Assembly: GCA_025354985.1 (NCBI GenBank)
Contig: JANXLU010000042.1
Span: 1 to 64,000, forward strand
Direction: 5' to 3'
Source of the DNA: Chloroflexota bacterium
Lineage (GTDB): Bacteria; Chloroflexota; Anaerolineae; J036; Brachytrichaceae
Length of the DNA: 64,000 nucleotides
Part shown: positions 1 to 64,000 of the stretch, piece by piece
How the letters are laid out: the number at the start of each line of letters is the position of its first letter
Numbering within the stretch: position 1 is the first letter of the stretch
Made by a program: the position numbers and the translations under genes
The notes under the pieces: generated by a model
Seen by the model: the letters and a program-made list of their open reading frames with translations, nothing else
The model's database searches: none
What the model was told of the DNA's origin: nothing

Positions 1-48
1 ACACCCGGCCCCCCCTTCTCGCGACCATTTCAAGGTGTTGCTCCGAAC

Positions 49-1116
49 CTAAGGAAGATACTGTACGCGCTCCCAGCTGAAAACCTGAGTGGTTATTGGG
101 TCAACCGTGAGCTTAACCCATTCATTGGCGGCGGTCGATCCTTCGACCGTTACGCGGGTAAGGTTTGGAACTGCGCGTGTGTGATGGATCATGCCCGAAG
201 CGCTGGCGGGATCGGCCAATGGATGATCGACCTCAAAAACATGCGTATCGCCGTTTATAAGCAGAACAGGGCGACCAAACTTGACGCTCAGGTCCGCCAA
301 TTTGTTTACGAACGTTGTATACGCATTCAAGCCATCACCACCAGTGACCAGCGCGGCGGGATCCCACATGTTTGCCTGCAAGCCAATGACCATGCCTTTT
401 GCGTGAGACTCTTCGGCTTCTTCAAAGGCACCCTGCAACCAGCGCACGTTGGCCGCCTGCCGTTCGCTCACTTCCCCGGCCTGCGCGGACGTATTCGAAA
501 ATACACCGGTCCACGGGAGCGTATCGTCATTTGAACCCGGGACGTTCAATGTAACGAACATGACGTTTGCTTTTTGGAAGCGCACGTTTTCTACAAATTG
601 GGCATCGGTCTTTACTTCGTGCTCTTTGGCCTGCGAGTCGACCTCCATCGGGTGCTTTCCAAGCGTCAAGCCGGGATGTGCGAAAAACAGGCTGCGAACG
701 GCGGCGAGCTCATTAAGAGGATAGCCACTGCTGGACTGCTTTTTCTTGTGGCAATCCGTCCATTCATTGTCACCGGGTGTGTAGACAACCGGTGCATCGA
801 ACTGTTGGAAGATGTCAAAAATACCCTTGTTCCAGCCCGGAACAGAACCTGTCGGGATCGGTGAGAGGCCGGCCCCGGTGCATGGCATGCTTCCGGAGTG
901 AATGTCGCCGATATGCATGACCATGCGCACTTGCTTGTCGGAATTGATCGAATCGACAAGGAGTGGGGCCTGTGAAAGCAGGTTGGCGCTGTAGGGCCAG
1001 TCGCCATACACGGCCATGGTGAACGCATGACCGCGATCTTCATCATGGTCGGCCAGTGCGATGTTTGGGGTGACAAGTGTGCATAGCAAGGCTAGTGATA
1101 GCAGTTTACTTTTCAT
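49..1116 (-). CDS. Secreted metallophosphatase-like protein
   Basis: N-terminal signal peptide (MKSKLLSLALLCTLVTPNIALA); calcineurin-like motifs YGDWPYS, HIGDIHSG, PGDNEWTD, INGDTHVFEVDHPL. Confidence 0.7.
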   Translation of the reverse strand: MKSKLLSLALLCTLVTPNIALADHDEDRGHAFTMAVYGDWPYSANLLSQAPLLVDSINSDKQVRMVMHIGDIHSGSMPCTGAGLSPIPTGSVPGWNKGIFDIFQQFDAPVVYTPGDNEWTDCHKKKQSSSGYPLNELAAVRSLFFAHPGLTLGKHPMEVDSQAKEHEVKTDAQFVENVRFQKANVMFVTLNVPGSNDDTLPWTGVFSNTSAQAGEVSERQAANVRWLQGAFEEAEESHAKGMVIGLQANMWDPAALVTGGDGLNAYTTFVNKLADLSVKFGRPVLLINGDTHVFEVDHPLADPASASGMIHHTRAVPNLTRVTVEGSTAANEWVKLTVDPITTQVFSWERVQYLP

Positions 1117-1232
1117 TGAATGTGCTCCTCGTAAATAGGTAGTGAAGATTTAATGTCGGCAACCTAATGCGAATCTCTATGCCAAAGAACGATATTTTGT
1201 AGCGGTGATGTTAAGAATGGTTAACCGAACGA

Positions 1233-2243
1233 TTAGGCGTGCGCAAGCACCACCTGCAGGGTTTGGGGATCGCGAGAACCAACGAGAGCGTAAGCTTCCT
1301 GAGCGGACTCAAATGGAATGCGATGAGAGATTAACCGAGACGGACGGATCACAGTCAGCATGGACAGGGCAAAGTCCAGGCGACGCGTCTTGCTCCACCG
1401 GGCGAGTAATTGGGGCGCCAACGTGCTAACCTGGCTGCTGATCAACTGTATTCGACTTCGGTGAAAACGTCCGCCCAAATCCAACGGTACCGACTTGATG
1501 CCGTACCATGAACCGATTACGACACGTCCGGCAAACCCGGCGATGGTGATAGCCATGTTTAGTGCGCCGGGGGAGCCGGTCAACTCAAACACCAAATCGG
1601 CTTGTTCACCCGCAGCAACGATTGCTGCGGCGTCGTCAGGGTCAATGAGGTGCATCGCTCCCAGCGACGCAGCCATTAACCGTCGCGTGTGCAGACGTTC
1701 AACAACCGTCAACTCGGCAAGCGCAGTGCGGGCCAGAAGCGCGGTGCTAAGCAGACCGACCACACCCGCGCCCAGGACTGCCACCCGCTCGCCAACAAAT
1801 GGGTGACCATCCTGAACCAAACTTACAGCTGTTTCCATGTTTGGCAGGAACAATGCGTCGTCATTTGACAGGCCATTTGGCAGCGCTATCAAGGACGCAA
1901 CCGGCGCTACAAATTCGGTTTCGTGAGGATTGAAGGCAAATACGCGGCGATTGAGCCAGGCGTGATCGGTTTGCGGCCCCAGTTCGGTGACAATGCCCAC
2001 CGACGCATAACCATATTTGAGTGGGAACGTCAGCGTGCCGGTTAATGATGCCAGGGATTCGTCGGTTGCAAGCGCGGGAGGCGCTTCGCCGCGCAGTATG
2101 AGCAGTTCCGTACCGGCGCTGATTGCCGAACAGATGGATTGGACGCGCACTTCGCCAATGGATGGAGATGGGGAACCTTCGGTGCGGACTTCCACCCGCC
2201 CGGGAGCCTCAAAATAAATCGAACGGCGCAGCCGTGTTACCAC
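1233..2243 (-). CDS. MDR-family zinc-type alcohol dehydrogenase-like oxidoreductase
   Basis: Rossmann motif VAVLGAGVVGLLSTALLA; MDR-like length and layout (336 aa); overlaps the upstream RibD-like ORF by 7 nt. Confidence 0.8.
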   Translation of the reverse strand: MVTRLRRSIYFEAPGRVEVRTEGSPSPSIGEVRVQSICSAISAGTELLILRGEAPPALATDESLASLTGTLTFPLKYGYASVGIVTELGPQTDHAWLNRRVFAFNPHETEFVAPVASLIALPNGLSNDDALFLPNMETAVSLVQDGHPFVGERVAVLGAGVVGLLSTALLARTALAELTVVERLHTRRLMAASLGAMHLIDPDDAAAIVAAGEQADLVFELTGSPGALNMAITIAGFAGRVVIGSWYGIKSVPLDLGGRFHRSRIQLISSQVSTLAPQLLARWSKTRRLDFALSMLTVIRPSRLISHRIPFESAQEAYALVGSRDPQTLQVVLAHA

Positions 2244-2899
2244 CTCGTTTCCGCCTCGATAACGATGTCGTCGCCCAACGTTCGATGGACAACGTTGCGT
2301 AATTTGGGCAACTTGGATGATCGCGGTGAAAACTCCAAGGCGTGCAGGCCGCCAAGCAAAACCGGTGCAACCGTAACGATCAGGCGATCAACAAGTTCGG
2401 ATTGGAGAAATGCTGCAATGACCATTGCTCCACCTTCCACCATGAGCCGTCTTATGCCGAGGCTGGACAGGTGATCGAGGGCGGCGTGCAGGTCCACATG
2501 CCCGTCGTCATTGGCGGCGATCCGATGCACGTGTGCGCCCACCGATTCGATCAGAAGTTGTAGCTGTTGCGAACCGGATGATGTCGTTAAAATCACGGCG
2601 GGCAGCGCAGGAGCGGCCAGCAGTTTGCTTGTGAGCGGGATACGCAATCGGCTGTCAAGAACGACCGGTCGGGGATTTGAGCCATGCGCATATCGAACCG
2701 TCAAGCGCGGGTCGTCGCTGATGACGGTGCCCACACCGACCAATACTGCATCATGCTCCGCGCGCAGCTGGTGGGTGAAGGCCGCCGACTCCGCGCCGCT
2801 GATTTTGGTTGGCTGACCGGCACGCGCGGCGATACAACCGTCCAAACTTTGGGCAAAGGTCAGTGTGACGAATGGGCGCATGTCTGGAATAGTTGCCAC
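2237..2899 (-). CDS. RibD C-terminal/dihydrofolate-reductase-like reductase (stand-alone, no deaminase domain)
   Basis: FVTLTFAQSLDGCIA, DAVLVGVGTVISDDPRLTVR and LMVEGGAMVIAAFL are RibD_C signatures. Confidence 0.88.
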   Translation of the reverse strand: MATIPDMRPFVTLTFAQSLDGCIAARAGQPTKISGAESAAFTHQLRAEHDAVLVGVGTVISDDPRLTVRYAHGSNPRPVVLDSRLRIPLTSKLLAAPALPAVILTTSSGSQQLQLLIESVGAHVHRIAANDDGHVDLHAALDHLSSLGIRRLMVEGGAMVIAAFLQSELVDRLIVTVAPVLLGGLHALEFSPRSSKLPKLRNVVHRTLGDDIVIEAETRW

Positions 2900-2944
2900 T
2901 TTAAGGGTGGCCGATCTGATCCAGGCAATCCCATGGCGCCCGGG

Positions 2945-3604
2945 TTAAAGCGCACCGTTCAACAACTGATGGAGCTGGTGATTCATGCGGCGCGCCTTGG
3001 TGCGCATATATGCGGTATTTTCCGGGGTCAGTGGAACGGTCAGAGGAATTCGATCCGTCACTCGGATTCCGAGATCGCGCAGGCTGTCAACCTTGTGTGG
3101 ATTATTGGTAAGCAATCGGACCGAACGTATATCCCAATCACTTAGTATCCAGGCGGCCATATCATAGGCACGCTCGTCGGGTTGATGACCCAGCGCGACG
3201 TTGGCCTCGACCGTGTCATAGCCCTCGTCCTGCAGGTTATAGGCCCGCAGTTTTTGCAACAAACCGATACCGCGCCCTTCTTGACGCAGGTAAATCACCA
3301 TCCCCAACTTCTCGCGGGCAATCATCTCAAGGGCGGAGGCAAGCTGGGGACCGCAGTCACACCGGCGTGAGCCCAACACGTCACCGGTGAAGCACTCCGA
3401 GTGGACACGCACCAGAACATCCTGGCGTCCGGTGACATCGCCGCGCACGATCGCAAGGTGTTCCTTGTCATCAAAATCATTGTGGTACAAACTCAGCGTG
3501 AATTGCCCGGCATCAAGCGGGATGCGCGCACTGACCATGCGCTGCAATGGAAATTTTCGATCAGAGACGACTGACTCCTGCCGACTATCGCTTTTGTTCC
3601 ACAT
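2945..3604 (-). CDS. ribA: GTP cyclohydrolase II
   Basis: Zn-ligand motif CFTGDVLGSRRCDC, RQEGRGIGLLQKLRAYNLQ, LLTNNPHKVDSL. Start uncertain (ORF opens at 3655). Confidence 0.93.
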   Translation of the reverse strand: MWNKSDSRQESVVSDRKFPLQRMVSARIPLDAGQFTLSLYHNDFDDKEHLAIVRGDVTGRQDVLVRVHSECFTGDVLGSRRCDCGPQLASALEMIAREKLGMVIYLRQEGRGIGLLQKLRAYNLQDEGYDTVEANVALGHQPDERAYDMAAWILSDWDIRSVRLLTNNPHKVDSLRDLGIRVTDRIPLTVPLTPENTAYMRTKARRMNHQLHQLLNGAL

Positions 3605-3630
3605 ACATTGCCGCGTGAGCGCACCACCAC

Positions 3631-3963
3631 CTAGGATGCTCGAAGATGCAGCCAAACTGCAGCAATCAAAAGCACCTCTGCTACTTTGTCAAAAATCGCA
3701 AGCCCATCATTTGGATTGCCAATAATCAACCACGCAACAACTGTTATAGCGGCGAAGCCCATCAGCGCGTAATGTATTAACGTTGAATATTGCTTTAACG
3801 GATTTGGAGGGAAGAGCAGCGCGCACGTAAGCCCGAGGTATCCAAGCGCGTTGAGGGTAAACGGAATATCAAGATGACCTAGACGGATATTTAGAAAGAC
3901 GTGAACGGCGGCCGTAATCAAGCCGAGAACGAGAATAACGGGTCGCAACATAGCTCTTGACAT
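3631..3963 (-). CDS. Small multi-pass membrane protein
   Basis: About 110 aa with four hydrophobic segments from MSRAMLRPVILVLGLITAAVHVF. Confidence 0.6.
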   Translation of the reverse strand: MSRAMLRPVILVLGLITAAVHVFLNIRLGHLDIPFTLNALGYLGLTCALLFPPNPLKQYSTLIHYALMGFAAITVVAWLIIGNPNDGLAIFDKVAEVLLIAAVWLHLRAS

Positions 3964-3992
3964 TTGAAAAGTATAGCGGCTAATTGGCAGAT

Positions 3993-4020
3993 TTGACGCG
4001 GCGGGCATTTGTGATAGGAT
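3993..4020 (+). promoter_or_regulatory. Candidate sigma70-type promoter for the RRM gene
   Basis: TTGACG (3993-3998), 16-nt spacer, TAGGAT (4015-4020); GGAG Shine-Dalgarno at ~4056 before ATG 4072. Confidence 0.45.
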
Positions 4021-4071
4021 TTCAAGAAGCATTCTTTATTTCCAATACAAGTTACGGAGAACGAAAGACAA

Positions 4072-4572
4072 ATGGGAAAGAGACTTTACGTCGGGAACCT
4101 GGCTTACAAGACAAGGGATGACGGATTGCGCGCCTTTTTTGCGGCGGCGGGCAACGTTACGGCAGCCGAGGTGATCATGATGGGACGCCGCTCCAACCGA
4201 TCAAAGGGTTTCGGGTTTGTTGAGTTCGCCACCGATGAGGAAGCGACACACGCCAGGGAGACATTGAACGGACAGTTGTTGGATGAACGACCCATCCGGG
4301 TGGATGTGGCTAACGACAAACCGGAACGAGCCGAAGGCGATCGACGCGATGATCGACCACCCCGGCAGGATTATAACGATCGGGGCAATGATCGTGGAAC
4401 TGACCGACCTGCGTATAGCAGCGACCGACCTTCCTACGGCAATGACCGACCCGCGTATAGCAGTGATCGCCCAAGTGGCGGTGGCGGCGCGCACGGTGGT
4501 TACAGCAGCGGCGGCGGTGGCTATAACAGTGATCGGGGCGGCGAGCGGCGCTATAGTGATCGGCGCTTCTAA
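4072..4572 (+). CDS. RRM-domain RNA-binding protein with D/R/Y/G-rich tail
   Basis: RNP motifs LYVGNLAY and KGFGFVEF; C-terminal repeats DRPAYSSDRPSYGNDRPAYSSDRP then a Gly-rich segment. Confidence 0.9.
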   Translation: MGKRLYVGNLAYKTRDDGLRAFFAAAGNVTAAEVIMMGRRSNRSKGFGFVEFATDEEATHARETLNGQLLDERPIRVDVANDKPERAEGDRRDDRPPRQDYNDRGNDRGTDRPAYSSDRPSYGNDRPAYSSDRPSGGGGAHGGYSSGGGGYNSDRGGERRYSDRRF

Positions 4573-4653
4573 TTAGCGAAGCAGTGAACATACAAAGAAT
4601 GCCAGCCAACACTGCTTGGTGACCCGGGAGACCGGGATTGGTCTCCAATTATT

Positions 4654-4697
4654 GATGCCCGGCATCGACTGCCTGTCGATGCCGGGCATCTTTGTTT
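4654..4697 (+). terminator. Rho-independent terminator-like hairpin between the RRM gene and trpD
   Basis: Perfect 16-bp inverted repeat gatgcccggcatcgac/gtcgatgccgggcatc, loop tgcct, then tttgttt. A smaller hairpin ggagacc/ggtctcc lies at 4627-4646. Confidence 0.85.
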
Positions 4698-4702
4698 AGT
4701 CA

Positions 4703-5728
4703 ATGACAGCAATTCAAACTTCCATAGCCAAGTTGTTTTCCCGCCAGGGCTTGACGGCCGACGAGGCCGAAGCCACCATGAATGAAATTATGGATGGTGC
4801 GGCCACGCAAGCACAAATTGGCGCATATTTGGGCGCGCTGCGCACGCGCGGCGAATCGGTGGCTGAGATTTCCGGGAGTGCGCGCGCAATGCGAAAACAT
4901 TCGCTACATGTGCCCACGCACCGCAGCCCGCTGATCGACGTGGTGGGCACAGGAGGAGACAAATCCGGCACATTCAATATCAGCACCACCGCGATGTTTG
5001 TGGTTGCCGGCGCGGGTGGGATTGTGGCCAAACACGGCAACCGTGCGGCGAGCAGCCAAACCGGGAGCGCCGACGTACTGGCGGCACTGGGCGTCAATGT
5101 TGCCCTGACCCCGGATCAGGCGGCGCACTGTATTGATGAGCTGGGTGTTGGCTTCATGTTTGCCGTGACCTATCACCCGGCCATGAAGCACGCAGCCGGC
5201 GCACGCCGCGAAATCGGTTCCCGCACCATCTTCAACATTCTTGGCCCGCTGACCAACCCCGCCGGTGCGCTGCATCAGTTGCTTGGCGTGTTTGATCCGG
5301 AGCTGACCGAGGTGATGGCACTGGTTTTGCGCGATCTCGGGAGCAAACATGTATTGGTTATGAGCTGCAATGGTGTGGATGAGCTTTTGACGACCGCGCC
5401 CAACAAAGTGACCGAGCTCAAGGGTGGCGTCCTATCCACCTATCAATTTGATGCCCAGGATTTTGGGTTTGCTAAGGTGCCATTGGACGCGCTGGCGGGT
5501 GGCGCACCCGACTTTAACGCATCGATCACGCGGACGATCCTGGCCGGCAAAGACATCCCGGCCCGCACCGACGTCGTGCTGCTGAACGCCGGAGCGGCTT
5601 TGTATGCCGCGGATATGGCCTCCGACATACCGGAAGGTATTGGCCTGGCCCGCGAATCCATAGCCAGCGGAGAGGCGCTCGCCAAGCTGGATGCCCTTGT
5701 AGCCATGAGCCAGCGCTATGCAGCCTAA
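4703..5728 (+). CDS. trpD: Anthranilate phosphoribosyltransferase
   Basis: LTADEAEATMNEIMDGAATQAQIGAYLGALR, VVGTGGDKSGTFNIST, KHGNRAASSQTGSADVL, GPLTNPAG. Confidence 0.96.
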   Translation: MTAIQTSIAKLFSRQGLTADEAEATMNEIMDGAATQAQIGAYLGALRTRGESVAEISGSARAMRKHSLHVPTHRSPLIDVVGTGGDKSGTFNISTTAMFVVAGAGGIVAKHGNRAASSQTGSADVLAALGVNVALTPDQAAHCIDELGVGFMFAVTYHPAMKHAAGARREIGSRTIFNILGPLTNPAGALHQLLGVFDPELTEVMALVLRDLGSKHVLVMSCNGVDELLTTAPNKVTELKGGVLSTYQFDAQDFGFAKVPLDALAGGAPDFNASITRTILAGKDIPARTDVVLLNAGAALYAADMASDIPEGIGLARESIASGEALAKLDALVAMSQRYAA

Positions 5729-5793
5729 TCGGTGATGGGCAAAATGTTGGACGATTTGATGACGTTCCGTGCGCTTATCTTCATGGATATATC

Positions 5794-6636
5794 CTAATCA
5801 TCGTGGTCTTCCAGCCGACGCAGTCCGGTCATCAGCAGCGCGGACAGCGCAATCAGGATGACAGCGAGTGCAAGGGCGGAATTCGAGTTTTGCTCGAAGC
5901 CAATATATATCGCAAGGGGCATGGTTTGGCTGACGCCCTCCAGATTACCTGCAAACAAAATGGTGGCGCCAAATTCTCCAAGTGCACGCGTCCAGGCCAG
6001 AATCAATCCGGTGATGAGCGCGCGGCGCGCCAATGGCAGCATGATTAGGACAAACAGCTGCCAGGGCGAAGCGCCCTCGACGAGTGCGGACTCGGCAAGG
6101 TGCACATCAATGGCTGCAAACCCAACTCGGGCGGCGCGGACAAAAAAGGGGGCCGCCACGAAAATCTGCGCCAGTATCACCGCCCAGGTTGTGAACGGCA
6201 GCGACAGGCCAAGCTGCCCCAACGCTGATCCAAGAAAGCCGCGACGACCAAACGTCATCAGCAGCGCCAAACCGGCGACAGCGGGCGGCAATACGATCGG
6301 TAGATCCACGATGAGCTCCAACAACCAACGACCCGGAAACTTGGTGAGTGCAAAGAAATAGGCCAGCGGCGTGCCAAGCAGCACGGTTGCAAAGAGTGCG
6401 GCCGTTGACGTGACCAGACTTAAGCGCAATGCGGCAAGCGCTTCCGGCGCCCGGACAAACACGAGGAAATTGTTACCCAATCCCGTGACGAGCGTCACCA
6501 GGATTGGAACACCAAAGAGCAACACGAGCACCACGCCGGGCGCGGCAAATGGACGCGCTTGGGCGGCGCGCAACGTGTGACCGTGCCGCGACCCGGCTCC
6601 CTGACCACCCAGGCGCCTAGGCCGCGACGAACTCAT
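5794..6636 (-). CDS. Molybdate/sulfate-type ABC transporter permease (ModB-like)
   Basis: Multi-pass protein; permease motif EGASPWQLFVLIMLPLARRALITGLILAWTRALGEFGATILFAGN. Confidence 0.85.
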   Translation of the reverse strand: MSSSRPRRLGGQGAGSRHGHTLRAAQARPFAAPGVVLVLLFGVPILVTLVTGLGNNFLVFVRAPEALAALRLSLVTSTAALFATVLLGTPLAYFFALTKFPGRWLLELIVDLPIVLPPAVAGLALLMTFGRRGFLGSALGQLGLSLPFTTWAVILAQIFVAAPFFVRAARVGFAAIDVHLAESALVEGASPWQLFVLIMLPLARRALITGLILAWTRALGEFGATILFAGNLEGVSQTMPLAIYIGFEQNSNSALALAVILIALSALLMTGLRRLEDHDD

Positions 6637-6687
6637 GATTGTCAGGGATTGGTTGATTTTTTATTGTTTCGGTTTCCCCGTGGCCTT

Positions 6688-8313
6688 TTAGCGCATGGAC
6701 CGGTAGCGACGAATTAATGCATTGGTAGAGCTATCGTGCTTGAGATCCGAGTCGGTTGCCGATTCAAGCTCCGGGACAATGCGCTGGGCCAACACCTTGC
6801 CAAGCTCCACACCCCATTGATCAAAGGCGTCGATATTCCAGATGGCGGCCTGGACAAATACACTGTGTTCATAGAGGGCCACCAGCTTTCCGAGCATGGC
6901 GGGTGTGAGGGATTCGGCCAGGATGACGTTGGAGGGGCGATTGCCTTCAAACGACCGGTGGGGCGCCAGCCAATCCGGATTGCCCTCGGCGGTTACTTCG
7001 GCCAGCGTCTTACCAAAAGCCAGCGCCTCGGCCTGGGCAAACACGTTGGCCATAAGCAGATCATGGTGACGCCCGAGCGGATTTTGCGACCGTGCAAAGG
7101 CGATAAAGTCGCATGGAATCAGTCGCGTGCCCTGATGAATCAGTTGATAGAAGGAGTGCTGACCGTTGGTTCCCGGCTCACCCCAGTAGATTGGGCCGGT
7201 TTCGTAGTCGACCGATGCGCCGGCGGTGGTCACATGCTTGCCGGTGCTTTCCATGGTCAACTGTTGAAGATATGCCGGGAAGCGCTTCAAATATTGGTCA
7301 TAGGGCAGCACGGCGACCGTGTGGGCGCCGAGGAAATTATTGTTCCACACGGACAGCAGACCCAACAACATCGGCAGGTTACTTTCGACCGGGGCGGTGC
7401 GGAAATGCTCGTCCATGGCGTGGAAGCCACCCAGCATCTCGCGGAACGCATCCGGGCCGATTGCAAGCATCGTAGAAAGACCGATCGAAGAATCCATCGA
7501 ATAGCGACCACCGACCCAATCCCAAAAGCCAAACATGTTTGCAGTGTCGATGCCAAACTTTGAAACTTCGGCGGCATTTGTACTGACCGCAACAAAGTGT
7601 TTTGCGACCGCAGCGTCATCCTTGAGTGCAGCCAGGCACCATGCCCGCGCAGTGCGCGCATTTGTCATCGTCTCGAGGGTTGTAAAGGTTTTGCTTGCGG
7701 CAATGAACAATGTTTCCTCGGGGTTTAGATCCCGGGTGGCCTCGGCGAAATCGGTACCGTCGATATTTGAAACAAACCGAAACGTCATGTCGCGCGCAGC
7801 GAAGTGGCGCAGGGCTTCATAGGCCATGACCGGGCCGAGGTCGCTTCCGCCTATGCCAATGTTGACAATGTTGCGAATTCGTTTGCCGGTGTGCCCAAGC
7901 CAGCTGCCGTCACGGACGCGCGTGGCAAACTCGGACATTCTGTCCAAGACGACGTGCACGTCGGGTACGACATTCCTGCCGTCGACCAAGATTGTGGCCA
8001 AGCGAGGCGCCCGCAGTGCCGTATGGAGCACGGCGCGCTTTTCCGTCAGATTGATTGCATCACCGCGGAACATGGCGGCCACGTGACCACCGACATCACA
8101 GGCCGCGGCCAGAGACCACAGCAACTGCATCGTCTCGGCGGTGACGCGGTTCTTTGAGTAATCCAAAAATATCCCTTCGGCTTCGGTTGTCAGGTCGTCG
8201 CCACGCTGCGGCTCGGCTGCGAACAAAGCGCGCAAGTGGGTCTGCTTTATGTGTTGGCTGTGGTTTTGCAACGCCTGCCATTCCGGTCGCTGGGTGAGAG
8301 AGGGAGTGCTCAT
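6688..8313 (-). CDS. pgi: Glucose-6-phosphate isomerase
   Basis: [63 protein letters not shown]; start [12 protein letters not shown]. Confidence 0.97.
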
Positions 8314-8347
8314 GTCGATATTGTGCGCGAGAGATGTTAAAAAATTG

Positions 8348-9361
8348 CTACCTGCGGGCAACCGCGGGGTCCTTTTCACGGGGAAGTTCAAACCACTGAT
8401 CGTTGCAAAAGTCCAGATCGGCGGCACTGAGCACCAGATCAACACCGCCCAATGAATCACGGAGCTGTTGAGCGGAACTGGCACCCACGATGGCGCTGGT
8501 GATTCCCGGTTGGGCCAGCACCCAGGCCAGAGCAACATGGGTCAGCTGCTTGTTTTGCGCGTCGAAGTATGTGCCAAGGCGATCCACCGCCTGCATGACC
8601 GGATCATGCCAGTAACGCTTTTGATACATCGTGCCGCTGTTGTTGCCCAGGGCAAAGCGCGAGCCTTCCTGGATCTCGCGCGATTGGCGGTAGCGACCGG
8701 TGAGCATGCCACCAGCCAGTGGGTTATACACGATCAGACCGACGCCGTGCGTGCGGCACAGCGGCACGATATCGTCCTCGATCATGCGAAACAGGATGTT
8801 GTAGCGGGGCTGGTCGCTCTCAAAGCGTGCAAGCCCGCGGAGCCGGCTGGTCCAAAGCGCATCGGCTAGGAGGTGTGCCGGATAGTTGCTGCATCCGACA
8901 TAGCGCACTTTGCCGCTGTGCACCAGATCATCAAGGGCGCGCAGGGATTCTTCAATTGGCGTGCCATCATCGGGTGAGTGGAATTGATACAGATCTATGT
9001 GATCTGTCTGCAGGCGCTTTAGGCTGGCTTCGCAGGCGCGCACAATGTGTCTGCGGCTCAAGCCCTCGTCGTTGACGCCGGGGCCCATGCGCCCGCGGCA
9101 CTTGGTTGCGAGCACGATCCGTTCGCGGGCGCCACGCGCCTTGATCCAGTTGCCAACGATGACCTCGGTTTGACCGACCTTTTCAAGACCGCCACCCAAA
9201 GGATACACATCGGCGGTGTCAAAGAAGTTGACGCCCGTGGCATCGGCCACGTCCATTATTTCAAACGATGCCGCTTCGTCGCATTGATTGGCAAAGGTCA
9301 TGGTGCCCAGGCACACCTCGCTCACTTTAAGACCGGTTCGCCCCAGGTTGTTAATTTTCAT
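8348..9361 (-). CDS. Aldo/keto reductase
   Basis: [55 protein letters not shown]. Confidence 0.93.
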
Positions 9362-9554
9362 GTTTGGTTTGGATTTTGTCTCATTATTGCATCAAACCGA
9401 CGGTTTTTGTTTCTCTCGGAGAGACGACGCCCCGTGTCGTGGCACACACGTTGCCGTAAGAAGCGCGTGCGTATGGATTGCAGGAAAATTTAATATCGGT
9501 GTAGCGAAGCTGAATACGCACCGTTGGACACGTGGCGGTTTAAAGGTGCAACGA

Positions 9555-9875
9555 TCAGGGTAGCGGCACGTAGTCAACGACGAATACACCGTCGACGATT
9601 TCGAGGCCCTGGATCAATGTGCCAAAGGCTTCATGCTCGGGATGGGGCAGATATGCGTCACGCGCCTGGGCGCTTTCGAACGTGAGCGTGTAGATGTGTG
9701 TGAACCCGAGGTTCAATCCTTCCGGGCTGTTGTTGATTCCCTGTTCAAACCGGAGAATGCCCGCAATCCGATGTTGCAACGCACGAAAGGCGTCGGTAAC
9801 TTGTTGAATGTGCGCGACAGACACACCCGGCTTGTATTTGAAGATGACGACATGGACCACCGGGCTGCTTGGCAT
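9555..9875 (-). CDS. Stress-responsive alpha/beta-barrel (Dabb) domain protein
   Basis: VVHVVIFKYKPGVSVAHIQQV, LGFTHIYTLTFESAQARDAYLPHPEHEAF. Confidence 0.85.
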   Translation of the reverse strand: MPSSPVVHVVIFKYKPGVSVAHIQQVTDAFRALQHRIAGILRFEQGINNSPEGLNLGFTHIYTLTFESAQARDAYLPHPEHEAFGTLIQGLEIVDGVFVVDYVPLP

Positions 9876-9909
9876 TATTCTCCCCGTTCCGCTCATTTGA
9901 ATGTTTGAG

Positions 9910-10160
9910 TCACGGTTCAACGATCGACAGCGCGTATGTTACTACCTCGTCCAGAGACTTGGCGACTCCTGTTGCCCGGGCCGCGGCGGATCCTGGATAC
10001 TCTCCCAGAATTTGATGCCGACGCCACGAACGAGTGGGCGGTTTTGGCACACAACTTTGTGGCGGATCTTCGGCGTGAGGCACGCCGCGCCTACTGGACG
10101 TTTGAGATGGGTATCGCCTTCGGGTGGCTGTGGATGCCATGTGAAGCGGAGCCGGTTTTG
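9910..10160 (-). pseudogene. Possible decayed 3' fragment of a LuxR/NB-ARC-type regulator
   Basis: Minus-strand ORF tail LGEYPGSAAARATGVAKSLDEVVTYALS resembles the common LGE-AFAAAWAEGRALSLEEAVALAL tail of such regulators; the upstream part is low-complexity and not recognisable. Confidence 0.35.
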
Positions 10161-10802
10161 TCAAGGTTTGACCGGTGTAAAGGGGTACATCTTTGCCACA
10201 GGTGCGAAGGTCTTGCGGTGATCCGGGCAGGGGCCCAGCGCCCGTAGCGCCGTCGCGTGGATGGCTGTGCCATAACCCTTATGACGGGCGAAGCCGTAAT
10301 CCGGTAACGCGCCATTGAGCTCAAACATAATTCGATCGCGGGTGGTCTTGGCAAGAATGGATGCGGCCGCCACCGAGAGGCTGATGCTGTCGGCAAAATT
10401 GAAGACATGCTGAGGGAGCGGACAATTTGCAAGATGCACAGCATCGATGATGAGCGCCGTGGGCTGGGGACAGATGGCGGCGATGGCACGCTGCATAGCC
10501 AGGCGGGTGGCGGGGACGATTCCAATCACGTCAATTTCCAGGCTGGAAGCGACCCCCGTTGCAGTTGCGCACGCCAGGGACAGGATGAGGTCGCGGCAGG
10601 CGTTGCGCTGGGTTTCGGTCAGTTGTTTGGAGTCGTTGACACCATGGCGGCGGAGTTTGGTGAGCGCTTGTGGGTCTGAAGGCAGGATGACGGCGCCGGC
10701 GACCACTGGTCCGGCCCAGGCGCCGCGGCCGGCTTCGTCGATGCCGGCCACCAGGAGGTGGCCTTGTGCGCGCAGTTGGTTCTCGTGTTTTAGCCCGGGC
10801 AT
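10161..10802 (-). CDS. rnhB: Ribonuclease HII
   Basis: VAGIDEAGRGAWAGPVVAGAVIL, VNDSKQLTETQR, ASILAKTTRDRIM, GYGTAIHATAL. Confidence 0.95.
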   Translation of the reverse strand: MPGLKHENQLRAQGHLLVAGIDEAGRGAWAGPVVAGAVILPSDPQALTKLRRHGVNDSKQLTETQRNACRDLILSLACATATGVASSLEIDVIGIVPATRLAMQRAIAAICPQPTALIIDAVHLANCPLPQHVFNFADSISLSVAAASILAKTTRDRIMFELNGALPDYGFARHKGYGTAIHATALRALGPCPDHRKTFAPVAKMYPFTPVKP

Positions 10803-10923
10803 AAGGGGAGGATTATCAGTTGGGATGGGTAGCACGGAAAATATCACAAGCCACGGATGCGTACGGAATGTTAACTATATTCACACATTTGCTGGCTAAG
10901 CTTAGGGTTTATGAGACACAACA

Positions 10924-11673
10924 GTGGTCTCGACGTATAAGGTGCAACGCATGTTTAACCGCAGAAAACCGACGGACGCCTCAGGCTTGAACGAAAAGAG
11001 CGATGTTATTGTCCAGTTGGATGATATCTACAAGAGTTTTATCATGGGCAAGGAAGCGGTGCCGGCGCTGCGCGGGGTGAGCTTGGGGATCAAACGGGGT
11101 GAAATCCTGTGTTTGATGGGACCGAGTGGTAGCGGCAAAACCACGCTACTGAACATCATCGGCGGGCTGGACACGGCCTCGCGCGGCCATGTTCTGGTTG
11201 ACGGCAAGAATGTGGTGAGCTTGAGCGAAGAGAAACTGGCCCGGTTACGGCTGGAGAAGATGGGCTTTATCTTTCAAAACTTCAACTTGTTGAGCAACTT
11301 TACGGCGCTTGAAAACGTGCAGGTGCCAATGACGCTGATCGGCAAGCGAGACTCGGCGACGCGCGCACGCGACCTGCTGAAGCAAGTTGGCCTGGGTGAT
11401 CGCATGACACACTATCCCAGCGAACTGTCTGGGGGACAACAGCAGCGCGTGGCCATTGCGCGGGCGTTGGCGAATGATCCGCCACTGATCGTGGGTGATG
11501 AGATGACCGGTGACCTGGACACACAAACTAGCTACGAGGTGATGCAGCTCATCACCGATCTGAACAAGGAGCGCGGCACTACGATCGTTTATGTCACACA
11601 TGACCCCCGTATGAGCAAGTATGCGCACCGGGTACTTAACATGCGGGATGGGAAAATGGTGGAGGAAGAGTAG
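10924..11673 (+). CDS. MacB/LolD-type ABC transporter ATPase
   Basis: Walker A GPSGSGKTT, signature [15 protein letters not shown], Walker B LIVGDEMTGDLD. Confidence 0.95.
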   Translation: MVSTYKVQRMFNRRKPTDASGLNEKSDVIVQLDDIYKSFIMGKEAVPALRGVSLGIKRGEILCLMGPSGSGKTTLLNIIGGLDTASRGHVLVDGKNVVSLSEEKLARLRLEKMGFIFQNFNLLSNFTALENVQVPMTLIGKRDSATRARDLLKQVGLGDRMTHYPSELSGGQQQRVAIARALANDPPLIVGDEMTGDLDTQTSYEVMQLITDLNKERGTTIVYVTHDPRMSKYAHRVLNMRDGKMVEEE

Positions 11674-14504
11674 TGGCCCTTAAGTACGTTCTAAATTCCA
11701 TGAAGCGGCGCAAGCTGCGGACGATTATTGTGGCGCTGGCGCTGATCGTGGGTGTGGCGCTCGTTGGTGCGTTACTGGCGCTGGTGGATACGCAGAGGCA
11801 GTATGCCTTGCAGCAGGTGGGTGATCAGACCGGTGGGTTTGATCTGAACATCAAGCGCAGTGACCTGGCACTGTCCCCCTTTTTTGACCCGATTACAGCA
11901 TCAACGGCGGCGCGCGGGGCCAACAGCCGGCTGGCGGCCATTTATCAACGGATTCAAGGCAGCGCGGTGGCGCGCACCAAGGACAGTGTTCAGGATTGGA
12001 ATGTTACGGTGGTTGGGCTGGATATGCAGCATGACGGGCTGAACCGGGTGAAGCCGGTTACAGAAGGCACATATCCTCCAAAGGCCGGGCAGGTGTTTTT
12101 GGCCTCGCTGACCGCGGATTTGCTGCACGCCAAGGTGGGTGACGAAATAAAGCTGAGCTATGTGCAGCCGATACCACGCGAATCCGGCAAGACGGCTTCA
12201 ACCAACAGCAGTACCGCGCGCGCTGAGGGGAAATTTGTAGTGGCGGGTGTGGGCATCATCAGCGGACTAAGTGACGCCACGAACACGATATTTATGACGC
12301 TTGCCGATGCGCAAACCTGGCTTAATCAGCCGGACAAGGTCGAGCGATTGCTGGTCGTTTGGAACTCGGATGACACTGCGGGCAGCGATTCAAAGCTGGC
12401 GGTTAGCAATGCACGGGACAGCGGTGAGCTGATCAAGGACGCGGTGCAGAAACAGCTGGGCAATGAATATTTGGTGGCGCTGCCCAAGTATGCAAGCCTG
12501 GACGCACAGGCACAGGGCTTTGTCTTTCAGCAGAGTTTTATTACGATTTACGGTCTTATGAGCATGGGCATCATCGGGCTGATGGTCAACGCGCTGATGA
12601 TGACCACCGTGCAGGAGCAGAAGCGGGACTTGGCGGTGTTGCGGGTGCTGGGTGCGGCACGCACGCGTCTATTCGAAGCGGTGGTGCTGGAGGTCGTCAT
12701 CCTTGGGACACTCGGTGTCGTGGTTGGTGTATTACTTGGACGGGTATTGTCGGATCGATTTGTGGCGCCGTTGTTGCTGCAAAATCTGGACTTGCCGGCG
12801 GGCGTGAGCACGGCGTGGACGTTGCGTTCGGTTTTAACCCCGACGATTATTACAGTTGTGGTGTTGGCATTGGCGACATTTAATCCGGCGCGCCAGGCTG
12901 CAAGCACCAAGGTCATGATCGTGCTTAACCCGTCGGCGGCGGATCAACCAACCTTGGACGACATCGCGAAGTTGCGCGAGCGGAAGCCGCAAATTGGATT
13001 GGTGATCACCGGTGTGGTACTCCTGATCATCAGCTTCTGTGTGCTGTTTTTGTTTCCACTGTTGTTTTCATTTGGAGACCTGAACTTTTTTGCCAATGTG
13101 TATTTTGGCGCACTGATGCTCATGGTGATGGGCATGTCACTAATTTTTTACTTTGTGACGACTCCGATCGAGCGGGTGCTCTTGTTTCTATATGGCGTGA
13201 TCAGCAACCGCGCCAGTTATTTTGCGAGCCGGTATTCGCTGCGCGGGAAGGGGCGGAATGCGCTGATCTCGCTCATGGTGGTGGCCAGCGCGGTGTTGCC
13301 GTGTCTGCTGGCGGCGCAGCTTGTCGTGAGCGATGCAAACCTCGACACGGATTTGCGCTTTAGCAATGGAACGGACGCGATTGCCAGCGTGGGCGGTCCC
13401 GGGTTTGGGCCGCCCGGCGGAATCGGTGGCGGATTTAACAACATTCGTGTGCGCGGCGACAATATGAGCGATGACAATCTGCACGATTTTTCGGGCCACC
13501 CAGGTGTGCAGAATGCGGTTGCCATTGCCAATGGTTACATAGGGGATGCCAGTGATCGGGTAAATTTACGGTCACGCCGGGCGCGATTTATCGGCGTGAG
13601 CGGTGACCTGACCAAGGTGTTGTATCCGGAGTTCTATAAATTTAACGCCGGTGATGCCAGCGCGCTGGTTCGGGTCGCAAATGACCCAAACGTGGTCATT
13701 ATTTCAGCGGCCATGCAGGACGCGCTTGACGTGAAGCTTGGGGATGGAATCAAGGTCAAAGGCAACGGGCAGGATCACGAGCGGATCATGCAAGTCATCG
13801 CCATTGGCGCGCGCATCCCGGGTTTTGCGGGTGAGTTTACGAGCAACCGCAATGCGATCGGGGGCGGTGCCACCGGGCTTATGATGAGCATGGCGGCATA
13901 TCGCGATCTGCGGAACGATCCGGCAAAAGGCCCGCCAGACGCGACCGAGGCGCTATATACCAAGGTGTATGTGCACAAAATTCCGGGCGTGAATGACAAC
14001 TCGCTGGGCAAGGCGCTGCGGGATACGTTTAGCAGGCAAAAAGGGTTGAACATTGTCATTACGAGTGAACAGATTGATCAGACCAGGGACACGCTGCAGC
14101 AGGGCCGCGTTATTACGTTGGTGCTGACGGCGCTGAGCATGATCACGGCGGTGTTTGGCGTGCTCGCGGTCATGTATACCGCGGTTCTGGGGCGGCGGGT
14201 GGAGATTGGCATGCTAAAGGCGATTGGATCACCGGCGGCGACCTTGCGGGGAATCTTTATCGGTGAGGCCATGGTGACCACGCTCGCGGCAGCCATCGCC
14301 GGCATTATCGCCGGAACGCTGCTTGGCATGCTATTTGTTTTTGTGGAACGATTTAACAGCGAGAACCCCACGCTCTGGGCGTTTGATTTTCAAACGGCGG
14401 GCGCCATTTGTGCGATGGTGATGGCTTCGGCCATCCTGAGCGCATGGCTCGCCACCCGACCGGTACTCAGGCAGAAAGCCGTGATGGTGCTGCGTGAGCG
14501 GTAA
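11673..14504 (+). CDS. FtsX-like ABC transporter permease, large (943 aa)
   Basis: Two FtsX-type membrane blocks and a Gly-rich loop GGPGFGPPGGIGGGFNN; GTG start overlaps the upstream TAG by 1 nt. Confidence 0.88.
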   Translation: MALKYVLNSMKRRKLRTIIVALALIVGVALVGALLALVDTQRQYALQQVGDQTGGFDLNIKRSDLALSPFFDPITASTAARGANSRLAAIYQRIQGSAVARTKDSVQDWNVTVVGLDMQHDGLNRVKPVTEGTYPPKAGQVFLASLTADLLHAKVGDEIKLSYVQPIPRESGKTASTNSSTARAEGKFVVAGVGIISGLSDATNTIFMTLADAQTWLNQPDKVERLLVVWNSDDTAGSDSKLAVSNARDSGELIKDAVQKQLGNEYLVALPKYASLDAQAQGFVFQQSFITIYGLMSMGIIGLMVNALMMTTVQEQKRDLAVLRVLGAARTRLFEAVVLEVVILGTLGVVVGVLLGRVLSDRFVAPLLLQNLDLPAGVSTAWTLRSVLTPTIITVVVLALATFNPARQAASTKVMIVLNPSAADQPTLDDIAKLRERKPQIGLVITGVVLLIISFCVLFLFPLLFSFGDLNFFANVYFGALMLMVMGMSLIFYFVTTPIERVLLFLYGVISNRASYFASRYSLRGKGRNALISLMVVASAVLPCLLAAQLVVSDANLDTDLRFSNGTDAIASVGGPGFGPPGGIGGGFNNIRVRGDNMSDDNLHDFSGHPGVQNAVAIANGYIGDASDRVNLRSRRARFIGVSGDLTKVLYPEFYKFNAGDASALVRVANDPNVVIISAAMQDALDVKLGDGIKVKGNGQDHERIMQVIAIGARIPGFAGEFTSNRNAIGGGATGLMMSMAAYRDLRNDPAKGPPDATEALYTKVYVHKIPGVNDNSLGKALRDTFSRQKGLNIVITSEQIDQTRDTLQQGRVITLVLTALSMITAVFGVLAVMYTAVLGRRVEIGMLKAIGSPAATLRGIFIGEAMVTTLAAAIAGIIAGTLLGMLFVFVERFNSENPTLWAFDFQTAGAICAMVMASAILSAWLATRPVLRQKAVMVLRER

Positions 14505-14513
14505 TACAAAATT

Positions 14514-15743
14514 GTGACTACTTTGATGATGCGCAAAAAACTTTTCCCGGCAGCCCCACTTGCCCTGGCTGCCGTTCTCATGATTTCCGGCTGTAGTCGG
14601 ATTCGGGTGGGTGGTGGCCCGGGCGGCAACGGCTCGAACGGTCAACTGGGAGGATCGGCGGGTGCAGAAACGCCGACGCCGCTGCCACCTCTGCCAACGC
14701 GGGAAGTGGCGGCCATTCAGAGTATTGCCTCGGATGGTGCGTTGGCGCTCAATCTGCCGCCGGTCGCGCTTGCATTTGACACAACCGGTCGGATTGCGAC
14801 GGTGAACGTGCAACCCGGACAGCCCGTCAAGGTTGGCGCTGTGCTCGCGACCCTGGACGACGAGGCCCTTAGGGATGCGCTGGCACAGGCGACGGAACAA
14901 TTGAACCTAACCGAGGCGCAGATTCGTAACACGGCCGCCAGTGTGCCGGCGCGTCAGTCGGATATTGATAGTGCACAGGCTGCGCTGAACCAGGCGTGGC
15001 TTGCATATAAAGACATCAAAGCGGGCCCCACCGCTGCCACGGTTGAACAGGCGTTGCGGAGCTGGAACGCCGCCAAGGATTCGCTGTATAGCGCACAGAT
15101 CGCGCGGGATTCACAGTGTGGCTTTCGGAAAGACAGCCACGACTGCAAATCTCAGGAAGCAAATGTGGGGAACGCGTACGAGAACGAGCGGCGCGCGTAT
15201 TCGCAATATCTGGAGGCACAAAAGCCAGCCACCGATGCAACCGTGTCACAGAGTTATGCGAACGTAGCTTCTGCACAGGCGCGCCTTAAGCAGCTTACAG
15301 ACCCGGCACCGACGACCGATGAATCCAAGAAGCTCGCCCAGGTGCAAGATGACAACGCCAAAACAGCGGTGGATCGGGCGCAGCGCAGTCTGGCCAAAGC
15401 GAAATTGTTGAGCCCGTGTGACTGCACGGTTCAGGACGTGTCGGCTGCGGTAGGGGCAAACGCCGGCGGGGTGGCCATGACCCTCCTGCAAACCAAGAGC
15501 ATCGTGTTTAAGACGAACAACCTGAGCGAACGCGATCTTGGGTCAATTCAAATTGGAAACGCCGCCAAGGTTCGGCTAAAGCCCTATGACAAGGATTTCC
15601 CCGCAAAGGTCACCGCCATATTGCCGCAAAGCAGCGGGGTGCAAGGAAACGTGGCTATTTTTACGGTGGTTGTGCAACTTGATCCGGCTCCCGAACAGCT
15701 GTTGCCGGGGATGACCGGGCAAGTGGAAATCAGCGTGAAATAG
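14514..15743 (+). CDS. HlyD/RND-type periplasmic adaptor lipoprotein
   Basis: Lipobox-like MISGCSR; biotinyl-lipoyl-like GRIATVNVQPGQPVKVGAVLATLDD; coiled coil. Confidence 0.85.
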   Translation: MTTLMMRKKLFPAAPLALAAVLMISGCSRIRVGGGPGGNGSNGQLGGSAGAETPTPLPPLPTREVAAIQSIASDGALALNLPPVALAFDTTGRIATVNVQPGQPVKVGAVLATLDDEALRDALAQATEQLNLTEAQIRNTAASVPARQSDIDSAQAALNQAWLAYKDIKAGPTAATVEQALRSWNAAKDSLYSAQIARDSQCGFRKDSHDCKSQEANVGNAYENERRAYSQYLEAQKPATDATVSQSYANVASAQARLKQLTDPAPTTDESKKLAQVQDDNAKTAVDRAQRSLAKAKLLSPCDCTVQDVSAAVGANAGGVAMTLLQTKSIVFKTNNLSERDLGSIQIGNAAKVRLKPYDKDFPAKVTAILPQSSGVQGNVAIFTVVVQLDPAPEQLLPGMTGQVEISVK

Positions 15744-16938
15744 GGACGTGTCCCCGGTCGCGCATCATGCGCTGACCAGCGTCGAGCTCGATCCAGGGCG
15801 CCGGGTCATCATCCGGAATGCGGTGCATTGGGCGCCCACCCAGGATGGTCAGCGTGTTGGTTAGCAGCTGGTGTGACGTGCGGGCATGCATGTCAATGTC
15901 ATAGAGCGTGTAGCTGCCGGTGTTCAAGGTGAACAGCGCGACATCCGCAAGCGCACCGACGTTGAGGGTGCCAACTTCATGATCGAGCTTGAGGGCGCGC
16001 GCCGGTGCGATGGTGGCTCGGGCAATACACTCTTCAAGCGAAAGGCCCATGAGCATGAATTTGGTCAGGGTGGTTGGCATGTCGAAGCAGGGTCCATGTA
16101 CGGCCAATTGATGCATGTCGGTGGAGATAACATCCGGCACGAATCCGGCCGCAAGCATGCTTTCGGCGCTTTCAAATGAAAATGAACCGGCGCCGTGACC
16201 GACATCAAATAGCACGCCGGCGTCTCTGGCTTGGCGCGCGAGGCTGAGCATCTGTCCACTATCAGCAACAAGCTTGTTGCTGCGCCCGGTGCAACAGTGG
16301 GTGAGAATGTCGCCGGCGCGTAGGTGAGGAAGTATTTCCTGGATTGTGGGTGGTCCGGATGCAATATGAACCATGAGCGGTAATTCACAGCGATCGGCGG
16401 CCGCCCTAGCGCGGAGCAGACCGGCGATTTCGCCACCGGTGGTGCCATAATCAATCCGTGCCTTGATGCCGAGCACAAGGTCGCGGTTTAAATCCACCAC
16501 CTTGCAGCATAGATCGACGTCCAAATAATTCAGATTGAGCAATTCCCAGTTTGGGGCGGTAAGGCCAATTCCGCTGATGTTGAGTAGTGCGTATATGCGG
16601 GCCTCACTTTGCTTGATTACGAACTCGCGCAGCCCGGCGAAGTTGTAGGCGCCGGCCGACCCCACGTCAAGCCAGGTGGTCACGCCACTGCGCGCGGCGA
16701 TCGGATCGGGCTTGATGCCCCAATACGTCACGCTGTGATACACATGGGTGTGCAGGTCGATCAATCCCGGTGTAACGATTTGGCCTGTGGCATCAATCAA
16801 TTTGCGCGCGGCGGCCGGGTCTATGTTGGGTTCGATTGCGGCAATTCGGTTTCGGGTAATGGCGATATCAAAGCTGCCGGTGTGTCCACCACCCGGATCC
16901 ATGACTTGACCATTCTTGATCAGCGTATCAAAGTGCAT
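15730..16938 (-). CDS. Amidohydrolase/dihydroorotase-like deacetylase
   Basis: GQIVTPGLIDLHTHVYH, GVTTWLDVGSAGAYNFAGLREFVI, LPLMVHIASGPPTIQEIL; convergent 14-bp overlap with the upstream adaptor gene. Confidence 0.85.
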   Translation of the reverse strand: MHFDTLIKNGQVMDPGGGHTGSFDIAITRNRIAAIEPNIDPAAARKLIDATGQIVTPGLIDLHTHVYHSVTYWGIKPDPIAARSGVTTWLDVGSAGAYNFAGLREFVIKQSEARIYALLNISGIGLTAPNWELLNLNYLDVDLCCKVVDLNRDLVLGIKARIDYGTTGGEIAGLLRARAAADRCELPLMVHIASGPPTIQEILPHLRAGDILTHCCTGRSNKLVADSGQMLSLARQARDAGVLFDVGHGAGSFSFESAESMLAAGFVPDVISTDMHQLAVHGPCFDMPTTLTKFMLMGLSLEECIARATIAPARALKLDHEVGTLNVGALADVALFTLNTGSYTLYDIDMHARTSHQLLTNTLTILGGRPMHRIPDDDPAPWIELDAGQRMMRDRGHVPISR

Positions 16939-17074
16939 TTGAATGATTTTATGGGCAAAACGCCCGACTTCACGTGCGTCTTCATCACCGGTTAATCAAC
17001 TACTGTTCTAATGCCCAGCGCATAAAACAACCCCGCGTCGCGGTTTTGTCCGCCATGTGTTTGCGTCACCATTT

Positions 17075-18520
17075 ATGAGTATCTCAAAAAATCCGACCTT
17101 TCGCGCCTCAACATTTGCCATCGTAACTGCCGTATTAATGGCATGCACAAACACTGCCGCCACGGGTGCGGGCGCCAATCGGCGCAGCGCCACGCTGAGC
17201 AAAAGCACCATCGCAGCAAGCGTGAGTGCGACCGGAAACGTGGCGGCAGAAGCCGAGGTTAAGGTCAGTTTTCAGGTCCAGGGCACCGTAAGCGATGTCA
17301 AGGTGAAGGCAGGTGACAAGGTAAAGGTTGGGGATGTCATCGCATCACTTGATTTGACTGATTTGCAAATCGCGCAACAGCAGGCCGAGGCGTCGATTGC
17401 CGCTGCCGATGTTGCGATTGTGACCGCGAACACGGCCATTGCGGTTGCCAATGCCGGTTACAGCCGAACGGTGGACTCGGCGCGACAGAGCGATGTGGAT
17501 GCTGCTTCCGCGTCAGTAAACAGCGCTTATGAGAATTATGTCAAAGTAAAGCAGGGTCCGCAGGCCGAGGACTATGCCGGTGCGGTGGCGGCATTTAAGA
17601 ACAGTGAGGCGCAGCTTAAACAGGCACAGGCCGCCTATGATCGAGCGTATTCGGTAAGCCCGGGTGGGATAGGCGCCACACCCCAGAGCCTGGCGCTTGA
17701 ACAAGCGACGAATGCGTGGAACCAGGCCAAAGCCGCCTTGGATAAGGCCACCAAACCCAGCGATAGCGCGGCGCTGGCGGCTGCCGTGAATCAACTGCAG
17801 GCAGCTCGGGCGCAGCTGGATAAGGCCAAGACTCCGGCGCGCCAATTTGATATTGATCAGGCGGTAGCGCAACAACAACAAGCGGCGGCAGGCGTCAAGC
17901 AGGCCCAGGTTCAGAAGCAACAGGCCGAGCTATCGGCTAAGCAGGCCAGGCGGAGAATCGACCAAGCGGTATTGGTATCGCCAGTGGCGGGATTGATCAA
18001 AGACATAACCATCAAGACTGGTGAGCAATCCGGGTTGGGTCCGGTGGTTACTATTGTGGATAACAGTTTGCTCCACATTGACGTGACCGTGGATGAAATT
18101 GACATTGCACGCGTTCGAGTTAATCAGGATGTGAACGTTACGCTGGATGCGCTGCCCGGCAAGGTTTTTGCGGCAAAAGTTGACCGTGTGGCACCAACCA
18201 GCCGCCTTGTAAATGGCGTTGTCAGCTACGATGTTCGGGTGTTGCTGCCAAAGGATGACCCGGATCTGCGGGTTGGCATGACGAGCAGCGCCGCCATCAC
18301 GCTTGATCGGCGCGAGAACGTGGTGGCCGTTCCGAACTGGGCGGTGCGACGTGATCGCAAGGCGGGCAAAAACTTTGTGACGCTGAAGGAAGGCGACAAG
18401 ACGCGCGAAGTTGAAGTGCAGGTTGGATTGCGCAACGATCAGTTTACCGAGGTGCTCGGTGGCGCCAACGAAGGCCAGACCGTGGTTGCGCCCGAGGTGC
18501 CCAATGCCCTTGGCGGCTAA
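17075..18520 (+). CDS. HlyD-type periplasmic adaptor lipoprotein
   Basis: Lipobox-like VLMACTN; VQGTVSDVKVKAGDKVKVGDVIASLD; long Ala/Gln coiled coil. Confidence 0.88.
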   Translation: MSISKNPTFRASTFAIVTAVLMACTNTAATGAGANRRSATLSKSTIAASVSATGNVAAEAEVKVSFQVQGTVSDVKVKAGDKVKVGDVIASLDLTDLQIAQQQAEASIAAADVAIVTANTAIAVANAGYSRTVDSARQSDVDAASASVNSAYENYVKVKQGPQAEDYAGAVAAFKNSEAQLKQAQAAYDRAYSVSPGGIGATPQSLALEQATNAWNQAKAALDKATKPSDSAALAAAVNQLQAARAQLDKAKTPARQFDIDQAVAQQQQAAAGVKQAQVQKQQAELSAKQARRRIDQAVLVSPVAGLIKDITIKTGEQSGLGPVVTIVDNSLLHIDVTVDEIDIARVRVNQDVNVTLDALPGKVFAAKVDRVAPTSRLVNGVVSYDVRVLLPKDDPDLRVGMTSSAAITLDRRENVVAVPNWAVRRDRKAGKNFVTLKEGDKTREVEVQVGLRNDQFTEVLGGANEGQTVVAPEVPNALGG

Positions 18521-19241
18521 CTTGATTGATCAGAAGCTGGTGATCGACGCATCTTCAATTACGAAGATGTATAAGATGGGTGACAGCGAGTTTTATGCCC
18601 TAAGCGGGGTGGACATTGCCATTCGCGAAGGCGAGCTAATGGCGATTATGGGCCCGAGCGGCAGCGGCAAGAGCACGCTTATGAACATTCTTGGCTGTCT
18701 TGATCAGCCAACCGCCGGGACGTATCGGCTGGACGGCACCGAGACGGCCAAGATGAACGAAGATCAGCTGGCAGAAATTCGCAACAAGAAGATCGGATTT
18801 GTATTTCAGAGTTTTAACCTGCTGCGGCGCACCAGCGCGCTGGATAACGTGGCGCAGCCTCTCATTTACGCGGGTGTGCATGGGACAGAGCGCACCAGGC
18901 GCGCGCGTGAGGCACTTGAGGCGGTGGGACTGGGTAACAAGCTGAGCAACCATGCAAATGAACTGAGCGGTGGTCAGCAGCAGCGCGTGGCGATTGCCCG
19001 GGCCCTGGTGACGAACCCGGCCATGATTTTGGCGGATGAACCGACCGGCAACCTGGATAGCAAGAGCGGCAAAGAGATTTTGTGTCTTTTTCAGCGGTTG
19101 AACCGGGAGAAAGGAATCACCATTGTGTTTGTCACACATGACGCCCGGATTGGCGAGCACTGCAACCGCGTCGTCCGCATCGCGGATGGATTGATCGTCG
19201 GTGATGATTCGGTCGCATCGCCGCTGGATAGCTGTATTTGA
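18504..19241 (+). CDS. MacB-type ABC transporter ATPase
   Basis: [51 protein letters not shown]; 17-nt overlap with the adaptor. Confidence 0.95.
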
Positions 19242-19269
19242 GCAGCATGTTGCAAAAAGAAAAAACACC

Positions 19270-20520
<1,251 letters not shown>

Positions 20521-20567
20521 TCGATGTGGCGATCTGGTTGGCCACAGAACTGGATTTGTAAATAAAC

Positions 20568-21845
20568 ATGCTGTTTGAAATAATTCGCGTGGCCGTTAAA
20601 GCGCTGGCGGCAAACAAGCTGCGCAGCGTGCTCACCGCGCTGGGCATCATCATCGGCGTTGGGGCGGTCATCGCACTGGTGGCGCTGGGGAATGGCGTGG
20701 ATGCTTTTATCAATCAGCAGTTTAATGCGCAGGGTGCCAATCTGATCTTTGTTTTTCCGGCACGAATCGATTTGAAGAATGGTGCGAGCCGGAGCGGCTT
20801 TGCGGGTGGCAATGCACAGGGTGGAAACCGGGCCGGGATCGCGCTGAGCCTGACCACGGAAGACATCGATGCGCTCTCAAACCCTTCGCTTGTTCCTGAC
20901 GCTGTTGTGGTTGCACCGATCGCTGCGGGCAACATCAAAGTGACCGCGGGTGATGCAAAATATTCCGGTCGCGTGCGGGGCACCACACCGAGCTATCAGA
21001 ATCTCAACGACTGGTCGATGACCTACGGCACGTGGTTTGACGACAGTGCCTATGCCTCGCGGGCTCGAGTGGCGCTCTTGGGAGCATGGCCCTATTCCAG
21101 GTTGTTTCCCGACGGTGGTGACCCAACCGGTGCGGAGATTCGGATTAATAGCGTGCCGTTTAGGGTGGGCGGACTGCTGGCCAAGCGCGGCACCGGTGGC
21201 GAGGGCACCGATGATGACACGATCATTGTGCCGATGACGACCGTGCGTGAGCGTCTGTTTCCACAAAAAAATTCCAAGGGTGAAACAACCGTGGGGATTG
21301 CCATCATCGGCGCGCGCAACAAGGACCGGGTGGATGCCACTTTGAGCGAGGTTACCGAGGTGCTTCGGCAGCGACATGGGATCCAGTTCTCGGGTGAGGA
21401 CGACTTTAGCGTGGCCACTCAGCGAGACTTGTTGAGCACCGTAGGAACCATTACCGACACATTGACGTTGTTCCTTGCGGCCGTGGCCGGTATATCGCTG
21501 TTTGTCGGTGGAATTGGAATCATGAACATCATGCTGGTGTCGATCACCGAGCGCACGCGGGAGATTGGACTGCGGAAGGCGATCGGGGCCAAGTCACGCG
21601 TTATTCTGGTGCAGTTTATTGCCGAGGCCATGATGCTGTCATTGCTCGGAGGCGTTATCGGAATCGTGATCGGGTGGAGCGTGGCTTCGGTGATCTCTTA
21701 TTTTGCCAACTTTCCATCGCTGGTCACGCTCCCGTCCGTGCTGATTGCAGTTGGCTTTAGCATGCTGGTGGGGCTGGTATTTGGCGTGTATCCGGCCTGG
21801 CGCGCGGCGCAGCTGAGCCCGATCAGCGCGTTGCGCTACGAATAG
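20568..21845 (+). CDS. MacB-type ABC transporter permease, copy 2
   Basis: Paralog of the previous ORF: LGIIIGVGAVIALVALGNG, GGIGIMNIMLVSITERTREIGLRKAIGAK, SPISALRYE. Confidence 0.93.
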   Translation: MLFEIIRVAVKALAANKLRSVLTALGIIIGVGAVIALVALGNGVDAFINQQFNAQGANLIFVFPARIDLKNGASRSGFAGGNAQGGNRAGIALSLTTEDIDALSNPSLVPDAVVVAPIAAGNIKVTAGDAKYSGRVRGTTPSYQNLNDWSMTYGTWFDDSAYASRARVALLGAWPYSRLFPDGGDPTGAEIRINSVPFRVGGLLAKRGTGGEGTDDDTIIVPMTTVRERLFPQKNSKGETTVGIAIIGARNKDRVDATLSEVTEVLRQRHGIQFSGEDDFSVATQRDLLSTVGTITDTLTLFLAAVAGISLFVGGIGIMNIMLVSITERTREIGLRKAIGAKSRVILVQFIAEAMMLSLLGGVIGIVIGWSVASVISYFANFPSLVTLPSVLIAVGFSMLVGLVFGVYPAWRAAQLSPISALRYE

Positions 21846-21847
21846 GA

Positions 21848-23383
21848 TCAGGCAAGCGGCACGCTATTGCTTACAAACGCCAGGCGCGCACTGTCGGGTG
21901 ACCAACTGGGCACATTCATAGTGCCCTGACCGCCATACACATACGCGACGACACGCGGAACGCCACCATCGCGTGGCATGATCCGTATATACACGCGCTT
22001 GGCCGCCGGGTGATCACTTGGCGTCACTTCACCGACAAGATATGAGACGAAGGCAATTGATTTCCCATCCGGCGAGACGTGCGGAAACCAGTTGTTGTAT
22101 TCGTCGTCCGTTAGCTGCTGCTGGGCACTGCCGTCCGGGTGCATGCGCCAGATTTGCATGAGCCCGCTGCGGACGGAGTTGAAATAGATGTACTTGCCAT
22201 CTGGTGTGTATTCGGGCCCGTCATTCAAACCCCGGGCCGTGGTTAGCTGGACCTCGTCCCCGCCGTGTGACGGGATGCGATAAATGTCATATTCGCCATT
22301 GCGCGCAGCGCAATAGACCAAGCTCGCACCATCGGGTGACCAGCCGTGGAGATAGGAGGGACCTTTGGGTGTTATCAGCCGAGGTTCCCCCCCGCCAACC
22401 GGAACAGTATAAATTCGAGACGGGTGGGATTCTTCGCCACGGCTGCTGATGGCAAGCATGCTGCCGTCAAACGAGAGGACATGGTCGTTGTTGTTGTGCA
22501 CCACTGCGCCGGTGTATATGGTCGTTGTTTTATTGCTCGCAAGGTCGAACCTAATCAGCCGGCCATCCGCGTTGTAGATCAAAGCTTGATCATCTGGGGT
22601 CCAATTTGGCGCTTCGAAAACCTTGTCGCTTGTGTGGATGATCTGACGATGGCCCGTGGTCACATCCAGGAGTTCCAAGCGGCTGCCAAATGGATCACGG
22701 TCACGGTTGAAGCCCGGGCCGACCGGAACGACGAACCGCACATTGCTAAATGAGGCGTGTTCCAGCACGTGATCTTCATGAGACGTGACAAACAGGCCCA
22801 CGTAGAGCTCATCGCCAAGGTCAAGCCCATCCACCTGCACGGTGGTAAAGGGCCGGCCAAATTGCGCAACCGACATTATGAAGGTATTGCCCGCGCGTTC
22901 AAGTTGGATCACATCCGCACCGGTCAGGGGCGCCCGAACTTCCCCGGTTGCGGCACCCAGCGAACGCCGGAACTGCAACGATACCAAGCCATCGCCATGG
23001 ATGCCTGTGCATGCGTGTGGCGAGGCCGTATCAAGACTGGTGCGCGCCATCCAGCCCAGCTTTCGGTGGGCATTGACGCCAATCCCAATGAGGGCGGCCC
23101 GCGCTGTAACGATAAAGTTTCCGCTGATCTTTTTCCAGATAAAGTGGAAGGCGTCGCGTTCGCCCCAAATGTTGAATCCGGCGCCGCCCATGGTGTAGTA
23201 CTGATCCCGGGCGTTGAATTCGCAGTTGCCTGCGATATGGGTCAGACCTACATCAGTTTGTGCGGTGAATTCACCAAGGGTGGGATGACTCGGTATCGTC
23301 ATGGTGGGAAGTGGAATCAAAGACATACGCCGTTCATGTCCATCTGCGCGAGACGCGACCGGCGTATGGAGGGGATCAGCCAA
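21848..23383 (-). CDS. TolB/WD40-type propeller protein with N-terminal beta-sandwich-like domain
   Basis: Repeats PNWTPDDQALIYNADGRL, HGWSPDGASLVYCAA, EYTPDGKYIYFNSVRSGLMQIWRMHPDGS, PHVSPDGKSIAFVSY. Likely start 23326 or 23302. Confidence 0.82.
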   Translation of the reverse strand: MADPLHTPVASRADGHERRMSLIPLPTMTIPSHPTLGEFTAQTDVGLTHIAGNCEFNARDQYYTMGGAGFNIWGERDAFHFIWKKISGNFIVTARAALIGIGVNAHRKLGWMARTSLDTASPHACTGIHGDGLVSLQFRRSLGAATGEVRAPLTGADVIQLERAGNTFIMSVAQFGRPFTTVQVDGLDLGDELYVGLFVTSHEDHVLEHASFSNVRFVVPVGPGFNRDRDPFGSRLELLDVTTGHRQIIHTSDKVFEAPNWTPDDQALIYNADGRLIRFDLASNKTTTIYTGAVVHNNNDHVLSFDGSMLAISSRGEESHPSRIYTVPVGGGEPRLITPKGPSYLHGWSPDGASLVYCAARNGEYDIYRIPSHGGDEVQLTTARGLNDGPEYTPDGKYIYFNSVRSGLMQIWRMHPDGSAQQQLTDDEYNNWFPHVSPDGKSIAFVSYLVGEVTPSDHPAAKRVYIRIMPRDGGVPRVVAYVYGGQGTMNVPSWSPDSARLAFVSNSVPLA

Positions 23384-24356
23384 AAAGCCCGCGGAGGAAG
23401 TTCACCTTTTCGCGGGTTTGAAACTCGCCGCCGCCCTCATGGTGGTTGAAGCGATAGATGCGAATGTCTTTCTCGCCGGCGTAGTGGTTGTAGGCGGCAT
23501 AAACGGTGGAGGGTGGGCATACCTCGTCCATCATTCCGACCGAAAATAGCGCTTTGGCCTGGGCCCGTGCGGAAAAGTTGACGCCATCGAAATAGTCGAG
23601 TGTGTCAAAGACGATGTCCACCTTGTCGCGATGGACGACCAGGAACTTTTGAATTTCAAGATAAGGCGCCCCATCCGTCAGCGTTCCAGCGCGGCGGAAG
23701 TGACAGAGGAACGGGACATCAGGCATGGCAACCTTCACCATGCTCGGGAGCAAACCTGCAGCGGCCAGGCTTAGCCCGCCGCCTTGTGAGCCGCCTGATA
23801 CCGCGATTCGGTCGGCATCAATAGTGGGGTGGACAGCGGCGGTTTCAACGGCGCGAACGGCGTCGGTCATTACCCTGCGGTAATAGTATGACGTGGGCTT
23901 GAGGATGCCGCGGGTCATAAATCCCGGGAATTGCGGGCTGCCCGGTTCGGTTTCCACGTCGGGAGTAGCGCCAACGCCCCAAGCGCTACCTTGTCCGCGT
24001 GTATCCATTACAAAATGTGCGTAGCCGGCGGCCGGCCAAAGGGTGTGATTGCTGGCCAGGCCGCGCCCACCACCATAGCCGACGAATTCGACCACGACAG
24101 GCAGACGCTCCTGGGGGGATCGCGCACGCGGAAGCTGCAGCCAGGCCTTTATCGGTTGTCCGGCAAAGCCGGTAAAGGTTACGTCGTACGACTGGATGTG
24201 ACGCAGACCGGTGTCAACGGGCTCGTACACGGCGGGTTTTGCCAGTGTGCGCGCCTCGCGCAACGTGTCTTCCCAAAAGGCGTCGTAATCGGGTGGCTCG
24301 GTCCGGTCGGGCTTGTAAGCTTTTAGCTGGTCGGGGGATAAATCAAAGATCGCCAT
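23376..24356 (-). CDS. Acetylxylan esterase/cephalosporin-C deacetylase family hydrolase
   Basis: DLSPDQLKAYKPDRTEPPDYDAFW, VSGGSQGGGLSLAAAGL (nucleophile elbow), GMMDEVCPPSTVYAAYNHY. Confidence 0.9.
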   Translation of the reverse strand: MAIFDLSPDQLKAYKPDRTEPPDYDAFWEDTLREARTLAKPAVYEPVDTGLRHIQSYDVTFTGFAGQPIKAWLQLPRARSPQERLPVVVEFVGYGGGRGLASNHTLWPAAGYAHFVMDTRGQGSAWGVGATPDVETEPGSPQFPGFMTRGILKPTSYYYRRVMTDAVRAVETAAVHPTIDADRIAVSGGSQGGGLSLAAAGLLPSMVKVAMPDVPFLCHFRRAGTLTDGAPYLEIQKFLVVHRDKVDIVFDTLDYFDGVNFSARAQAKALFSVGMMDEVCPPSTVYAAYNHYAGEKDIRIYRFNHHEGGGEFQTREKVNFLRGLFG

Positions 24357-24365
24357 GGTGTAAAT

Positions 24366-25304
24366 TTATTCGAAAAGTCCTTCAACAAATGATGTTGCAT
24401 CGAATTCGCTGAGGTCGTCCATTTTCTCGCCGGTTCCGATAAAGAGAATCGGCAATTTGAGCTCATTGGCGATGGCAAACGCCACGCCGCCCTTTGGTGT
24501 GCCGTCAAGTTTGGTCAGAACAACGCCGGTAACCCCGACAGAATCTTTGAATCCTTTGGCCTGGCTGATCGCGTTTTGACCGTTTGTGGCATCCACCACG
24601 AGCAGTGTCTGATGAGGTGCATCGTGAACCGCGGTGGCCAGTACCTTGCGCACTTTTTCAAGCTCCTTCATCAGGTTGTGCTTGGTATGAAGCCTTCCGG
24701 CGGTGTCTACGATAAGCATGTCGGCCTTGCGCGCATAAGCAGCTTGGATAGCGTTGTAGACCACTGCGCCCGGATCACTGTTGGGTTCACCGGCGATGAC
24801 TTGAACGCTGTTCCGCTCACCCCAAATTTGAAGCTGATCGATGGCGGCGGCACGAAAGGTATCGCCTGCGGCCAGGATCGGTTTGCGACCGGCTTTCAGA
24901 TACAAGCGGGTGAGCTTGGCGATGCTGGTGGTTTTTCCGCTGCCGTTGACGCCGATGACCATGATGACCTCAAGCAGCCGGGTGCCGAGATAGGTGATGG
25001 CGACCGGCGCACCGAGCAATTTTCGCAGTTCTTCCTTGAGTGCCGCACGCAGAGGCTCGGCTTTTATGATGGCCTCGTCAACGGCGCGCTGTTTTAGGGT
25101 GGACAGCAATTTCTCAGTGGTGGCGGCGCCCACATCGCTCTGGAGCAAGAGGGATTCGAGCTCCTCCCATGTTTCGGGTGTGATGTCGGCCTGACCCAGC
25201 AAGGTTTGAATGCGGCCAAAGACACTGGTGCGGGTGCGTGCAAGGGTTTCGCGAAGGGATGCCATGATGGTTGCCTGTCCCGCAGGCGGCTGAATCAGGT
25301 TCAA
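24366..25304 (-). CDS. ftsY: Signal recognition particle receptor FtsY
   Basis: [69 protein letters not shown]. Confidence 0.96.
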
Positions 25305-25948
25305 TAGAACTGGGCCACCGGCCAGTTGCGTAATTTTGCCTGACGCTTTAATTTTCGGTCGGGGTTGACAGCCACCGGGTGGCCGACGTGTTCGAGCAAG
25401 GGAAGATCACTAATACTGTCGGAGTAGAAAAAGGCGTCTGTTAGCGAGGCGTGCTGCTCATCACACACGGACCGCGCCCAATGGATTTTGCCCGTTCCAA
25501 AGCAGGGTTCGCCCGAGATGGCTCCGGTGATGCAATCGCCATCCGTCTCAAGCACTGTGCAGCGATAGGGAATGTCAAGATACCGGGCAACCGGCTCGGC
25601 CACAAATTGCGTGCTGGCGGTCAGCATGTAGACCACGTCGCCGTCCTCCTGATGCTTGCGCAGGCGGGCGACGGCAATTGGTGCGATGGCCGGGCGGAGT
25701 TTTGATTCGAAGAATTGTTGCGACAGCCGCTGTGTCGCTTCCACGCTGCCATTCTTGATCCTGTGGCCCATGCGTGCCATCGCATCCGGGAAATCCATTA
25801 CCCCGCGCTTGTAGGCAATGGAGATGCGCAACGTGTCCCACAGTTCGCGCAGACTGACATTGCCGCGGAGCGCAAACCATTTGACATACTCGGTGCCGCT
25901 GCTAACTTTTAGCAGCGTCTTGTCCATGTCAAAGAAGGCGATTGGCAT
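25301..25948 (-). CDS. HAD-superfamily SerB-type hydrolase
   Basis: AFFDMDKTLLK, MLTASTQFVAEPVARYL, YSDSISDLPLLEHVGHPVAVNPD; 4-nt overlap with ftsY. Confidence 0.9.
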   Translation of the reverse strand: MPIAFFDMDKTLLKVSSGTEYVKWFALRGNVSLRELWDTLRISIAYKRGVMDFPDAMARMGHRIKNGSVEATQRLSQQFFESKLRPAIAPIAVARLRKHQEDGDVVYMLTASTQFVAEPVARYLDIPYRCTVLETDGDCITGAISGEPCFGTGKIHWARSVCDEQHASLTDAFFYSDSISDLPLLEHVGHPVAVNPDRKLKRQAKLRNWPVAQFY

Positions 25949-25971
25949 TTTGTTCAGGAACGCAATCGGAC

Positions 25972-27018
25972 TCAGGCCATGCTGGCTGCGATGGCATCAG
26001 CAGCTTGATCTACCTCCGCCTGCGTAACCCAGCAATGGGTGACGGCGCGAATGCGGGTGCGATAGGCGGTGCCACCAATGCGGACATTGTGTTTGGCAAC
26101 GCGTGCGCTAAAGGTAGCGCCATCGATCCCACGTGCGGGATCCAGATCAAAGAACACCAAGTTGGATTGGACCTTGTCTACATCAATGGTAATCCCGGGA
26201 ATTGCGCTTAGGCGGAGGGCGAGGCGTTTTGCATTGGCGTGATCCTCCGCCAGACGATCCACCATCGTTTCTAAAGCCACAACGCCTGCGGCGGCGATGA
26301 TTCCAGCCTGTCGCATGGCGCCGCCGACGAGCTTGCGCGCGCGGTGGGCACGGGCAATAAATGCCTTGGTGCCGCATATGACGCTGCCGACAGGCGCACC
26401 CAAACCCTTGCTCAGGCAGAAGGTGACGCTATCGGCTTCCTTCACAAGCGCGCTTGCGGGCACGCCCAGTGCACTGGCAGCGTTAAATATCCGGGCGCCA
26501 TCGATGTGGAGCATTAGGTCGTGCGCATGGGCAACGTCGGCTATTTGCTTTACGTATTCAGCCGATAGCGGCGAACCATAGCATTGGTTGTGGGTGTTTT
26601 CCAGGCAAACCAGGCGTGTGTGCGCGTAATGTTCGTTCTCCGGCTTGATGGCCGCCGTGACCTCGTCCACGTTTAGCGTGCCGTCCGGATGGTTGTGAAG
26701 CACCATTGGATGGGCGCCAACCAACGCCGCAGAGCCACCCGCCTCGGACAGGTAAATGTGCGAGCGATCTCCAACAATGAATTCATCGCCGCGACCCAAA
26801 TGAGCGAGCAGGGACACCAGGTTGCCCTGAGTGCCGCTGGATACAAAGAGCGCGGCTTCCTTGCCCAAACGCGCGGCGGCCATGTCCTGCAGCTTGTTTA
26901 CAGTCGGGTCTTCACCGTAGACGTCATCCCCCACTTCGGCGGAGGCCATGGCTTCGCGCATGGCCGGTGTGGGTACGGAAACAGTGTCTGATCGTAAATC
27001 GATGTAGCCGTTAATCAT
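25972..27018 (-). CDS. Low-specificity threonine aldolase
   Basis: IDLRSDTVSVPTPAMREAMASAEVGDDVYGEDPTVN, HIDGARIFNAASALG, DSVTFCLSKGLGAPVGSV. Confidence 0.95.
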   Translation of the reverse strand: MINGYIDLRSDTVSVPTPAMREAMASAEVGDDVYGEDPTVNKLQDMAAARLGKEAALFVSSGTQGNLVSLLAHLGRGDEFIVGDRSHIYLSEAGGSAALVGAHPMVLHNHPDGTLNVDEVTAAIKPENEHYAHTRLVCLENTHNQCYGSPLSAEYVKQIADVAHAHDLMLHIDGARIFNAASALGVPASALVKEADSVTFCLSKGLGAPVGSVICGTKAFIARAHRARKLVGGAMRQAGIIAAAGVVALETMVDRLAEDHANAKRLALRLSAIPGITIDVDKVQSNLVFFDLDPARGIDGATFSARVAKHNVRIGGTAYRTRIRAVTHCWVTQAEVDQAADAIAASMA

Positions 27019-27053
27019 CGCAACGATTGTACGCGGATAGCGATGCCGGCAGG

Positions 27054-29450
27054 TCAGGCTTGCGCATCGATTGCCTCAAACCCGGCTTTGAGAATGTTCT
27101 CGACATCTATGCCGACGTATTTATATACATCGGCGCGGTTGCCACTTTGACCAAATTTGTCCACGCCCAGGCTGGTTGTGGGCTGACCAAAGGCGCTGCC
27201 AACCCAAGCCAGGGCATGGCTGGCCGCATCGTGAACGGTCAGGATTGGCGCGTTGCGCTGCGATTCCAGAATGAGCTCGTCCAAAATGTGGCAGCCCGCG
27301 TGAGTGCGCGCATGTTGCCACCCTTCGTAGGCGGCACGCGGGCTGGTCATATTGATCACATTGCAGGCGATACCCTCGCGCTCAAGATAGTCCGCGGCCT
27401 GGAGCGTTTCGGGGATCATTGCGCCACACGTGACCAAATGGAGGAGCGGCGCGTGCTGATGCACGAGATCGGCGGCCGGGAGCCGAAGGCGGTAGCCACC
27501 CGCCAGGCATTGGCGGCGAAGATCGTCCCGGCCCAGGCGATCCAATGCTGCTTTCATCAGGGATTGGTCGACCGCCTTGGTGGTAAGCCGCAAATAGGTG
27601 CTGCGGCCATGGTTGCGATCCATACAGCTGCGCAGACCGTCCATCAAGGCCCACTCCACCTCCAACGCAAAGCACGGCTCGTGATAATTTAGATTTGGCA
27701 ACTCCATGCCAAGGCTTACCGTGACGCTGCTTTGATGCGCACCGCCCTCGGGCGACAAAGTGGTGCCGCTGGGTGTGGCCGCAAAGATAAATTTGCTCTC
27801 GCTATAGAGCCCGTAAATCAGGGCATCCAGCCCGCGACACACGAAGGGGTCATAGAGCGTGCCGATTGGAAGCAGAAGCTGACCGCACAATTCATGGCTG
27901 AGCCCCAACTGGCCCAACAGCGAGAAGAGGTTCATCTCGGCGATGCCAAGCTCGATGTGCTGTCCTTTGGGCGCCGGGCGCCAGTTGATCGGGCGGGGTC
28001 GGCCGGCCTCGTAGTCGGGTGGCGACTCAAAACTGAACACGCCGGTCTTATTGATCCAACCACCCAGGTTTGTGCTGGTGGCCACATCCGCGCTGGTTGT
28101 GATGATTCTTGGGGCGAGTGCCGGCAAGTCGGCCAGTTTCATGACCGTGCGGCCAAATGCCTCCTGTGTACTGGTGGACATCTGCGGGTTGGCATTTAGC
28201 TCAACCGGGATATCGGCGAGCTGAAGGGGCAAGTCCCGGATGCTGCCAGTGCGTCCGGTTTGACCGTAGCCGGTTGGCGCGACGAAGGAATCATCGTCAA
28301 ATCTTCGGAATCCAAGCCGGTCGCGCGCGGCCTCGCATGCGCGCCATTCGGGGCTACCCTGTTCAAACTTTGGCCACAGATTTTCGGGCGAGACCTTTTC
28401 CGCCATACGGAATTGCTCCATCAAATCATCGCTCATTAACGCCGAATGGTTGAAGGGATCACCGGCAATAGGCAGCCCCCAGCCTTTGATGGTGTACGCA
28501 AACAGGGCCACCGGTCGCGATCCGATTTCCAGGCGTCGGGCCGCTTCATCCAACGATCCGGTGAGCGTGGATAAGTCCGTGCCACCCAAATTTCCAAGTA
28601 GCGGAGGCAATTGGTCGTCGGGGATGTCTGCCAGCAACCCGATGAGTTCGTCGTCCTCGGTGCGCAGGGCGGCGGCACGGATGGCGCCGCCGTCAGACCG
28701 GATTAGCGCTTGATACGCTTCGTTTGGCATGTCGTCTATCCAAATGCGCAGCGCTGAACCGCCGGGTTGTGCGAACTTGGCTTCAAGCTGGCTGCCGTAT
28801 TTGGCCTCCATGACATCCCAACCGCAGGCCTCAAACATGGCCTTGAGACGGAGCGCGCGGATGCCCGGAACCACGCGATCCAAACTTTGACGGTTTAAAT
28901 CGATGATCCATAGCACATTGTTAACGCCACGCACGCCTTCCTCGAGCAGGGTTTCCCAAACGTTGCCTTCATCGAGTTCGGCGTCCCCGCTGATGGTTAC
29001 AAAGCGGTTGGCGGTGGTATTGCCGAAGTGGTGCTGCGCATATTGTTGGGCGGTGGCGGCGTAGAGCGGCGCGGCACAACCCAGACCCATTGATCCGGTT
29101 GAAAAGTCCACCGGCACCACCTCTTTGCTGCGACTGAAATAACTTTGCAGCCGGCCAAATTCGCGCAGCCCGGTCATATAGCTGCGCGGCAGGCAACCCA
29201 TGACATACATGGCGGCGTGATAGGCGGGTGAGCCGTGGGGTTTGAATTGGAAGCGATCGGTTGACTTGAGAAACTTGAACAACAGCACTGTCGCAAGCGT
29301 GATCATACTGGCGCTGCTGGCCTGGTGCCCGCCGATTTTGCTGCCATCCGGGTTTGGACGAATCTTGTTGGCGTGGTGCAACATATAGGTGCTGAGCCAA
29401 AGAATGCGCTGGCGAATTGCAGACAAGGTGGACAGTTCGGCTTCGTTCAT
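27054..29450 (-). CDS. AceE/transketolase-like thiamine-diphosphate enzyme (pyruvate dehydrogenase E1-type)
   Basis: GGHQASSASMITLATVLLFKFL, DFSTGSMGLGCAAPLYAA, SGDAELDEGNVWE, ELGIAEMNLFSLLGQLGLSHEL. Confidence 0.85.
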   Translation of the reverse strand: MNEAELSTLSAIRQRILWLSTYMLHHANKIRPNPDGSKIGGHQASSASMITLATVLLFKFLKSTDRFQFKPHGSPAYHAAMYVMGCLPRSYMTGLREFGRLQSYFSRSKEVVPVDFSTGSMGLGCAAPLYAATAQQYAQHHFGNTTANRFVTISGDAELDEGNVWETLLEEGVRGVNNVLWIIDLNRQSLDRVVPGIRALRLKAMFEACGWDVMEAKYGSQLEAKFAQPGGSALRIWIDDMPNEAYQALIRSDGGAIRAAALRTEDDELIGLLADIPDDQLPPLLGNLGGTDLSTLTGSLDEAARRLEIGSRPVALFAYTIKGWGLPIAGDPFNHSALMSDDLMEQFRMAEKVSPENLWPKFEQGSPEWRACEAARDRLGFRRFDDDSFVAPTGYGQTGRTGSIRDLPLQLADIPVELNANPQMSTSTQEAFGRTVMKLADLPALAPRIITTSADVATSTNLGGWINKTGVFSFESPPDYEAGRPRPINWRPAPKGQHIELGIAEMNLFSLLGQLGLSHELCGQLLLPIGTLYDPFVCRGLDALIYGLYSESKFIFAATPSGTTLSPEGGAHQSSVTVSLGMELPNLNYHEPCFALEVEWALMDGLRSCMDRNHGRSTYLRLTTKAVDQSLMKAALDRLGRDDLRRQCLAGGYRLRLPAADLVHQHAPLLHLVTCGAMIPETLQAADYLEREGIACNVINMTSPRAAYEGWQHARTHAGCHILDELILESQRNAPILTVHDAASHALAWVGSAFGQPTTSLGVDKFGQSGNRADVYKYVGIDVENILKAGFEAIDAQA

Positions 29451-30112
29451 GGTGATGTTGACTCCAGGTGTTTGGCAATGCGTATGCTGGCGGTGGTCAT
29501 GTGACGCGTTAGTTGATCCGTAGCGCGCTCCACATTGCCGGTTTTGCACGAATTCAGAATGACGCGGTGCTGACGCTGAGCCTCGGCGTGATAGTCCACA
29601 CCGGTCAGGAAGGCCACGTGATAACGGGTTACATTGGCGTGCAACATGCGCACGGTATCCATGAGCCGTGGCATCTCGCAGGGCGCGTAGAGTGCGGCGT
29701 GGAACTCCCAGTTCAACCTGCTCCAGGCGAGCGGGTCATGGGCATCATCCATGATCTCGATCAGACCTGCGGCGCGAACAAATTCGGGTTTGCCCAGCCG
29801 CGGGATGGCGCGGCGAAGCGCCAGCGTTTCCAAGGCGATCCGCATGTCATATATTTCCAGCACGCCACGCGGGGTCAGGCTGGTGACCACGGCGCCTTTG
29901 TTGTGGGTGAACTGGACCAGCCCCTCGGCCTGGAGCTGAACGAGCGCTTCACGCGCCGGGATTTTGCTTGCACCGAACTGGGCGGCAAGCTCGTCCTGCG
30001 GGAGTGCTTCGCCGCCGCGAAGCTGCGCACGCAGGATCGCATCGCGGACGGATTGAGCGATTTGATCGGCCACCGTGGCGCCGGTGGCATGCGACTGGCT
30101 TAGCGTGAGCAC
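29447..30112 (-). CDS. GntR-family transcriptional regulator (FCD type)
   Basis: VADQIAQSVRDAILRAQLRGGEALPQDELAAQFGASKIPAREALVQLQAEGLV; ATGA overlap with the E1 ORF. Confidence 0.93.
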   Translation of the reverse strand: MLTLSQSHATGATVADQIAQSVRDAILRAQLRGGEALPQDELAAQFGASKIPAREALVQLQAEGLVQFTHNKGAVVTSLTPRGVLEIYDMRIALETLALRRAIPRLGKPEFVRAAGLIEIMDDAHDPLAWSRLNWEFHAALYAPCEMPRLMDTVRMLHANVTRYHVAFLTGVDYHAEAQRQHRVILNSCKTGNVERATDQLTRHMTTASIRIAKHLESTSP

Positions 30113-30154
30113 ATCACATAGTATACGCGTATACGATCTAAAGTGGGACGGTGA

Positions 30155-30832
30155 CTAGTCGGCCATGGCCGCGCGGAGCCAATCAATAAAGGGCGTCATG
30201 GCCGCAAATCCGGTTGCAATTGTCGGCAGGACGTTCTTTGAAACCGTGGCGGTTTCTGACAACCTGACTGCACGCGAAATGATAAAGCTCTTGCGCTTGA
30301 GGTAATCCAGGTGTGGTGCGGTCTCATCAAACCCTTTGGGCGGTCGCTTGAGTTGTTCGCCTTCGATCCCCTTGGGAAATAACTTTACAAAGGCTGGACT
30401 GGCAAGCACCGTGGTCAGCTTCTGTGGCTTGGCAACAATGTAACCACGGATTGCAGCGAGTTGATCGGGGATCGGCATATACATACCACCGCCAATCATC
30501 AACTCGCCGAGATGATTTAACTGGAGGTAGTAACCGGGCGATTCAATTTTTCGACCGAGTGGACTGAGAGAGGCGCTGAACTGGGTCTTGTAGGGGGACT
30601 TGTCCGCGCTAAACCGCACATCCCGGTTGATGCGAAAGATGCCTTGCTCAGGCTTGACATGCGCCATTTGCGGGTCAACTCGTGCAAGACCGGCCAAAAC
30701 ATCCTGGACCAGATCGGTAAATTGGGTTCGTAGAAGCTGATACTCGGCACGGTGTGCTTCGAACCATTCTTTATTGTTGTTTGCATGCAGTCCCGAGAGA
30801 AAGACGGTCAGCGCGGATGGATTAAGCGGCAT
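30155..30832 (-). CDS. DUF2461-family protein
   Basis: FLSGLHANNNKEWFEAHRAEYQ, FRINRDVRFSADKSPYKTQFSASLSP, YYLQLNHLGELMIGGGMYMP. Confidence 0.88.
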   Translation of the reverse strand: MPLNPSALTVFLSGLHANNNKEWFEAHRAEYQLLRTQFTDLVQDVLAGLARVDPQMAHVKPEQGIFRINRDVRFSADKSPYKTQFSASLSPLGRKIESPGYYLQLNHLGELMIGGGMYMPIPDQLAAIRGYIVAKPQKLTTVLASPAFVKLFPKGIEGEQLKRPPKGFDETAPHLDYLKRKSFIISRAVRLSETATVSKNVLPTIATGFAAMTPFIDWLRAAMAD

Positions 30833-30884
30833 ACCGGGGATTATCGCCCCACCGGCGGAGCCGCGACGTATCATGGGGGCTACG

Positions 30885-32084
30885 ATGCAGGCATTGGATG
30901 ACATTCGCGTGATAGATCTGACCCGGGTGTTAGCCGGACCGTTTTGCACACAGTTGCTTGCGGATCACGGTGCAGATGTCATCAAGATTGAACAGCCGGG
31001 GACGGGTGATGGCACGCGCCAGTGGGGCCCTCCGTGGATTGGCGACCAAAGCGCGTATTTTCTGAGCGTCAACCGCAACAAGCGCAGCGTGGTGTTGAAT
31101 CTCAAATCGCCTGACGGGATGGCGATTTTGCGTGAGCTGCTTGTGACGGCGGATGTGTTGATTGAAAACTTTCTGCCGGGCACGCTGGCCGACCTGGGAT
31201 TGACCTTTGAAGGACTGCGGAAGGAATTTCCAAAACTGGTCGTGTGTTCGATTACGGGTTATGGGCAAACAGGACCGTACCGCGACCGTGCGGGTTATGA
31301 CTTCGCGATCCAAGCCCAGGGCGGGCTTATGAGCGTGACCGGGCCGGTGGATGGTGAACCAACCAAGGTTGGCGTGGCGGTGGCCGACATTACGACGGGT
31401 CTGTATGCAGCCAACGCGATTATGACTGCGTTACACGCGCGGGGGCGAACCGGTCAGGGACAGTTGGTGGACGTGGCCTTGTTGGATTCACAGATTGGTT
31501 GGTTGATCAACCTGGCACAAAACTATTTCGCGACCGGTAAAGCGCCGGGTCGGATTGGAAATGATGCCCCCAGCATCGTGCCCTATCGTTCGTTTGCGAC
31601 GTCGGAAGGATTTTTGGTACTTGCCGTGGGCGCCGACGGTCAGTATCGACGTTTATGCGAGGCGCTGGAGCGCCCGGACCTTTGGAATGACACGCGATTT
31701 CAAACCAATCCCGGTCGAGTACAACACCGAGAGGAATTGGTGAAGCTGCTGGGAGATGTATTTGCGACCCGTTCGACCAGTCACTGGTGCGCGTTGCTGA
31801 CGCCTATTGGGGTGCCCTGCGCACCCATCAATGACATTCCAACCGCATTGGCTGATCCGCAGGTGGTGGCGCGAGAGATGGTGCAAACTGTCCATCATCC
31901 AACCTTGGGTGAGATAAAAGTTATTGGGCCGGTTGCGAAATTGAGCGAGACCCCAGCCAGCGTTCGGATGGCCCCACCGTTGCTCGGTGAGCACACTGAG
32001 GCGGTTTTGCGCGACATGGATATCGGAAATGAGTGGCTTGCCGAGTTGATCAGCCGGGGTGCGATTCAGGTTGCAGGCTCATAA
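30885..32084 (+). CDS. CaiB/BaiF family CoA-transferase
   Basis: DDIRVIDLTRVLAGPFCTQLLADHGADVIKIE, NRNKRSVVLNLKSPDG, GYGQTGPYRDRAGYDFAIQAQGGLMSVTG. Confidence 0.95.
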   Translation: MQALDDIRVIDLTRVLAGPFCTQLLADHGADVIKIEQPGTGDGTRQWGPPWIGDQSAYFLSVNRNKRSVVLNLKSPDGMAILRELLVTADVLIENFLPGTLADLGLTFEGLRKEFPKLVVCSITGYGQTGPYRDRAGYDFAIQAQGGLMSVTGPVDGEPTKVGVAVADITTGLYAANAIMTALHARGRTGQGQLVDVALLDSQIGWLINLAQNYFATGKAPGRIGNDAPSIVPYRSFATSEGFLVLAVGADGQYRRLCEALERPDLWNDTRFQTNPGRVQHREELVKLLGDVFATRSTSHWCALLTPIGVPCAPINDIPTALADPQVVAREMVQTVHHPTLGEIKVIGPVAKLSETPASVRMAPPLLGEHTEAVLRDMDIGNEWLAELISRGAIQVAGS

Positions 32085-32094
32085 TTCCAAAAAC

Positions 32095-32129
32095 AAAACA
32101 AGCCGGTGATCGCAACACCGGCTTGTTTT
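32095..32129. terminator. Bidirectional intrinsic terminator between convergent genes
   Basis: Perfect 14-bp stem aaaacaagccggtg/caccggcttgtttt with 7-nt loop atcgcaa; A tract on one arm, T tract on the other. Confidence 0.9.
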
Positions 32130-32147
32130 AGGGCATCGGGCCATGAC

Positions 32148-33218
32148 TCAATACCTCAAATCGCCCCTGATGTATTCAAAGCTGTCAACAAACGTGGTGA
32201 CCTTGCCGTTTCCGGCGTCGCGAAACAGCCAGGCATTGTCTGGAATTCGGATCACGTCCGTTGAGTTCACATCACGGACCAGGGTGCGCACAGTGCTTGC
32301 ATCGTGACCAGGCACAATGATTAGTTTGAATGGGCCAAACACGCGCGCAACTTCTCCGATATTATTCATTACGAAATGGGCATCGTTGGTGCCATCGGAA
32401 TTGCCGGTGATAGCCACAAAACCATCACGCCAGCGCACATACATGTTGGCAAGCTTGACCGTGGTGCCGGCCGGGTGATAAATGTAGCTGCCACTCCACG
32501 TGTTAACCTGTGCGTCGGTTGCGCCGGAGATCGTGATGCAATCGCCGTTGCGTAGGTAGGCTTGCTCTGGAAGCTTGTCCACCCGGGTGGTCAACTCGTC
32601 ATACGATAGCGCGGTGCAGGTCGATGATTGTGATTGCGCGGCAGCCGCGTTCATTGCGGCAGGCTCCGTCTGTGGCATTGAAGCGGGTACCTGTTTGGTT
32701 GCGCCGGCCCAGTTGCAGTTGTTCCATCCACCAAGCCCGCTCTCGCGCGCGCCGCGGGCAGTGCCGACCAATTCAAAGTAATGCTGGGAATTTGGCTGGC
32801 TGTCGTCAGGTCGGGCCCAGCCCGCAGCGGCCAGTTCATCGCCACCTTGAAACCCGTCGATGCGATAGACGTATTTGCGGTCAACGCTGGCGACATCGGG
32901 TTCCAAAATGACCAATGCATCGGCCATGAGGTCGCTTGTCGCAGCATAGGCCTGCGAATAGCCACAGGTGCCCGCAGCGGGCGTGCTGACGCCGGCATAG
33001 CGCACCGTTTGCGCGGTTCCACCGCTGATGCTAACCTCCAAGGTTTGGGGATCGACAACCCGGGTAACCCGGGCAACTGGGCCAAGCCCGGCAACCTGCC
33101 ATGGGCGCAGGCGCGCAGACTTCGGTGCGGACACCGACGCGGCAGCTGCAGGCTGAATGGCCGTGCTCACCATGGCCAGAGCGAGTGCGGCGGTTGAAAG
33201 TATGTGAATTGTTTTCAT
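32148..33218 (-). CDS. Secreted protein with staphylococcal-nuclease-like (SNase) fold region, active-site residues apparently missing
   Basis: Signal peptide MKTIHILSTAALALAMVSTAIQPAAAA; VTRVVDPQTLEVSISGGTAQTVRYAGVSTPAAG...YVYRIDGFQGGDELAAAGWAR aligns by eye to the SNase core. Confidence 0.6.
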   Translation of the reverse strand: MKTIHILSTAALALAMVSTAIQPAAAASVSAPKSARLRPWQVAGLGPVARVTRVVDPQTLEVSISGGTAQTVRYAGVSTPAAGTCGYSQAYAATSDLMADALVILEPDVASVDRKYVYRIDGFQGGDELAAAGWARPDDSQPNSQHYFELVGTARGARESGLGGWNNCNWAGATKQVPASMPQTEPAAMNAAAAQSQSSTCTALSYDELTTRVDKLPEQAYLRNGDCITISGATDAQVNTWSGSYIYHPAGTTVKLANMYVRWRDGFVAITGNSDGTNDAHFVMNNIGEVARVFGPFKLIIVPGHDASTVRTLVRDVNSTDVIRIPDNAWLFRDAGNGKVTTFVDSFEYIRGDLRY

Positions 33219-33295
33219 GGTGTCTAAATTACGATGAGATCGTATCGCGGAGATATTGGACGCGCATGTGAGCGCCGTCATACCATGCCATGACA

Positions 33296-34246
33296 TTACG
33301 CACATGACACGGTGGCGCCGGTCGCAAGCGCGTCCAGTACCCAATATCGGGCGGTTAGGCCGCTGCGACCAAACGCCGCAACCATTTCAGCGCCTACGGC
33401 ATGGTGGTTCACCTTGCCAAACGCAATCAGGCCTGGTCCGGCACCGCTGAGCGCCACCGCAGCCGCGCCGGCGGTGCGGGCTGCGTCTTGCGCCATGCGC
33501 GAGCCTGGAATGACCGGGAAGCGATAGGGTTCATGGATGCGATCATCCATGGACTGGTTCAAAAGACCATAGTCCTCTGACTGCAGCGCCTGGATGACGA
33601 GCAAGGCCCGACCCACGTTAAACACGGCATCGCTGCGGCTGATCAGGGTGGGGACGGCGGCGCGTGCAGTGGTGGTGAGAAAGTGAAAATCTGGCACACA
33701 GACGACCACTTTGAGCGCCGGAATCCTGACGCGGTGGGTGATGGCATGGATAGTTGGATCAGTGGCGGAAGCCTGGTGTGATGACACAATGACCAGACCG
33801 CCCAGAAGGGCTGGCGCGACATTATCACCATGACCTTCCAAGGCGATGGCGCGGGTGAGCAGCGCCCCATCCGGGTTGTATAGATTTGCCTGCGGTGCAC
33901 CTGCTGCGGCGTGTGCGAGCAGGAGCCCGCCAAGAACGGCGGTGCTACTGCTGCCCAGTCCGCTCCCAGCCGGCACCGCGTTGCGGCAGACGAGGCGGAA
34001 CGGCGCGGCCGGCTGACCCGTCAGGGCTTTGTATTCGGCAGCAAACGTGCGGGCCACGAGATGCCCGCCATCGGTGGGCATGCTGGCTGCGCCTTCGCCG
34101 AGGGTTTCAACGACGGTGCCCGGGTCGCCAGGACGCGCTTCACCCAGCTCAAATTCATTCCAAAGATCCAAGGCAAGCCCCAGACAATCAAATCCCGGGC
34201 CGAGATTGGCAGACGTGGCTGGGACGCGGACAGTGATGCGATTCAT
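33296..34246 (-). CDS. thrB: Homoserine kinase
   Basis: GHMP kinase: VRVPATSANLGPGFDCLGLALDLWN, AVPAGSGLGSSSTAVLGGLL, LSGAGPGLIAF. Confidence 0.95.
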   Translation of the reverse strand: MNRITVRVPATSANLGPGFDCLGLALDLWNEFELGEARPGDPGTVVETLGEGAASMPTDGGHLVARTFAAEYKALTGQPAAPFRLVCRNAVPAGSGLGSSSTAVLGGLLLAHAAAGAPQANLYNPDGALLTRAIALEGHGDNVAPALLGGLVIVSSHQASATDPTIHAITHRVRIPALKVVVCVPDFHFLTTTARAAVPTLISRSDAVFNVGRALLVIQALQSEDYGLLNQSMDDRIHEPYRFPVIPGSRMAQDAARTAGAAAVALSGAGPGLIAFGKVNHHAVGAEMVAAFGRSGLTARYWVLDALATGATVSCA

Positions 34247-34274
34247 GAAGGGCGATTTGGGGGCGGCGGCTAAT

Positions 34275-35354
34275 CTAGTCGATGACCTTCAGCAAGGCCT
34301 CGATATTGGGTTCTATGGTGATAGGTGGCACCGTGCCCTTTATCGCGGTGTCCGGGTCTTTTAGTCCGTGGCCGGTGAGTACGCACACCACCCGTTTGCC
34401 TTCGAGTTCGGCCCAGCCCTCGCGCACGCCCTGGGCTATGCCCGCGAGACCGGCGGCGCTGCTGGGTTCACAGAAAATGCCCTCAGTACGGCTGACCGTT
34501 TTGTAGCAGGCCAATATTTCCTCATCGGAAACAGCAGTGATGTGACCACCGCTGTCGTCCAGTGCCTGCACGGCCTCGCGCCAACGGGCCGGGTTGCCGA
34601 TTCGGATTGCGGTGGCGATTGTTTCCGGGTGCTCCACAATATGACCAAGCACGATGGGTGCGGAACCCGCGGCCTGGGCGCCAAGCAGCCGGGGCAGCTT
34701 GGTGGCAAGGCCATCCCGATGGTATTCCACGAAGCCCAGCCAATAGCTGGTGATGTTTCCGGCGTTGCCCACGGGCAGGCATAGCCAATCCGGCGCGTCG
34801 CCGAGGGTGTCAATCAGCTCAAAGCTGGCGGTCTTTTGCCCTTGCACGCGGGCGGGGTTTATGCTGTTTACCAACGCGATTGGCGCGCGCTCACTGGCCT
34901 GCTTCACCATACGCAAGCCATCGTCAAAGTTGCCGTTGATGGCGATGACCTGGGCGCCGTAGGCCAAAGCGCCGGCGAGTTTGCCGGCGGCGATCTTGCC
35001 ATCCGGCACCAGCACCACGCACTTGATGCCAGCCCGGGCAGCGTAGGCCGCGGCGCTTGCGGCGGTGTTACCTGTGCTGGCGCAAATCACGGTTTGGGCG
35101 CCGTCGGCAACCGCCTGGGTGATGGCGGCGGTCATGCCCCGATCCTTAAACGAGCCGGTCGGGTTGCCGGCTTCAAATTTTATGAATAATTCGAACTCGG
35201 TTTTGCCCTGAGCAAGGGCCGTGGCAAGCCTGGGGGCCGGGATCAGTGGTGTGTTGCCTTCGAGCAGTGTTATGGGCGATATCGCGCGCGTGATGTCAAC
35301 GCGCGCGCGGTAGTGCTCGATCACTCCGCGCCACGCGTGTGAGGGTTGTGCCAT
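34275..35354 (-). CDS. thrC: Threonine synthase
   Basis: LLEGNTPLIPAPRL, FIKFEAGNPTGSFKDRGMTAAI, CASTGNTAASAAAYAARAGIKCVVLVP, LPVGNAGNITSYW. Confidence 0.96.
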   Translation of the reverse strand: MAQPSHAWRGVIEHYRARVDITRAISPITLLEGNTPLIPAPRLATALAQGKTEFELFIKFEAGNPTGSFKDRGMTAAITQAVADGAQTVICASTGNTAASAAAYAARAGIKCVVLVPDGKIAAGKLAGALAYGAQVIAINGNFDDGLRMVKQASERAPIALVNSINPARVQGQKTASFELIDTLGDAPDWLCLPVGNAGNITSYWLGFVEYHRDGLATKLPRLLGAQAAGSAPIVLGHIVEHPETIATAIRIGNPARWREAVQALDDSGGHITAVSDEEILACYKTVSRTEGIFCEPSSAAGLAGIAQGVREGWAELEGKRVVCVLTGHGLKDPDTAIKGTVPPITIEPNIEALLKVID

Positions 35355-35417
35355 GAATCAGACGAATTATATCGGTCGGGGATAATCTGATACAGGAAGC
35401 AGGAACATTGTAAAAAT

Positions 35418-36701
35418 ATGACAATCACCGTAATATTAGGCGCGCAGTGGGGGGACGAGGGCAAGGGGCGGTTTACAGATGCATTGGCGCATGATGCGCG
35501 GATTGTGGCGCGATTTAATGGGGGCGATAACGCCGGGCATTCGATCACGATTGGCGACAAGGTGGTGAAACTGCACATGCTGCCCAGCGGTCTGTTCCGG
35601 CAGGGCTGTCTCAGCGTGATTGGCAATGGATGCGTGGTAAACCCGCGCAATTTACTGCACGAAATGGCCGACGTGCGTGCTGCCGGTGTCGAGATCAACC
35701 CCAATCGGTTAAAGATTAGCAATAGCGCACACATGATTTTGCCGGGGCATCTGGCCCTGGATGCTGCACGTGAGGCGACGAGCGCGGGACTGGGAACGAC
35801 CAAGCGTGGGATTGGATTTGCTTACATGGACAAGGCCAAACGCAGCGGCATTCGTGCCGGTGCCATGGCCGAGCCCGAACGTTTTGCCGAATCGGTATAC
35901 GCGCACACGGTCGAGGTGAACAAGCAATTGGACCGGGAATATGGCCTGCCCGGCGTCGATGCGACCGAGGCAGCGGGGGCGTATGGCGCGGCATCACAGA
36001 TTCTCAAACCGTATCTGGCTGATACGTTGACTCTGTTGAATGACGCATTGGATGACGGGCAACATGTGTTTGCGGAGGGCGCCCAGGCAACGCTGCTTGA
36101 CATCGACTTTGGTACGTATCCATATGTAACGTCGTCATCCGCCAGTATCGGGGGCGTATGCACTGGTTTGGGTGTGCCGCCCAAGTTCATCACCCGAACG
36201 GTTGGGGTTACCAAGGCATTTACGACGCGTGTGGGCGCCGGGCCATTTCCAACCGAGCTGTTTGGAGACATGGGGACAAGGTTGCGTGGAACGGGCGCGA
36301 ATGCGTGGGATGAATTTGGCGCAACAACCGGTCGTGCGCGCCGAGTGGGCTGGCTGGATGCCGTTGTGTTGCGCTATGTGGTCAGGCTGAACGGAATTTC
36401 CGAGCTTGCGCTGACCAAGCTGGATATTTTGACCGGTTTGGACGAATTGAAGATCGCAGTGGGCTACAAGGTTGATGGCGGCGACACACGGGCCTATCCG
36501 CAGGATGCAGAGGTTTTGGCGCGATGCGAACCGATCTTTCAAACGCTACCGGGCTGGCATCAGGATGTGCGCGGGGTGCGCACATTTGCCGGGTTGCCCG
36601 CCAACTGCACGGCCTATTTGCGTGCGATTGAAGCGGCCACGGGCGCCCTCGTCACGCTGGCCAGCGTCGGCGCGGAACGCGATCAATTGATACTTTCATA
36701 A
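35418..36701 (+). CDS. purA: Adenylosuccinate synthetase
   Basis: ILGAQWGDEGKGRFTDAL, GGDNAGHSI, GTTKRGIGFAYMDKAKRSGIRAG, FAEGAQATLLDIDFGTYPYVTSSSAS. Confidence 0.97.
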   Translation: MTITVILGAQWGDEGKGRFTDALAHDARIVARFNGGDNAGHSITIGDKVVKLHMLPSGLFRQGCLSVIGNGCVVNPRNLLHEMADVRAAGVEINPNRLKISNSAHMILPGHLALDAAREATSAGLGTTKRGIGFAYMDKAKRSGIRAGAMAEPERFAESVYAHTVEVNKQLDREYGLPGVDATEAAGAYGAASQILKPYLADTLTLLNDALDDGQHVFAEGAQATLLDIDFGTYPYVTSSSASIGGVCTGLGVPPKFITRTVGVTKAFTTRVGAGPFPTELFGDMGTRLRGTGANAWDEFGATTGRARRVGWLDAVVLRYVVRLNGISELALTKLDILTGLDELKIAVGYKVDGGDTRAYPQDAEVLARCEPIFQTLPGWHQDVRGVRTFAGLPANCTAYLRAIEAATGALVTLASVGAERDQLILS

Positions 36702-36711
36702 GATATATACG

Positions 36712-39537
36712 ATGTCAAGCGCGGAAACATTGTCCACCGTTGTGCATGATTTAGGTGAGCTACTTGGTCAGCTTATTGCGGAAATTAGTGGGCGGCGGAT
36801 GTTTGAACTGGTCGAGCAGGTGCGGCGGATGGCACGTGCGGTGCGCCAGGGCGACGAATCCGTGGCAGCTCGATTGCGCGAGATTATGCGCGGGATGAGC
36901 ACGGATGATGCCTATGAAGTGGCCATGGCTTTCACAACTTATTTTGAGCTGGTAAACCTGGCGGAAGAGGATCATCGCACGCGGTTGCTGCGCGAGCGGC
37001 GGGCGATGCATAGTGCATATAAGCCGGATCTGCCAACGCTGCGCGAAACCATCGAGGCGGCGGTTTATGAGCTCAAGCAGGAAGGCGTTGGGGCCGACGA
37101 GATGCAGGGTATTTTAGACAAGCTTAACATTGAGCTGGTCTTTACGGCGCACCCAACCGAGAGCAAACGGCGGACTGTGCTGGCCAAACTTACCCGAATC
37201 GCGGCGCAATTGCGGGCGGCAGGTCAAGGTTCGCAATCGGGCTCGACCGATTCGCCATCCCTGGTGGGCAACACGGTCGTGCGTAACGAAGTGACCGCGT
37301 TATGGCTGACAGATCGCACGCGCACCAAGCAACCGGAGGTGGCTGACGAGGCACGCACCGGACTGTTCTATTTCAACACAACGTTGTGGGATGTGCTACC
37401 GCAGTTGTATGCCGACTTGCAACACGCCTTGGCGCGCTATTACCCGGGAGTGCGGGCGCCAGACCAATGGTTGACGTTTGGTTCATGGATGGGAGGCGAC
37501 CGGGACGGCAACCCGAACGTGACCCCGGCCGTAACGGCTGAGGTGCTGCACTTGCACAGGCGCGCCGCGTTGGACCGGTTTGGCACTGCCGCGCATGACT
37601 TGGGAAGAGCCTTGAGCATCAGCCGGCAGCGGGATGTCATAAGCCAGGAAATGGAGCAGCTGCTAGCCGACAATGCCGCGCACACCAATTACGCGCGTAA
37701 CGCCATCAAGCGTTATCCAAATGAACCCTATCGGGCGGCACTTGGTGCGTTGGCCGAGCAACTGACCGAAGCGTATCAACGATCACTAGCGCGACCGCTG
37801 TATCCATTTCATCAGCAGCCGGCGCTGGCCTTGTCGCCAGTATTTGACCTGCCGCTTCCGGATGGTGAATTTCTGAAATCAAGCACGGTGGCGGCGGCGC
37901 TTGGCACGATGCAAGCCAGCCTGCGCGCCAATCGTGCACGGGTGCTTGCGGACGGGGATCTGGCCGGGCTGCACACAAGGCTGCACATGTTTGGGCTGCA
38001 TACATACACGCTTGATTTGCGTCAGCACAGTGCGCGACACGAGTCCGCGGTAGGTGAAGTATTGGATCTGGTACGGTCGGCGAGCGGTGACGCAGACGGG
38101 TCAATAAAACCATATTCCGGCTTGAGCGAGGACGAAAAGGTCACCGTGTTAAGCGCCGCATTGTCGTCTCCGGCGCAATCACTATTGGATCGGGCCGGGA
38201 CCTTGAGCCCGCCGACGCAAGACGTGCTGGAGCCACTGATGCTCGCACATGAGGCGATAAACCGCTATGGCGACGAAGTGATCGGGTATTACATCATCAG
38301 CATGACCAACAATCTCAGTGATGTGTTGGAAGTGCTGTTGATGATGAAGTGGTGCCGGGTGCCATATGCCGCGCTGCCAATTGCACCGCTTTTTGAAACA
38401 CTGGACGATCTTGATCGCGCTCCGGAGGTGCTGGGGCGGATGTTTGCGCACCCGGCCTATCGGGATGCCATTCGTGCATGGGGCGATCAACAACTCGTGA
38501 TGTTGGGTTACAGCGACAGTAACAAAGACTGTGGCTATTTGGCGGCAAACTGGGCGCTGTTTAAGGCGCAGGAAACGATTGCAAGCGCATGTGCCGCTGC
38601 CCGAATCAAGTTTGTGTTGTTTCATGGGCGCGGTGGCACTATCGCGCGCGGTGGTGGGCCGGCGGCCAAGGCTATTCTGGCGCAGCCGCGTGGACTTATC
38701 CACGGAGGCATTCGCATTACCGAACAGGGTGAGGTGCTGAGCACCCGCTATCACAACCCGGAGATTGCGCGACGTCATTTAGAACAGGTGACGTATGGCG
38801 TGCTGCATGCCATGCACAAAGCGCCGGGCGCCACGGCCGCAAGTGTGCCTGACGAATGGCGACAGGTGATGGACGATATGGCGAAAGCAAGCGTGCAAGC
38901 TTATCAGGCGCTGGTCGAAGATGGCGAATTTATTGCCTTCTGGCGTGCGGCCACTCCAATAGACGAAATCAGCTCGCTGAAGCTGGGTTCGCGGCCAAGC
39001 TTTCGGCGAACTGCCAAGTCACTGGACGATGTGCGGGCTATTCCCTGGGTATTCAGTTGGATGCAGGGGCGCTTTGTTTTGCCCGGCTGGTATGGATTGG
39101 GGACCGGTCTTGAAAGCGCGGGTGGCGGTCGCGCGGATCTCTTAAGGCAGATGTATCGCAGCTGGCCGTTTTTCCAGACTACCGTGGACAATGCGCAACA
39201 GAGCATGGCCAAGGCGGATTTATCCATAGCACGCCAGTATTTGACCCTGGTGCAGGATGTGCGGTTGCGCGACAAGTTTGCCGTGCTCATCGACGCGGAA
39301 TATGCCCGGACGCGCAAGGCGATTCTTGGCATCACTGGTCAGAATGAACTGCTGGATAACGAACGCACCTTGCAGCAATCTATTCAATTGCGGAATCCGT
39401 ATGTTGACCCGCTAAATTACATTCAGATGGAGATGATTCGGCGGTTGCGTGCCGGGGATGGCGATGTCGAAGCACTCAAGCGGGTGATTGACCTTACGAT
39501 CAATGGACTGAGCAGCGGTTTGCGGAATACGGGTTAG
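36712..39537 (+). CDS. ppc: Phosphoenolpyruvate carboxylase
   Basis: VFTAHPTESKRRTVLAKL, WMGGDRDGNPNVT, MLGYSDSNKDCGYLAANW, FHGRGGTIARGGGP, CT end INGLSSGLRNTG. Confidence 0.97.
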   Translation: MSSAETLSTVVHDLGELLGQLIAEISGRRMFELVEQVRRMARAVRQGDESVAARLREIMRGMSTDDAYEVAMAFTTYFELVNLAEEDHRTRLLRERRAMHSAYKPDLPTLRETIEAAVYELKQEGVGADEMQGILDKLNIELVFTAHPTESKRRTVLAKLTRIAAQLRAAGQGSQSGSTDSPSLVGNTVVRNEVTALWLTDRTRTKQPEVADEARTGLFYFNTTLWDVLPQLYADLQHALARYYPGVRAPDQWLTFGSWMGGDRDGNPNVTPAVTAEVLHLHRRAALDRFGTAAHDLGRALSISRQRDVISQEMEQLLADNAAHTNYARNAIKRYPNEPYRAALGALAEQLTEAYQRSLARPLYPFHQQPALALSPVFDLPLPDGEFLKSSTVAAALGTMQASLRANRARVLADGDLAGLHTRLHMFGLHTYTLDLRQHSARHESAVGEVLDLVRSASGDADGSIKPYSGLSEDEKVTVLSAALSSPAQSLLDRAGTLSPPTQDVLEPLMLAHEAINRYGDEVIGYYIISMTNNLSDVLEVLLMMKWCRVPYAALPIAPLFETLDDLDRAPEVLGRMFAHPAYRDAIRAWGDQQLVMLGYSDSNKDCGYLAANWALFKAQETIASACAAARIKFVLFHGRGGTIARGGGPAAKAILAQPRGLIHGGIRITEQGEVLSTRYHNPEIARRHLEQVTYGVLHAMHKAPGATAASVPDEWRQVMDDMAKASVQAYQALVEDGEFIAFWRAATPIDEISSLKLGSRPSFRRTAKSLDDVRAIPWVFSWMQGRFVLPGWYGLGTGLESAGGGRADLLRQMYRSWPFFQTTVDNAQQSMAKADLSIARQYLTLVQDVRLRDKFAVLIDAEYARTRKAILGITGQNELLDNERTLQQSIQLRNPYVDPLNYIQMEMIRRLRAGDGDVEALKRVIDLTINGLSSGLRNTG

Positions 39538-39583
39538 GCGCTGTAGGTCGGGTCGTCTTTTGCCAGCGGTCGCTTGCAGATGA

Positions 39584-40831
39584 CTATAGCAGCAGCGCAT
39601 CCGTGTCGTCAAATTTCATCTCGCCGGGTTCGCCCAGCGGTTCCAGCCCGGGGGTGGATCTGGCAATTTTGAACAAAGCTTCCGACACCCAGAGTGTCGA
39701 CATGTCGAGCGTGCTCTTCATAATAAGTAGGCGAGCTGATCCCGGCGAGAACATCGATAGCGCGGCCTCGATGACCGCCCGGTCACTGGGAAGTGTGATG
39801 GGAATTTTTCCACCGGCGTAGTTGTGCGAGGTCAGGCAGTTCGCGTGGGTTGCCGTGAAGTCGATCTTGTCGCGCAATCGGCGGCTGATCAAATCAGCAT
39901 GACCGACTCCTATCGCATTGCCGTGGCTGTTTGCGGTCAGATCCAGCGCCGCCAGGCAGTCGATCTTTGGCTTGATCTCACCACCCACGCGACGCCACAT
40001 CCCCACGACATTTAGATCCATCCCGGTGCCGCTGATGTCCTTACCAATCTCGCGCAGAATCAAGGCGTGAATGGGTTCAAATACTGCGGGGATTTTGGGT
40101 AACAACGTACGTGCATATTCCAACAGCCGGGGCTCGCGTGATTCGATTTGTTCACCGGGAATGACTTCGATCCGCGCGGGTGCATGATGACCGTTTTCAA
40201 CAATGCCAACACCCGCCAATATTGGCAGCCTGGAGAGAATAACGCGGGCCGCGGCGGGCATGGCGGTGGCGACATCGTGGTTGTGAATGGTGGCCGCGCC
40301 ACGCGGCTTGCCGAATCCAACTGCGAGCATTTTCATGAGTCCGCTTTCCCAGCGGGCTTTAAATGAGGTATGTTCCTTTATGCGGTTGATCACGATGATG
40401 CCGTCGGCAGCGGCCGCATTGGCATCAAAAAGGACGGGCATGCCGGTGTCGGTGGCGCCGACCTCAATCACATCCATGCTACTGAGGATGGGTACACCGG
40501 TTTGATGCTCGCCCAGACCGTAGCCTTCGAGTACTTCGGTTTGGCCGGCGGCGGTAGACGCACCGTGGCTGCCCATGGCTGGCACAAGAAATGGCCGGGC
40601 GCCCAGCGCCAAAAGCTCGGCAAGCACCGCCCTGACGACGTCGCCGATACAGGCGATGCCACGGCTGCCAACACCCACTGCAATACGCATGCCCGGATTG
40701 ACGCGGTCATGCAGCCATGGCTGGCGCATGCCAACCTGAATGGTGTTTGCAAGATCGTCAAGGTGATCTTCTGCAACAATGAGGCGAACCGGGGCGATGG
40801 TTGGAAGCATGCTTGGTTTGGTATTGGTCAC
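39584..40831 (-). CDS. LarA-like (lactate-racemase superfamily) protein
   Basis: VGVGSRGIACIGDVVRAVLAELLALGARPFLVPAMGSHGASTAAGQ, IIVINRIKEHTSFKARWESGLMKMLAVGFGKPRGAATIH. Confidence 0.75.
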   Translation of the reverse strand: MTNTKPSMLPTIAPVRLIVAEDHLDDLANTIQVGMRQPWLHDRVNPGMRIAVGVGSRGIACIGDVVRAVLAELLALGARPFLVPAMGSHGASTAAGQTEVLEGYGLGEHQTGVPILSSMDVIEVGATDTGMPVLFDANAAAADGIIVINRIKEHTSFKARWESGLMKMLAVGFGKPRGAATIHNHDVATAMPAAARVILSRLPILAGVGIVENGHHAPARIEVIPGEQIESREPRLLEYARTLLPKIPAVFEPIHALILREIGKDISGTGMDLNVVGMWRRVGGEIKPKIDCLAALDLTANSHGNAIGVGHADLISRRLRDKIDFTATHANCLTSHNYAGGKIPITLPSDRAVIEAALSMFSPGSARLLIMKSTLDMSTLWVSEALFKIARSTPGLEPLGEPGEMKFDDTDALLL

Positions 40832-43800
40832 TTGCTCGTCAAAATGGCGTGGCAGATAGGGAGATTGAGAAAGCGGTTGCGCGTGCTTGAATCCGATATG
40901 TGATCTGCACGCCGCTCAACGTCGCGGATTGCCAGGTTTTGGTATCTGGGCAGGCGCGCATCCGTTGACTTGCGCAGCACGCGAACACAGGTGTGAAGCA
41001 CTTGGAGCGGGTCGTTGGCTCCGTAAATTGGATGGTTCTTTAGATGCTTTAGTGCAGGTTCAATATGGCTGAGGGCGGAGGCAGCATCACCTTCTGCAAG
41101 CGCTAATTCCGCCAAGCCTGCATATGAATCCAGCGCAGCGGCCGTTTGCTTGACGGCAATGAAGGCTTCGCGGGAGGTTATGTAACCAACAGAGGCGGCT
41201 TCCAGATCTCCCAGGCCGGCCTGAGCCTGTGCCACCCAGAGGCTGCACAAGGCCTGGAGCACGGGCTCTGCCAGCAGACCGGCTGTATCCCGGGCCTGGT
41301 TCGCATGGAGTAGGGCGAGATGCGGATCGCCCGAGCGCAGGGCGAGTTGGACAAGGACGAATAACGCCTCTGTTTCCGCCCGGCGCAGACCAATTTCGTG
41401 AGTTTGTTCGCGAAGCAAACGAATCGCATGGTGCGCCGCAGTCTCATCTCCAAGATCAGCGGCCAGGCGGGCCTGAAATATCAAGGCATACGTAGCGTAG
41501 AACCGATCTCCGGTGGACACGAGCTGCGAGCCTGCACGTTCGAGCAAACGATGGGCTTCGTCGTATGAACCCTGGAGGCGGGCAATTTCTCCAAGATAGA
41601 GCCATGCGAGTGACTCAGTCAGCCGGCTTTGCACGATATTGGTGAGCGCGAGCGTTTGTTGATAATAGCGACTGGCGGGTTCATAGTCTCGTTGATCCAG
41701 GTGAATGGTTGCGAGGTTCGCCAGGCAGAGGGCCTCGCCTCGCAAAAAACCATATTGTTGGCATAGTCGTAAACCGTGTTCGATGGAAGTGCGGGCTGCC
41801 GGGTAAAGACCTTCATAAGCATCGATTGATGCCAACCAATACATACTCTCCCATTCGACCTGGCGCATCATGGGATTTTCAGGTTGACAGGTGAGGGAGA
41901 CTTTGGCCGCCTGGTTGGATTGGGTTACGTGGGCACGGGCCTGATCAGAGTGATCAAGACGATGCAAACACTGACCCAGGCGCAATTCACCGTGAGCGCG
42001 CGCTTCCACGCAGTTTACATTGGAGCCGATGGAACCCGCTTCGCGTGCCGCGGCAATACCCTCTTCATAGCGGCTGAGCGTTGCGAGAAAGTGCGCAAGC
42101 ATGGCAAGGACCTGAGCACGGAAGGGTGCGGCAGCCGGAGATGTGAGCCGTTCGGTGCTAAAGCCAAATGCGGTTGCGCCATCGGCAAACCTACCGCTGG
42201 CCAAATAGTACTGGTAGGTCGCAAACAAGGCCGGTAGCAATAGGTCAAACCGATCACGCTTGCTGCACCAACGCCAGGCTTTTTGGATATTCGATAGCTC
42301 CGTATCGATTGCAAATACGGCCTGGCTCATCTGTGAGCCTTGCAACTGACTTTCTTGTGAGGCCAGGAGTTTGAGGTAGTAAATGGCGTGACGTAGCTTT
42401 ACATGGTGCCGGAGTTCGGGCACGTCCGCCAGCACATCGGAGGCGAATTCACGGAGAAGACCATGCATTTCGTAGCGCGCGACCTGTGCGCCTCGACCGT
42501 CCTGCAACGTGAGCAAAGACTTTTGCGACAGTTGGGCCAGCATGCTCAGGTTCACTTCAGCCACGTTTACGGCGGCATCACGGGTGAACCCTTCGCGAAA
42601 AACGCTGAGACGGGCAAATGCGTCACGCTCCGTGGCATTTAGCAATTGCCATGACCAGTCAAACGCCGCGCGCAAACTGCGCTGGCGTTCGGGCATGTCG
42701 GGCTGATCGCTCACTAAAAATCCCGCACTTTGCTCAAGTTCGAGCGCGATCTCCGGCAGGGACATACTTGCGCACCAGCCCGCGGCCAGCTCAAGAGCCA
42801 GCGGCATTCCCCGGGTTAACACGCATATTTGGGCAAGAGCGGGTTGTGCGTCAGATGAAAGGGTAAAGCGGGGATTAACGCGCAATGCAGTTTGAAGAAA
42901 GAGTGCCGCGGCTTCAGGTATAAAGGTCGCATCCGACGAGCTCGGTCGGCTATATGGCAAACCATTGACGGAGGCTACATGCTCGGAGGCAAGCCGCAGC
43001 CGCTCTCGCGAGGTGGCCAACACGTGCAAGCCGCTTGAAGCGGCGAGGAGTGCTGCTATGACATGCGCGCATCCGGTCAAATGTTCCAGATTGTCCAGCA
43101 CCAGCAGAATGTGCTTGCCCGCGAGCGCTGCCGGAAGCTGACCTTCACTATTTTCACCCACCGGCAATCCCAATGTGCGCAAGATGGTTGGCACCAGGGC
43201 AGCCGTGGATGCAATCCCGGACAGCGCCACATAGTGAACACCGTCAACGAAAAAAGCCGAAAGTTGATGGGCCACTTCAAGCGCTAGACGCGTTTTACCG
43301 ATACCGCCCGGTCCAACCAAGGTTACCAATGGCGCGCGCTTTAGCAGGTCTGACACATGGGCCAGCTCATCCTTGCGACCAACAAAACGTGTTGGGCTGA
43401 GCGGCAGGTTGCGAGTGGTCGGGTTTGTTTGGGGCGTTGGATCAGTTAGTTTTCCTTCGCGTATTCGGGTGGCCAGGCTGATGGTCGCAGACTCGGGCTC
43501 AACGCCCAGTTCTTGTACAAGTATGTTTTGACAGTTTTCAAATTGCGCGAGAGCGCCGTTGCGATCACCGAGTAGGGCGAGTGCACGCATCAGGAGCCGA
43601 TGCGCACGTTCGTCCAGTGGATCCGACGCGATGTGGCGGCGAGCGACTTGCTCAGCGCCTTTGTAGTCGGATTTTGACTCGCACTCCCTACCACTTTGAT
43701 CAAGCGCAGTCACCATGTTGCGGTGCAATGATTCCCGGCGCAACGTAAGCCACTCTTCAAATGGCTGGGCATCGCGCAATTCAAAACCATGCAGAAAATC

Positions 43801-44232
43801 GCCGTGATACAGGTTTAGGGCCGAGCTCAGATCCGATCCAGTTCGGGCACGGGTTTGTGCGTGCAGGATCGCTTCGAATGCCACCGCGTCTATCCAAACA
43901 CTGCGGGTCGCATGCCAGCGCACATCGGTGCGCGTGGCTTCTATGGGCGAAGGCGTTAGTTGAAGCGCGGTGCCCACGCGCGACAGCGCGACGCGCAAAT
44001 TGTTGCGCGCGGTGTCTTCCGGGCTGTCCGGCCAGAGTAAATTGGCGAGCAGTTCCCGACTGTGGGATCGGTCAGATTCGAGCGCAAGGTATGCGAGCAG
44101 TGCAAGTTCCTTGCGGGTGCGAAACCGAACATCCCGTCCCCCGGCATCTTCGACGCGCGGACTACCCAACAAAAAAAGCCGGGTTTGAGGTTGGTCAGAC
44201 GTGGTTTCGCCGGGAGCGTTTATGGAACTCAT
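40828..44232 (-). CDS. SARP-type transcriptional regulator with NB-ARC ATPase and TPR array
   Basis: Start MSSINAPGETT; BTAD region FRTRKELALLAYLALESDRSHSRELLANLLWPDSPEDTARNNLRVALSRV; Walker A LVGPGGIGKTRLALEVA, Walker B HILLVLDNLEHL, LATSRERL; long helical repeat tail. Confidence 0.92.
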   Translation of the reverse strand: MSSINAPGETTSDQPQTRLFLLGSPRVEDAGGRDVRFRTRKELALLAYLALESDRSHSRELLANLLWPDSPEDTARNNLRVALSRVGTALQLTPSPIEATRTDVRWHATRSVWIDAVAFEAILHAQTRARTGSDLSSALNLYHGDFLHGFELRDAQPFEEWLTLRRESLHRNMVTALDQSGRECESKSDYKGAEQVARRHIASDPLDERAHRLLMRALALLGDRNGALAQFENCQNILVQELGVEPESATISLATRIREGKLTDPTPQTNPTTRNLPLSPTRFVGRKDELAHVSDLLKRAPLVTLVGPGGIGKTRLALEVAHQLSAFFVDGVHYVALSGIASTAALVPTILRTLGLPVGENSEGQLPAALAGKHILLVLDNLEHLTGCAHVIAALLAASSGLHVLATSRERLRLASEHVASVNGLPYSRPSSSDATFIPEAAALFLQTALRVNPRFTLSSDAQPALAQICVLTRGMPLALELAAGWCASMSLPEIALELEQSAGFLVSDQPDMPERQRSLRAAFDWSWQLLNATERDAFARLSVFREGFTRDAAVNVAEVNLSMLAQLSQKSLLTLQDGRGAQVARYEMHGLLREFASDVLADVPELRHHVKLRHAIYYLKLLASQESQLQGSQMSQAVFAIDTELSNIQKAWRWCSKRDRFDLLLPALFATYQYYLASGRFADGATAFGFSTERLTSPAAAPFRAQVLAMLAHFLATLSRYEEGIAAAREAGSIGSNVNCVEARAHGELRLGQCLHRLDHSDQARAHVTQSNQAAKVSLTCQPENPMMRQVEWESMYWLASIDAYEGLYPAARTSIEHGLRLCQQYGFLRGEALCLANLATIHLDQRDYEPASRYYQQTLALTNIVQSRLTESLAWLYLGEIARLQGSYDEAHRLLERAGSQLVSTGDRFYATYALIFQARLAADLGDETAAHHAIRLLREQTHEIGLRRAETEALFVLVQLALRSGDPHLALLHANQARDTAGLLAEPVLQALCSLWVAQAQAGLGDLEAASVGYITSREAFIAVKQTAAALDSYAGLAELALAEGDAASALSHIEPALKHLKNHPIYGANDPLQVLHTCVRVLRKSTDARLPRYQNLAIRDVERRADHISDSSTRNRFLNLPICHAILTSK

Positions 44233-44269
44233 ATGGACAGCGTGCGTGTAAGAGTGTAGCATTGCAACC

Positions 44270-45811
44270 GTGTCCAGGACTCGCGGAGTGTTGTATGACG
44301 CGCTGATGTTTTTGATGGCGGTGTGTTTTGCCGCGGCATTGGAAGAGGTGACCGCGCTGTTTGCGCCAGATCTTGCGGGTGGACTGGTTGCGGCGTTGTG
44401 CGTGGTTGCAGCAATGGATGGGTTGAGACTGTGCCAAGCCAAGGCCGGAAAGCCGACCATGAGCGGCGCGTCAATTGGCCGGCATGTCATCGACATTATT
44501 GCAGTCGTCATGGTGGTGCGCGCGTTTTCGGCACTTGTTGATCCGCGAAGTGTTGGCGTGATGCGGGGCGTTGCCGACTTGTTGCCGGGATTTCTGGTAC
44601 CAAGATTTTTTGTGTGGATGCTGATCGCCACTGCTGCACACAGTTTTGGCTACGTAGCTGGTGGGGCCTTGCGCGCGCTTACAGATGCCCTGCAGCTTCT
44701 GCATGGATCAGCCGCAGATGACTCAGCCGCGCGACAAAGCGCTGACTTGGCCGGCAAACGGGAGGGCGTCGCCAGTGTGCTGGCGGCATTTGGATTTGGG
44801 ATGGTGCTTGTGATGGGTGGCGCGGCCACCTATCATCGGCTGGTCAATGGGCAGCCAAGCGTGGCCAGGTTTGGTTGGTTGTTGCTCTACCTTGTGATTT
44901 GTGTCGTTACCCTGGCGGGAACGCAGCTTGAATCCGCGCAAGCAAGCTGGGTGCAGGAGCGCATGCAGGTTCAGCCAAAGCTTGCCGCGCGCTGGATGGG
45001 TACTGTAGTTCTGGTCACCGTTGGGGCGGGTTTGCTCGCCAGTATTATTTCACTTGCGGGCACCGAGTCCGCGCTCAGGCAAATTGCCGGCGGGCTGGGT
45101 GCGGTGCTTGGGGCATTGGTGTATGTCGAGGCTGTCCTAATCAATTTCGCATTGATCGCAATTGGCTTGCTGATGCAGCTATTTTGTCTAATTTCTCCGT
45201 GCACAGCGTCGAACCAGTCACGCGGAGACGCCCCCCAGCAGGCGCCAACATCGGAATCGGGATCATCACTTTGGAGTTTTTTGGCTTATCCGTTGATAGC
45301 GGTCGTCGTGAGCGCGCTGATTTTTGTAATCTGGAAGGCAGCCAGGGATCGCAACGTGCGCTCGGGAATGCGCTTAAGCATCGCTCATCTACTTTTTATT
45401 GCGTTGGAACAGGTGCGTGCGTTCTGGCTGTGGCTGCGGAGCAAGGCTTGGTCGGAACTAAAGGCCGTTCTGCAGACCGCCGTGGCCCACTATCGGGCCC
45501 GTCGTATGGTCGAGCCACCTGCCGTTGCCTGGTCACGACCCGGCAGCGCGCGCGAACGCGTGTTGATGTATTACCGGGCCGCACTGGCGCGCAATGCCAA
45601 AAAGGGATTGGCCCGCGCCCCATCACAGACCCCAGCCGAGTATGCATCGCTCGTGGCTTCGGTTGTACCGGAATATGCCGGCGCGATGGCCGAAGTAACG
45701 GATTTGGCAAGCGCAGCCCGTTATGGGCGAGCCGACCCGGATGAATCTCAGACAAACCTGGCGCGACGATTGGTGGCCAGGTTGCGTGCGTTACGACCAC
45801 CGCCATCATGA
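44270..45811 (+). CDS. Multi-pass membrane protein with C-terminal DUF4129-like domain
   Basis: Many hydrophobic segments; cytosolic tail SARERVLMYYRAALARNAKKGLARAPSQTPAEYASLV...DLASAARYG. GTG start 44270 or ATG 44306. Confidence 0.75.
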   Translation: MSRTRGVLYDALMFLMAVCFAAALEEVTALFAPDLAGGLVAALCVVAAMDGLRLCQAKAGKPTMSGASIGRHVIDIIAVVMVVRAFSALVDPRSVGVMRGVADLLPGFLVPRFFVWMLIATAAHSFGYVAGGALRALTDALQLLHGSAADDSAARQSADLAGKREGVASVLAAFGFGMVLVMGGAATYHRLVNGQPSVARFGWLLLYLVICVVTLAGTQLESAQASWVQERMQVQPKLAARWMGTVVLVTVGAGLLASIISLAGTESALRQIAGGLGAVLGALVYVEAVLINFALIAIGLLMQLFCLISPCTASNQSRGDAPQQAPTSESGSSLWSFLAYPLIAVVVSALIFVIWKAARDRNVRSGMRLSIAHLLFIALEQVRAFWLWLRSKAWSELKAVLQTAVAHYRARRMVEPPAVAWSRPGSARERVLMYYRAALARNAKKGLARAPSQTPAEYASLVASVVPEYAGAMAEVTDLASAARYGRADPDESQTNLARRLVARLRALRPPPS

Positions 45812-45820
45812 GTGGCAGGC

Positions 45821-46258
45821 CTATTTCGGCCAACGAACGGTTACGGTGCGATAGACGATCATCATGCGATCAGTTGGGGTTTCACACAGCGTGACACTGG
45901 TACTTTGTTCAATGAAATAGGTCGTGGTGAACGTTCGGGCCATCAAGTTACAGTTGCTATTTGCATAGCGTTCCGGCCCCAATGAAAACTGTTGCGAATA
46001 ATAGTTATATACGCGTGGAAATTCGTCATCGGTTCTAAAAACAGCGGACCTCTGAATGGCCGGTAGTGGCAGCCACTCCATCTTTGCATCTTCGCTGATT
46101 TGCCGACCACCCGGGTAATCAATTGATTGGAAGTATGGAGCGCTTACCCAGGCAAAAATAGTCACAAACGAGCATAGGAGGGCGCTGGCAAGCCCCAGCA
46201 CACCTGCAATTGCGATGCGCAATCGGACTTTCCCGGGTGCTTGATTTTGGTTCACCAA
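45821..46258 (-). CDS. Membrane-anchored protein of unknown function
   Basis: Single N-terminal hydrophobic segment RIAIAGVLGLASALLCSFVTIFAWV then a soluble domain; start uncertain (ORF opens at 46312). Confidence 0.5.
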   Translation of the reverse strand: MVNQNQAPGKVRLRIAIAGVLGLASALLCSFVTIFAWVSAPYFQSIDYPGGRQISEDAKMEWLPLPAIQRSAVFRTDDEFPRVYNYYSQQFSLGPERYANSNCNLMARTFTTTYFIEQSTSVTLCETPTDRMMIVYRTVTVRWPK

Positions 46259-46273
46259 GATACAATCGCCAAG

Positions 46274-47446
46274 ATGACCACATCGTATTACATCTGGCCA
46301 AACGAAGTGCATTTTGGTTTTGGTTCAGCGCGCAAAACAGGAAGCATTGTCAAGGCCGAGCAACCCGGGCATGTATTTGTGATCGCTGATCCAGGCGTCA
46401 TTGCCGCAAATCTTATCGATCCTATTATTACATCGCTGCAGTCGGAAGGGGTGAGCTTTACCTTGTATTCAAAGGTTGAGCCAAACCCTTCAGCGACATC
46501 GGTGGATGCGGCGGCCACGGCCTATCGAGACAGTGGGGCCGATCTGATTGTTGGGATTGGTGGTGGCAGCGGGTTGGATACCGCAAAAGCAGTGCGGATG
46601 GTCGTGGCGGGACCGGCAAATGCCAGTGTTTCGGATTACGCTTATCGCATGGGTGACAAGGCGTTGCCGCACCCAAAACATTTGCCGTTTTTTGTCGCGA
46701 TACCAACAACCGCGGGCACCGGCGCCGAGGTGACGCCGTGGGCGGTGGTCACGGATCCGATCGAGAAGACCAAATTTGGCGTGGGTGGACCACGCAGCGT
46801 GCCGAGCATGGCGATTATTGATCCGGAATTGATGCTCACGCTGCCGGCGTTTTTGACTGCGGCAACAGGAATGGATGCTCTGAGTCACTGTATCGAGGCA
46901 TATGTCAGCAAGAACGACAACCCGGCCCTGGATGCAATGATCCTGGACGGCATTCGCGATATCGCGAAACATCTGCCGGTTGCGGTTGCGCAAGGAGACC
47001 GACGAACAGCACGTGAAGCGATGGCGCATGCAGCCATGATTGGCGGGATCGCCATCAGCAGTAAGTGGCTGGGCGCCTGCCATTCTCTGGCACATCAGCT
47101 CAGCGGGTTTGCAAACGTGCAACATGGTCTTGCCAATGCGATTATGTTGCCGCATCAGATGACCTTTAGCCTGCCGGGCGCAATTGAGCGCTATGCAGCG
47201 GTGGCAACCGCCCTTGGCGTGGATAGCGGGAGTAATGTGAGGGAGCGCGCCGAGCGGGGAATTGCGGCGGTTACCCAGTTGTCCTTGGATTGCAATCTGC
47301 CAGTGCGATTGCGCGACGTTAATGTGCCCAAGGATGTAATACCAGCCATGGCCAAGGCGGCTTACACGGTTGATCTGAATTGGTGGACCAATCCACGCGT
47401 GGTTAACGAGCAGGTGATGGCGCAGTTGTATCACGCGGCTTGGTAA
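46274..47446 (+). CDS. Iron-containing alcohol dehydrogenase
   Basis: VGIGGGSGLDTAKAVRM, FVAIPTTAGTGAEVTPWAVVTD, GMDALSHCIEAYVS, GACHSLAHQLSGF. Confidence 0.95.
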   Translation: MTTSYYIWPNEVHFGFGSARKTGSIVKAEQPGHVFVIADPGVIAANLIDPIITSLQSEGVSFTLYSKVEPNPSATSVDAAATAYRDSGADLIVGIGGGSGLDTAKAVRMVVAGPANASVSDYAYRMGDKALPHPKHLPFFVAIPTTAGTGAEVTPWAVVTDPIEKTKFGVGGPRSVPSMAIIDPELMLTLPAFLTAATGMDALSHCIEAYVSKNDNPALDAMILDGIRDIAKHLPVAVAQGDRRTAREAMAHAAMIGGIAISSKWLGACHSLAHQLSGFANVQHGLANAIMLPHQMTFSLPGAIERYAAVATALGVDSGSNVRERAERGIAAVTQLSLDCNLPVRLRDVNVPKDVIPAMAKAAYTVDLNWWTNPRVVNEQVMAQLYHAAW

Positions 47447-47448
47447 CG

Positions 47449-48570
47449 ATGAAAATTGATTCGATTGCCGTCCACCATTACAGGTTGCCGCTGGATCCGC
47501 CGTTTCAGGCAAGCTGGGATCCGCGACCGCGCACGAGTCACACGGCGACGCTTGTACGGGTTCGCGCCGGAGATTATGAAGGGGTTGGCTCGGGCGATGC
47601 CATGTTGGGGTTTGCCGGGAACGAGCACTTGTTTATCGGGCATGATCCCTTCAACATCGAAAGGCACGTGCACATTCTCGACAACTTGCAATTTATGTAT
47701 GGTCGCATGTGGCCGCTGGAAGTGGCGCTCTGGGATTTGATGGGCAAGATCAGCGGCCAGCCCGTCTGGCAGATGCTGGGCGGTCGCAGTAACACGGTAC
47801 CACTGTATGCCAGCTGCGGTGAACGCAAGCCGGCCGAGGCCAGAGCAGCCAGCGCCATGGCGCTCAAATCACAGGGTTATCCAGCCCTGAAGATACGATT
47901 TCATGCTTCAGATCCACGGGAGGATATCGCGGTAATTCGGGTAGTGCGGGATGCCATTGGCCCCGACATGCACATATTGGTGGATGCCAATCAGGGCTGG
48001 CAAATGCCTTGGGACAGCAGCCCATCGTGGGATTTTAAGACCGCGCTTTGGGTTGCCGACGCCCTGTATGAATTGGGAGTGTATTGGTTGGAAGAGCCAC
48101 TTCACCGGCATGACTATGCGGGCCTGGCGAACCTGCGTAAGCGCGCCAAACTGCGGATAGCGGGTGGCGAGGGCAACCGTGACATCAGTGAGCAACGACA
48201 GTATCTAAATCATGGCTGTTTTGACGTGTATCAAGCGGATGTCGTTTGGTCCACCGGTTTGTGGCAGGCGGCGCAACTGGCACGCGAGGTGCAGGCCGCT
48301 GGATGTATTTTTACGCCGCACACCTGGGGTGACGGTCTGGTGCTGATGGCAAACTTGCATGTGTCCGCCGCCGTAAGCAGCGCGCCATTTGTGGAATTTC
48401 CATATGATCCACCCGGTTGGACATTTGACCGACGCGATTTTATTTTGAAGTCACAGATCGTGCCCACGGCACCGGCATCGATCACCCTTTCGGATGCGCC
48501 CGGGTTGGGCGTGGAGATTGACTGGGTGGGAATTGAAAAGTATCTGGTTCATACGGGCACACTGGCATGA
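47449..48570 (+). CDS. Mandelate racemase/muconate-lactonizing (enolase superfamily) enzyme
   Basis: ALWDLMGKISGQPVWQMLGG, ALKIRFHA, ILVDANQGW, WLEEPLHRHDYAGLANL, CIFTPHTWGDGL. Confidence 0.92.
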   Translation: MKIDSIAVHHYRLPLDPPFQASWDPRPRTSHTATLVRVRAGDYEGVGSGDAMLGFAGNEHLFIGHDPFNIERHVHILDNLQFMYGRMWPLEVALWDLMGKISGQPVWQMLGGRSNTVPLYASCGERKPAEARAASAMALKSQGYPALKIRFHASDPREDIAVIRVVRDAIGPDMHILVDANQGWQMPWDSSPSWDFKTALWVADALYELGVYWLEEPLHRHDYAGLANLRKRAKLRIAGGEGNRDISEQRQYLNHGCFDVYQADVVWSTGLWQAAQLAREVQAAGCIFTPHTWGDGLVLMANLHVSAAVSSAPFVEFPYDPPGWTFDRRDFILKSQIVPTAPASITLSDAPGLGVEIDWVGIEKYLVHTGTLA

Positions 48571-49481
48571 TGCGGATAGATTTAAACGCTCCTTCCTGCT
48601 TGTTTTTGGGCATTGCGCCAGTCGAGGGTGAATGGTGTGAAATCGGTGTCGCGTTGACGCACCCGCCTTTGGTTATGAGTGCCACGCCGGCAGACACCTT
48701 TGAAGTGTCTGGAGGCCGAGCCGACTTTACATATGGTCATGCGTTACGACATTTTTCGGCGCGGGCGATACAACCGGCCGGCAATATTGAGATTGAATTT
48801 GGCTTGCACAGTTGCATGGGTATTGGCTCGGATGCGGTGCACACACTGGCGGTATGTTCCATCACCAATCAGCTACTTGAAATGGCACCGCTGAAGCGCG
48901 CGGCCATGGCCAAGGCCATCGGCCTGCCGCTAAACAGCTTTGAGTGGCATGCATTTGAACAAGGTGGTGTCGTTGCAACCGGACAAAACAATGTCTTGCA
49001 ATGGCGGGTCGAACTCTCAAAGACGACGGATGATGACGAGGATTGGGTATGGGTGTTGGTATTGCCACGTTTGGCCGACAACGTGGCTGACGATGAGGAA
49101 ATGCAGAAGCGTGAATGGCGGTGGCGCACCCGCAAGGAGCTGCCCTTTAACGATCTGCAAACTGCGGCGCGCCTAATAACCGCGGGCGCCACCAACCGCG
49201 ATTTTGAAATGTTTTGCGACGGTCTCATGGGATTGAATCAAACGACCACAAGGCTCCATACGTCGGCCGACTCGGAAGTGATCAGGATGTTTAAGGAAGG
49301 TGGAGCGCGTGCCTGGGGTAAGTCACTGAGTGGCAAAGGCTTGTACGGCCTTGTAAAGGGAACGCGAGCCAGCCAGATGCTTCGAGACGGGATCATGGCA
49401 ACGCTTGGGTATGAGGGGCCGGCCGTATTTGGCGCGCTTACCAACAACGTGGGCGCCGAGATGAAAATCGAACAAACATGA
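48567..49481 (+). CDS. GHMP-superfamily protein resembling beta-ribofuranosylaminobenzene 5'-phosphate synthase (MptG-like)
   Basis: EIGVALTHPPLVMSA, FGLHSCMGIGSDAVHTLAV, FEQGGVVATG, WVWVLVLPRLAD, GARAWGKSLSGKGLYGLV follow the beta-RFAPS layout; ATGA overlaps on both sides. Confidence 0.65.
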   Translation: MMRIDLNAPSCLFLGIAPVEGEWCEIGVALTHPPLVMSATPADTFEVSGGRADFTYGHALRHFSARAIQPAGNIEIEFGLHSCMGIGSDAVHTLAVCSITNQLLEMAPLKRAAMAKAIGLPLNSFEWHAFEQGGVVATGQNNVLQWRVELSKTTDDDEDWVWVLVLPRLADNVADDEEMQKREWRWRTRKELPFNDLQTAARLITAGATNRDFEMFCDGLMGLNQTTTRLHTSADSEVIRMFKEGGARAWGKSLSGKGLYGLVKGTRASQMLRDGIMATLGYEGPAVFGALTNNVGAEMKIEQT

Positions 49482-51025
49482 CAACAGCAACTGAACGTGG
49501 CTCCGAGAGACGGGCGAACCGCCGTCAAGCGCGCAAGCGCACACCAATAGAGAGCCTGCCCTGGCGTGTGCTCAAAAATCCAAATCCGCCAGTGCAGTTT
49601 TTGCGCGAGGATCAGGTTCAACTTTTGCATGAGTCCTCAATGCATATCGTCGAGAACATCGGCATCGATTTTCTGGACGCCGACACGCTGGATATTTGGT
49701 CTGCAGCGGGCGCAAAAGTCGACAAGAAAGCCCAGCATGTTTGGATTGACCGCCATTTGTTGATGGAATTGGTCCGCAAGGCGCCCGCGCAATTTACCTT
49801 GCGCGCGCGGGATCCGGGTAAAAACGTTACCGTTGGCGGGAATAACACCGTGTTTGTGAGCACCAGCGGCACGCCATTTGTAAGCGACTATGACAATGGC
49901 CGTCGACCGGGAACACTCGCCGATGTGCAAAACCTGGTTCGTTTGATCCATCAGTGCCCGCCGATTAATGTGGTGGAGAGCCAAGTGACCGAGCCGCAGG
50001 ACATCCCGGTAATGCACCGACATTTGGAGCGCGGTCTCGCAATATTTACGTTGAGTGATAAACCGGTGGCTCAGGCAGCCCATGGCAACGTGGTCTGCGA
50101 AGACTGCCTGAACATGGCGGCAATCGTGTTTGGCGGACGGGAAGAAATCAAGAAGCAGCCCGTGTTTGCGGCGATTATCAATGCCAACAGCCCGCTGCGG
50201 TATGACACGAACATGGCCCAGGGTTTGGTGAGCTATTCGCGTGGCGGGCAACCCCTGGTGGTCACGCCATTTATCCTGGCGGGGGCAATGAGCCCGATCA
50301 CGATGGCGGCGGCCGTGGCGCAACAAAATGCCGAGGCCCTGGCCGGCATTGCCCTTACGCAAATCTGTAATCCTGGCGTGCCGGTTATCTATGGCGGTTT
50401 TACGACGAATATTGACCTGGCAACCGGGAGCCCGGCATTTGGAACACCTGAAGGTGCCTGGGCATTCTTTGCGGGAGCCCAGCTTGCCCGGTTCTACGGT
50501 CTGCCGTATCGTGGCAGCGGTGGGTTGAACACGAGCAAGGTGGTGGATGCGCAGGCGGCCTATGAAAGCCAGATGTGCTTGTGGCCGACCGTCCTGAGTC
50601 ACACAAATTGGGTCCAACACGCGGCTGGGTGGCTGGAGAGCGGCTTGGTTTGTTCTTTCGAAAAATTCATTGTGGATGTGGAGTGTGTGGCGATGATGCA
50701 GCAATTGTATGAACCAGTCGAAATTAGCCCGGAAACGCTCGCGCTCGACATGATCAAGGAGATTGGCCCGGGCGGACATCACTTCGGCACGTCCCACACG
50801 TTGGCGCGGTATCAAACGGAGTTTTATCGCACTGCAGTGGCGGATCGGCTTGCGATTGGGCAGTGGACGGATAACGGAAAATTAGACGCGGGTCAGCGAG
50901 CGCATGGTATTTGGAAGGAACTGCTGGCCAGTTATGAGCCCCCGCCGATTGACGTTGCCATTAACGAGGAACTGACTGACTACGTGGCTCGCCGTCGGCG
51001 AGAGTTGCCGGTCAGTTTTGTATAA
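49478..51025 (+). CDS. Trimethylamine methyltransferase (MttB) family protein, non-pyrrolysine type
   Basis: LHESSMHIVENIGIDFLDADTLDIWSAAGAKVD, VFVSTSGTPFVSDYDNGRRPGTLADVQNLVRLIHQCPPINVVESQ, GAMSPITMAAAVAQQNAEALAGIALTQICNPGVPVIYGGF; reads through 515 codons with no in-frame amber. Confidence 0.93.
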   Translation: MTTATERGSERRANRRQARKRTPIESLPWRVLKNPNPPVQFLREDQVQLLHESSMHIVENIGIDFLDADTLDIWSAAGAKVDKKAQHVWIDRHLLMELVRKAPAQFTLRARDPGKNVTVGGNNTVFVSTSGTPFVSDYDNGRRPGTLADVQNLVRLIHQCPPINVVESQVTEPQDIPVMHRHLERGLAIFTLSDKPVAQAAHGNVVCEDCLNMAAIVFGGREEIKKQPVFAAIINANSPLRYDTNMAQGLVSYSRGGQPLVVTPFILAGAMSPITMAAAVAQQNAEALAGIALTQICNPGVPVIYGGFTTNIDLATGSPAFGTPEGAWAFFAGAQLARFYGLPYRGSGGLNTSKVVDAQAAYESQMCLWPTVLSHTNWVQHAAGWLESGLVCSFEKFIVDVECVAMMQQLYEPVEISPETLALDMIKEIGPGGHHFGTSHTLARYQTEFYRTAVADRLAIGQWTDNGKLDAGQRAHGIWKELLASYEPPPIDVAINEELTDYVARRRRELPVSFV

Positions 51026-51172
51026 AATGGCTTTGCAATTCGAAATTCGTCATTGATATTACAAGTGTCATGCCGGTGAGGTGATCCGCGACAATGTTGG
51101 CGCGTGGTCACGGTTGATAGCATGTGCTGAGTTGGTGCAGTAACCAACATTTAACTTTACAACAAGGAAGCA

Positions 51173-51883
51173 ATGTCACAACTAACACTTGACCCAAATA
51201 TAGTGCCGCAGTCCGCGGTAGAGCCGGACGTCCCTCTGAAGAAAATCATCATGTTTGGCGGGGTTGCGGTCGTCGTGGCGGCGCTGGTAAACGGGTTGAT
51301 CCTGGTTCTTTCCTCGGTTGTGTTACGCGTGCCCGCGTTCGGACCGCTAAACCCGATTTTGGTTGGCGCGTTCACGATCATTGGCGTAGTTCTGGCAACC
51401 GTGGTGTTTGCGATCATTACCAGAATGCTGGAAGCGCCGGCGCGCTCATTTCGTATTGTTGCAGCCGCGGTGCTTGTGTTGTCATTTATTCCAAATATCC
51501 TGGCGTTGACTGGGGTGTTTAATCCTGCGGCGCTGTTGGGCCCGGGCGGCAACGGTAATCCCGGAACAAATGGCGGCAACTTTCAGAGGACGCCCCGGGC
51601 CGGTCAAGCGCAGGATGGCACGCCGGTGGCGGATGGTCAGCGCGCAGCCGGTACGCCGCGCGTGCGGCCAACCGCAGCGGCAGTGGCGGATCCTAATGCA
51701 GCGGCGGATGCTCAAGGCACTGATGCCGGCCCCGGTCAAAACCGTCGTGGTGGACAAGGCTTTGGCGGGTTTCGTGTGCCCCAGCAGCTGACGCTGATGA
51801 TGATGCATTTGGCGGCGTTTATCGCCAGCGTATTGATATTGCCTCTGGCTATCCCGGCCCCCAAGCGTGAGACCACGCCATGA
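51173..51883 (+). CDS. Membrane protein with low-complexity Pro/Gly/Ala/Arg-rich loop
   Basis: Four hydrophobic segments, with a ~75-residue linker (GNGNPGTNGGNFQRTPRAGQAQDGTPVADG...GQGFGGFRVPQQ) between TM3 and TM4. Confidence 0.6.
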   Translation: MSQLTLDPNIVPQSAVEPDVPLKKIIMFGGVAVVVAALVNGLILVLSSVVLRVPAFGPLNPILVGAFTIIGVVLATVVFAIITRMLEAPARSFRIVAAAVLVLSFIPNILALTGVFNPAALLGPGGNGNPGTNGGNFQRTPRAGQAQDGTPVADGQRAAGTPRVRPTAAAVADPNAAADAQGTDAGPGQNRRGGQGFGGFRVPQQLTLMMMHLAAFIASVLILPLAIPAPKRETTP

Positions 51884-53154
51884 ACCTGGCACAAGCGTGG
51901 ATTGCGCTTGGGAACAACACGCGCGCGCTTCGCGTGCGCAACTATCGGCTCTATTGGTTTGGTCAGCTCGTCTCGATGTCTGGCACGTGGATGCAAACCA
52001 CGGCCCAGGCCTGGGTGGTGCTGTCACTGACCAAGTCGCCAACAGCGCTTGCCACGGTCACGACACTCCAGTTTCTGCCAATAATGCTGCTTTCGTTGTT
52101 TGGCGGCGTCATTGCCGACCGGGTGCAAAAGCGACGGATGGTATTGGTGACGCAAACGCTTGCCCTTGTTCAGGCGACTGTTTTTGGGTTGTTGGTCGGC
52201 ACCGGTATGATCCAAGTCTGGCATATTTATGTTCTGGCGGCCATTCAGGGTGTTATTAATGCCATAGACAATCCGGTGCGCCAGGCCATGGCATCCGAAT
52301 TGGTGGACAAGGCTGATCGACCGAATTCGATTGCACTTAACTCCACACTTTTTAATGCCGCGCGAATTGTGGGTCCGGCGCTGGCTGGTGTTTTGATCGC
52401 TTCAATTGGCGCGGCGGCGGCCTTGTACTTCAATGCTCTTAGCTTTGTCGCGATCATTGTGGCGGTCTTGATGATGGACCAAACGAAGTTTTTTGTTCGC
52501 CCCCCGCAGTCATCCCAGTCCTCACCGATCAACGATTTTAAGGAGGGCGTTCGGTATGCCTGGCGAACACCAGCCGTGCTCAGTGTGCTGATTGTTGTGG
52601 CATTTGTCGGAACCTTTGGCTATAACTTCAGCGTGGTTCTGCCACTACTGGGTGGCTTTGTGTTGCATACGGATGCCATTGGGTTTGGCACATTATCAGC
52701 GTCGCTCGGAATTGGCTCATTGCTCGGCGCCTTGCTCACCACCACCCTGCATTCGGTGTCGTTTCGGCGACTGATTTTGGGTTCGGTGGGGTTTACGATC
52801 CTACTTGGCATTGTCGCTGTGAGCACACAGTTGCACCTGTCACAGGCGTTGCTGGTTGGTGTTGGATTTTGCGGGGTGTTGTTTTCAACCGGGGCCTCCA
52901 CGCTGATTCAAATCACGGTGCCGGATCACCTACGCGGACGCGTCACCAGTATCTTTTTTCTGCTGTTCGCCGGGAGCACACCGATTGGAGCATCGATCAT
53001 TGGCGCCATTTCAGCATCGCTGAATGTGAGCGACGCCATGCTTGTGTGCTGCGCACTATGTCTGGTTGGACTGGGCGTAGCCGTTTGGTATGAGCATCGC
53101 AGCCGGGGCTTTGCGATTATGAACGAACAAACCGCGCAGGGTCAAACGGTCTGA
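51880..53154 (+). CDS. MFS transporter (enterobactin-exporter/EntS-like, DHA3 type)
   Basis: LRVRNYRLYWFGQLVSMSGTWMQTTAQAWVVLSLT, FGGVIADRVQKRRMVLVTQ, AIDNPVRQAMASELVDKADRPNSIALNSTLFNAARIVGPALAG; ATGA overlap upstream. Confidence 0.93.
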   Translation: MNLAQAWIALGNNTRALRVRNYRLYWFGQLVSMSGTWMQTTAQAWVVLSLTKSPTALATVTTLQFLPIMLLSLFGGVIADRVQKRRMVLVTQTLALVQATVFGLLVGTGMIQVWHIYVLAAIQGVINAIDNPVRQAMASELVDKADRPNSIALNSTLFNAARIVGPALAGVLIASIGAAAALYFNALSFVAIIVAVLMMDQTKFFVRPPQSSQSSPINDFKEGVRYAWRTPAVLSVLIVVAFVGTFGYNFSVVLPLLGGFVLHTDAIGFGTLSASLGIGSLLGALLTTTLHSVSFRRLILGSVGFTILLGIVAVSTQLHLSQALLVGVGFCGVLFSTGASTLIQITVPDHLRGRVTSIFFLLFAGSTPIGASIIGAISASLNVSDAMLVCCALCLVGLGVAVWYEHRSRGFAIMNEQTAQGQTV

Positions 53155-54286
53155 TGTCATAAATCGTTCCGCCTTGAAGTGCAAGTTGGGCGATAATTTT
53201 GCCAGCCAGGGGGGCAAATTTGAATCCGGTGCCACGCCACCCGCTGCCAAGCACAATATGTCTATATCCAGGGAGGGGACCCAGAATAAACTGGTCGTCT
53301 TGCACCATGTCGTATGAGCAACCTTCAAGATCACGTTTTTCGATGCGCTGCACCTTTTTAAAGCCGGGCAGACAGGCCTTGATAAAGTCTTCCGGGCGTT
53401 GAATTTTTGAAGTAACCGGATCGAAGTCCGCCGGGTGATAGAAGCCGACCTTGACACCCGGCGTGTACCCTACGTAGACCGGATGCCCATAGGCGCCAAC
53501 ATCCAAATATGCGAACACCGGCAAGTGATCGGAGTCATACATATGTTCCCTGCCAACTGGAGCGACAAAGTATGCCCAGTCTGGTTTGACCATGGTCAGG
53601 GGAAGACGATAGGCGCCGATCCCCGTCAGGGCGGGCAACAACTCATTGATCCACCTGCCGGGTGTTAGAGCCAACTTCCGCGCAGTAAATGTCTGCCCGG
53701 GTGTCTCAACGTGCACGCCATTTTCACCTTCGGTGATATTGGTAACCTCGGTATTCTCAAGGATTTCTATGTTTTGTGCGCGGGCATGGGCAAGAAGGGT
53801 GGCACGAATGGCCGGGAGTGCGGTCATGCCGGCATAGTGATCGAGTGAGGCGTAATCCGCCTTAAATTGAGGATATGTGGAATGCAAGCCGACTGTGTCA
53901 AATTCAGTACAGGCCAGACCCAATGCAGACATGTTTTTGTGCGCCAGGGCGGCATACGTTGTGGTTAGGTCCGGGGTGATCGCCCGGCTGGCAATGTTTA
54001 GACAGCCACAATTGACGATCAATTTCCGACGCGTGGTGCGCTGCATCTCGTCCCACAGCCTGCGCGACTCAGCGGCCAATCTGGTGTAAAACGGATCAAG
54101 GTAATCGTTGCGGATCGAACGCGTTTCGCCGGCGGTTGACGACAGGACGTGGCCGATCGACTTTCGTTCGATGATGGTAATCTTGCGGGCGAAGGCTGAT
54201 GCATGGTAGGCGGTCATCAGGCCCATGACACCTCCGCCAATGATGATCAGGTCTTGTATGGGTGGCTTTGGTGTTGACGTGCGCAT
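53117..54286 (-). CDS. Monomeric sarcosine oxidase/N-methyl amino acid oxidase-like flavoenzyme
   Basis: LIIIGGGVMGLMTAYHAS; CSYDMVQDDQFILGPLPGYRHIVLGSGWRGTGFKFAPLAGKIIAQLAL matches the MSOX region with the covalent-FAD cysteine. Confidence 0.85.
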   Translation of the reverse strand: MRTSTPKPPIQDLIIIGGGVMGLMTAYHASAFARKITIIERKSIGHVLSSTAGETRSIRNDYLDPFYTRLAAESRRLWDEMQRTTRRKLIVNCGCLNIASRAITPDLTTTYAALAHKNMSALGLACTEFDTVGLHSTYPQFKADYASLDHYAGMTALPAIRATLLAHARAQNIEILENTEVTNITEGENGVHVETPGQTFTARKLALTPGRWINELLPALTGIGAYRLPLTMVKPDWAYFVAPVGREHMYDSDHLPVFAYLDVGAYGHPVYVGYTPGVKVGFYHPADFDPVTSKIQRPEDFIKACLPGFKKVQRIEKRDLEGCSYDMVQDDQFILGPLPGYRHIVLGSGWRGTGFKFAPLAGKIIAQLALQGGTIYDIRPFDPARFVRS

Positions 54287-54305
54287 GTTCTGCGGATTCT
54301 ATAAT
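54274..54305 (+). promoter_or_regulatory. Candidate promoter driving a near-leaderless PhnD-like gene
   Basis: TTGACG (54274-54279) and perfect TATAAT (54300-54305), 20-nt spacer (longer than ideal); ATG at 54317. Confidence 0.35.
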
Positions 54306-54316
54306 GCGTCGCTCTT

Positions 54317-55687
54317 ATGCCTGAGTTGACGCTTACGTCCATGCTTGCGGGAAACGCGGACCCGCTCTACGCTCAGCTTGCCCAATATCTGGCCGGCAAG
54401 CTTGGTTGTGCGATTAGTATTGCCTTGCCTGCAGATTGGGGCAGGCGGCAGGCCATGTTGGACGATGGTCGGGCCCAGGTCGGCGCGTTATGTGGCTGGC
54501 CGTATACAAAGGGAACGGATCATCTTGGCCTGCTGGCGGCGCCGGTAATGATGGCACCCCGGTATGGCGATAGACCGATTTACTTTTCGGATGTCATTGT
54601 TCGGGCTGACCGCCCGCAGCGATTGTTTTCCGACCTGCGCGGGTCGCGCTTGGCGCTTAATGAGATGGCATCCTTTAGCGGGCACGCCATCGTGTGCGCG
54701 GAACTGGATGCGATCGGCGTTGTCCACGGATACTTTGGGTCGGTGATTGCCACGGGTAGCCACGCAGCGTCAATCCAAGCCGTGATCGATGGCGGCGCGG
54801 ACGCCGCCGCCATCGACAGCACTGTCCTCGCGCGAGCCCTGGCCATTGACCCCGCCCTGGCACGTCACATTCGTATACTGGTGGCGCTGGGGCCCAGCCC
54901 AATTCCACCGATTGTGTGTCATTTGGATGTTCCCGTGATGATGCGTGACCGGTTGCGAGACGCCCTGGTGGCTATGCATAGGGACGAACTGGGAGCGGTG
55001 CTTTTGTCAGAGTTTGGCTACGCTCGATTTCAATCGGTGTCAGACGCCGATTATGATGACATTCGCCGCAAGGGTGCCACAACCCAATGGGTGAATCTGA
55101 CTGCACAGGGTCCTGACCGGTCATTTGCGGCGCGAGCCGAAGTGGAGGCTGACCGCAAGGTTCTTAACGGGTTGAAAAGCGATTTGTTGCGCGCCTTTGA
55201 ATCTGGTTCCATGGCCTTTGAGCAGAGCCTTGCGTCAGATTCAGGTCTTGGACGACGACTGATCGTGGCGAAACCCGAGGCGTTTGTTGCGAATAAATCA
55301 TTAAGCGTCGTGGGCTTTTTCGGCCAGCGGAACTGGGACGCACCAGCAGCCATCGTGGCCGAAATTGGCGTCGTAGATGCCGCACTGGTTCGCGAAATGG
55401 TGGATCATGAACATGCGGTTGCGTATTGTTCAGCTGAACTGCCGGACGGCAACTGGGGAAACTTGGTCATTATGGCGGCTCCGGAGGGAGTGCATACCTG
55501 GCGGGAAGGTGCGCGGCACAAATATGCCGCGGAATCGCTGTCGGCACGGTATTACGACACTGTGAGGTTACATCATGGCACGTTGTCAGACGGGCTTGGA
55601 TCCGAACAACTTAAACTTCACCGGACCAGGCTGTTTGACTACCGACATGGGCAGACTTGGACCGCAATCCGTGAATTGGACGCGTAG
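54317..55687 (+). CDS. PhnD-like substrate-binding domain without signal peptide, fused to an unassigned C-terminal domain
   Basis: LARGE N-terminal PhnD-type pattern: GRAQVGALCGWPY, YFSDVIVRADRPQRLFSDLRGSRLALNEMASFSGHAIVCAELDAIG, GSHAASIQAVIDGGADAAAIDSTVLARAL; C-terminal ~190 aa not assigned; begins MPELTLTSMLAGNADPLYAQL with no leader. Confidence 0.7.
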   Translation: MPELTLTSMLAGNADPLYAQLAQYLAGKLGCAISIALPADWGRRQAMLDDGRAQVGALCGWPYTKGTDHLGLLAAPVMMAPRYGDRPIYFSDVIVRADRPQRLFSDLRGSRLALNEMASFSGHAIVCAELDAIGVVHGYFGSVIATGSHAASIQAVIDGGADAAAIDSTVLARALAIDPALARHIRILVALGPSPIPPIVCHLDVPVMMRDRLRDALVAMHRDELGAVLLSEFGYARFQSVSDADYDDIRRKGATTQWVNLTAQGPDRSFAARAEVEADRKVLNGLKSDLLRAFESGSMAFEQSLASDSGLGRRLIVAKPEAFVANKSLSVVGFFGQRNWDAPAAIVAEIGVVDAALVREMVDHEHAVAYCSAELPDGNWGNLVIMAAPEGVHTWREGARHKYAAESLSARYYDTVRLHHGTLSDGLGSEQLKLHRTRLFDYRHGQTWTAIRELDA

Positions 55688-55720
55688 GCGGTTATCCAAC
55701 TGGCTGACGCAGGGTTTGAC

Positions 55721-57097
55721 ATGGGCATGATTCAAGATGCCGGGCCGGACCCGGACAACGCCCTACGACGACGCATGGCTGCCACGGGCATTGGCTACGC
55801 CGGAATCGACGGGGCATGGTGGTTGCCGGCTATTGCGCCATTTGTGCTGCCCAAAGCAACCGAGAACGCGCTGTCGGCGGCTGGACAAGCGTGTTTTGCC
55901 TTGCTTGACGTTGTTGCCGATTACTATGGCAAGGACCCGGATCTTACCGAGCTAATGGATTTCAAGCGACCGGGGCACATTCCGGGGTGGCATTCGCGGC
56001 AACCCGTGCTGTCACTGCGACCAGATTTTCAGCTGACAGGTGAAGGCGTTGTTGCCACAGAATTAGAAATATGTCCCTCAGCCCACGGATACGCGCATGC
56101 GATGCAGGTGGCATATGGATGTAAGCAGGATATTGTCCCAGCCGTCGCGCGGTTGCTGGGTGGGCGTGAGCTACTTATTGTGACCACACCCGAATGGCGC
56201 GAGTTTATGTGGGAGCAACTGGCACTATGCCACGCGCTGGGCGAATTGGGCGCGCGTGCCCGACTGTATTGCCCGGAATCTGTTGCTCGGTTGCAAAGGC
56301 GCGTGCGCGCCGGCGAACTGTGGCAACCACCGATATTTGGTCTGAGCCGGAAACCGGACGGTTGGGATGATGACATCACGGGGCGGATTGCGCGACATGG
56401 TTATGCGGATTTCATAGTTGGTCGGACCGAGTGGGATGAGATCTTGGCAAATAACGCCAGCCCGGTCGTTTTCAGGTTCGGATACTTTGAGAATTTTGAA
56501 TCCGGGCTTTTGGAAGAGATGAAAATGCTGGAGCGAACGGGTGCGACCTTTCTTAACCCGACCTCGTTTGCATATGACAGCAAGTCGATTCTGGCGGCGG
56601 TTGGATTGGCGTCGGTTCGCAAGGCACTTGGTCAGGCAAACGCTGGTGCGCTGGCGGCAGTCGATGCGTGCATCCCGGAAACGGTAATGCTCACTGATGC
56701 GGTGATGCAGCGACTCGTGCGCGAACGGCGCGATTGGGTGGTCAAATTTGCCGGCTTTGACCAGGGCAACTCGGCATGGGGCGGGCGAAGCCTGCAGGTA
56801 GGTGCGCAGTTTACGGACGACGCATGGTCGGAGGTGCTCAGGCAATATAACGACCTGCCGTTCCCGGTAGTCGCCCAGCGGAACGCACCCACCCGACGAG
56901 CCAGCGTTTTTTATTATGACGAACGTGGTGCAACGCAGTTGTTGGTTGATGGTGCCACCAGACTGCGCGCATTTTTTCTGCGTGAAACGAGGACGTCGGA
57001 GTCACGCGCAGTCGGAGTACATATCACCGTATCGGCCAAACAGACGCAGGTTAGCGAAGCCAGTGATGCAGTGCAAGCACCAGTCGCATTTGAATGA
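55721..57097 (+). CDS. ATP-grasp-like protein of unknown function
   Basis: C-terminal block RDWVVKFAGFDQGNSAWGGRSLQVG...FPVVAQRNAPTRRASVFYYDERGATQLLVDGATRLRAFFLRE has ATP-grasp-like order; N-terminal two thirds unrecognised. Confidence 0.45.
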   Translation: MGMIQDAGPDPDNALRRRMAATGIGYAGIDGAWWLPAIAPFVLPKATENALSAAGQACFALLDVVADYYGKDPDLTELMDFKRPGHIPGWHSRQPVLSLRPDFQLTGEGVVATELEICPSAHGYAHAMQVAYGCKQDIVPAVARLLGGRELLIVTTPEWREFMWEQLALCHALGELGARARLYCPESVARLQRRVRAGELWQPPIFGLSRKPDGWDDDITGRIARHGYADFIVGRTEWDEILANNASPVVFRFGYFENFESGLLEEMKMLERTGATFLNPTSFAYDSKSILAAVGLASVRKALGQANAGALAAVDACIPETVMLTDAVMQRLVRERRDWVVKFAGFDQGNSAWGGRSLQVGAQFTDDAWSEVLRQYNDLPFPVVAQRNAPTRRASVFYYDERGATQLLVDGATRLRAFFLRETRTSESRAVGVHITVSAKQTQVSEASDAVQAPVAFE

Positions 57098-57148
57098 GCA
57101 GCCAGGGCTTGATCCACGCATCGTGTCAACGGCGATAATGGATTGAAT

Positions 57149-57328
57149 ATGGGCCAGTTGCAACGTGTGTTAGGCGGTATTCTGCTTGTGGTGGGCGCCG
57201 TTTGGTTGATACAGGGCGCATCGGCACTGTTTGGCGGTGCCGGTAGCGGCTCGCCAATTGGCTCAATCGCCGGTTTCGCTATAACCGCACTTGGTGCGCT
57301 GCTGCTCATAACCGGCGATACCGTTTGA
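57149..57328 (+). CDS. Two-TM micro membrane protein, copy 1
   Basis: MGQLQRVLGGILLVVGAVWLIQGASALFGG...FAITALGALLLITGDTV. Confidence 0.6.
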   Translation: MGQLQRVLGGILLVVGAVWLIQGASALFGGAGSGSPIGSIAGFAITALGALLLITGDTV

Positions 57329-57356
57329 ATTTTAGCAAGTTAAAGGGGAAGATAGT

Positions 57357-57545
57357 ATGCGTTTGGGAATGATCATCGGTGGTGCGTTAATGGTCTTGTT
57401 GGGTGGCGTCTGGCTGTTTCAAGGAATTGGTATTCTGCTTGGAAGCTTTATGACCAGCCAACCGTTCTGGGCAATCATGGGTGTGATTGTCCTGGCCGTG
57501 GGCGCGATCGTTTTGATTACGGGGATCCGGCGCAAGAAGGCCTAA
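57357..57545 (+). CDS. Two-TM micro membrane protein, copy 2
   Basis: MRLGMIIGGALMVLLGGVWLFQGIGILLGS...IVLAVGAIVLITGIRRKKA; similar to the previous ORF in layout. Confidence 0.65.
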   Translation: MRLGMIIGGALMVLLGGVWLFQGIGILLGSFMTSQPFWAIMGVIVLAVGAIVLITGIRRKKA

Positions 57546-57769
57546 AGAACCTCGTCGGTTCTTGTGTCGCGCTGGAGCGTTATCCAACGCCGACAGCCGT
57601 AGACGTGGAACCAGCGCTCGGTTTGCGGCCCCTGCGGATTGTTGCGCATAAACGCCCGATCAACATCACGCGCATCGGCATCCGTGATGGCATCGGGGAC
57701 GCTGGTCAGCTCGCCGTAAAGAAACTCGGTGATAGGGCGGACGCCACAGTTCGGGCAGGGTAGATTCAT
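57542..57769 (-). CDS. soxD: Sarcosine oxidase delta subunit
   Basis: CPNCGVRPITEFLYGEL...NPQGPQTERWFHVYGCRRWITLQRDTRTDEV. Confidence 0.92.
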   Translation of the reverse strand: MNLPCPNCGVRPITEFLYGELTSVPDAITDADARDVDRAFMRNNPQGPQTERWFHVYGCRRWITLQRDTRTDEVL

Positions 57770-57771
57770 AT

Positions 57772-58980
57772 TTAGTGTGTGCCTGCCGATCCGCGATCGG
57801 CCATTGTTCGGTCAAGGGCGAAGCGATCCAGGGAGAACGGCGCGATTAGGTCGGGTGTTTTGCCGGTGGAGATGGCCGCGGCAAGTTGTTCGCCGCTTGC
57901 GGGTATGGCCTTGAAGCCCCATGTTCCCCATCCGGTTGTAATGTAGAAGCCCTCGACCCCGGTTTGGCCCATGATGGGCGAATAATCCGGGCTCATGTCG
58001 CACACGCCGGTCCATTGGCGCAATACCTGCAGGTTTCGCAAGAACGGCAGCAGGGTGACTGCGCGAAAGGCGCAGCCCTGCAAGAATTTGTAGTCAGAAC
58101 GATAGGAATAACTGGGCTGCCGATCTATTTCGGCGCCCATGAGCATCTCGCCCCGCGCCGTTTGGCTGACATAGAACAGCAGTGGCCCCGAGCTGAGGAT
58201 GGGCGCAAAGGTTCGCTCATAGTGATTTGTCACAAATGCCTGGAGCTGGTGCGTGCGGATGGGCAGACGCAGACCGGCCATGGCCGCAACGCTGGTTACG
58301 TGCCCGCCAACCGCGCACAGTACCGCCCCGGCAGCGATGTCGCCCTGAGTGGTTTGCACGCCGGTCACACGGTTGCCAGCAATTTGTAGACCGGTTACCT
58401 CGATGCGTTGGTGCACGTGCGCGCCTCGTTTCATAGCGCCTTCGGCAAATGCCCAGACCACCCGGTCATGCCGTGCGGTGGCGCCGCTGTGATGATAGGC
58501 GGCGCCCACCACCGGGTAATGACCCCCTCCGGTCATGTCAAGCTCCGGGCACATTTTTTTGACCTCATCCGGCCCGATCCAATCGGTCTTTGCTCCAAAC
58601 GCGGTGTTGACGGCGGCCCGCGCTTTTTCAACGCGCATATTTGCTTCACTGTGGGCGAGGCCGATCATGCCCTTTTCCTTGTGCATGACCCAGCGATCGG
58701 TTTCGGCCTCTAGCGTCGCATACAAATCCACGCTGCGCTGATAGAACCTGACCGCTTCGGGGATGCCGTAGTTGCTGCGAATAATGGTGGTGTTGCGACC
58801 ACTGTTGCCGCCACCGATATAGCTACGCTCAAGCACGGCAACGTTTGTGATGCCATGACGGGTGGCCAGATAGTACGCAGCTGCAAGGCCGTGCCCGCCC
58901 CCGCCGATGATCACCACGTCATATGATTTCTTCGGCTGTTGCCAGGTGAGCGACACGCGTTGTTCAATAAATTCGTTCAT
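57772..58980 (-). CDS. soxB: Sarcosine oxidase beta subunit
   Basis: VVIIGGGGHGLAAAYYLATRHGITNVAVLERSYIGGGNSGRNTTIIRSNYG; FYITTGWGTWGFKAIPASGEQLA. Confidence 0.95.
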   Translation of the reverse strand: MNEFIEQRVSLTWQQPKKSYDVVIIGGGGHGLAAAYYLATRHGITNVAVLERSYIGGGNSGRNTTIIRSNYGIPEAVRFYQRSVDLYATLEAETDRWVMHKEKGMIGLAHSEANMRVEKARAAVNTAFGAKTDWIGPDEVKKMCPELDMTGGGHYPVVGAAYHHSGATARHDRVVWAFAEGAMKRGAHVHQRIEVTGLQIAGNRVTGVQTTQGDIAAGAVLCAVGGHVTSVAAMAGLRLPIRTHQLQAFVTNHYERTFAPILSSGPLLFYVSQTARGEMLMGAEIDRQPSYSYRSDYKFLQGCAFRAVTLLPFLRNLQVLRQWTGVCDMSPDYSPIMGQTGVEGFYITTGWGTWGFKAIPASGEQLAAAISTGKTPDLIAPFSLDRFALDRTMADRGSAGTH

Positions 58981-59378
58981 TGCAGACGCTCCCCCAGGTC
59001 GGCGGCAAATGGTTGTTGTACCAGCACGAGCATTCGCCGAGGTTCAATCCAGAGCTTGACCGGCAGACCGGCGACTTCGCCTTGCGCAAAAACCGGTCGC
59101 GTCGTTGGAAGCTGCCACTCGCAATTTGCGCTCACCCAGGCTGTTGCGGCTTGAGTCGAAAGCCACGTTCCGACAAAGCTTGTATCGTGCTCAATGATTG
59201 CGTGCGGGTCGTTAATGACGGGCGCGGCCGGGGAGCCCAACCAAAACAGCTCGTCTGGCGCGGTCCTCATGACGATTGCCGTTGTTGAAGTCTGAATGCC
59301 ATCCAGAAGGGCAGGCGTGCTCACGATCCGGGTTAGTGGAAACCGATCAAGCTTTGGCACGGGCACCCTCCTTATCAT
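58977..59378 (-). CDS. soxG: Sarcosine oxidase gamma subunit (divergent)
   Basis: Position between soxA and soxB; WLGSPAAPVINDP...TWLSTQAATAWVSANCEWQL...VKLWIEPRRMLVLVQQPFAADLGERL; ATGA overlap with soxB. Start uncertain (ORF opens at 59417). Confidence 0.75.
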   Translation of the reverse strand: MIRRVPVPKLDRFPLTRIVSTPALLDGIQTSTTAIVMRTAPDELFWLGSPAAPVINDPHAIIEHDTSFVGTWLSTQAATAWVSANCEWQLPTTRPVFAQGEVAGLPVKLWIEPRRMLVLVQQPFAADLGERLQ

Positions 59379-61545
59379 AGAAGGGCGTCTCGGTGCGTTG
59401 GGCTGGTCTGCCATCAATCATGACGCGGTCCGGCGCCAAATCATTTGAAAGTTTGAGCCAAGCGAGCATCACGGTTTTACCCAATATTGGTGACCAAGTT
59501 GCCGAGGTGACATAGCCGGCATAGTTGCCATCGACCGTAAGGTTTGCGCCTTCGATGGGGGGCGGACCCTCCATCGACAGACCACAGAGAATTTTGTCAA
59601 GCGAAACCTTGTTCGTGCGAAGCACCGCATGTTTGCCAACAAAGTCAGGCTTATCCAGCTTAACCGCCCACTCATGATGAATGCGACGCGGGGTGCTGTC
59701 AAAGTCCGTATCCTGGCCAACGATGATATGGCCTTTTTCAAGGCGGAGTTTTAGCAGGGCTTCAAGTCCATGTGGCCGGATGTTGAGCGACTTGCCCAGA
59801 TCAAGCAGAGTCCGCCACAAGACCGGCGCGTTTACGGCAGCATGGTGCAGCTCGTAACTCAACTCGCCCGTAAAGCTCAGGCGGAAAATGCGGCAGGGTA
59901 TGCCGGCAACGTGCGCCTCAACATGCGACAGAAATTCGGGTGGTTTTTCCAGCCCGGCGCGTGCGAGCAATTCTTTGGCCAACGGGCCGGTCACGTTGAT
60001 CGCACCCAGAGACATTGTCTGGTTGAGGATGCGCACATTCAGGCCCCAACTTTCCGCCCAATCCCGCACCCACAGCTCGGCTGTTGTGGCCCCGCCACTG
60101 GTAAAGGTCAGGGTATAGCGGGTGTCGCTGATTTTGCTGATAAGACCGTCATCCAACACGTAGCCTTTTTCGTCGAGCAAGAGAACGTAGCGGCTCATTC
60201 CGGTCTTGATCGTGCTGACCTTTGTTGGGTAGAGCCGATCGAGCAACGTCAGCGCGTCCGGACCTGAGATCAGCATTTTGCCAAGCGTGCTCACATCCAT
60301 GATCGACACTGCCTCGCGCACCGCCCAATACTCGGCCTGCCAGTCGCCATAGTTCCAGGGTCGCCACCAGCCGCCGGCGCGCTCCATGTGCGCGTGGGCC
60401 GCGCGATGGACGCCGTCGAGCGGGGTCCGCAGCGTGACGTGGTGATGCCCACCCGCCGCCACCTCGCCCATCGTTATTGGCCGGGCAAGCGGGCGGGCCG
60501 TAAATGCCGGTTGCAGGGTGCCACCCTTATTGGCCAGGAAACTGCGCACGTAGGGAAGACAGACGCCTCCCTGGCATGTGCCGGTGCCGGCCAGCGAGGC
60601 GCGCTTGACCAATTCAAGTTCATGGAAACCCCGGTCCCATACCGACTGCAAATCCGCCACGCCCACCTGCGAACAGTGGCAAACCAGACCGTGTGCAGGG
60701 CAATTTGGAACATCGGAATTGGTTGCTGCATCGCCGACAACGCTCACGCGGACGCCCGGCAGACCGGCCGCCATGCGATGGAGCATATTTCTTGGGGTAG
60801 TACCGAGGTCAATCACCGCCGTGTCGCAACCAACGTGCTGTTCAAGTCCCTGGTCGTCGCGCACGACCACTGCGGTCACGTTGGACTCGCCTTCAAAGCG
60901 AACCAATCGGTTGGCATCATTGATCACAACGATGCGGCCAAGGGACAGACCGGCTGCCTGTAATTGCTGCGCCGCCCGGGCGGTCATCAGTCCAGCAAGC
61001 GAGTTGCCCAGCGCCACGGGGTGTAATTCAGCTGCACCGGTGGCCACGATAATTTCCTGGCGCACGTGTACGATGAGCATGCCCTGCGTCGTTCGCGCCA
61101 CGACCTGAGCGCCAGGATATATGCCGATCACGTCCTGGCCCTGCGCTGCATCCAGGGTTACAACGGTTTGGCCGGCCGTTCGCGCCAGTTCCGCCGCCGC
61201 CAGGCCGGACTTTCCTTGACCAATAACAACCACGTCAGCGTGCTGATGCCGGGCGTTTGTCGTGGGTTCCACGTGGTGGGTTTGTGGAAGCGCGGGAACG
61301 GCATGGGCGTGGTGTGTGCACGCAACCACGCACCCTGGGCGCGCTGGCACCTGGCATGTGCGAACATAGGCCACGCCGTCGATGGTTGCGAGGCAGTGCG
61401 GACAATCGCCGCCCAGGCACAGGCATCCGCCACCGGTTGGGTGGTGCTGGTTTCGCAGCATCGCGACAAGGACGCTGTCGCCCTTTACGAACGGGACGGG
61501 CTGGCCATCGATGATTAGTTTGAGGGGTTGGCTCGATTCGGTCAT
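59347..61545 (-). CDS. soxA: Sarcosine oxidase alpha subunit-like, compact form
   Basis: 2Fe-2S-like N-term GGGCLCLGGDCPHCLATIDGVAYVRTC; VVVIGQGKSGLAAAEL; BFD-like CHCSQVG...GTCQGGVC; GcvT-like C-term REAVSIMDVSTLGKMLISGPDALTLLDRLYPTKVSTIKTGMSRYVLLLDEKGYVLDDGL. Start MTESSQPLK overlaps the upstream stop by 4 nt. Confidence 0.88.
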   Translation of the reverse strand: MTESSQPLKLIIDGQPVPFVKGDSVLVAMLRNQHHPTGGGCLCLGGDCPHCLATIDGVAYVRTCQVPARPGCVVACTHHAHAVPALPQTHHVEPTTNARHQHADVVVIGQGKSGLAAAELARTAGQTVVTLDAAQGQDVIGIYPGAQVVARTTQGMLIVHVRQEIIVATGAAELHPVALGNSLAGLMTARAAQQLQAAGLSLGRIVVINDANRLVRFEGESNVTAVVVRDDQGLEQHVGCDTAVIDLGTTPRNMLHRMAAGLPGVRVSVVGDAATNSDVPNCPAHGLVCHCSQVGVADLQSVWDRGFHELELVKRASLAGTGTCQGGVCLPYVRSFLANKGGTLQPAFTARPLARPITMGEVAAGGHHHVTLRTPLDGVHRAAHAHMERAGGWWRPWNYGDWQAEYWAVREAVSIMDVSTLGKMLISGPDALTLLDRLYPTKVSTIKTGMSRYVLLLDEKGYVLDDGLISKISDTRYTLTFTSGGATTAELWVRDWAESWGLNVRILNQTMSLGAINVTGPLAKELLARAGLEKPPEFLSHVEAHVAGIPCRIFRLSFTGELSYELHHAAVNAPVLWRTLLDLGKSLNIRPHGLEALLKLRLEKGHIIVGQDTDFDSTPRRIHHEWAVKLDKPDFVGKHAVLRTNKVSLDKILCGLSMEGPPPIEGANLTVDGNYAGYVTSATWSPILGKTVMLAWLKLSNDLAPDRVMIDGRPAQRTETPFYDKEGARAKA

Positions 61546-63641
61546 TTCAGCTCGCTTAGCTGTGCCACCGGGATGTGGCAGGAAATTCGGTGACCTACAC
61601 CGGACGTTTGCCATTCCGGCACGTCGGTTTCGCAGCGGTTGTTGGGGACCAATCCACGTCTTGGACAGCGGGTGTGAAATCGACATCCACTTGGTGGATT
61701 GAGCGGGCTGGGAACGCTGCCGTCAAGGCGAATGCGGCTCTGGGCAATCGAAGGATCCGGTATTGGTACTGCGGCCAACAGGCTCTCGGTATACGGGTGG
61801 TTGGGCGGTGAATAGATTGCCTCGGCCGGGCCAATCTCCATGATCTGGCCGCAATACATCACCGCGATGTAATCACAGAAAAACCGCACCACGCTGAGGT
61901 CGTGGGCGATAAAGATCATGGTTGTGCCATGCTCCTTTTGTATGCCCAACAACAGATTAAGCACCGCGGCTTGGACGCTGACATCCAATGCCGAGACCGG
62001 TTCATCCGCCAGCACCAGGTCTGGGCGACCTGCGAACGCACGTGCGATACCAATTCGTTGCTTCTCTCCGCCGCTGAGTTGGCGGGGCAGCCGGTCGTAA
62101 TAGCTGTCATCGAGTTTGACGGCATGTAGCAGGCGCGTCACCTCACCACGCACCTCTGCCGGTGGGACGATTTTGAACCGCCGAAGGGGTCGTTCGATCT
62201 GGCGCCCGACCGAGTAGGCCGGATTGAGGGTGGCATCCGGATTCTGGAACACCATCTGGAGTTCCTTTACCAAACCTATGTCTCGGTGGCGGGCGTTTTT
62301 GTCGAGGCTGAAGCTCATGAAGCGCGCGCTGCCACCTGTCATATCTTCGAGACCGATGATTGTTTTAACCAGCGTGCTTTTACCGCTGCCGCTCTCGCCG
62401 ACCACGCCAAGAGATTTTCCACGAGGTAGCTGAAAGCTGACGCCATCGACGGCCTTTACGTTGTTCTGTTTGCCCAATCCGAACGCACCCAACAGGGCAT
62501 TTCCACCCGATCGATAGTGAGTGCGCAACATGTCCACGTCGAGCACCATCTCCGGGAATTCCGGACTTGTCAGTGGGGCGGTCATTAGTGACGCATCACC
62601 GGTGGACAGGAAGTCCTTTGGGTCGAGCTGTTCCGCCAATTCGCATCGTACCTTGTGTGATTTTGAGGTGCCCAGCGCGGTCAAGTTGGCCGAACCAATC
62701 ACGTCGGGAATTTCACGCATGATTTGCCGATTGACGGAACAGGCGGGCTTGGCATGATCGCACCGTGGTTCAAATACACATCCGGGCGGCAATGCGCTTG
62801 GCGCCGGCACACGACCACGTATTGGATGCAACATGCTGGTGGCCTTGTCGCTCCCGAGCCGCGGTATTGCGCGCAGCAGCCCTTGTGTATAGGGGTGGCG
62901 CGGGTTTGCAAAAATTTCACCAACCGACGCCAGTTCGACCAATTCACCGGCATACATGACGCCGACACGTTCGCACACGCGTGCGACCACGCCCAGATTG
63001 TGGCTTATAAACAAAATTGCGGTGTCTATGTCCCGGCGCAAATCAGCGATGAGGTCGAGGACAGCCGCCTCGATTGTGACGTCAAGCGCGGTCGTGGGCT
63101 CATCCATTATCAACAAAGCGGGATTGTTGAGCAGTGCCATGGCTATGACAATACGCTGTTGCTGACCGCCCGATATTTGGTGCGGGTAGCGTTCGAGCAC
63201 GGCCTCGGGCACCGGCATATAGACGCGTTTGAGCATGGTGATGCAGCGTGCGCGCGCGTCCTCACGGCTCATATTTTGATGGGTGGTTAACACCTCATTC
63301 ATCTGTTCGCCAACGCGCATGACCGGGTTGAGCGAGGTCATGGGGTCTTGATAAACCATGCTGATCTTGTTGCCGCGCAGCTTGCGCAGCTCGTTCTCGC
63401 TTTTGCCGACCAGCGATTCGCCTTGGAACACAATGTCCCCGGAGGCCACCTTGCCGTTTCTCCCGAGATAGTTCACCAAACCAAAGGCGACGGTGCTTTT
63501 GCCGCAGCCGCTTTCGCCAACCAACCCCAGTGTTTCGCCCTTGAAGATATCAAAGCTCACGTCGCGCACGGCGCGAATGTCGCCCTTGCGCGTTTCGTAG
63601 CTGATGGCTAGGTTTTTTGCGGAGATGACAGGTACTTCCAT
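61542..63641 (-). CDS. Fused dipeptide/oligopeptide ABC transporter ATPase (OppD-OppF type)
   Basis: Two complete ATPase units: GESGCGKSTVAFGLV/ISGGQQQRIVIAMAL and [50 protein letters not shown]; oligo_HPY tails. Confidence 0.96.
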   Translation of the reverse strand: MEVPVISAKNLAISYETRKGDIRAVRDVSFDIFKGETLGLVGESGCGKSTVAFGLVNYLGRNGKVASGDIVFQGESLVGKSENELRKLRGNKISMVYQDPMTSLNPVMRVGEQMNEVLTTHQNMSREDARARCITMLKRVYMPVPEAVLERYPHQISGGQQQRIVIAMALLNNPALLIMDEPTTALDVTIEAAVLDLIADLRRDIDTAILFISHNLGVVARVCERVGVMYAGELVELASVGEIFANPRHPYTQGLLRAIPRLGSDKATSMLHPIRGRVPAPSALPPGCVFEPRCDHAKPACSVNRQIMREIPDVIGSANLTALGTSKSHKVRCELAEQLDPKDFLSTGDASLMTAPLTSPEFPEMVLDVDMLRTHYRSGGNALLGAFGLGKQNNVKAVDGVSFQLPRGKSLGVVGESGSGKSTLVKTIIGLEDMTGGSARFMSFSLDKNARHRDIGLVKELQMVFQNPDATLNPAYSVGRQIERPLRRFKIVPPAEVRGEVTRLLHAVKLDDSYYDRLPRQLSGGEKQRIGIARAFAGRPDLVLADEPVSALDVSVQAAVLNLLLGIQKEHGTTMIFIAHDLSVVRFFCDYIAVMYCGQIMEIGPAEAIYSPPNHPYTESLLAAVPIPDPSIAQSRIRLDGSVPSPLNPPSGCRFHTRCPRRGLVPNNRCETDVPEWQTSGVGHRISCHIPVAQLSELK

Positions 63642-63710
63642 TACAGATACAGATTAAATTAATTGCCCGCGACGCCGAAAGGCCAACGTTGGGTCCGGTT
63701 TACAACGAAT

Positions 63711-64000
63711 TTAGCGATAGCGGTTTAATTGTTCCTGCAAGCCATCAGCCAGCAGATTTAATCCCAGGACCAGCGTCGCAGTGGCGATGGAACCGGCCAA
63801 TGCGCCCCAGGGATGACCTCCCAGGAGTTGAGCGCGCCCGGCATTGACAATGCTGCCCCAGTCTGGTGATGGCGGAGGCAGGCCCAGCCCCAGGAAACCC
63901 AGGGTTCCCATGGCGAAGACGGCGTAGCCCATGCGCAGCATGGCATCAATCAGAATTGGGCCGCGTGCATTTGGCAGGATTTCCACAAACATGATATACC
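63711..64000 (-). CDS. Oligopeptide ABC transporter permease (OppC-like), truncated by window edge
   Basis: ILPNARGPILIDAMLRMGYAVFAMGTLGFLGLGLPPPSPDWGSIVNAGRAQLLGGHPWGALAGSIATATLVLGLNLLADGLQEQL. Confidence 0.92.
   Translation of the reverse strand, partial: YIMFVEILPNARGPILIDAMLRMGYAVFAMGTLGFLGLGLPPPSPDWGSIVNAGRAQLLGGHPWGALAGSIATATLVLGLNLLADGLQEQLNRYR

Follow-up and report, generated by a model that had tools for sequence, protein, structure and literature searches.

What does a PhnD-type binding fold do inside the cell when no transporter genes adjoin it and an amine oxidase gene does? Intracellular reuse of periplasmic-binding folds is known mainly from a few enzymes (HemC, MqnA/MqnD and the THI5-type proteins). 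The 64,000-nucleotide stretch of Chloroflexota DNA analysed here, which we call the window, raises the question through two open reading frames on the + strand, ORF1 (P0001; 54317..55687, 456 aa) and ORF2 (P0002; 55721..57097, 458 aa), with 33 nt between the ORF1 stop and the ORF2 ATG. These coordinates and this spacing agree with the original prediction, in which the pair formed a two-gene cassette. Since both have near full-length homologues at 46–52% identity in sister species, they are not chance ORFs.

ORF1 begins with an unexported binding fold

The binding-fold half of ORF1 (residues 1–253; 54317..55075, + strand) is supported by PF12974, by PDB alignments and by comparison of the ligand pocket. 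PF12974 (Phosphonate-bd) matches residues 17–246 with an E-value of 3.7e-36 and 125.2 bits, against a gathering cut-off of 27. The N-terminus opens directly at the fold. As the ORF1 frame has a TAA four codons 5' of the ATG (TAA TGC GTC GCT CTT ATG), there is no room for a signal peptide, and a missed one is excluded for this frame; neither an export signal nor a lipobox was found in ORF1. The predicted PhnD-type fold without a signal peptide is thus borne out. The homologues of the fusion in three sister genomes (46–48% identity) retain the whole ORF1 architecture.

With the phosphonate-phosphite ABC binding proteins PhnD, PtxB and HtxB (PMC5700983), ORF1 shares the PF12974 fold and a Ser-x-Ser/His oxyanion motif. 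It differs from them in being unexported, in scoring only 70.9 bits with the PhnD model TIGR03431 (curated cut-off 261.1) and in having neither PhnC nor PhnE alongside. The sole PhnE of the genome above the curated cut-off lies on another contig (C85), in agreement with the claim that no ABC permease or ATPase adjoins the gene. Failing the score, export and operon tests, ORF1 falls outside the PhnD transporter family. A ligand of the 2-aminoethylphosphonate type is also disfavoured: the equivalents of the 2-aminoethylphosphonate residues E177 and D205 of Escherichia coli PhnD are Thr and Pro.

The best PDB sequence matches of ORF1 belong to the AioX/ArxX/ArrX branch (E 2e-19). The arsenite/phosphate pocket of AioX comprises seven residues (Y88, C106, Y131, S161, S163, H192 and D210), of which the cysteine binds arsenite (PMC5908839). 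In the PDB alignment, ORF1 has six of the seven, including the equivalents of Cys106 and Asp210: C59, Y89, S119, S121, H149 and D167 correspond to AioX C106, Y131, S161, S163, H192 and D210, respectively. The position of Tyr88 is Trp in ORF1 and variable in other relatives. All six equivalents are retained in 24/24 cytosolic binding proteins compared from Chloroflexota and Acidimicrobiia, and the secreted Chloroflexota relatives in the comparison mostly have the same residues. With the pocket shared in this way, its conservation is a sign of AioX-like ancestry and does not prove an arsenic ligand, and the ORF1 pocket residues may have been inherited instead of selected for an intracellular role.

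ORF1 differs from AioX, ArxX and ArrX in lacking a signal peptide and an adjoining sensor kinase, and in that its binding fold is fused to, or in other genomes paired with, a barrel domain. No cognate histidine kinase gene lies beside ORF1, the flanks being a DAO-family oxidase gene and the ATP-grasp gene. With neither export nor a kinase, ORF1 is not a proven AioX-type sensor.

The C-terminal domain has a predicted ABM-like barrel fold

We examined the C-terminal domain (CTD) of ORF1 (residues 254–456, ~203 aa; 55076..55684, + strand) using AlphaFold2, Foldseek and the conservation among 28 members. Neither Pfam nor NCBIfam gave a match to the CTD, in keeping with the earlier description of a C-terminal region of ~200 aa that could not be assigned to a family. 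The Pfam families of the dimeric alpha/beta-barrel clan matched neither the fusion at E 1 nor three free-standing CTDs at E 5, and the CTD had no match in plasmid records. The AlphaFold2 model (pLDDT 83.8, pTM 0.83) consists of a helix-hairpin extension and a beta-alpha-beta-beta-alpha-beta unit. Foldseek matched it to ABM-type monooxygenases, dimeric ferredoxin-like proteins and aldoxime dehydratase, the likeness to ABM proteins being at the superfamily level (about 10–15% identity), and a CTD profile found a weak match to a YqjZ chain in the PDB (E 0.0017). The predicted fold is an ABM-like dimeric alpha/beta-barrel (ferredoxin-like). A clear match of this domain to an accessory domain of known function had been named as evidence against a novel system; what emerged was a known fold and no known function.

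The same predicted core is seen in the ABM-type barrel proteins SnoaB, Rv0793 and YqjZ, and in LsrG and ArqI (PMC12274486). The CTD differs from these in an extra N-terminal ~75 residues, in having no Pfam match, in its partnership with a binding-protein fold and in its own set of invariant residues. In CTD numbering, to which 253 is added for ORF1 numbering, V79-G80-F81, Y117, N129, L130, H148, Y160, R164 and H166 never vary in the 28 CTDs; the polar members of this set are Y370, N382, H401, Y413, R417 and H419 of ORF1. Such a pattern suggests an active site or a ligand site rather than a scaffold. Two ABM relatives have roles that are of interest here: the metabolite on which LsrG acts is small and phosphorylated, and ArqI responds to glyoxal (PMC12274486). 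By analogy, these roles would fit by-product handling by the predicted barrel.

The binding fold and the barrel form the conserved unit

Across 28 loci, mostly from Chloroflexota plus two from Acidimicrobiia, the binding half and the barrel half are fused in 4 and adjacent in 18, and so occur together in 22/28. At random placement we would expect well under 1%, a rough estimate that assumes at most four PhnD-like matches per genome and is not a computed statistic. The similarity matrices of the two halves in 23 genomes correlate with r 0.78, a value reached in 0/2000 permutations; shared ancestry was not removed from this comparison, and the correlation is as expected from co-inheritance. The conserved unit is the binding fold with the barrel domain, not ORF1 with ORF2.

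The arrangement of the halves varies between lineages. Besides the window's own genome, 17 genomes of family f55 among 349 Chloroflexota genomes carry the CTD at E 1e-31 or better (one further genome with a marginal match was left out of this count), and in most of the f55 loci a free-standing binding protein gene directly follows the CTD gene. In genus g6, the CTD is a free-standing protein of ~220 aa, and the gene for the binding half, again without an export signal, lies far away in the genome. One MAG record (L055) has PhnD, CTD and oxidase genes in a single operon. A CTD profile and pattern search over 85,462 species, each represented by a single genome, returned eight loci from Chloroflexota and two Acidimicrobiia, several on the same contigs as close relatives already examined. 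This search reaches fairly close relatives only, and the spread of the CTD may be wider.

Acidimicrobiia were sampled through two loci only. In L056, the CTD gene is divergent from a PhnD-DAO operon. In L057, from a MAG, the CTD and PhnD genes are divergent from each other inside an island with MTTB, an Opp transporter, an enolase, SoxA and SoxB. The gene kinds of this island (L057:1-16513), from MTTB, the Opp ABC transporter and enolase to SoxA, SoxB and the PhnD-like and barrel genes, recur in the window, a likeness that suggests horizontal transfer or a shared methylamine island.

Several other neighbourhoods were recorded. In four f55 loci (L114, L117, L118 and L119), a luciferase-like oxidoreductase gene, confirmed with Pfam in L117, and sugar-isomerase-like genes come after the barrel-PhnD pair in conserved order. 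In two more (L112 and L113), no PhnD-like gene is near, and the barrel gene shares an overlap with the end of a gene for an amino-acid permease (confirmed with Pfam in L112). On Rhizobium plasmids (L083 and L084), export-less PhnD-like proteins are encoded in catabolic clusters of the amine type; both clusters include NIPSNAP and aldehyde dehydrogenases, and that of L083 also RidA. We take NIPSNAP to belong to the same barrel clan as the CTD, and these clusters are possibly a loose parallel to the pairing of PhnD-like and barrel proteins.

An amine oxidase gene is divergent from ORF1

The gene divergent from ORF1, P0003 (53117..54286, − strand), encodes an FAD amine oxidase of the DAO family (PF01266, E 9e-37), with synteny in the sister genomes G001–G003. 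Like the monomeric sarcosine and N-methyltryptophan oxidases it has a DAO match over its full length, supporting membership of the DAO superfamily, but it falls below their equivalog and subfamily cut-offs: 167 vs 480 bits for monomeric sarcosine oxidase (TIGR01377) and 188 vs 257 for N-methyltryptophan oxidase (PRK11259), the latter being the closest NCBIfam model. The window's genus (g1) is represented by four genomes, and in each of them the oxidase is divergent from the fusion, with start codons 22–30 nt apart (30 nt in the window and 22–23 nt in the three sister genomes). The 30-nt intergenic stretch of the window (54287..54316) contains a TATAAT at 54300–54305 and the ORF1-frame TAA at 54302–54304. 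A promoter scan found no full sigma-70 consensus in the region 54287–54316, and the oxidase and fusion transcripts may be leaderless.

Of the 28 loci, 11 have a DAO-family flavin amine oxidase gene next to the barrel gene or the pair: it is divergent in g1 (4) and g6 (3), in the same operon in L055, L104 and L110, and part of the PhnD-DAO operon in L056. In the three g6 genomes, the gene divergent from the CTD gene encodes a DAO-FAO_M-GCV_T protein of ~850 aa, similar to dimethylglycine/sarcosine dehydrogenases, and in L104 and L110 a homocysteine S-methyltransferase gene lies between the oxidase and binding genes, so that oxidase and methyltransferase genes together separate the CTD gene from the binding gene. 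Because the pair has no adjoining methylamine gene in most f55 loci, the link to the methylamine pathway may be lineage-specific.

The wider neighbourhood in the window is rich in genes for N-methylglycine oxidation, as had been proposed. In addition to P0003, there are genes for a sarcosine oxidase beta-like subunit (SoxB; 57772..58980, − strand; TIGR01373, E 6e-127, below the curated cut-off) and an alpha-like subunit (SoxA; 59347..61686, − strand), the latter with GCV_T, Fer2_4 and SO_alpha_A3 domains and a TIGR01372 match over its C-terminal part (E 1e-91). A small ORF that begins MNLPCPNCGVRPITEFLYGE (57545..57769, − strand) presumably encodes a SoxD-like subunit, judging by this motif. 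On the other side of ORF1, a trimethylamine methyltransferase family protein (MTTB; 49478..51025, + strand) is identified by PF06253 (E 2.6e-190). Two tandem small ORFs of 61 and 62 aa (57143–57328 and 57357–57545), membrane-protein-like and similar to each other by eye, sit between ORF2 and the sarcosine oxidase cluster, and a 304-aa ORF with no Pfam match (48567–49481) is flanked by a gene of the enolase superfamily on one side and the MTTB gene on the other.

ORF2 is a predicted ATP-grasp protein outside the module

ORF2 had no match in Pfam, NCBIfam or PDB sequences, and its distant relatives gave no convincing profile match. Because a profile search of the PDB sequences also gave matches at chance level only, its fold was taken from structure prediction. 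The AlphaFold2 model (pLDDT 84.2, pTM 0.87) matched human glutathione synthetase (2hgs) in Foldseek with E 5.3e-14, and the top 30/30 matches were of the GSS/GspS-like superfamily; a glutathione-synthetase/GspS-like ATP-grasp fold is therefore predicted. The ATP-grasp likeness proposed originally, for which this kind of structural check had been suggested, holds, whilst its restriction to a C-terminal block does not: the model aligns along its length with the eukaryotic-type glutathione synthetase/GspS-like proteins (2hgs, E. coli YjfC and YgiC, and the ligase Cp1B). ORF2 differs from these in its low identity (12%), its lack of a Pfam match and a WGGRS-type loop. Lys288, Lys342 and Glu114 are invariant in 18 sequences of the wider family, and position 116 is Glu or Asp; by motif, we assume that these residues map onto the ATP/Mg sites of human glutathione synthetase.

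The neighbours of ORF2 change between genomes. In the three sister genomes, its homologue is on another contig than the fusion, next to a GNAT-type gene (Pfam-checked in one), and in two g6 genomes the gene after it belongs to the arginase family, with HutG as its closest match. Among the 349 Chloroflexota genomes, those with the CTD and those with the ATP-grasp protein fall into families that do not overlap, the window's own genome excepted. ORF2 may be co-transcribed with ORF1 in that genome, the only one in which it lies downstream, and we judge it to be outside the conserved module.

Distant relatives of ORF2 (22–26% identity) have a gene for a KamA-type lysine 2,3-aminomutase after them on the same strand in 16 loci (L059–L061, L066, L068–L074, L077–L079, L081 and L082) from families f59, f61, f85 and f102, where it was recognised by a CRFCTR motif and by its sequence. 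It was not seen in the f48 loci (L062–L065, L067, L075 and L076). A kamA homologue also occurs in the window's genome, on a contig (C53) other than that of the window. The neighbourhoods suggest beta-lysine or a related amine as a putative substrate of the wider ATP-grasp family.

A proposed role for the module and its alternatives

Our preferred reading, to which we would give a probability of about one half, is that ORF1 represents an undescribed intracellular module of a binding fold and a barrel, accessory to the oxidation of N-methylglycines, with ORF2 a separate ligase that is its neighbour here only. The predicted folds are well supported, as are the observed fusion, adjacency and oxidase neighbourhood, and from them we infer the following chemistry. 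ORF1 would unite in one protein a cytosolic module that is otherwise encoded by two genes. Its binding half would take up a small anionic metabolite, bearing an oxyanion or carboxylate, from the cytosol through the Ser-x-Ser/His/Tyr/Asp/Cys pocket. The barrel half, probably a dimer, would transform the ligand, or hold and buffer it, through the invariant Tyr/Asn/His/Tyr/Arg/His set. The module would thereby provide an accessory step, either by-product handling or substrate conditioning, in the flavoprotein oxidation of N-methylglycines derived from betaine. More specifically, and tentatively, ORF1 might be a binding-protein-dependent enzyme, in which a formerly periplasmic oxyanion-binding domain passes a metabolite to the active site of a tethered or partnered barrel, as a new step of glycine-betaine/N-methylglycine catabolism in Chloroflexota and Acidimicrobiia.

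The main rival is an intracellular sensor, a doubtful alternative by our reckoning, in which the binding half would sense an oxyanion or a metabolite of the methylamine pathway and the barrel would pass the signal on to the oxidase or its expression, much as the periplasmic AioX and ArrX serve sensor kinases. The proximity of the binding half to the AioX/ArrX sensor branch in both sequence and pocket is consistent with sensing, as is the tight divergent layout with the oxidase, which is common for regulator-target pairs. Yet neither ORF1 nor the free-standing halves contain a DNA-binding, kinase or other output domain, and the invariant polar residues of the barrel resemble a catalytic or ligand site. 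The halves do have a two-component pair beside them in L102, though no conservation of such a neighbour was noticed. A less likely reading takes the binding half for a degenerate or moonlighting relic of part of a phosphonate/phosphite transporter, with no specific function and an incidental neighbourhood. The lack of an export signal and of adjoining transporter genes would suit a remnant, but the strict conservation of the pocket and the barrel set in distant genomes, and the recurrence of fused or adjacent halves, speak for a joint function under selection.

Less likely again is the cassette of the original prediction, read as a binding fold that delivers a substrate to the ATP-grasp protein for ATP-dependent ligation. 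In its favour are the 33-nt same-strand gap in the window, the ATP-grasp fold predicted for ORF2 and the presence of the two proteins in nearly the same genomes among 61 relatives (both in six, and the barrel domain only in G028). However, the five other relatives with both (G001, G002, G003, G020 and G022) have them on different contigs or far apart, the families separate in the phylum sample, and relatives of ORF2 have other partners (GNAT, HutG-like and KamA-type); by neighbourhood and distribution, the pairing is rejected as a conserved system. Least probable of all is a role in arsenic handling, in which the pocket cysteine would be a cytosolic binding site for arsenite or a methylated arsenical (e.g. 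an arsenobetaine product), on which the barrel would act. The invariant equivalents of AioX Cys106 and Asp210 fit such a role, and arsenobetaine is structurally analogous to glycine betaine, but in the loci read we noticed no gene for arsenic resistance, and the same cysteine occurs in secreted PhnD-like relatives and in the cytosolic rhizobial ones.

Among open-licence PMC papers, we found none on a cytoplasmic PhnD beside sarcosine oxidase, on PhnD-ABM fusions or on KamA with an ATP-grasp protein. The folds and superfamilies of the parts are known; what is new, as far as those papers go, is their stable intracellular combination and its oxidase neighbourhood. If our preferred reading of ORF1 as an accessory module is true, it would explain 'phosphonate ABC transporter' annotations that lack an adjoining transporter. 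The pairing predicts contact between the two halves and an anionic ligand, and the module may be a missing accessory step in the degradation of methylated amines by largely uncultured Chloroflexota.
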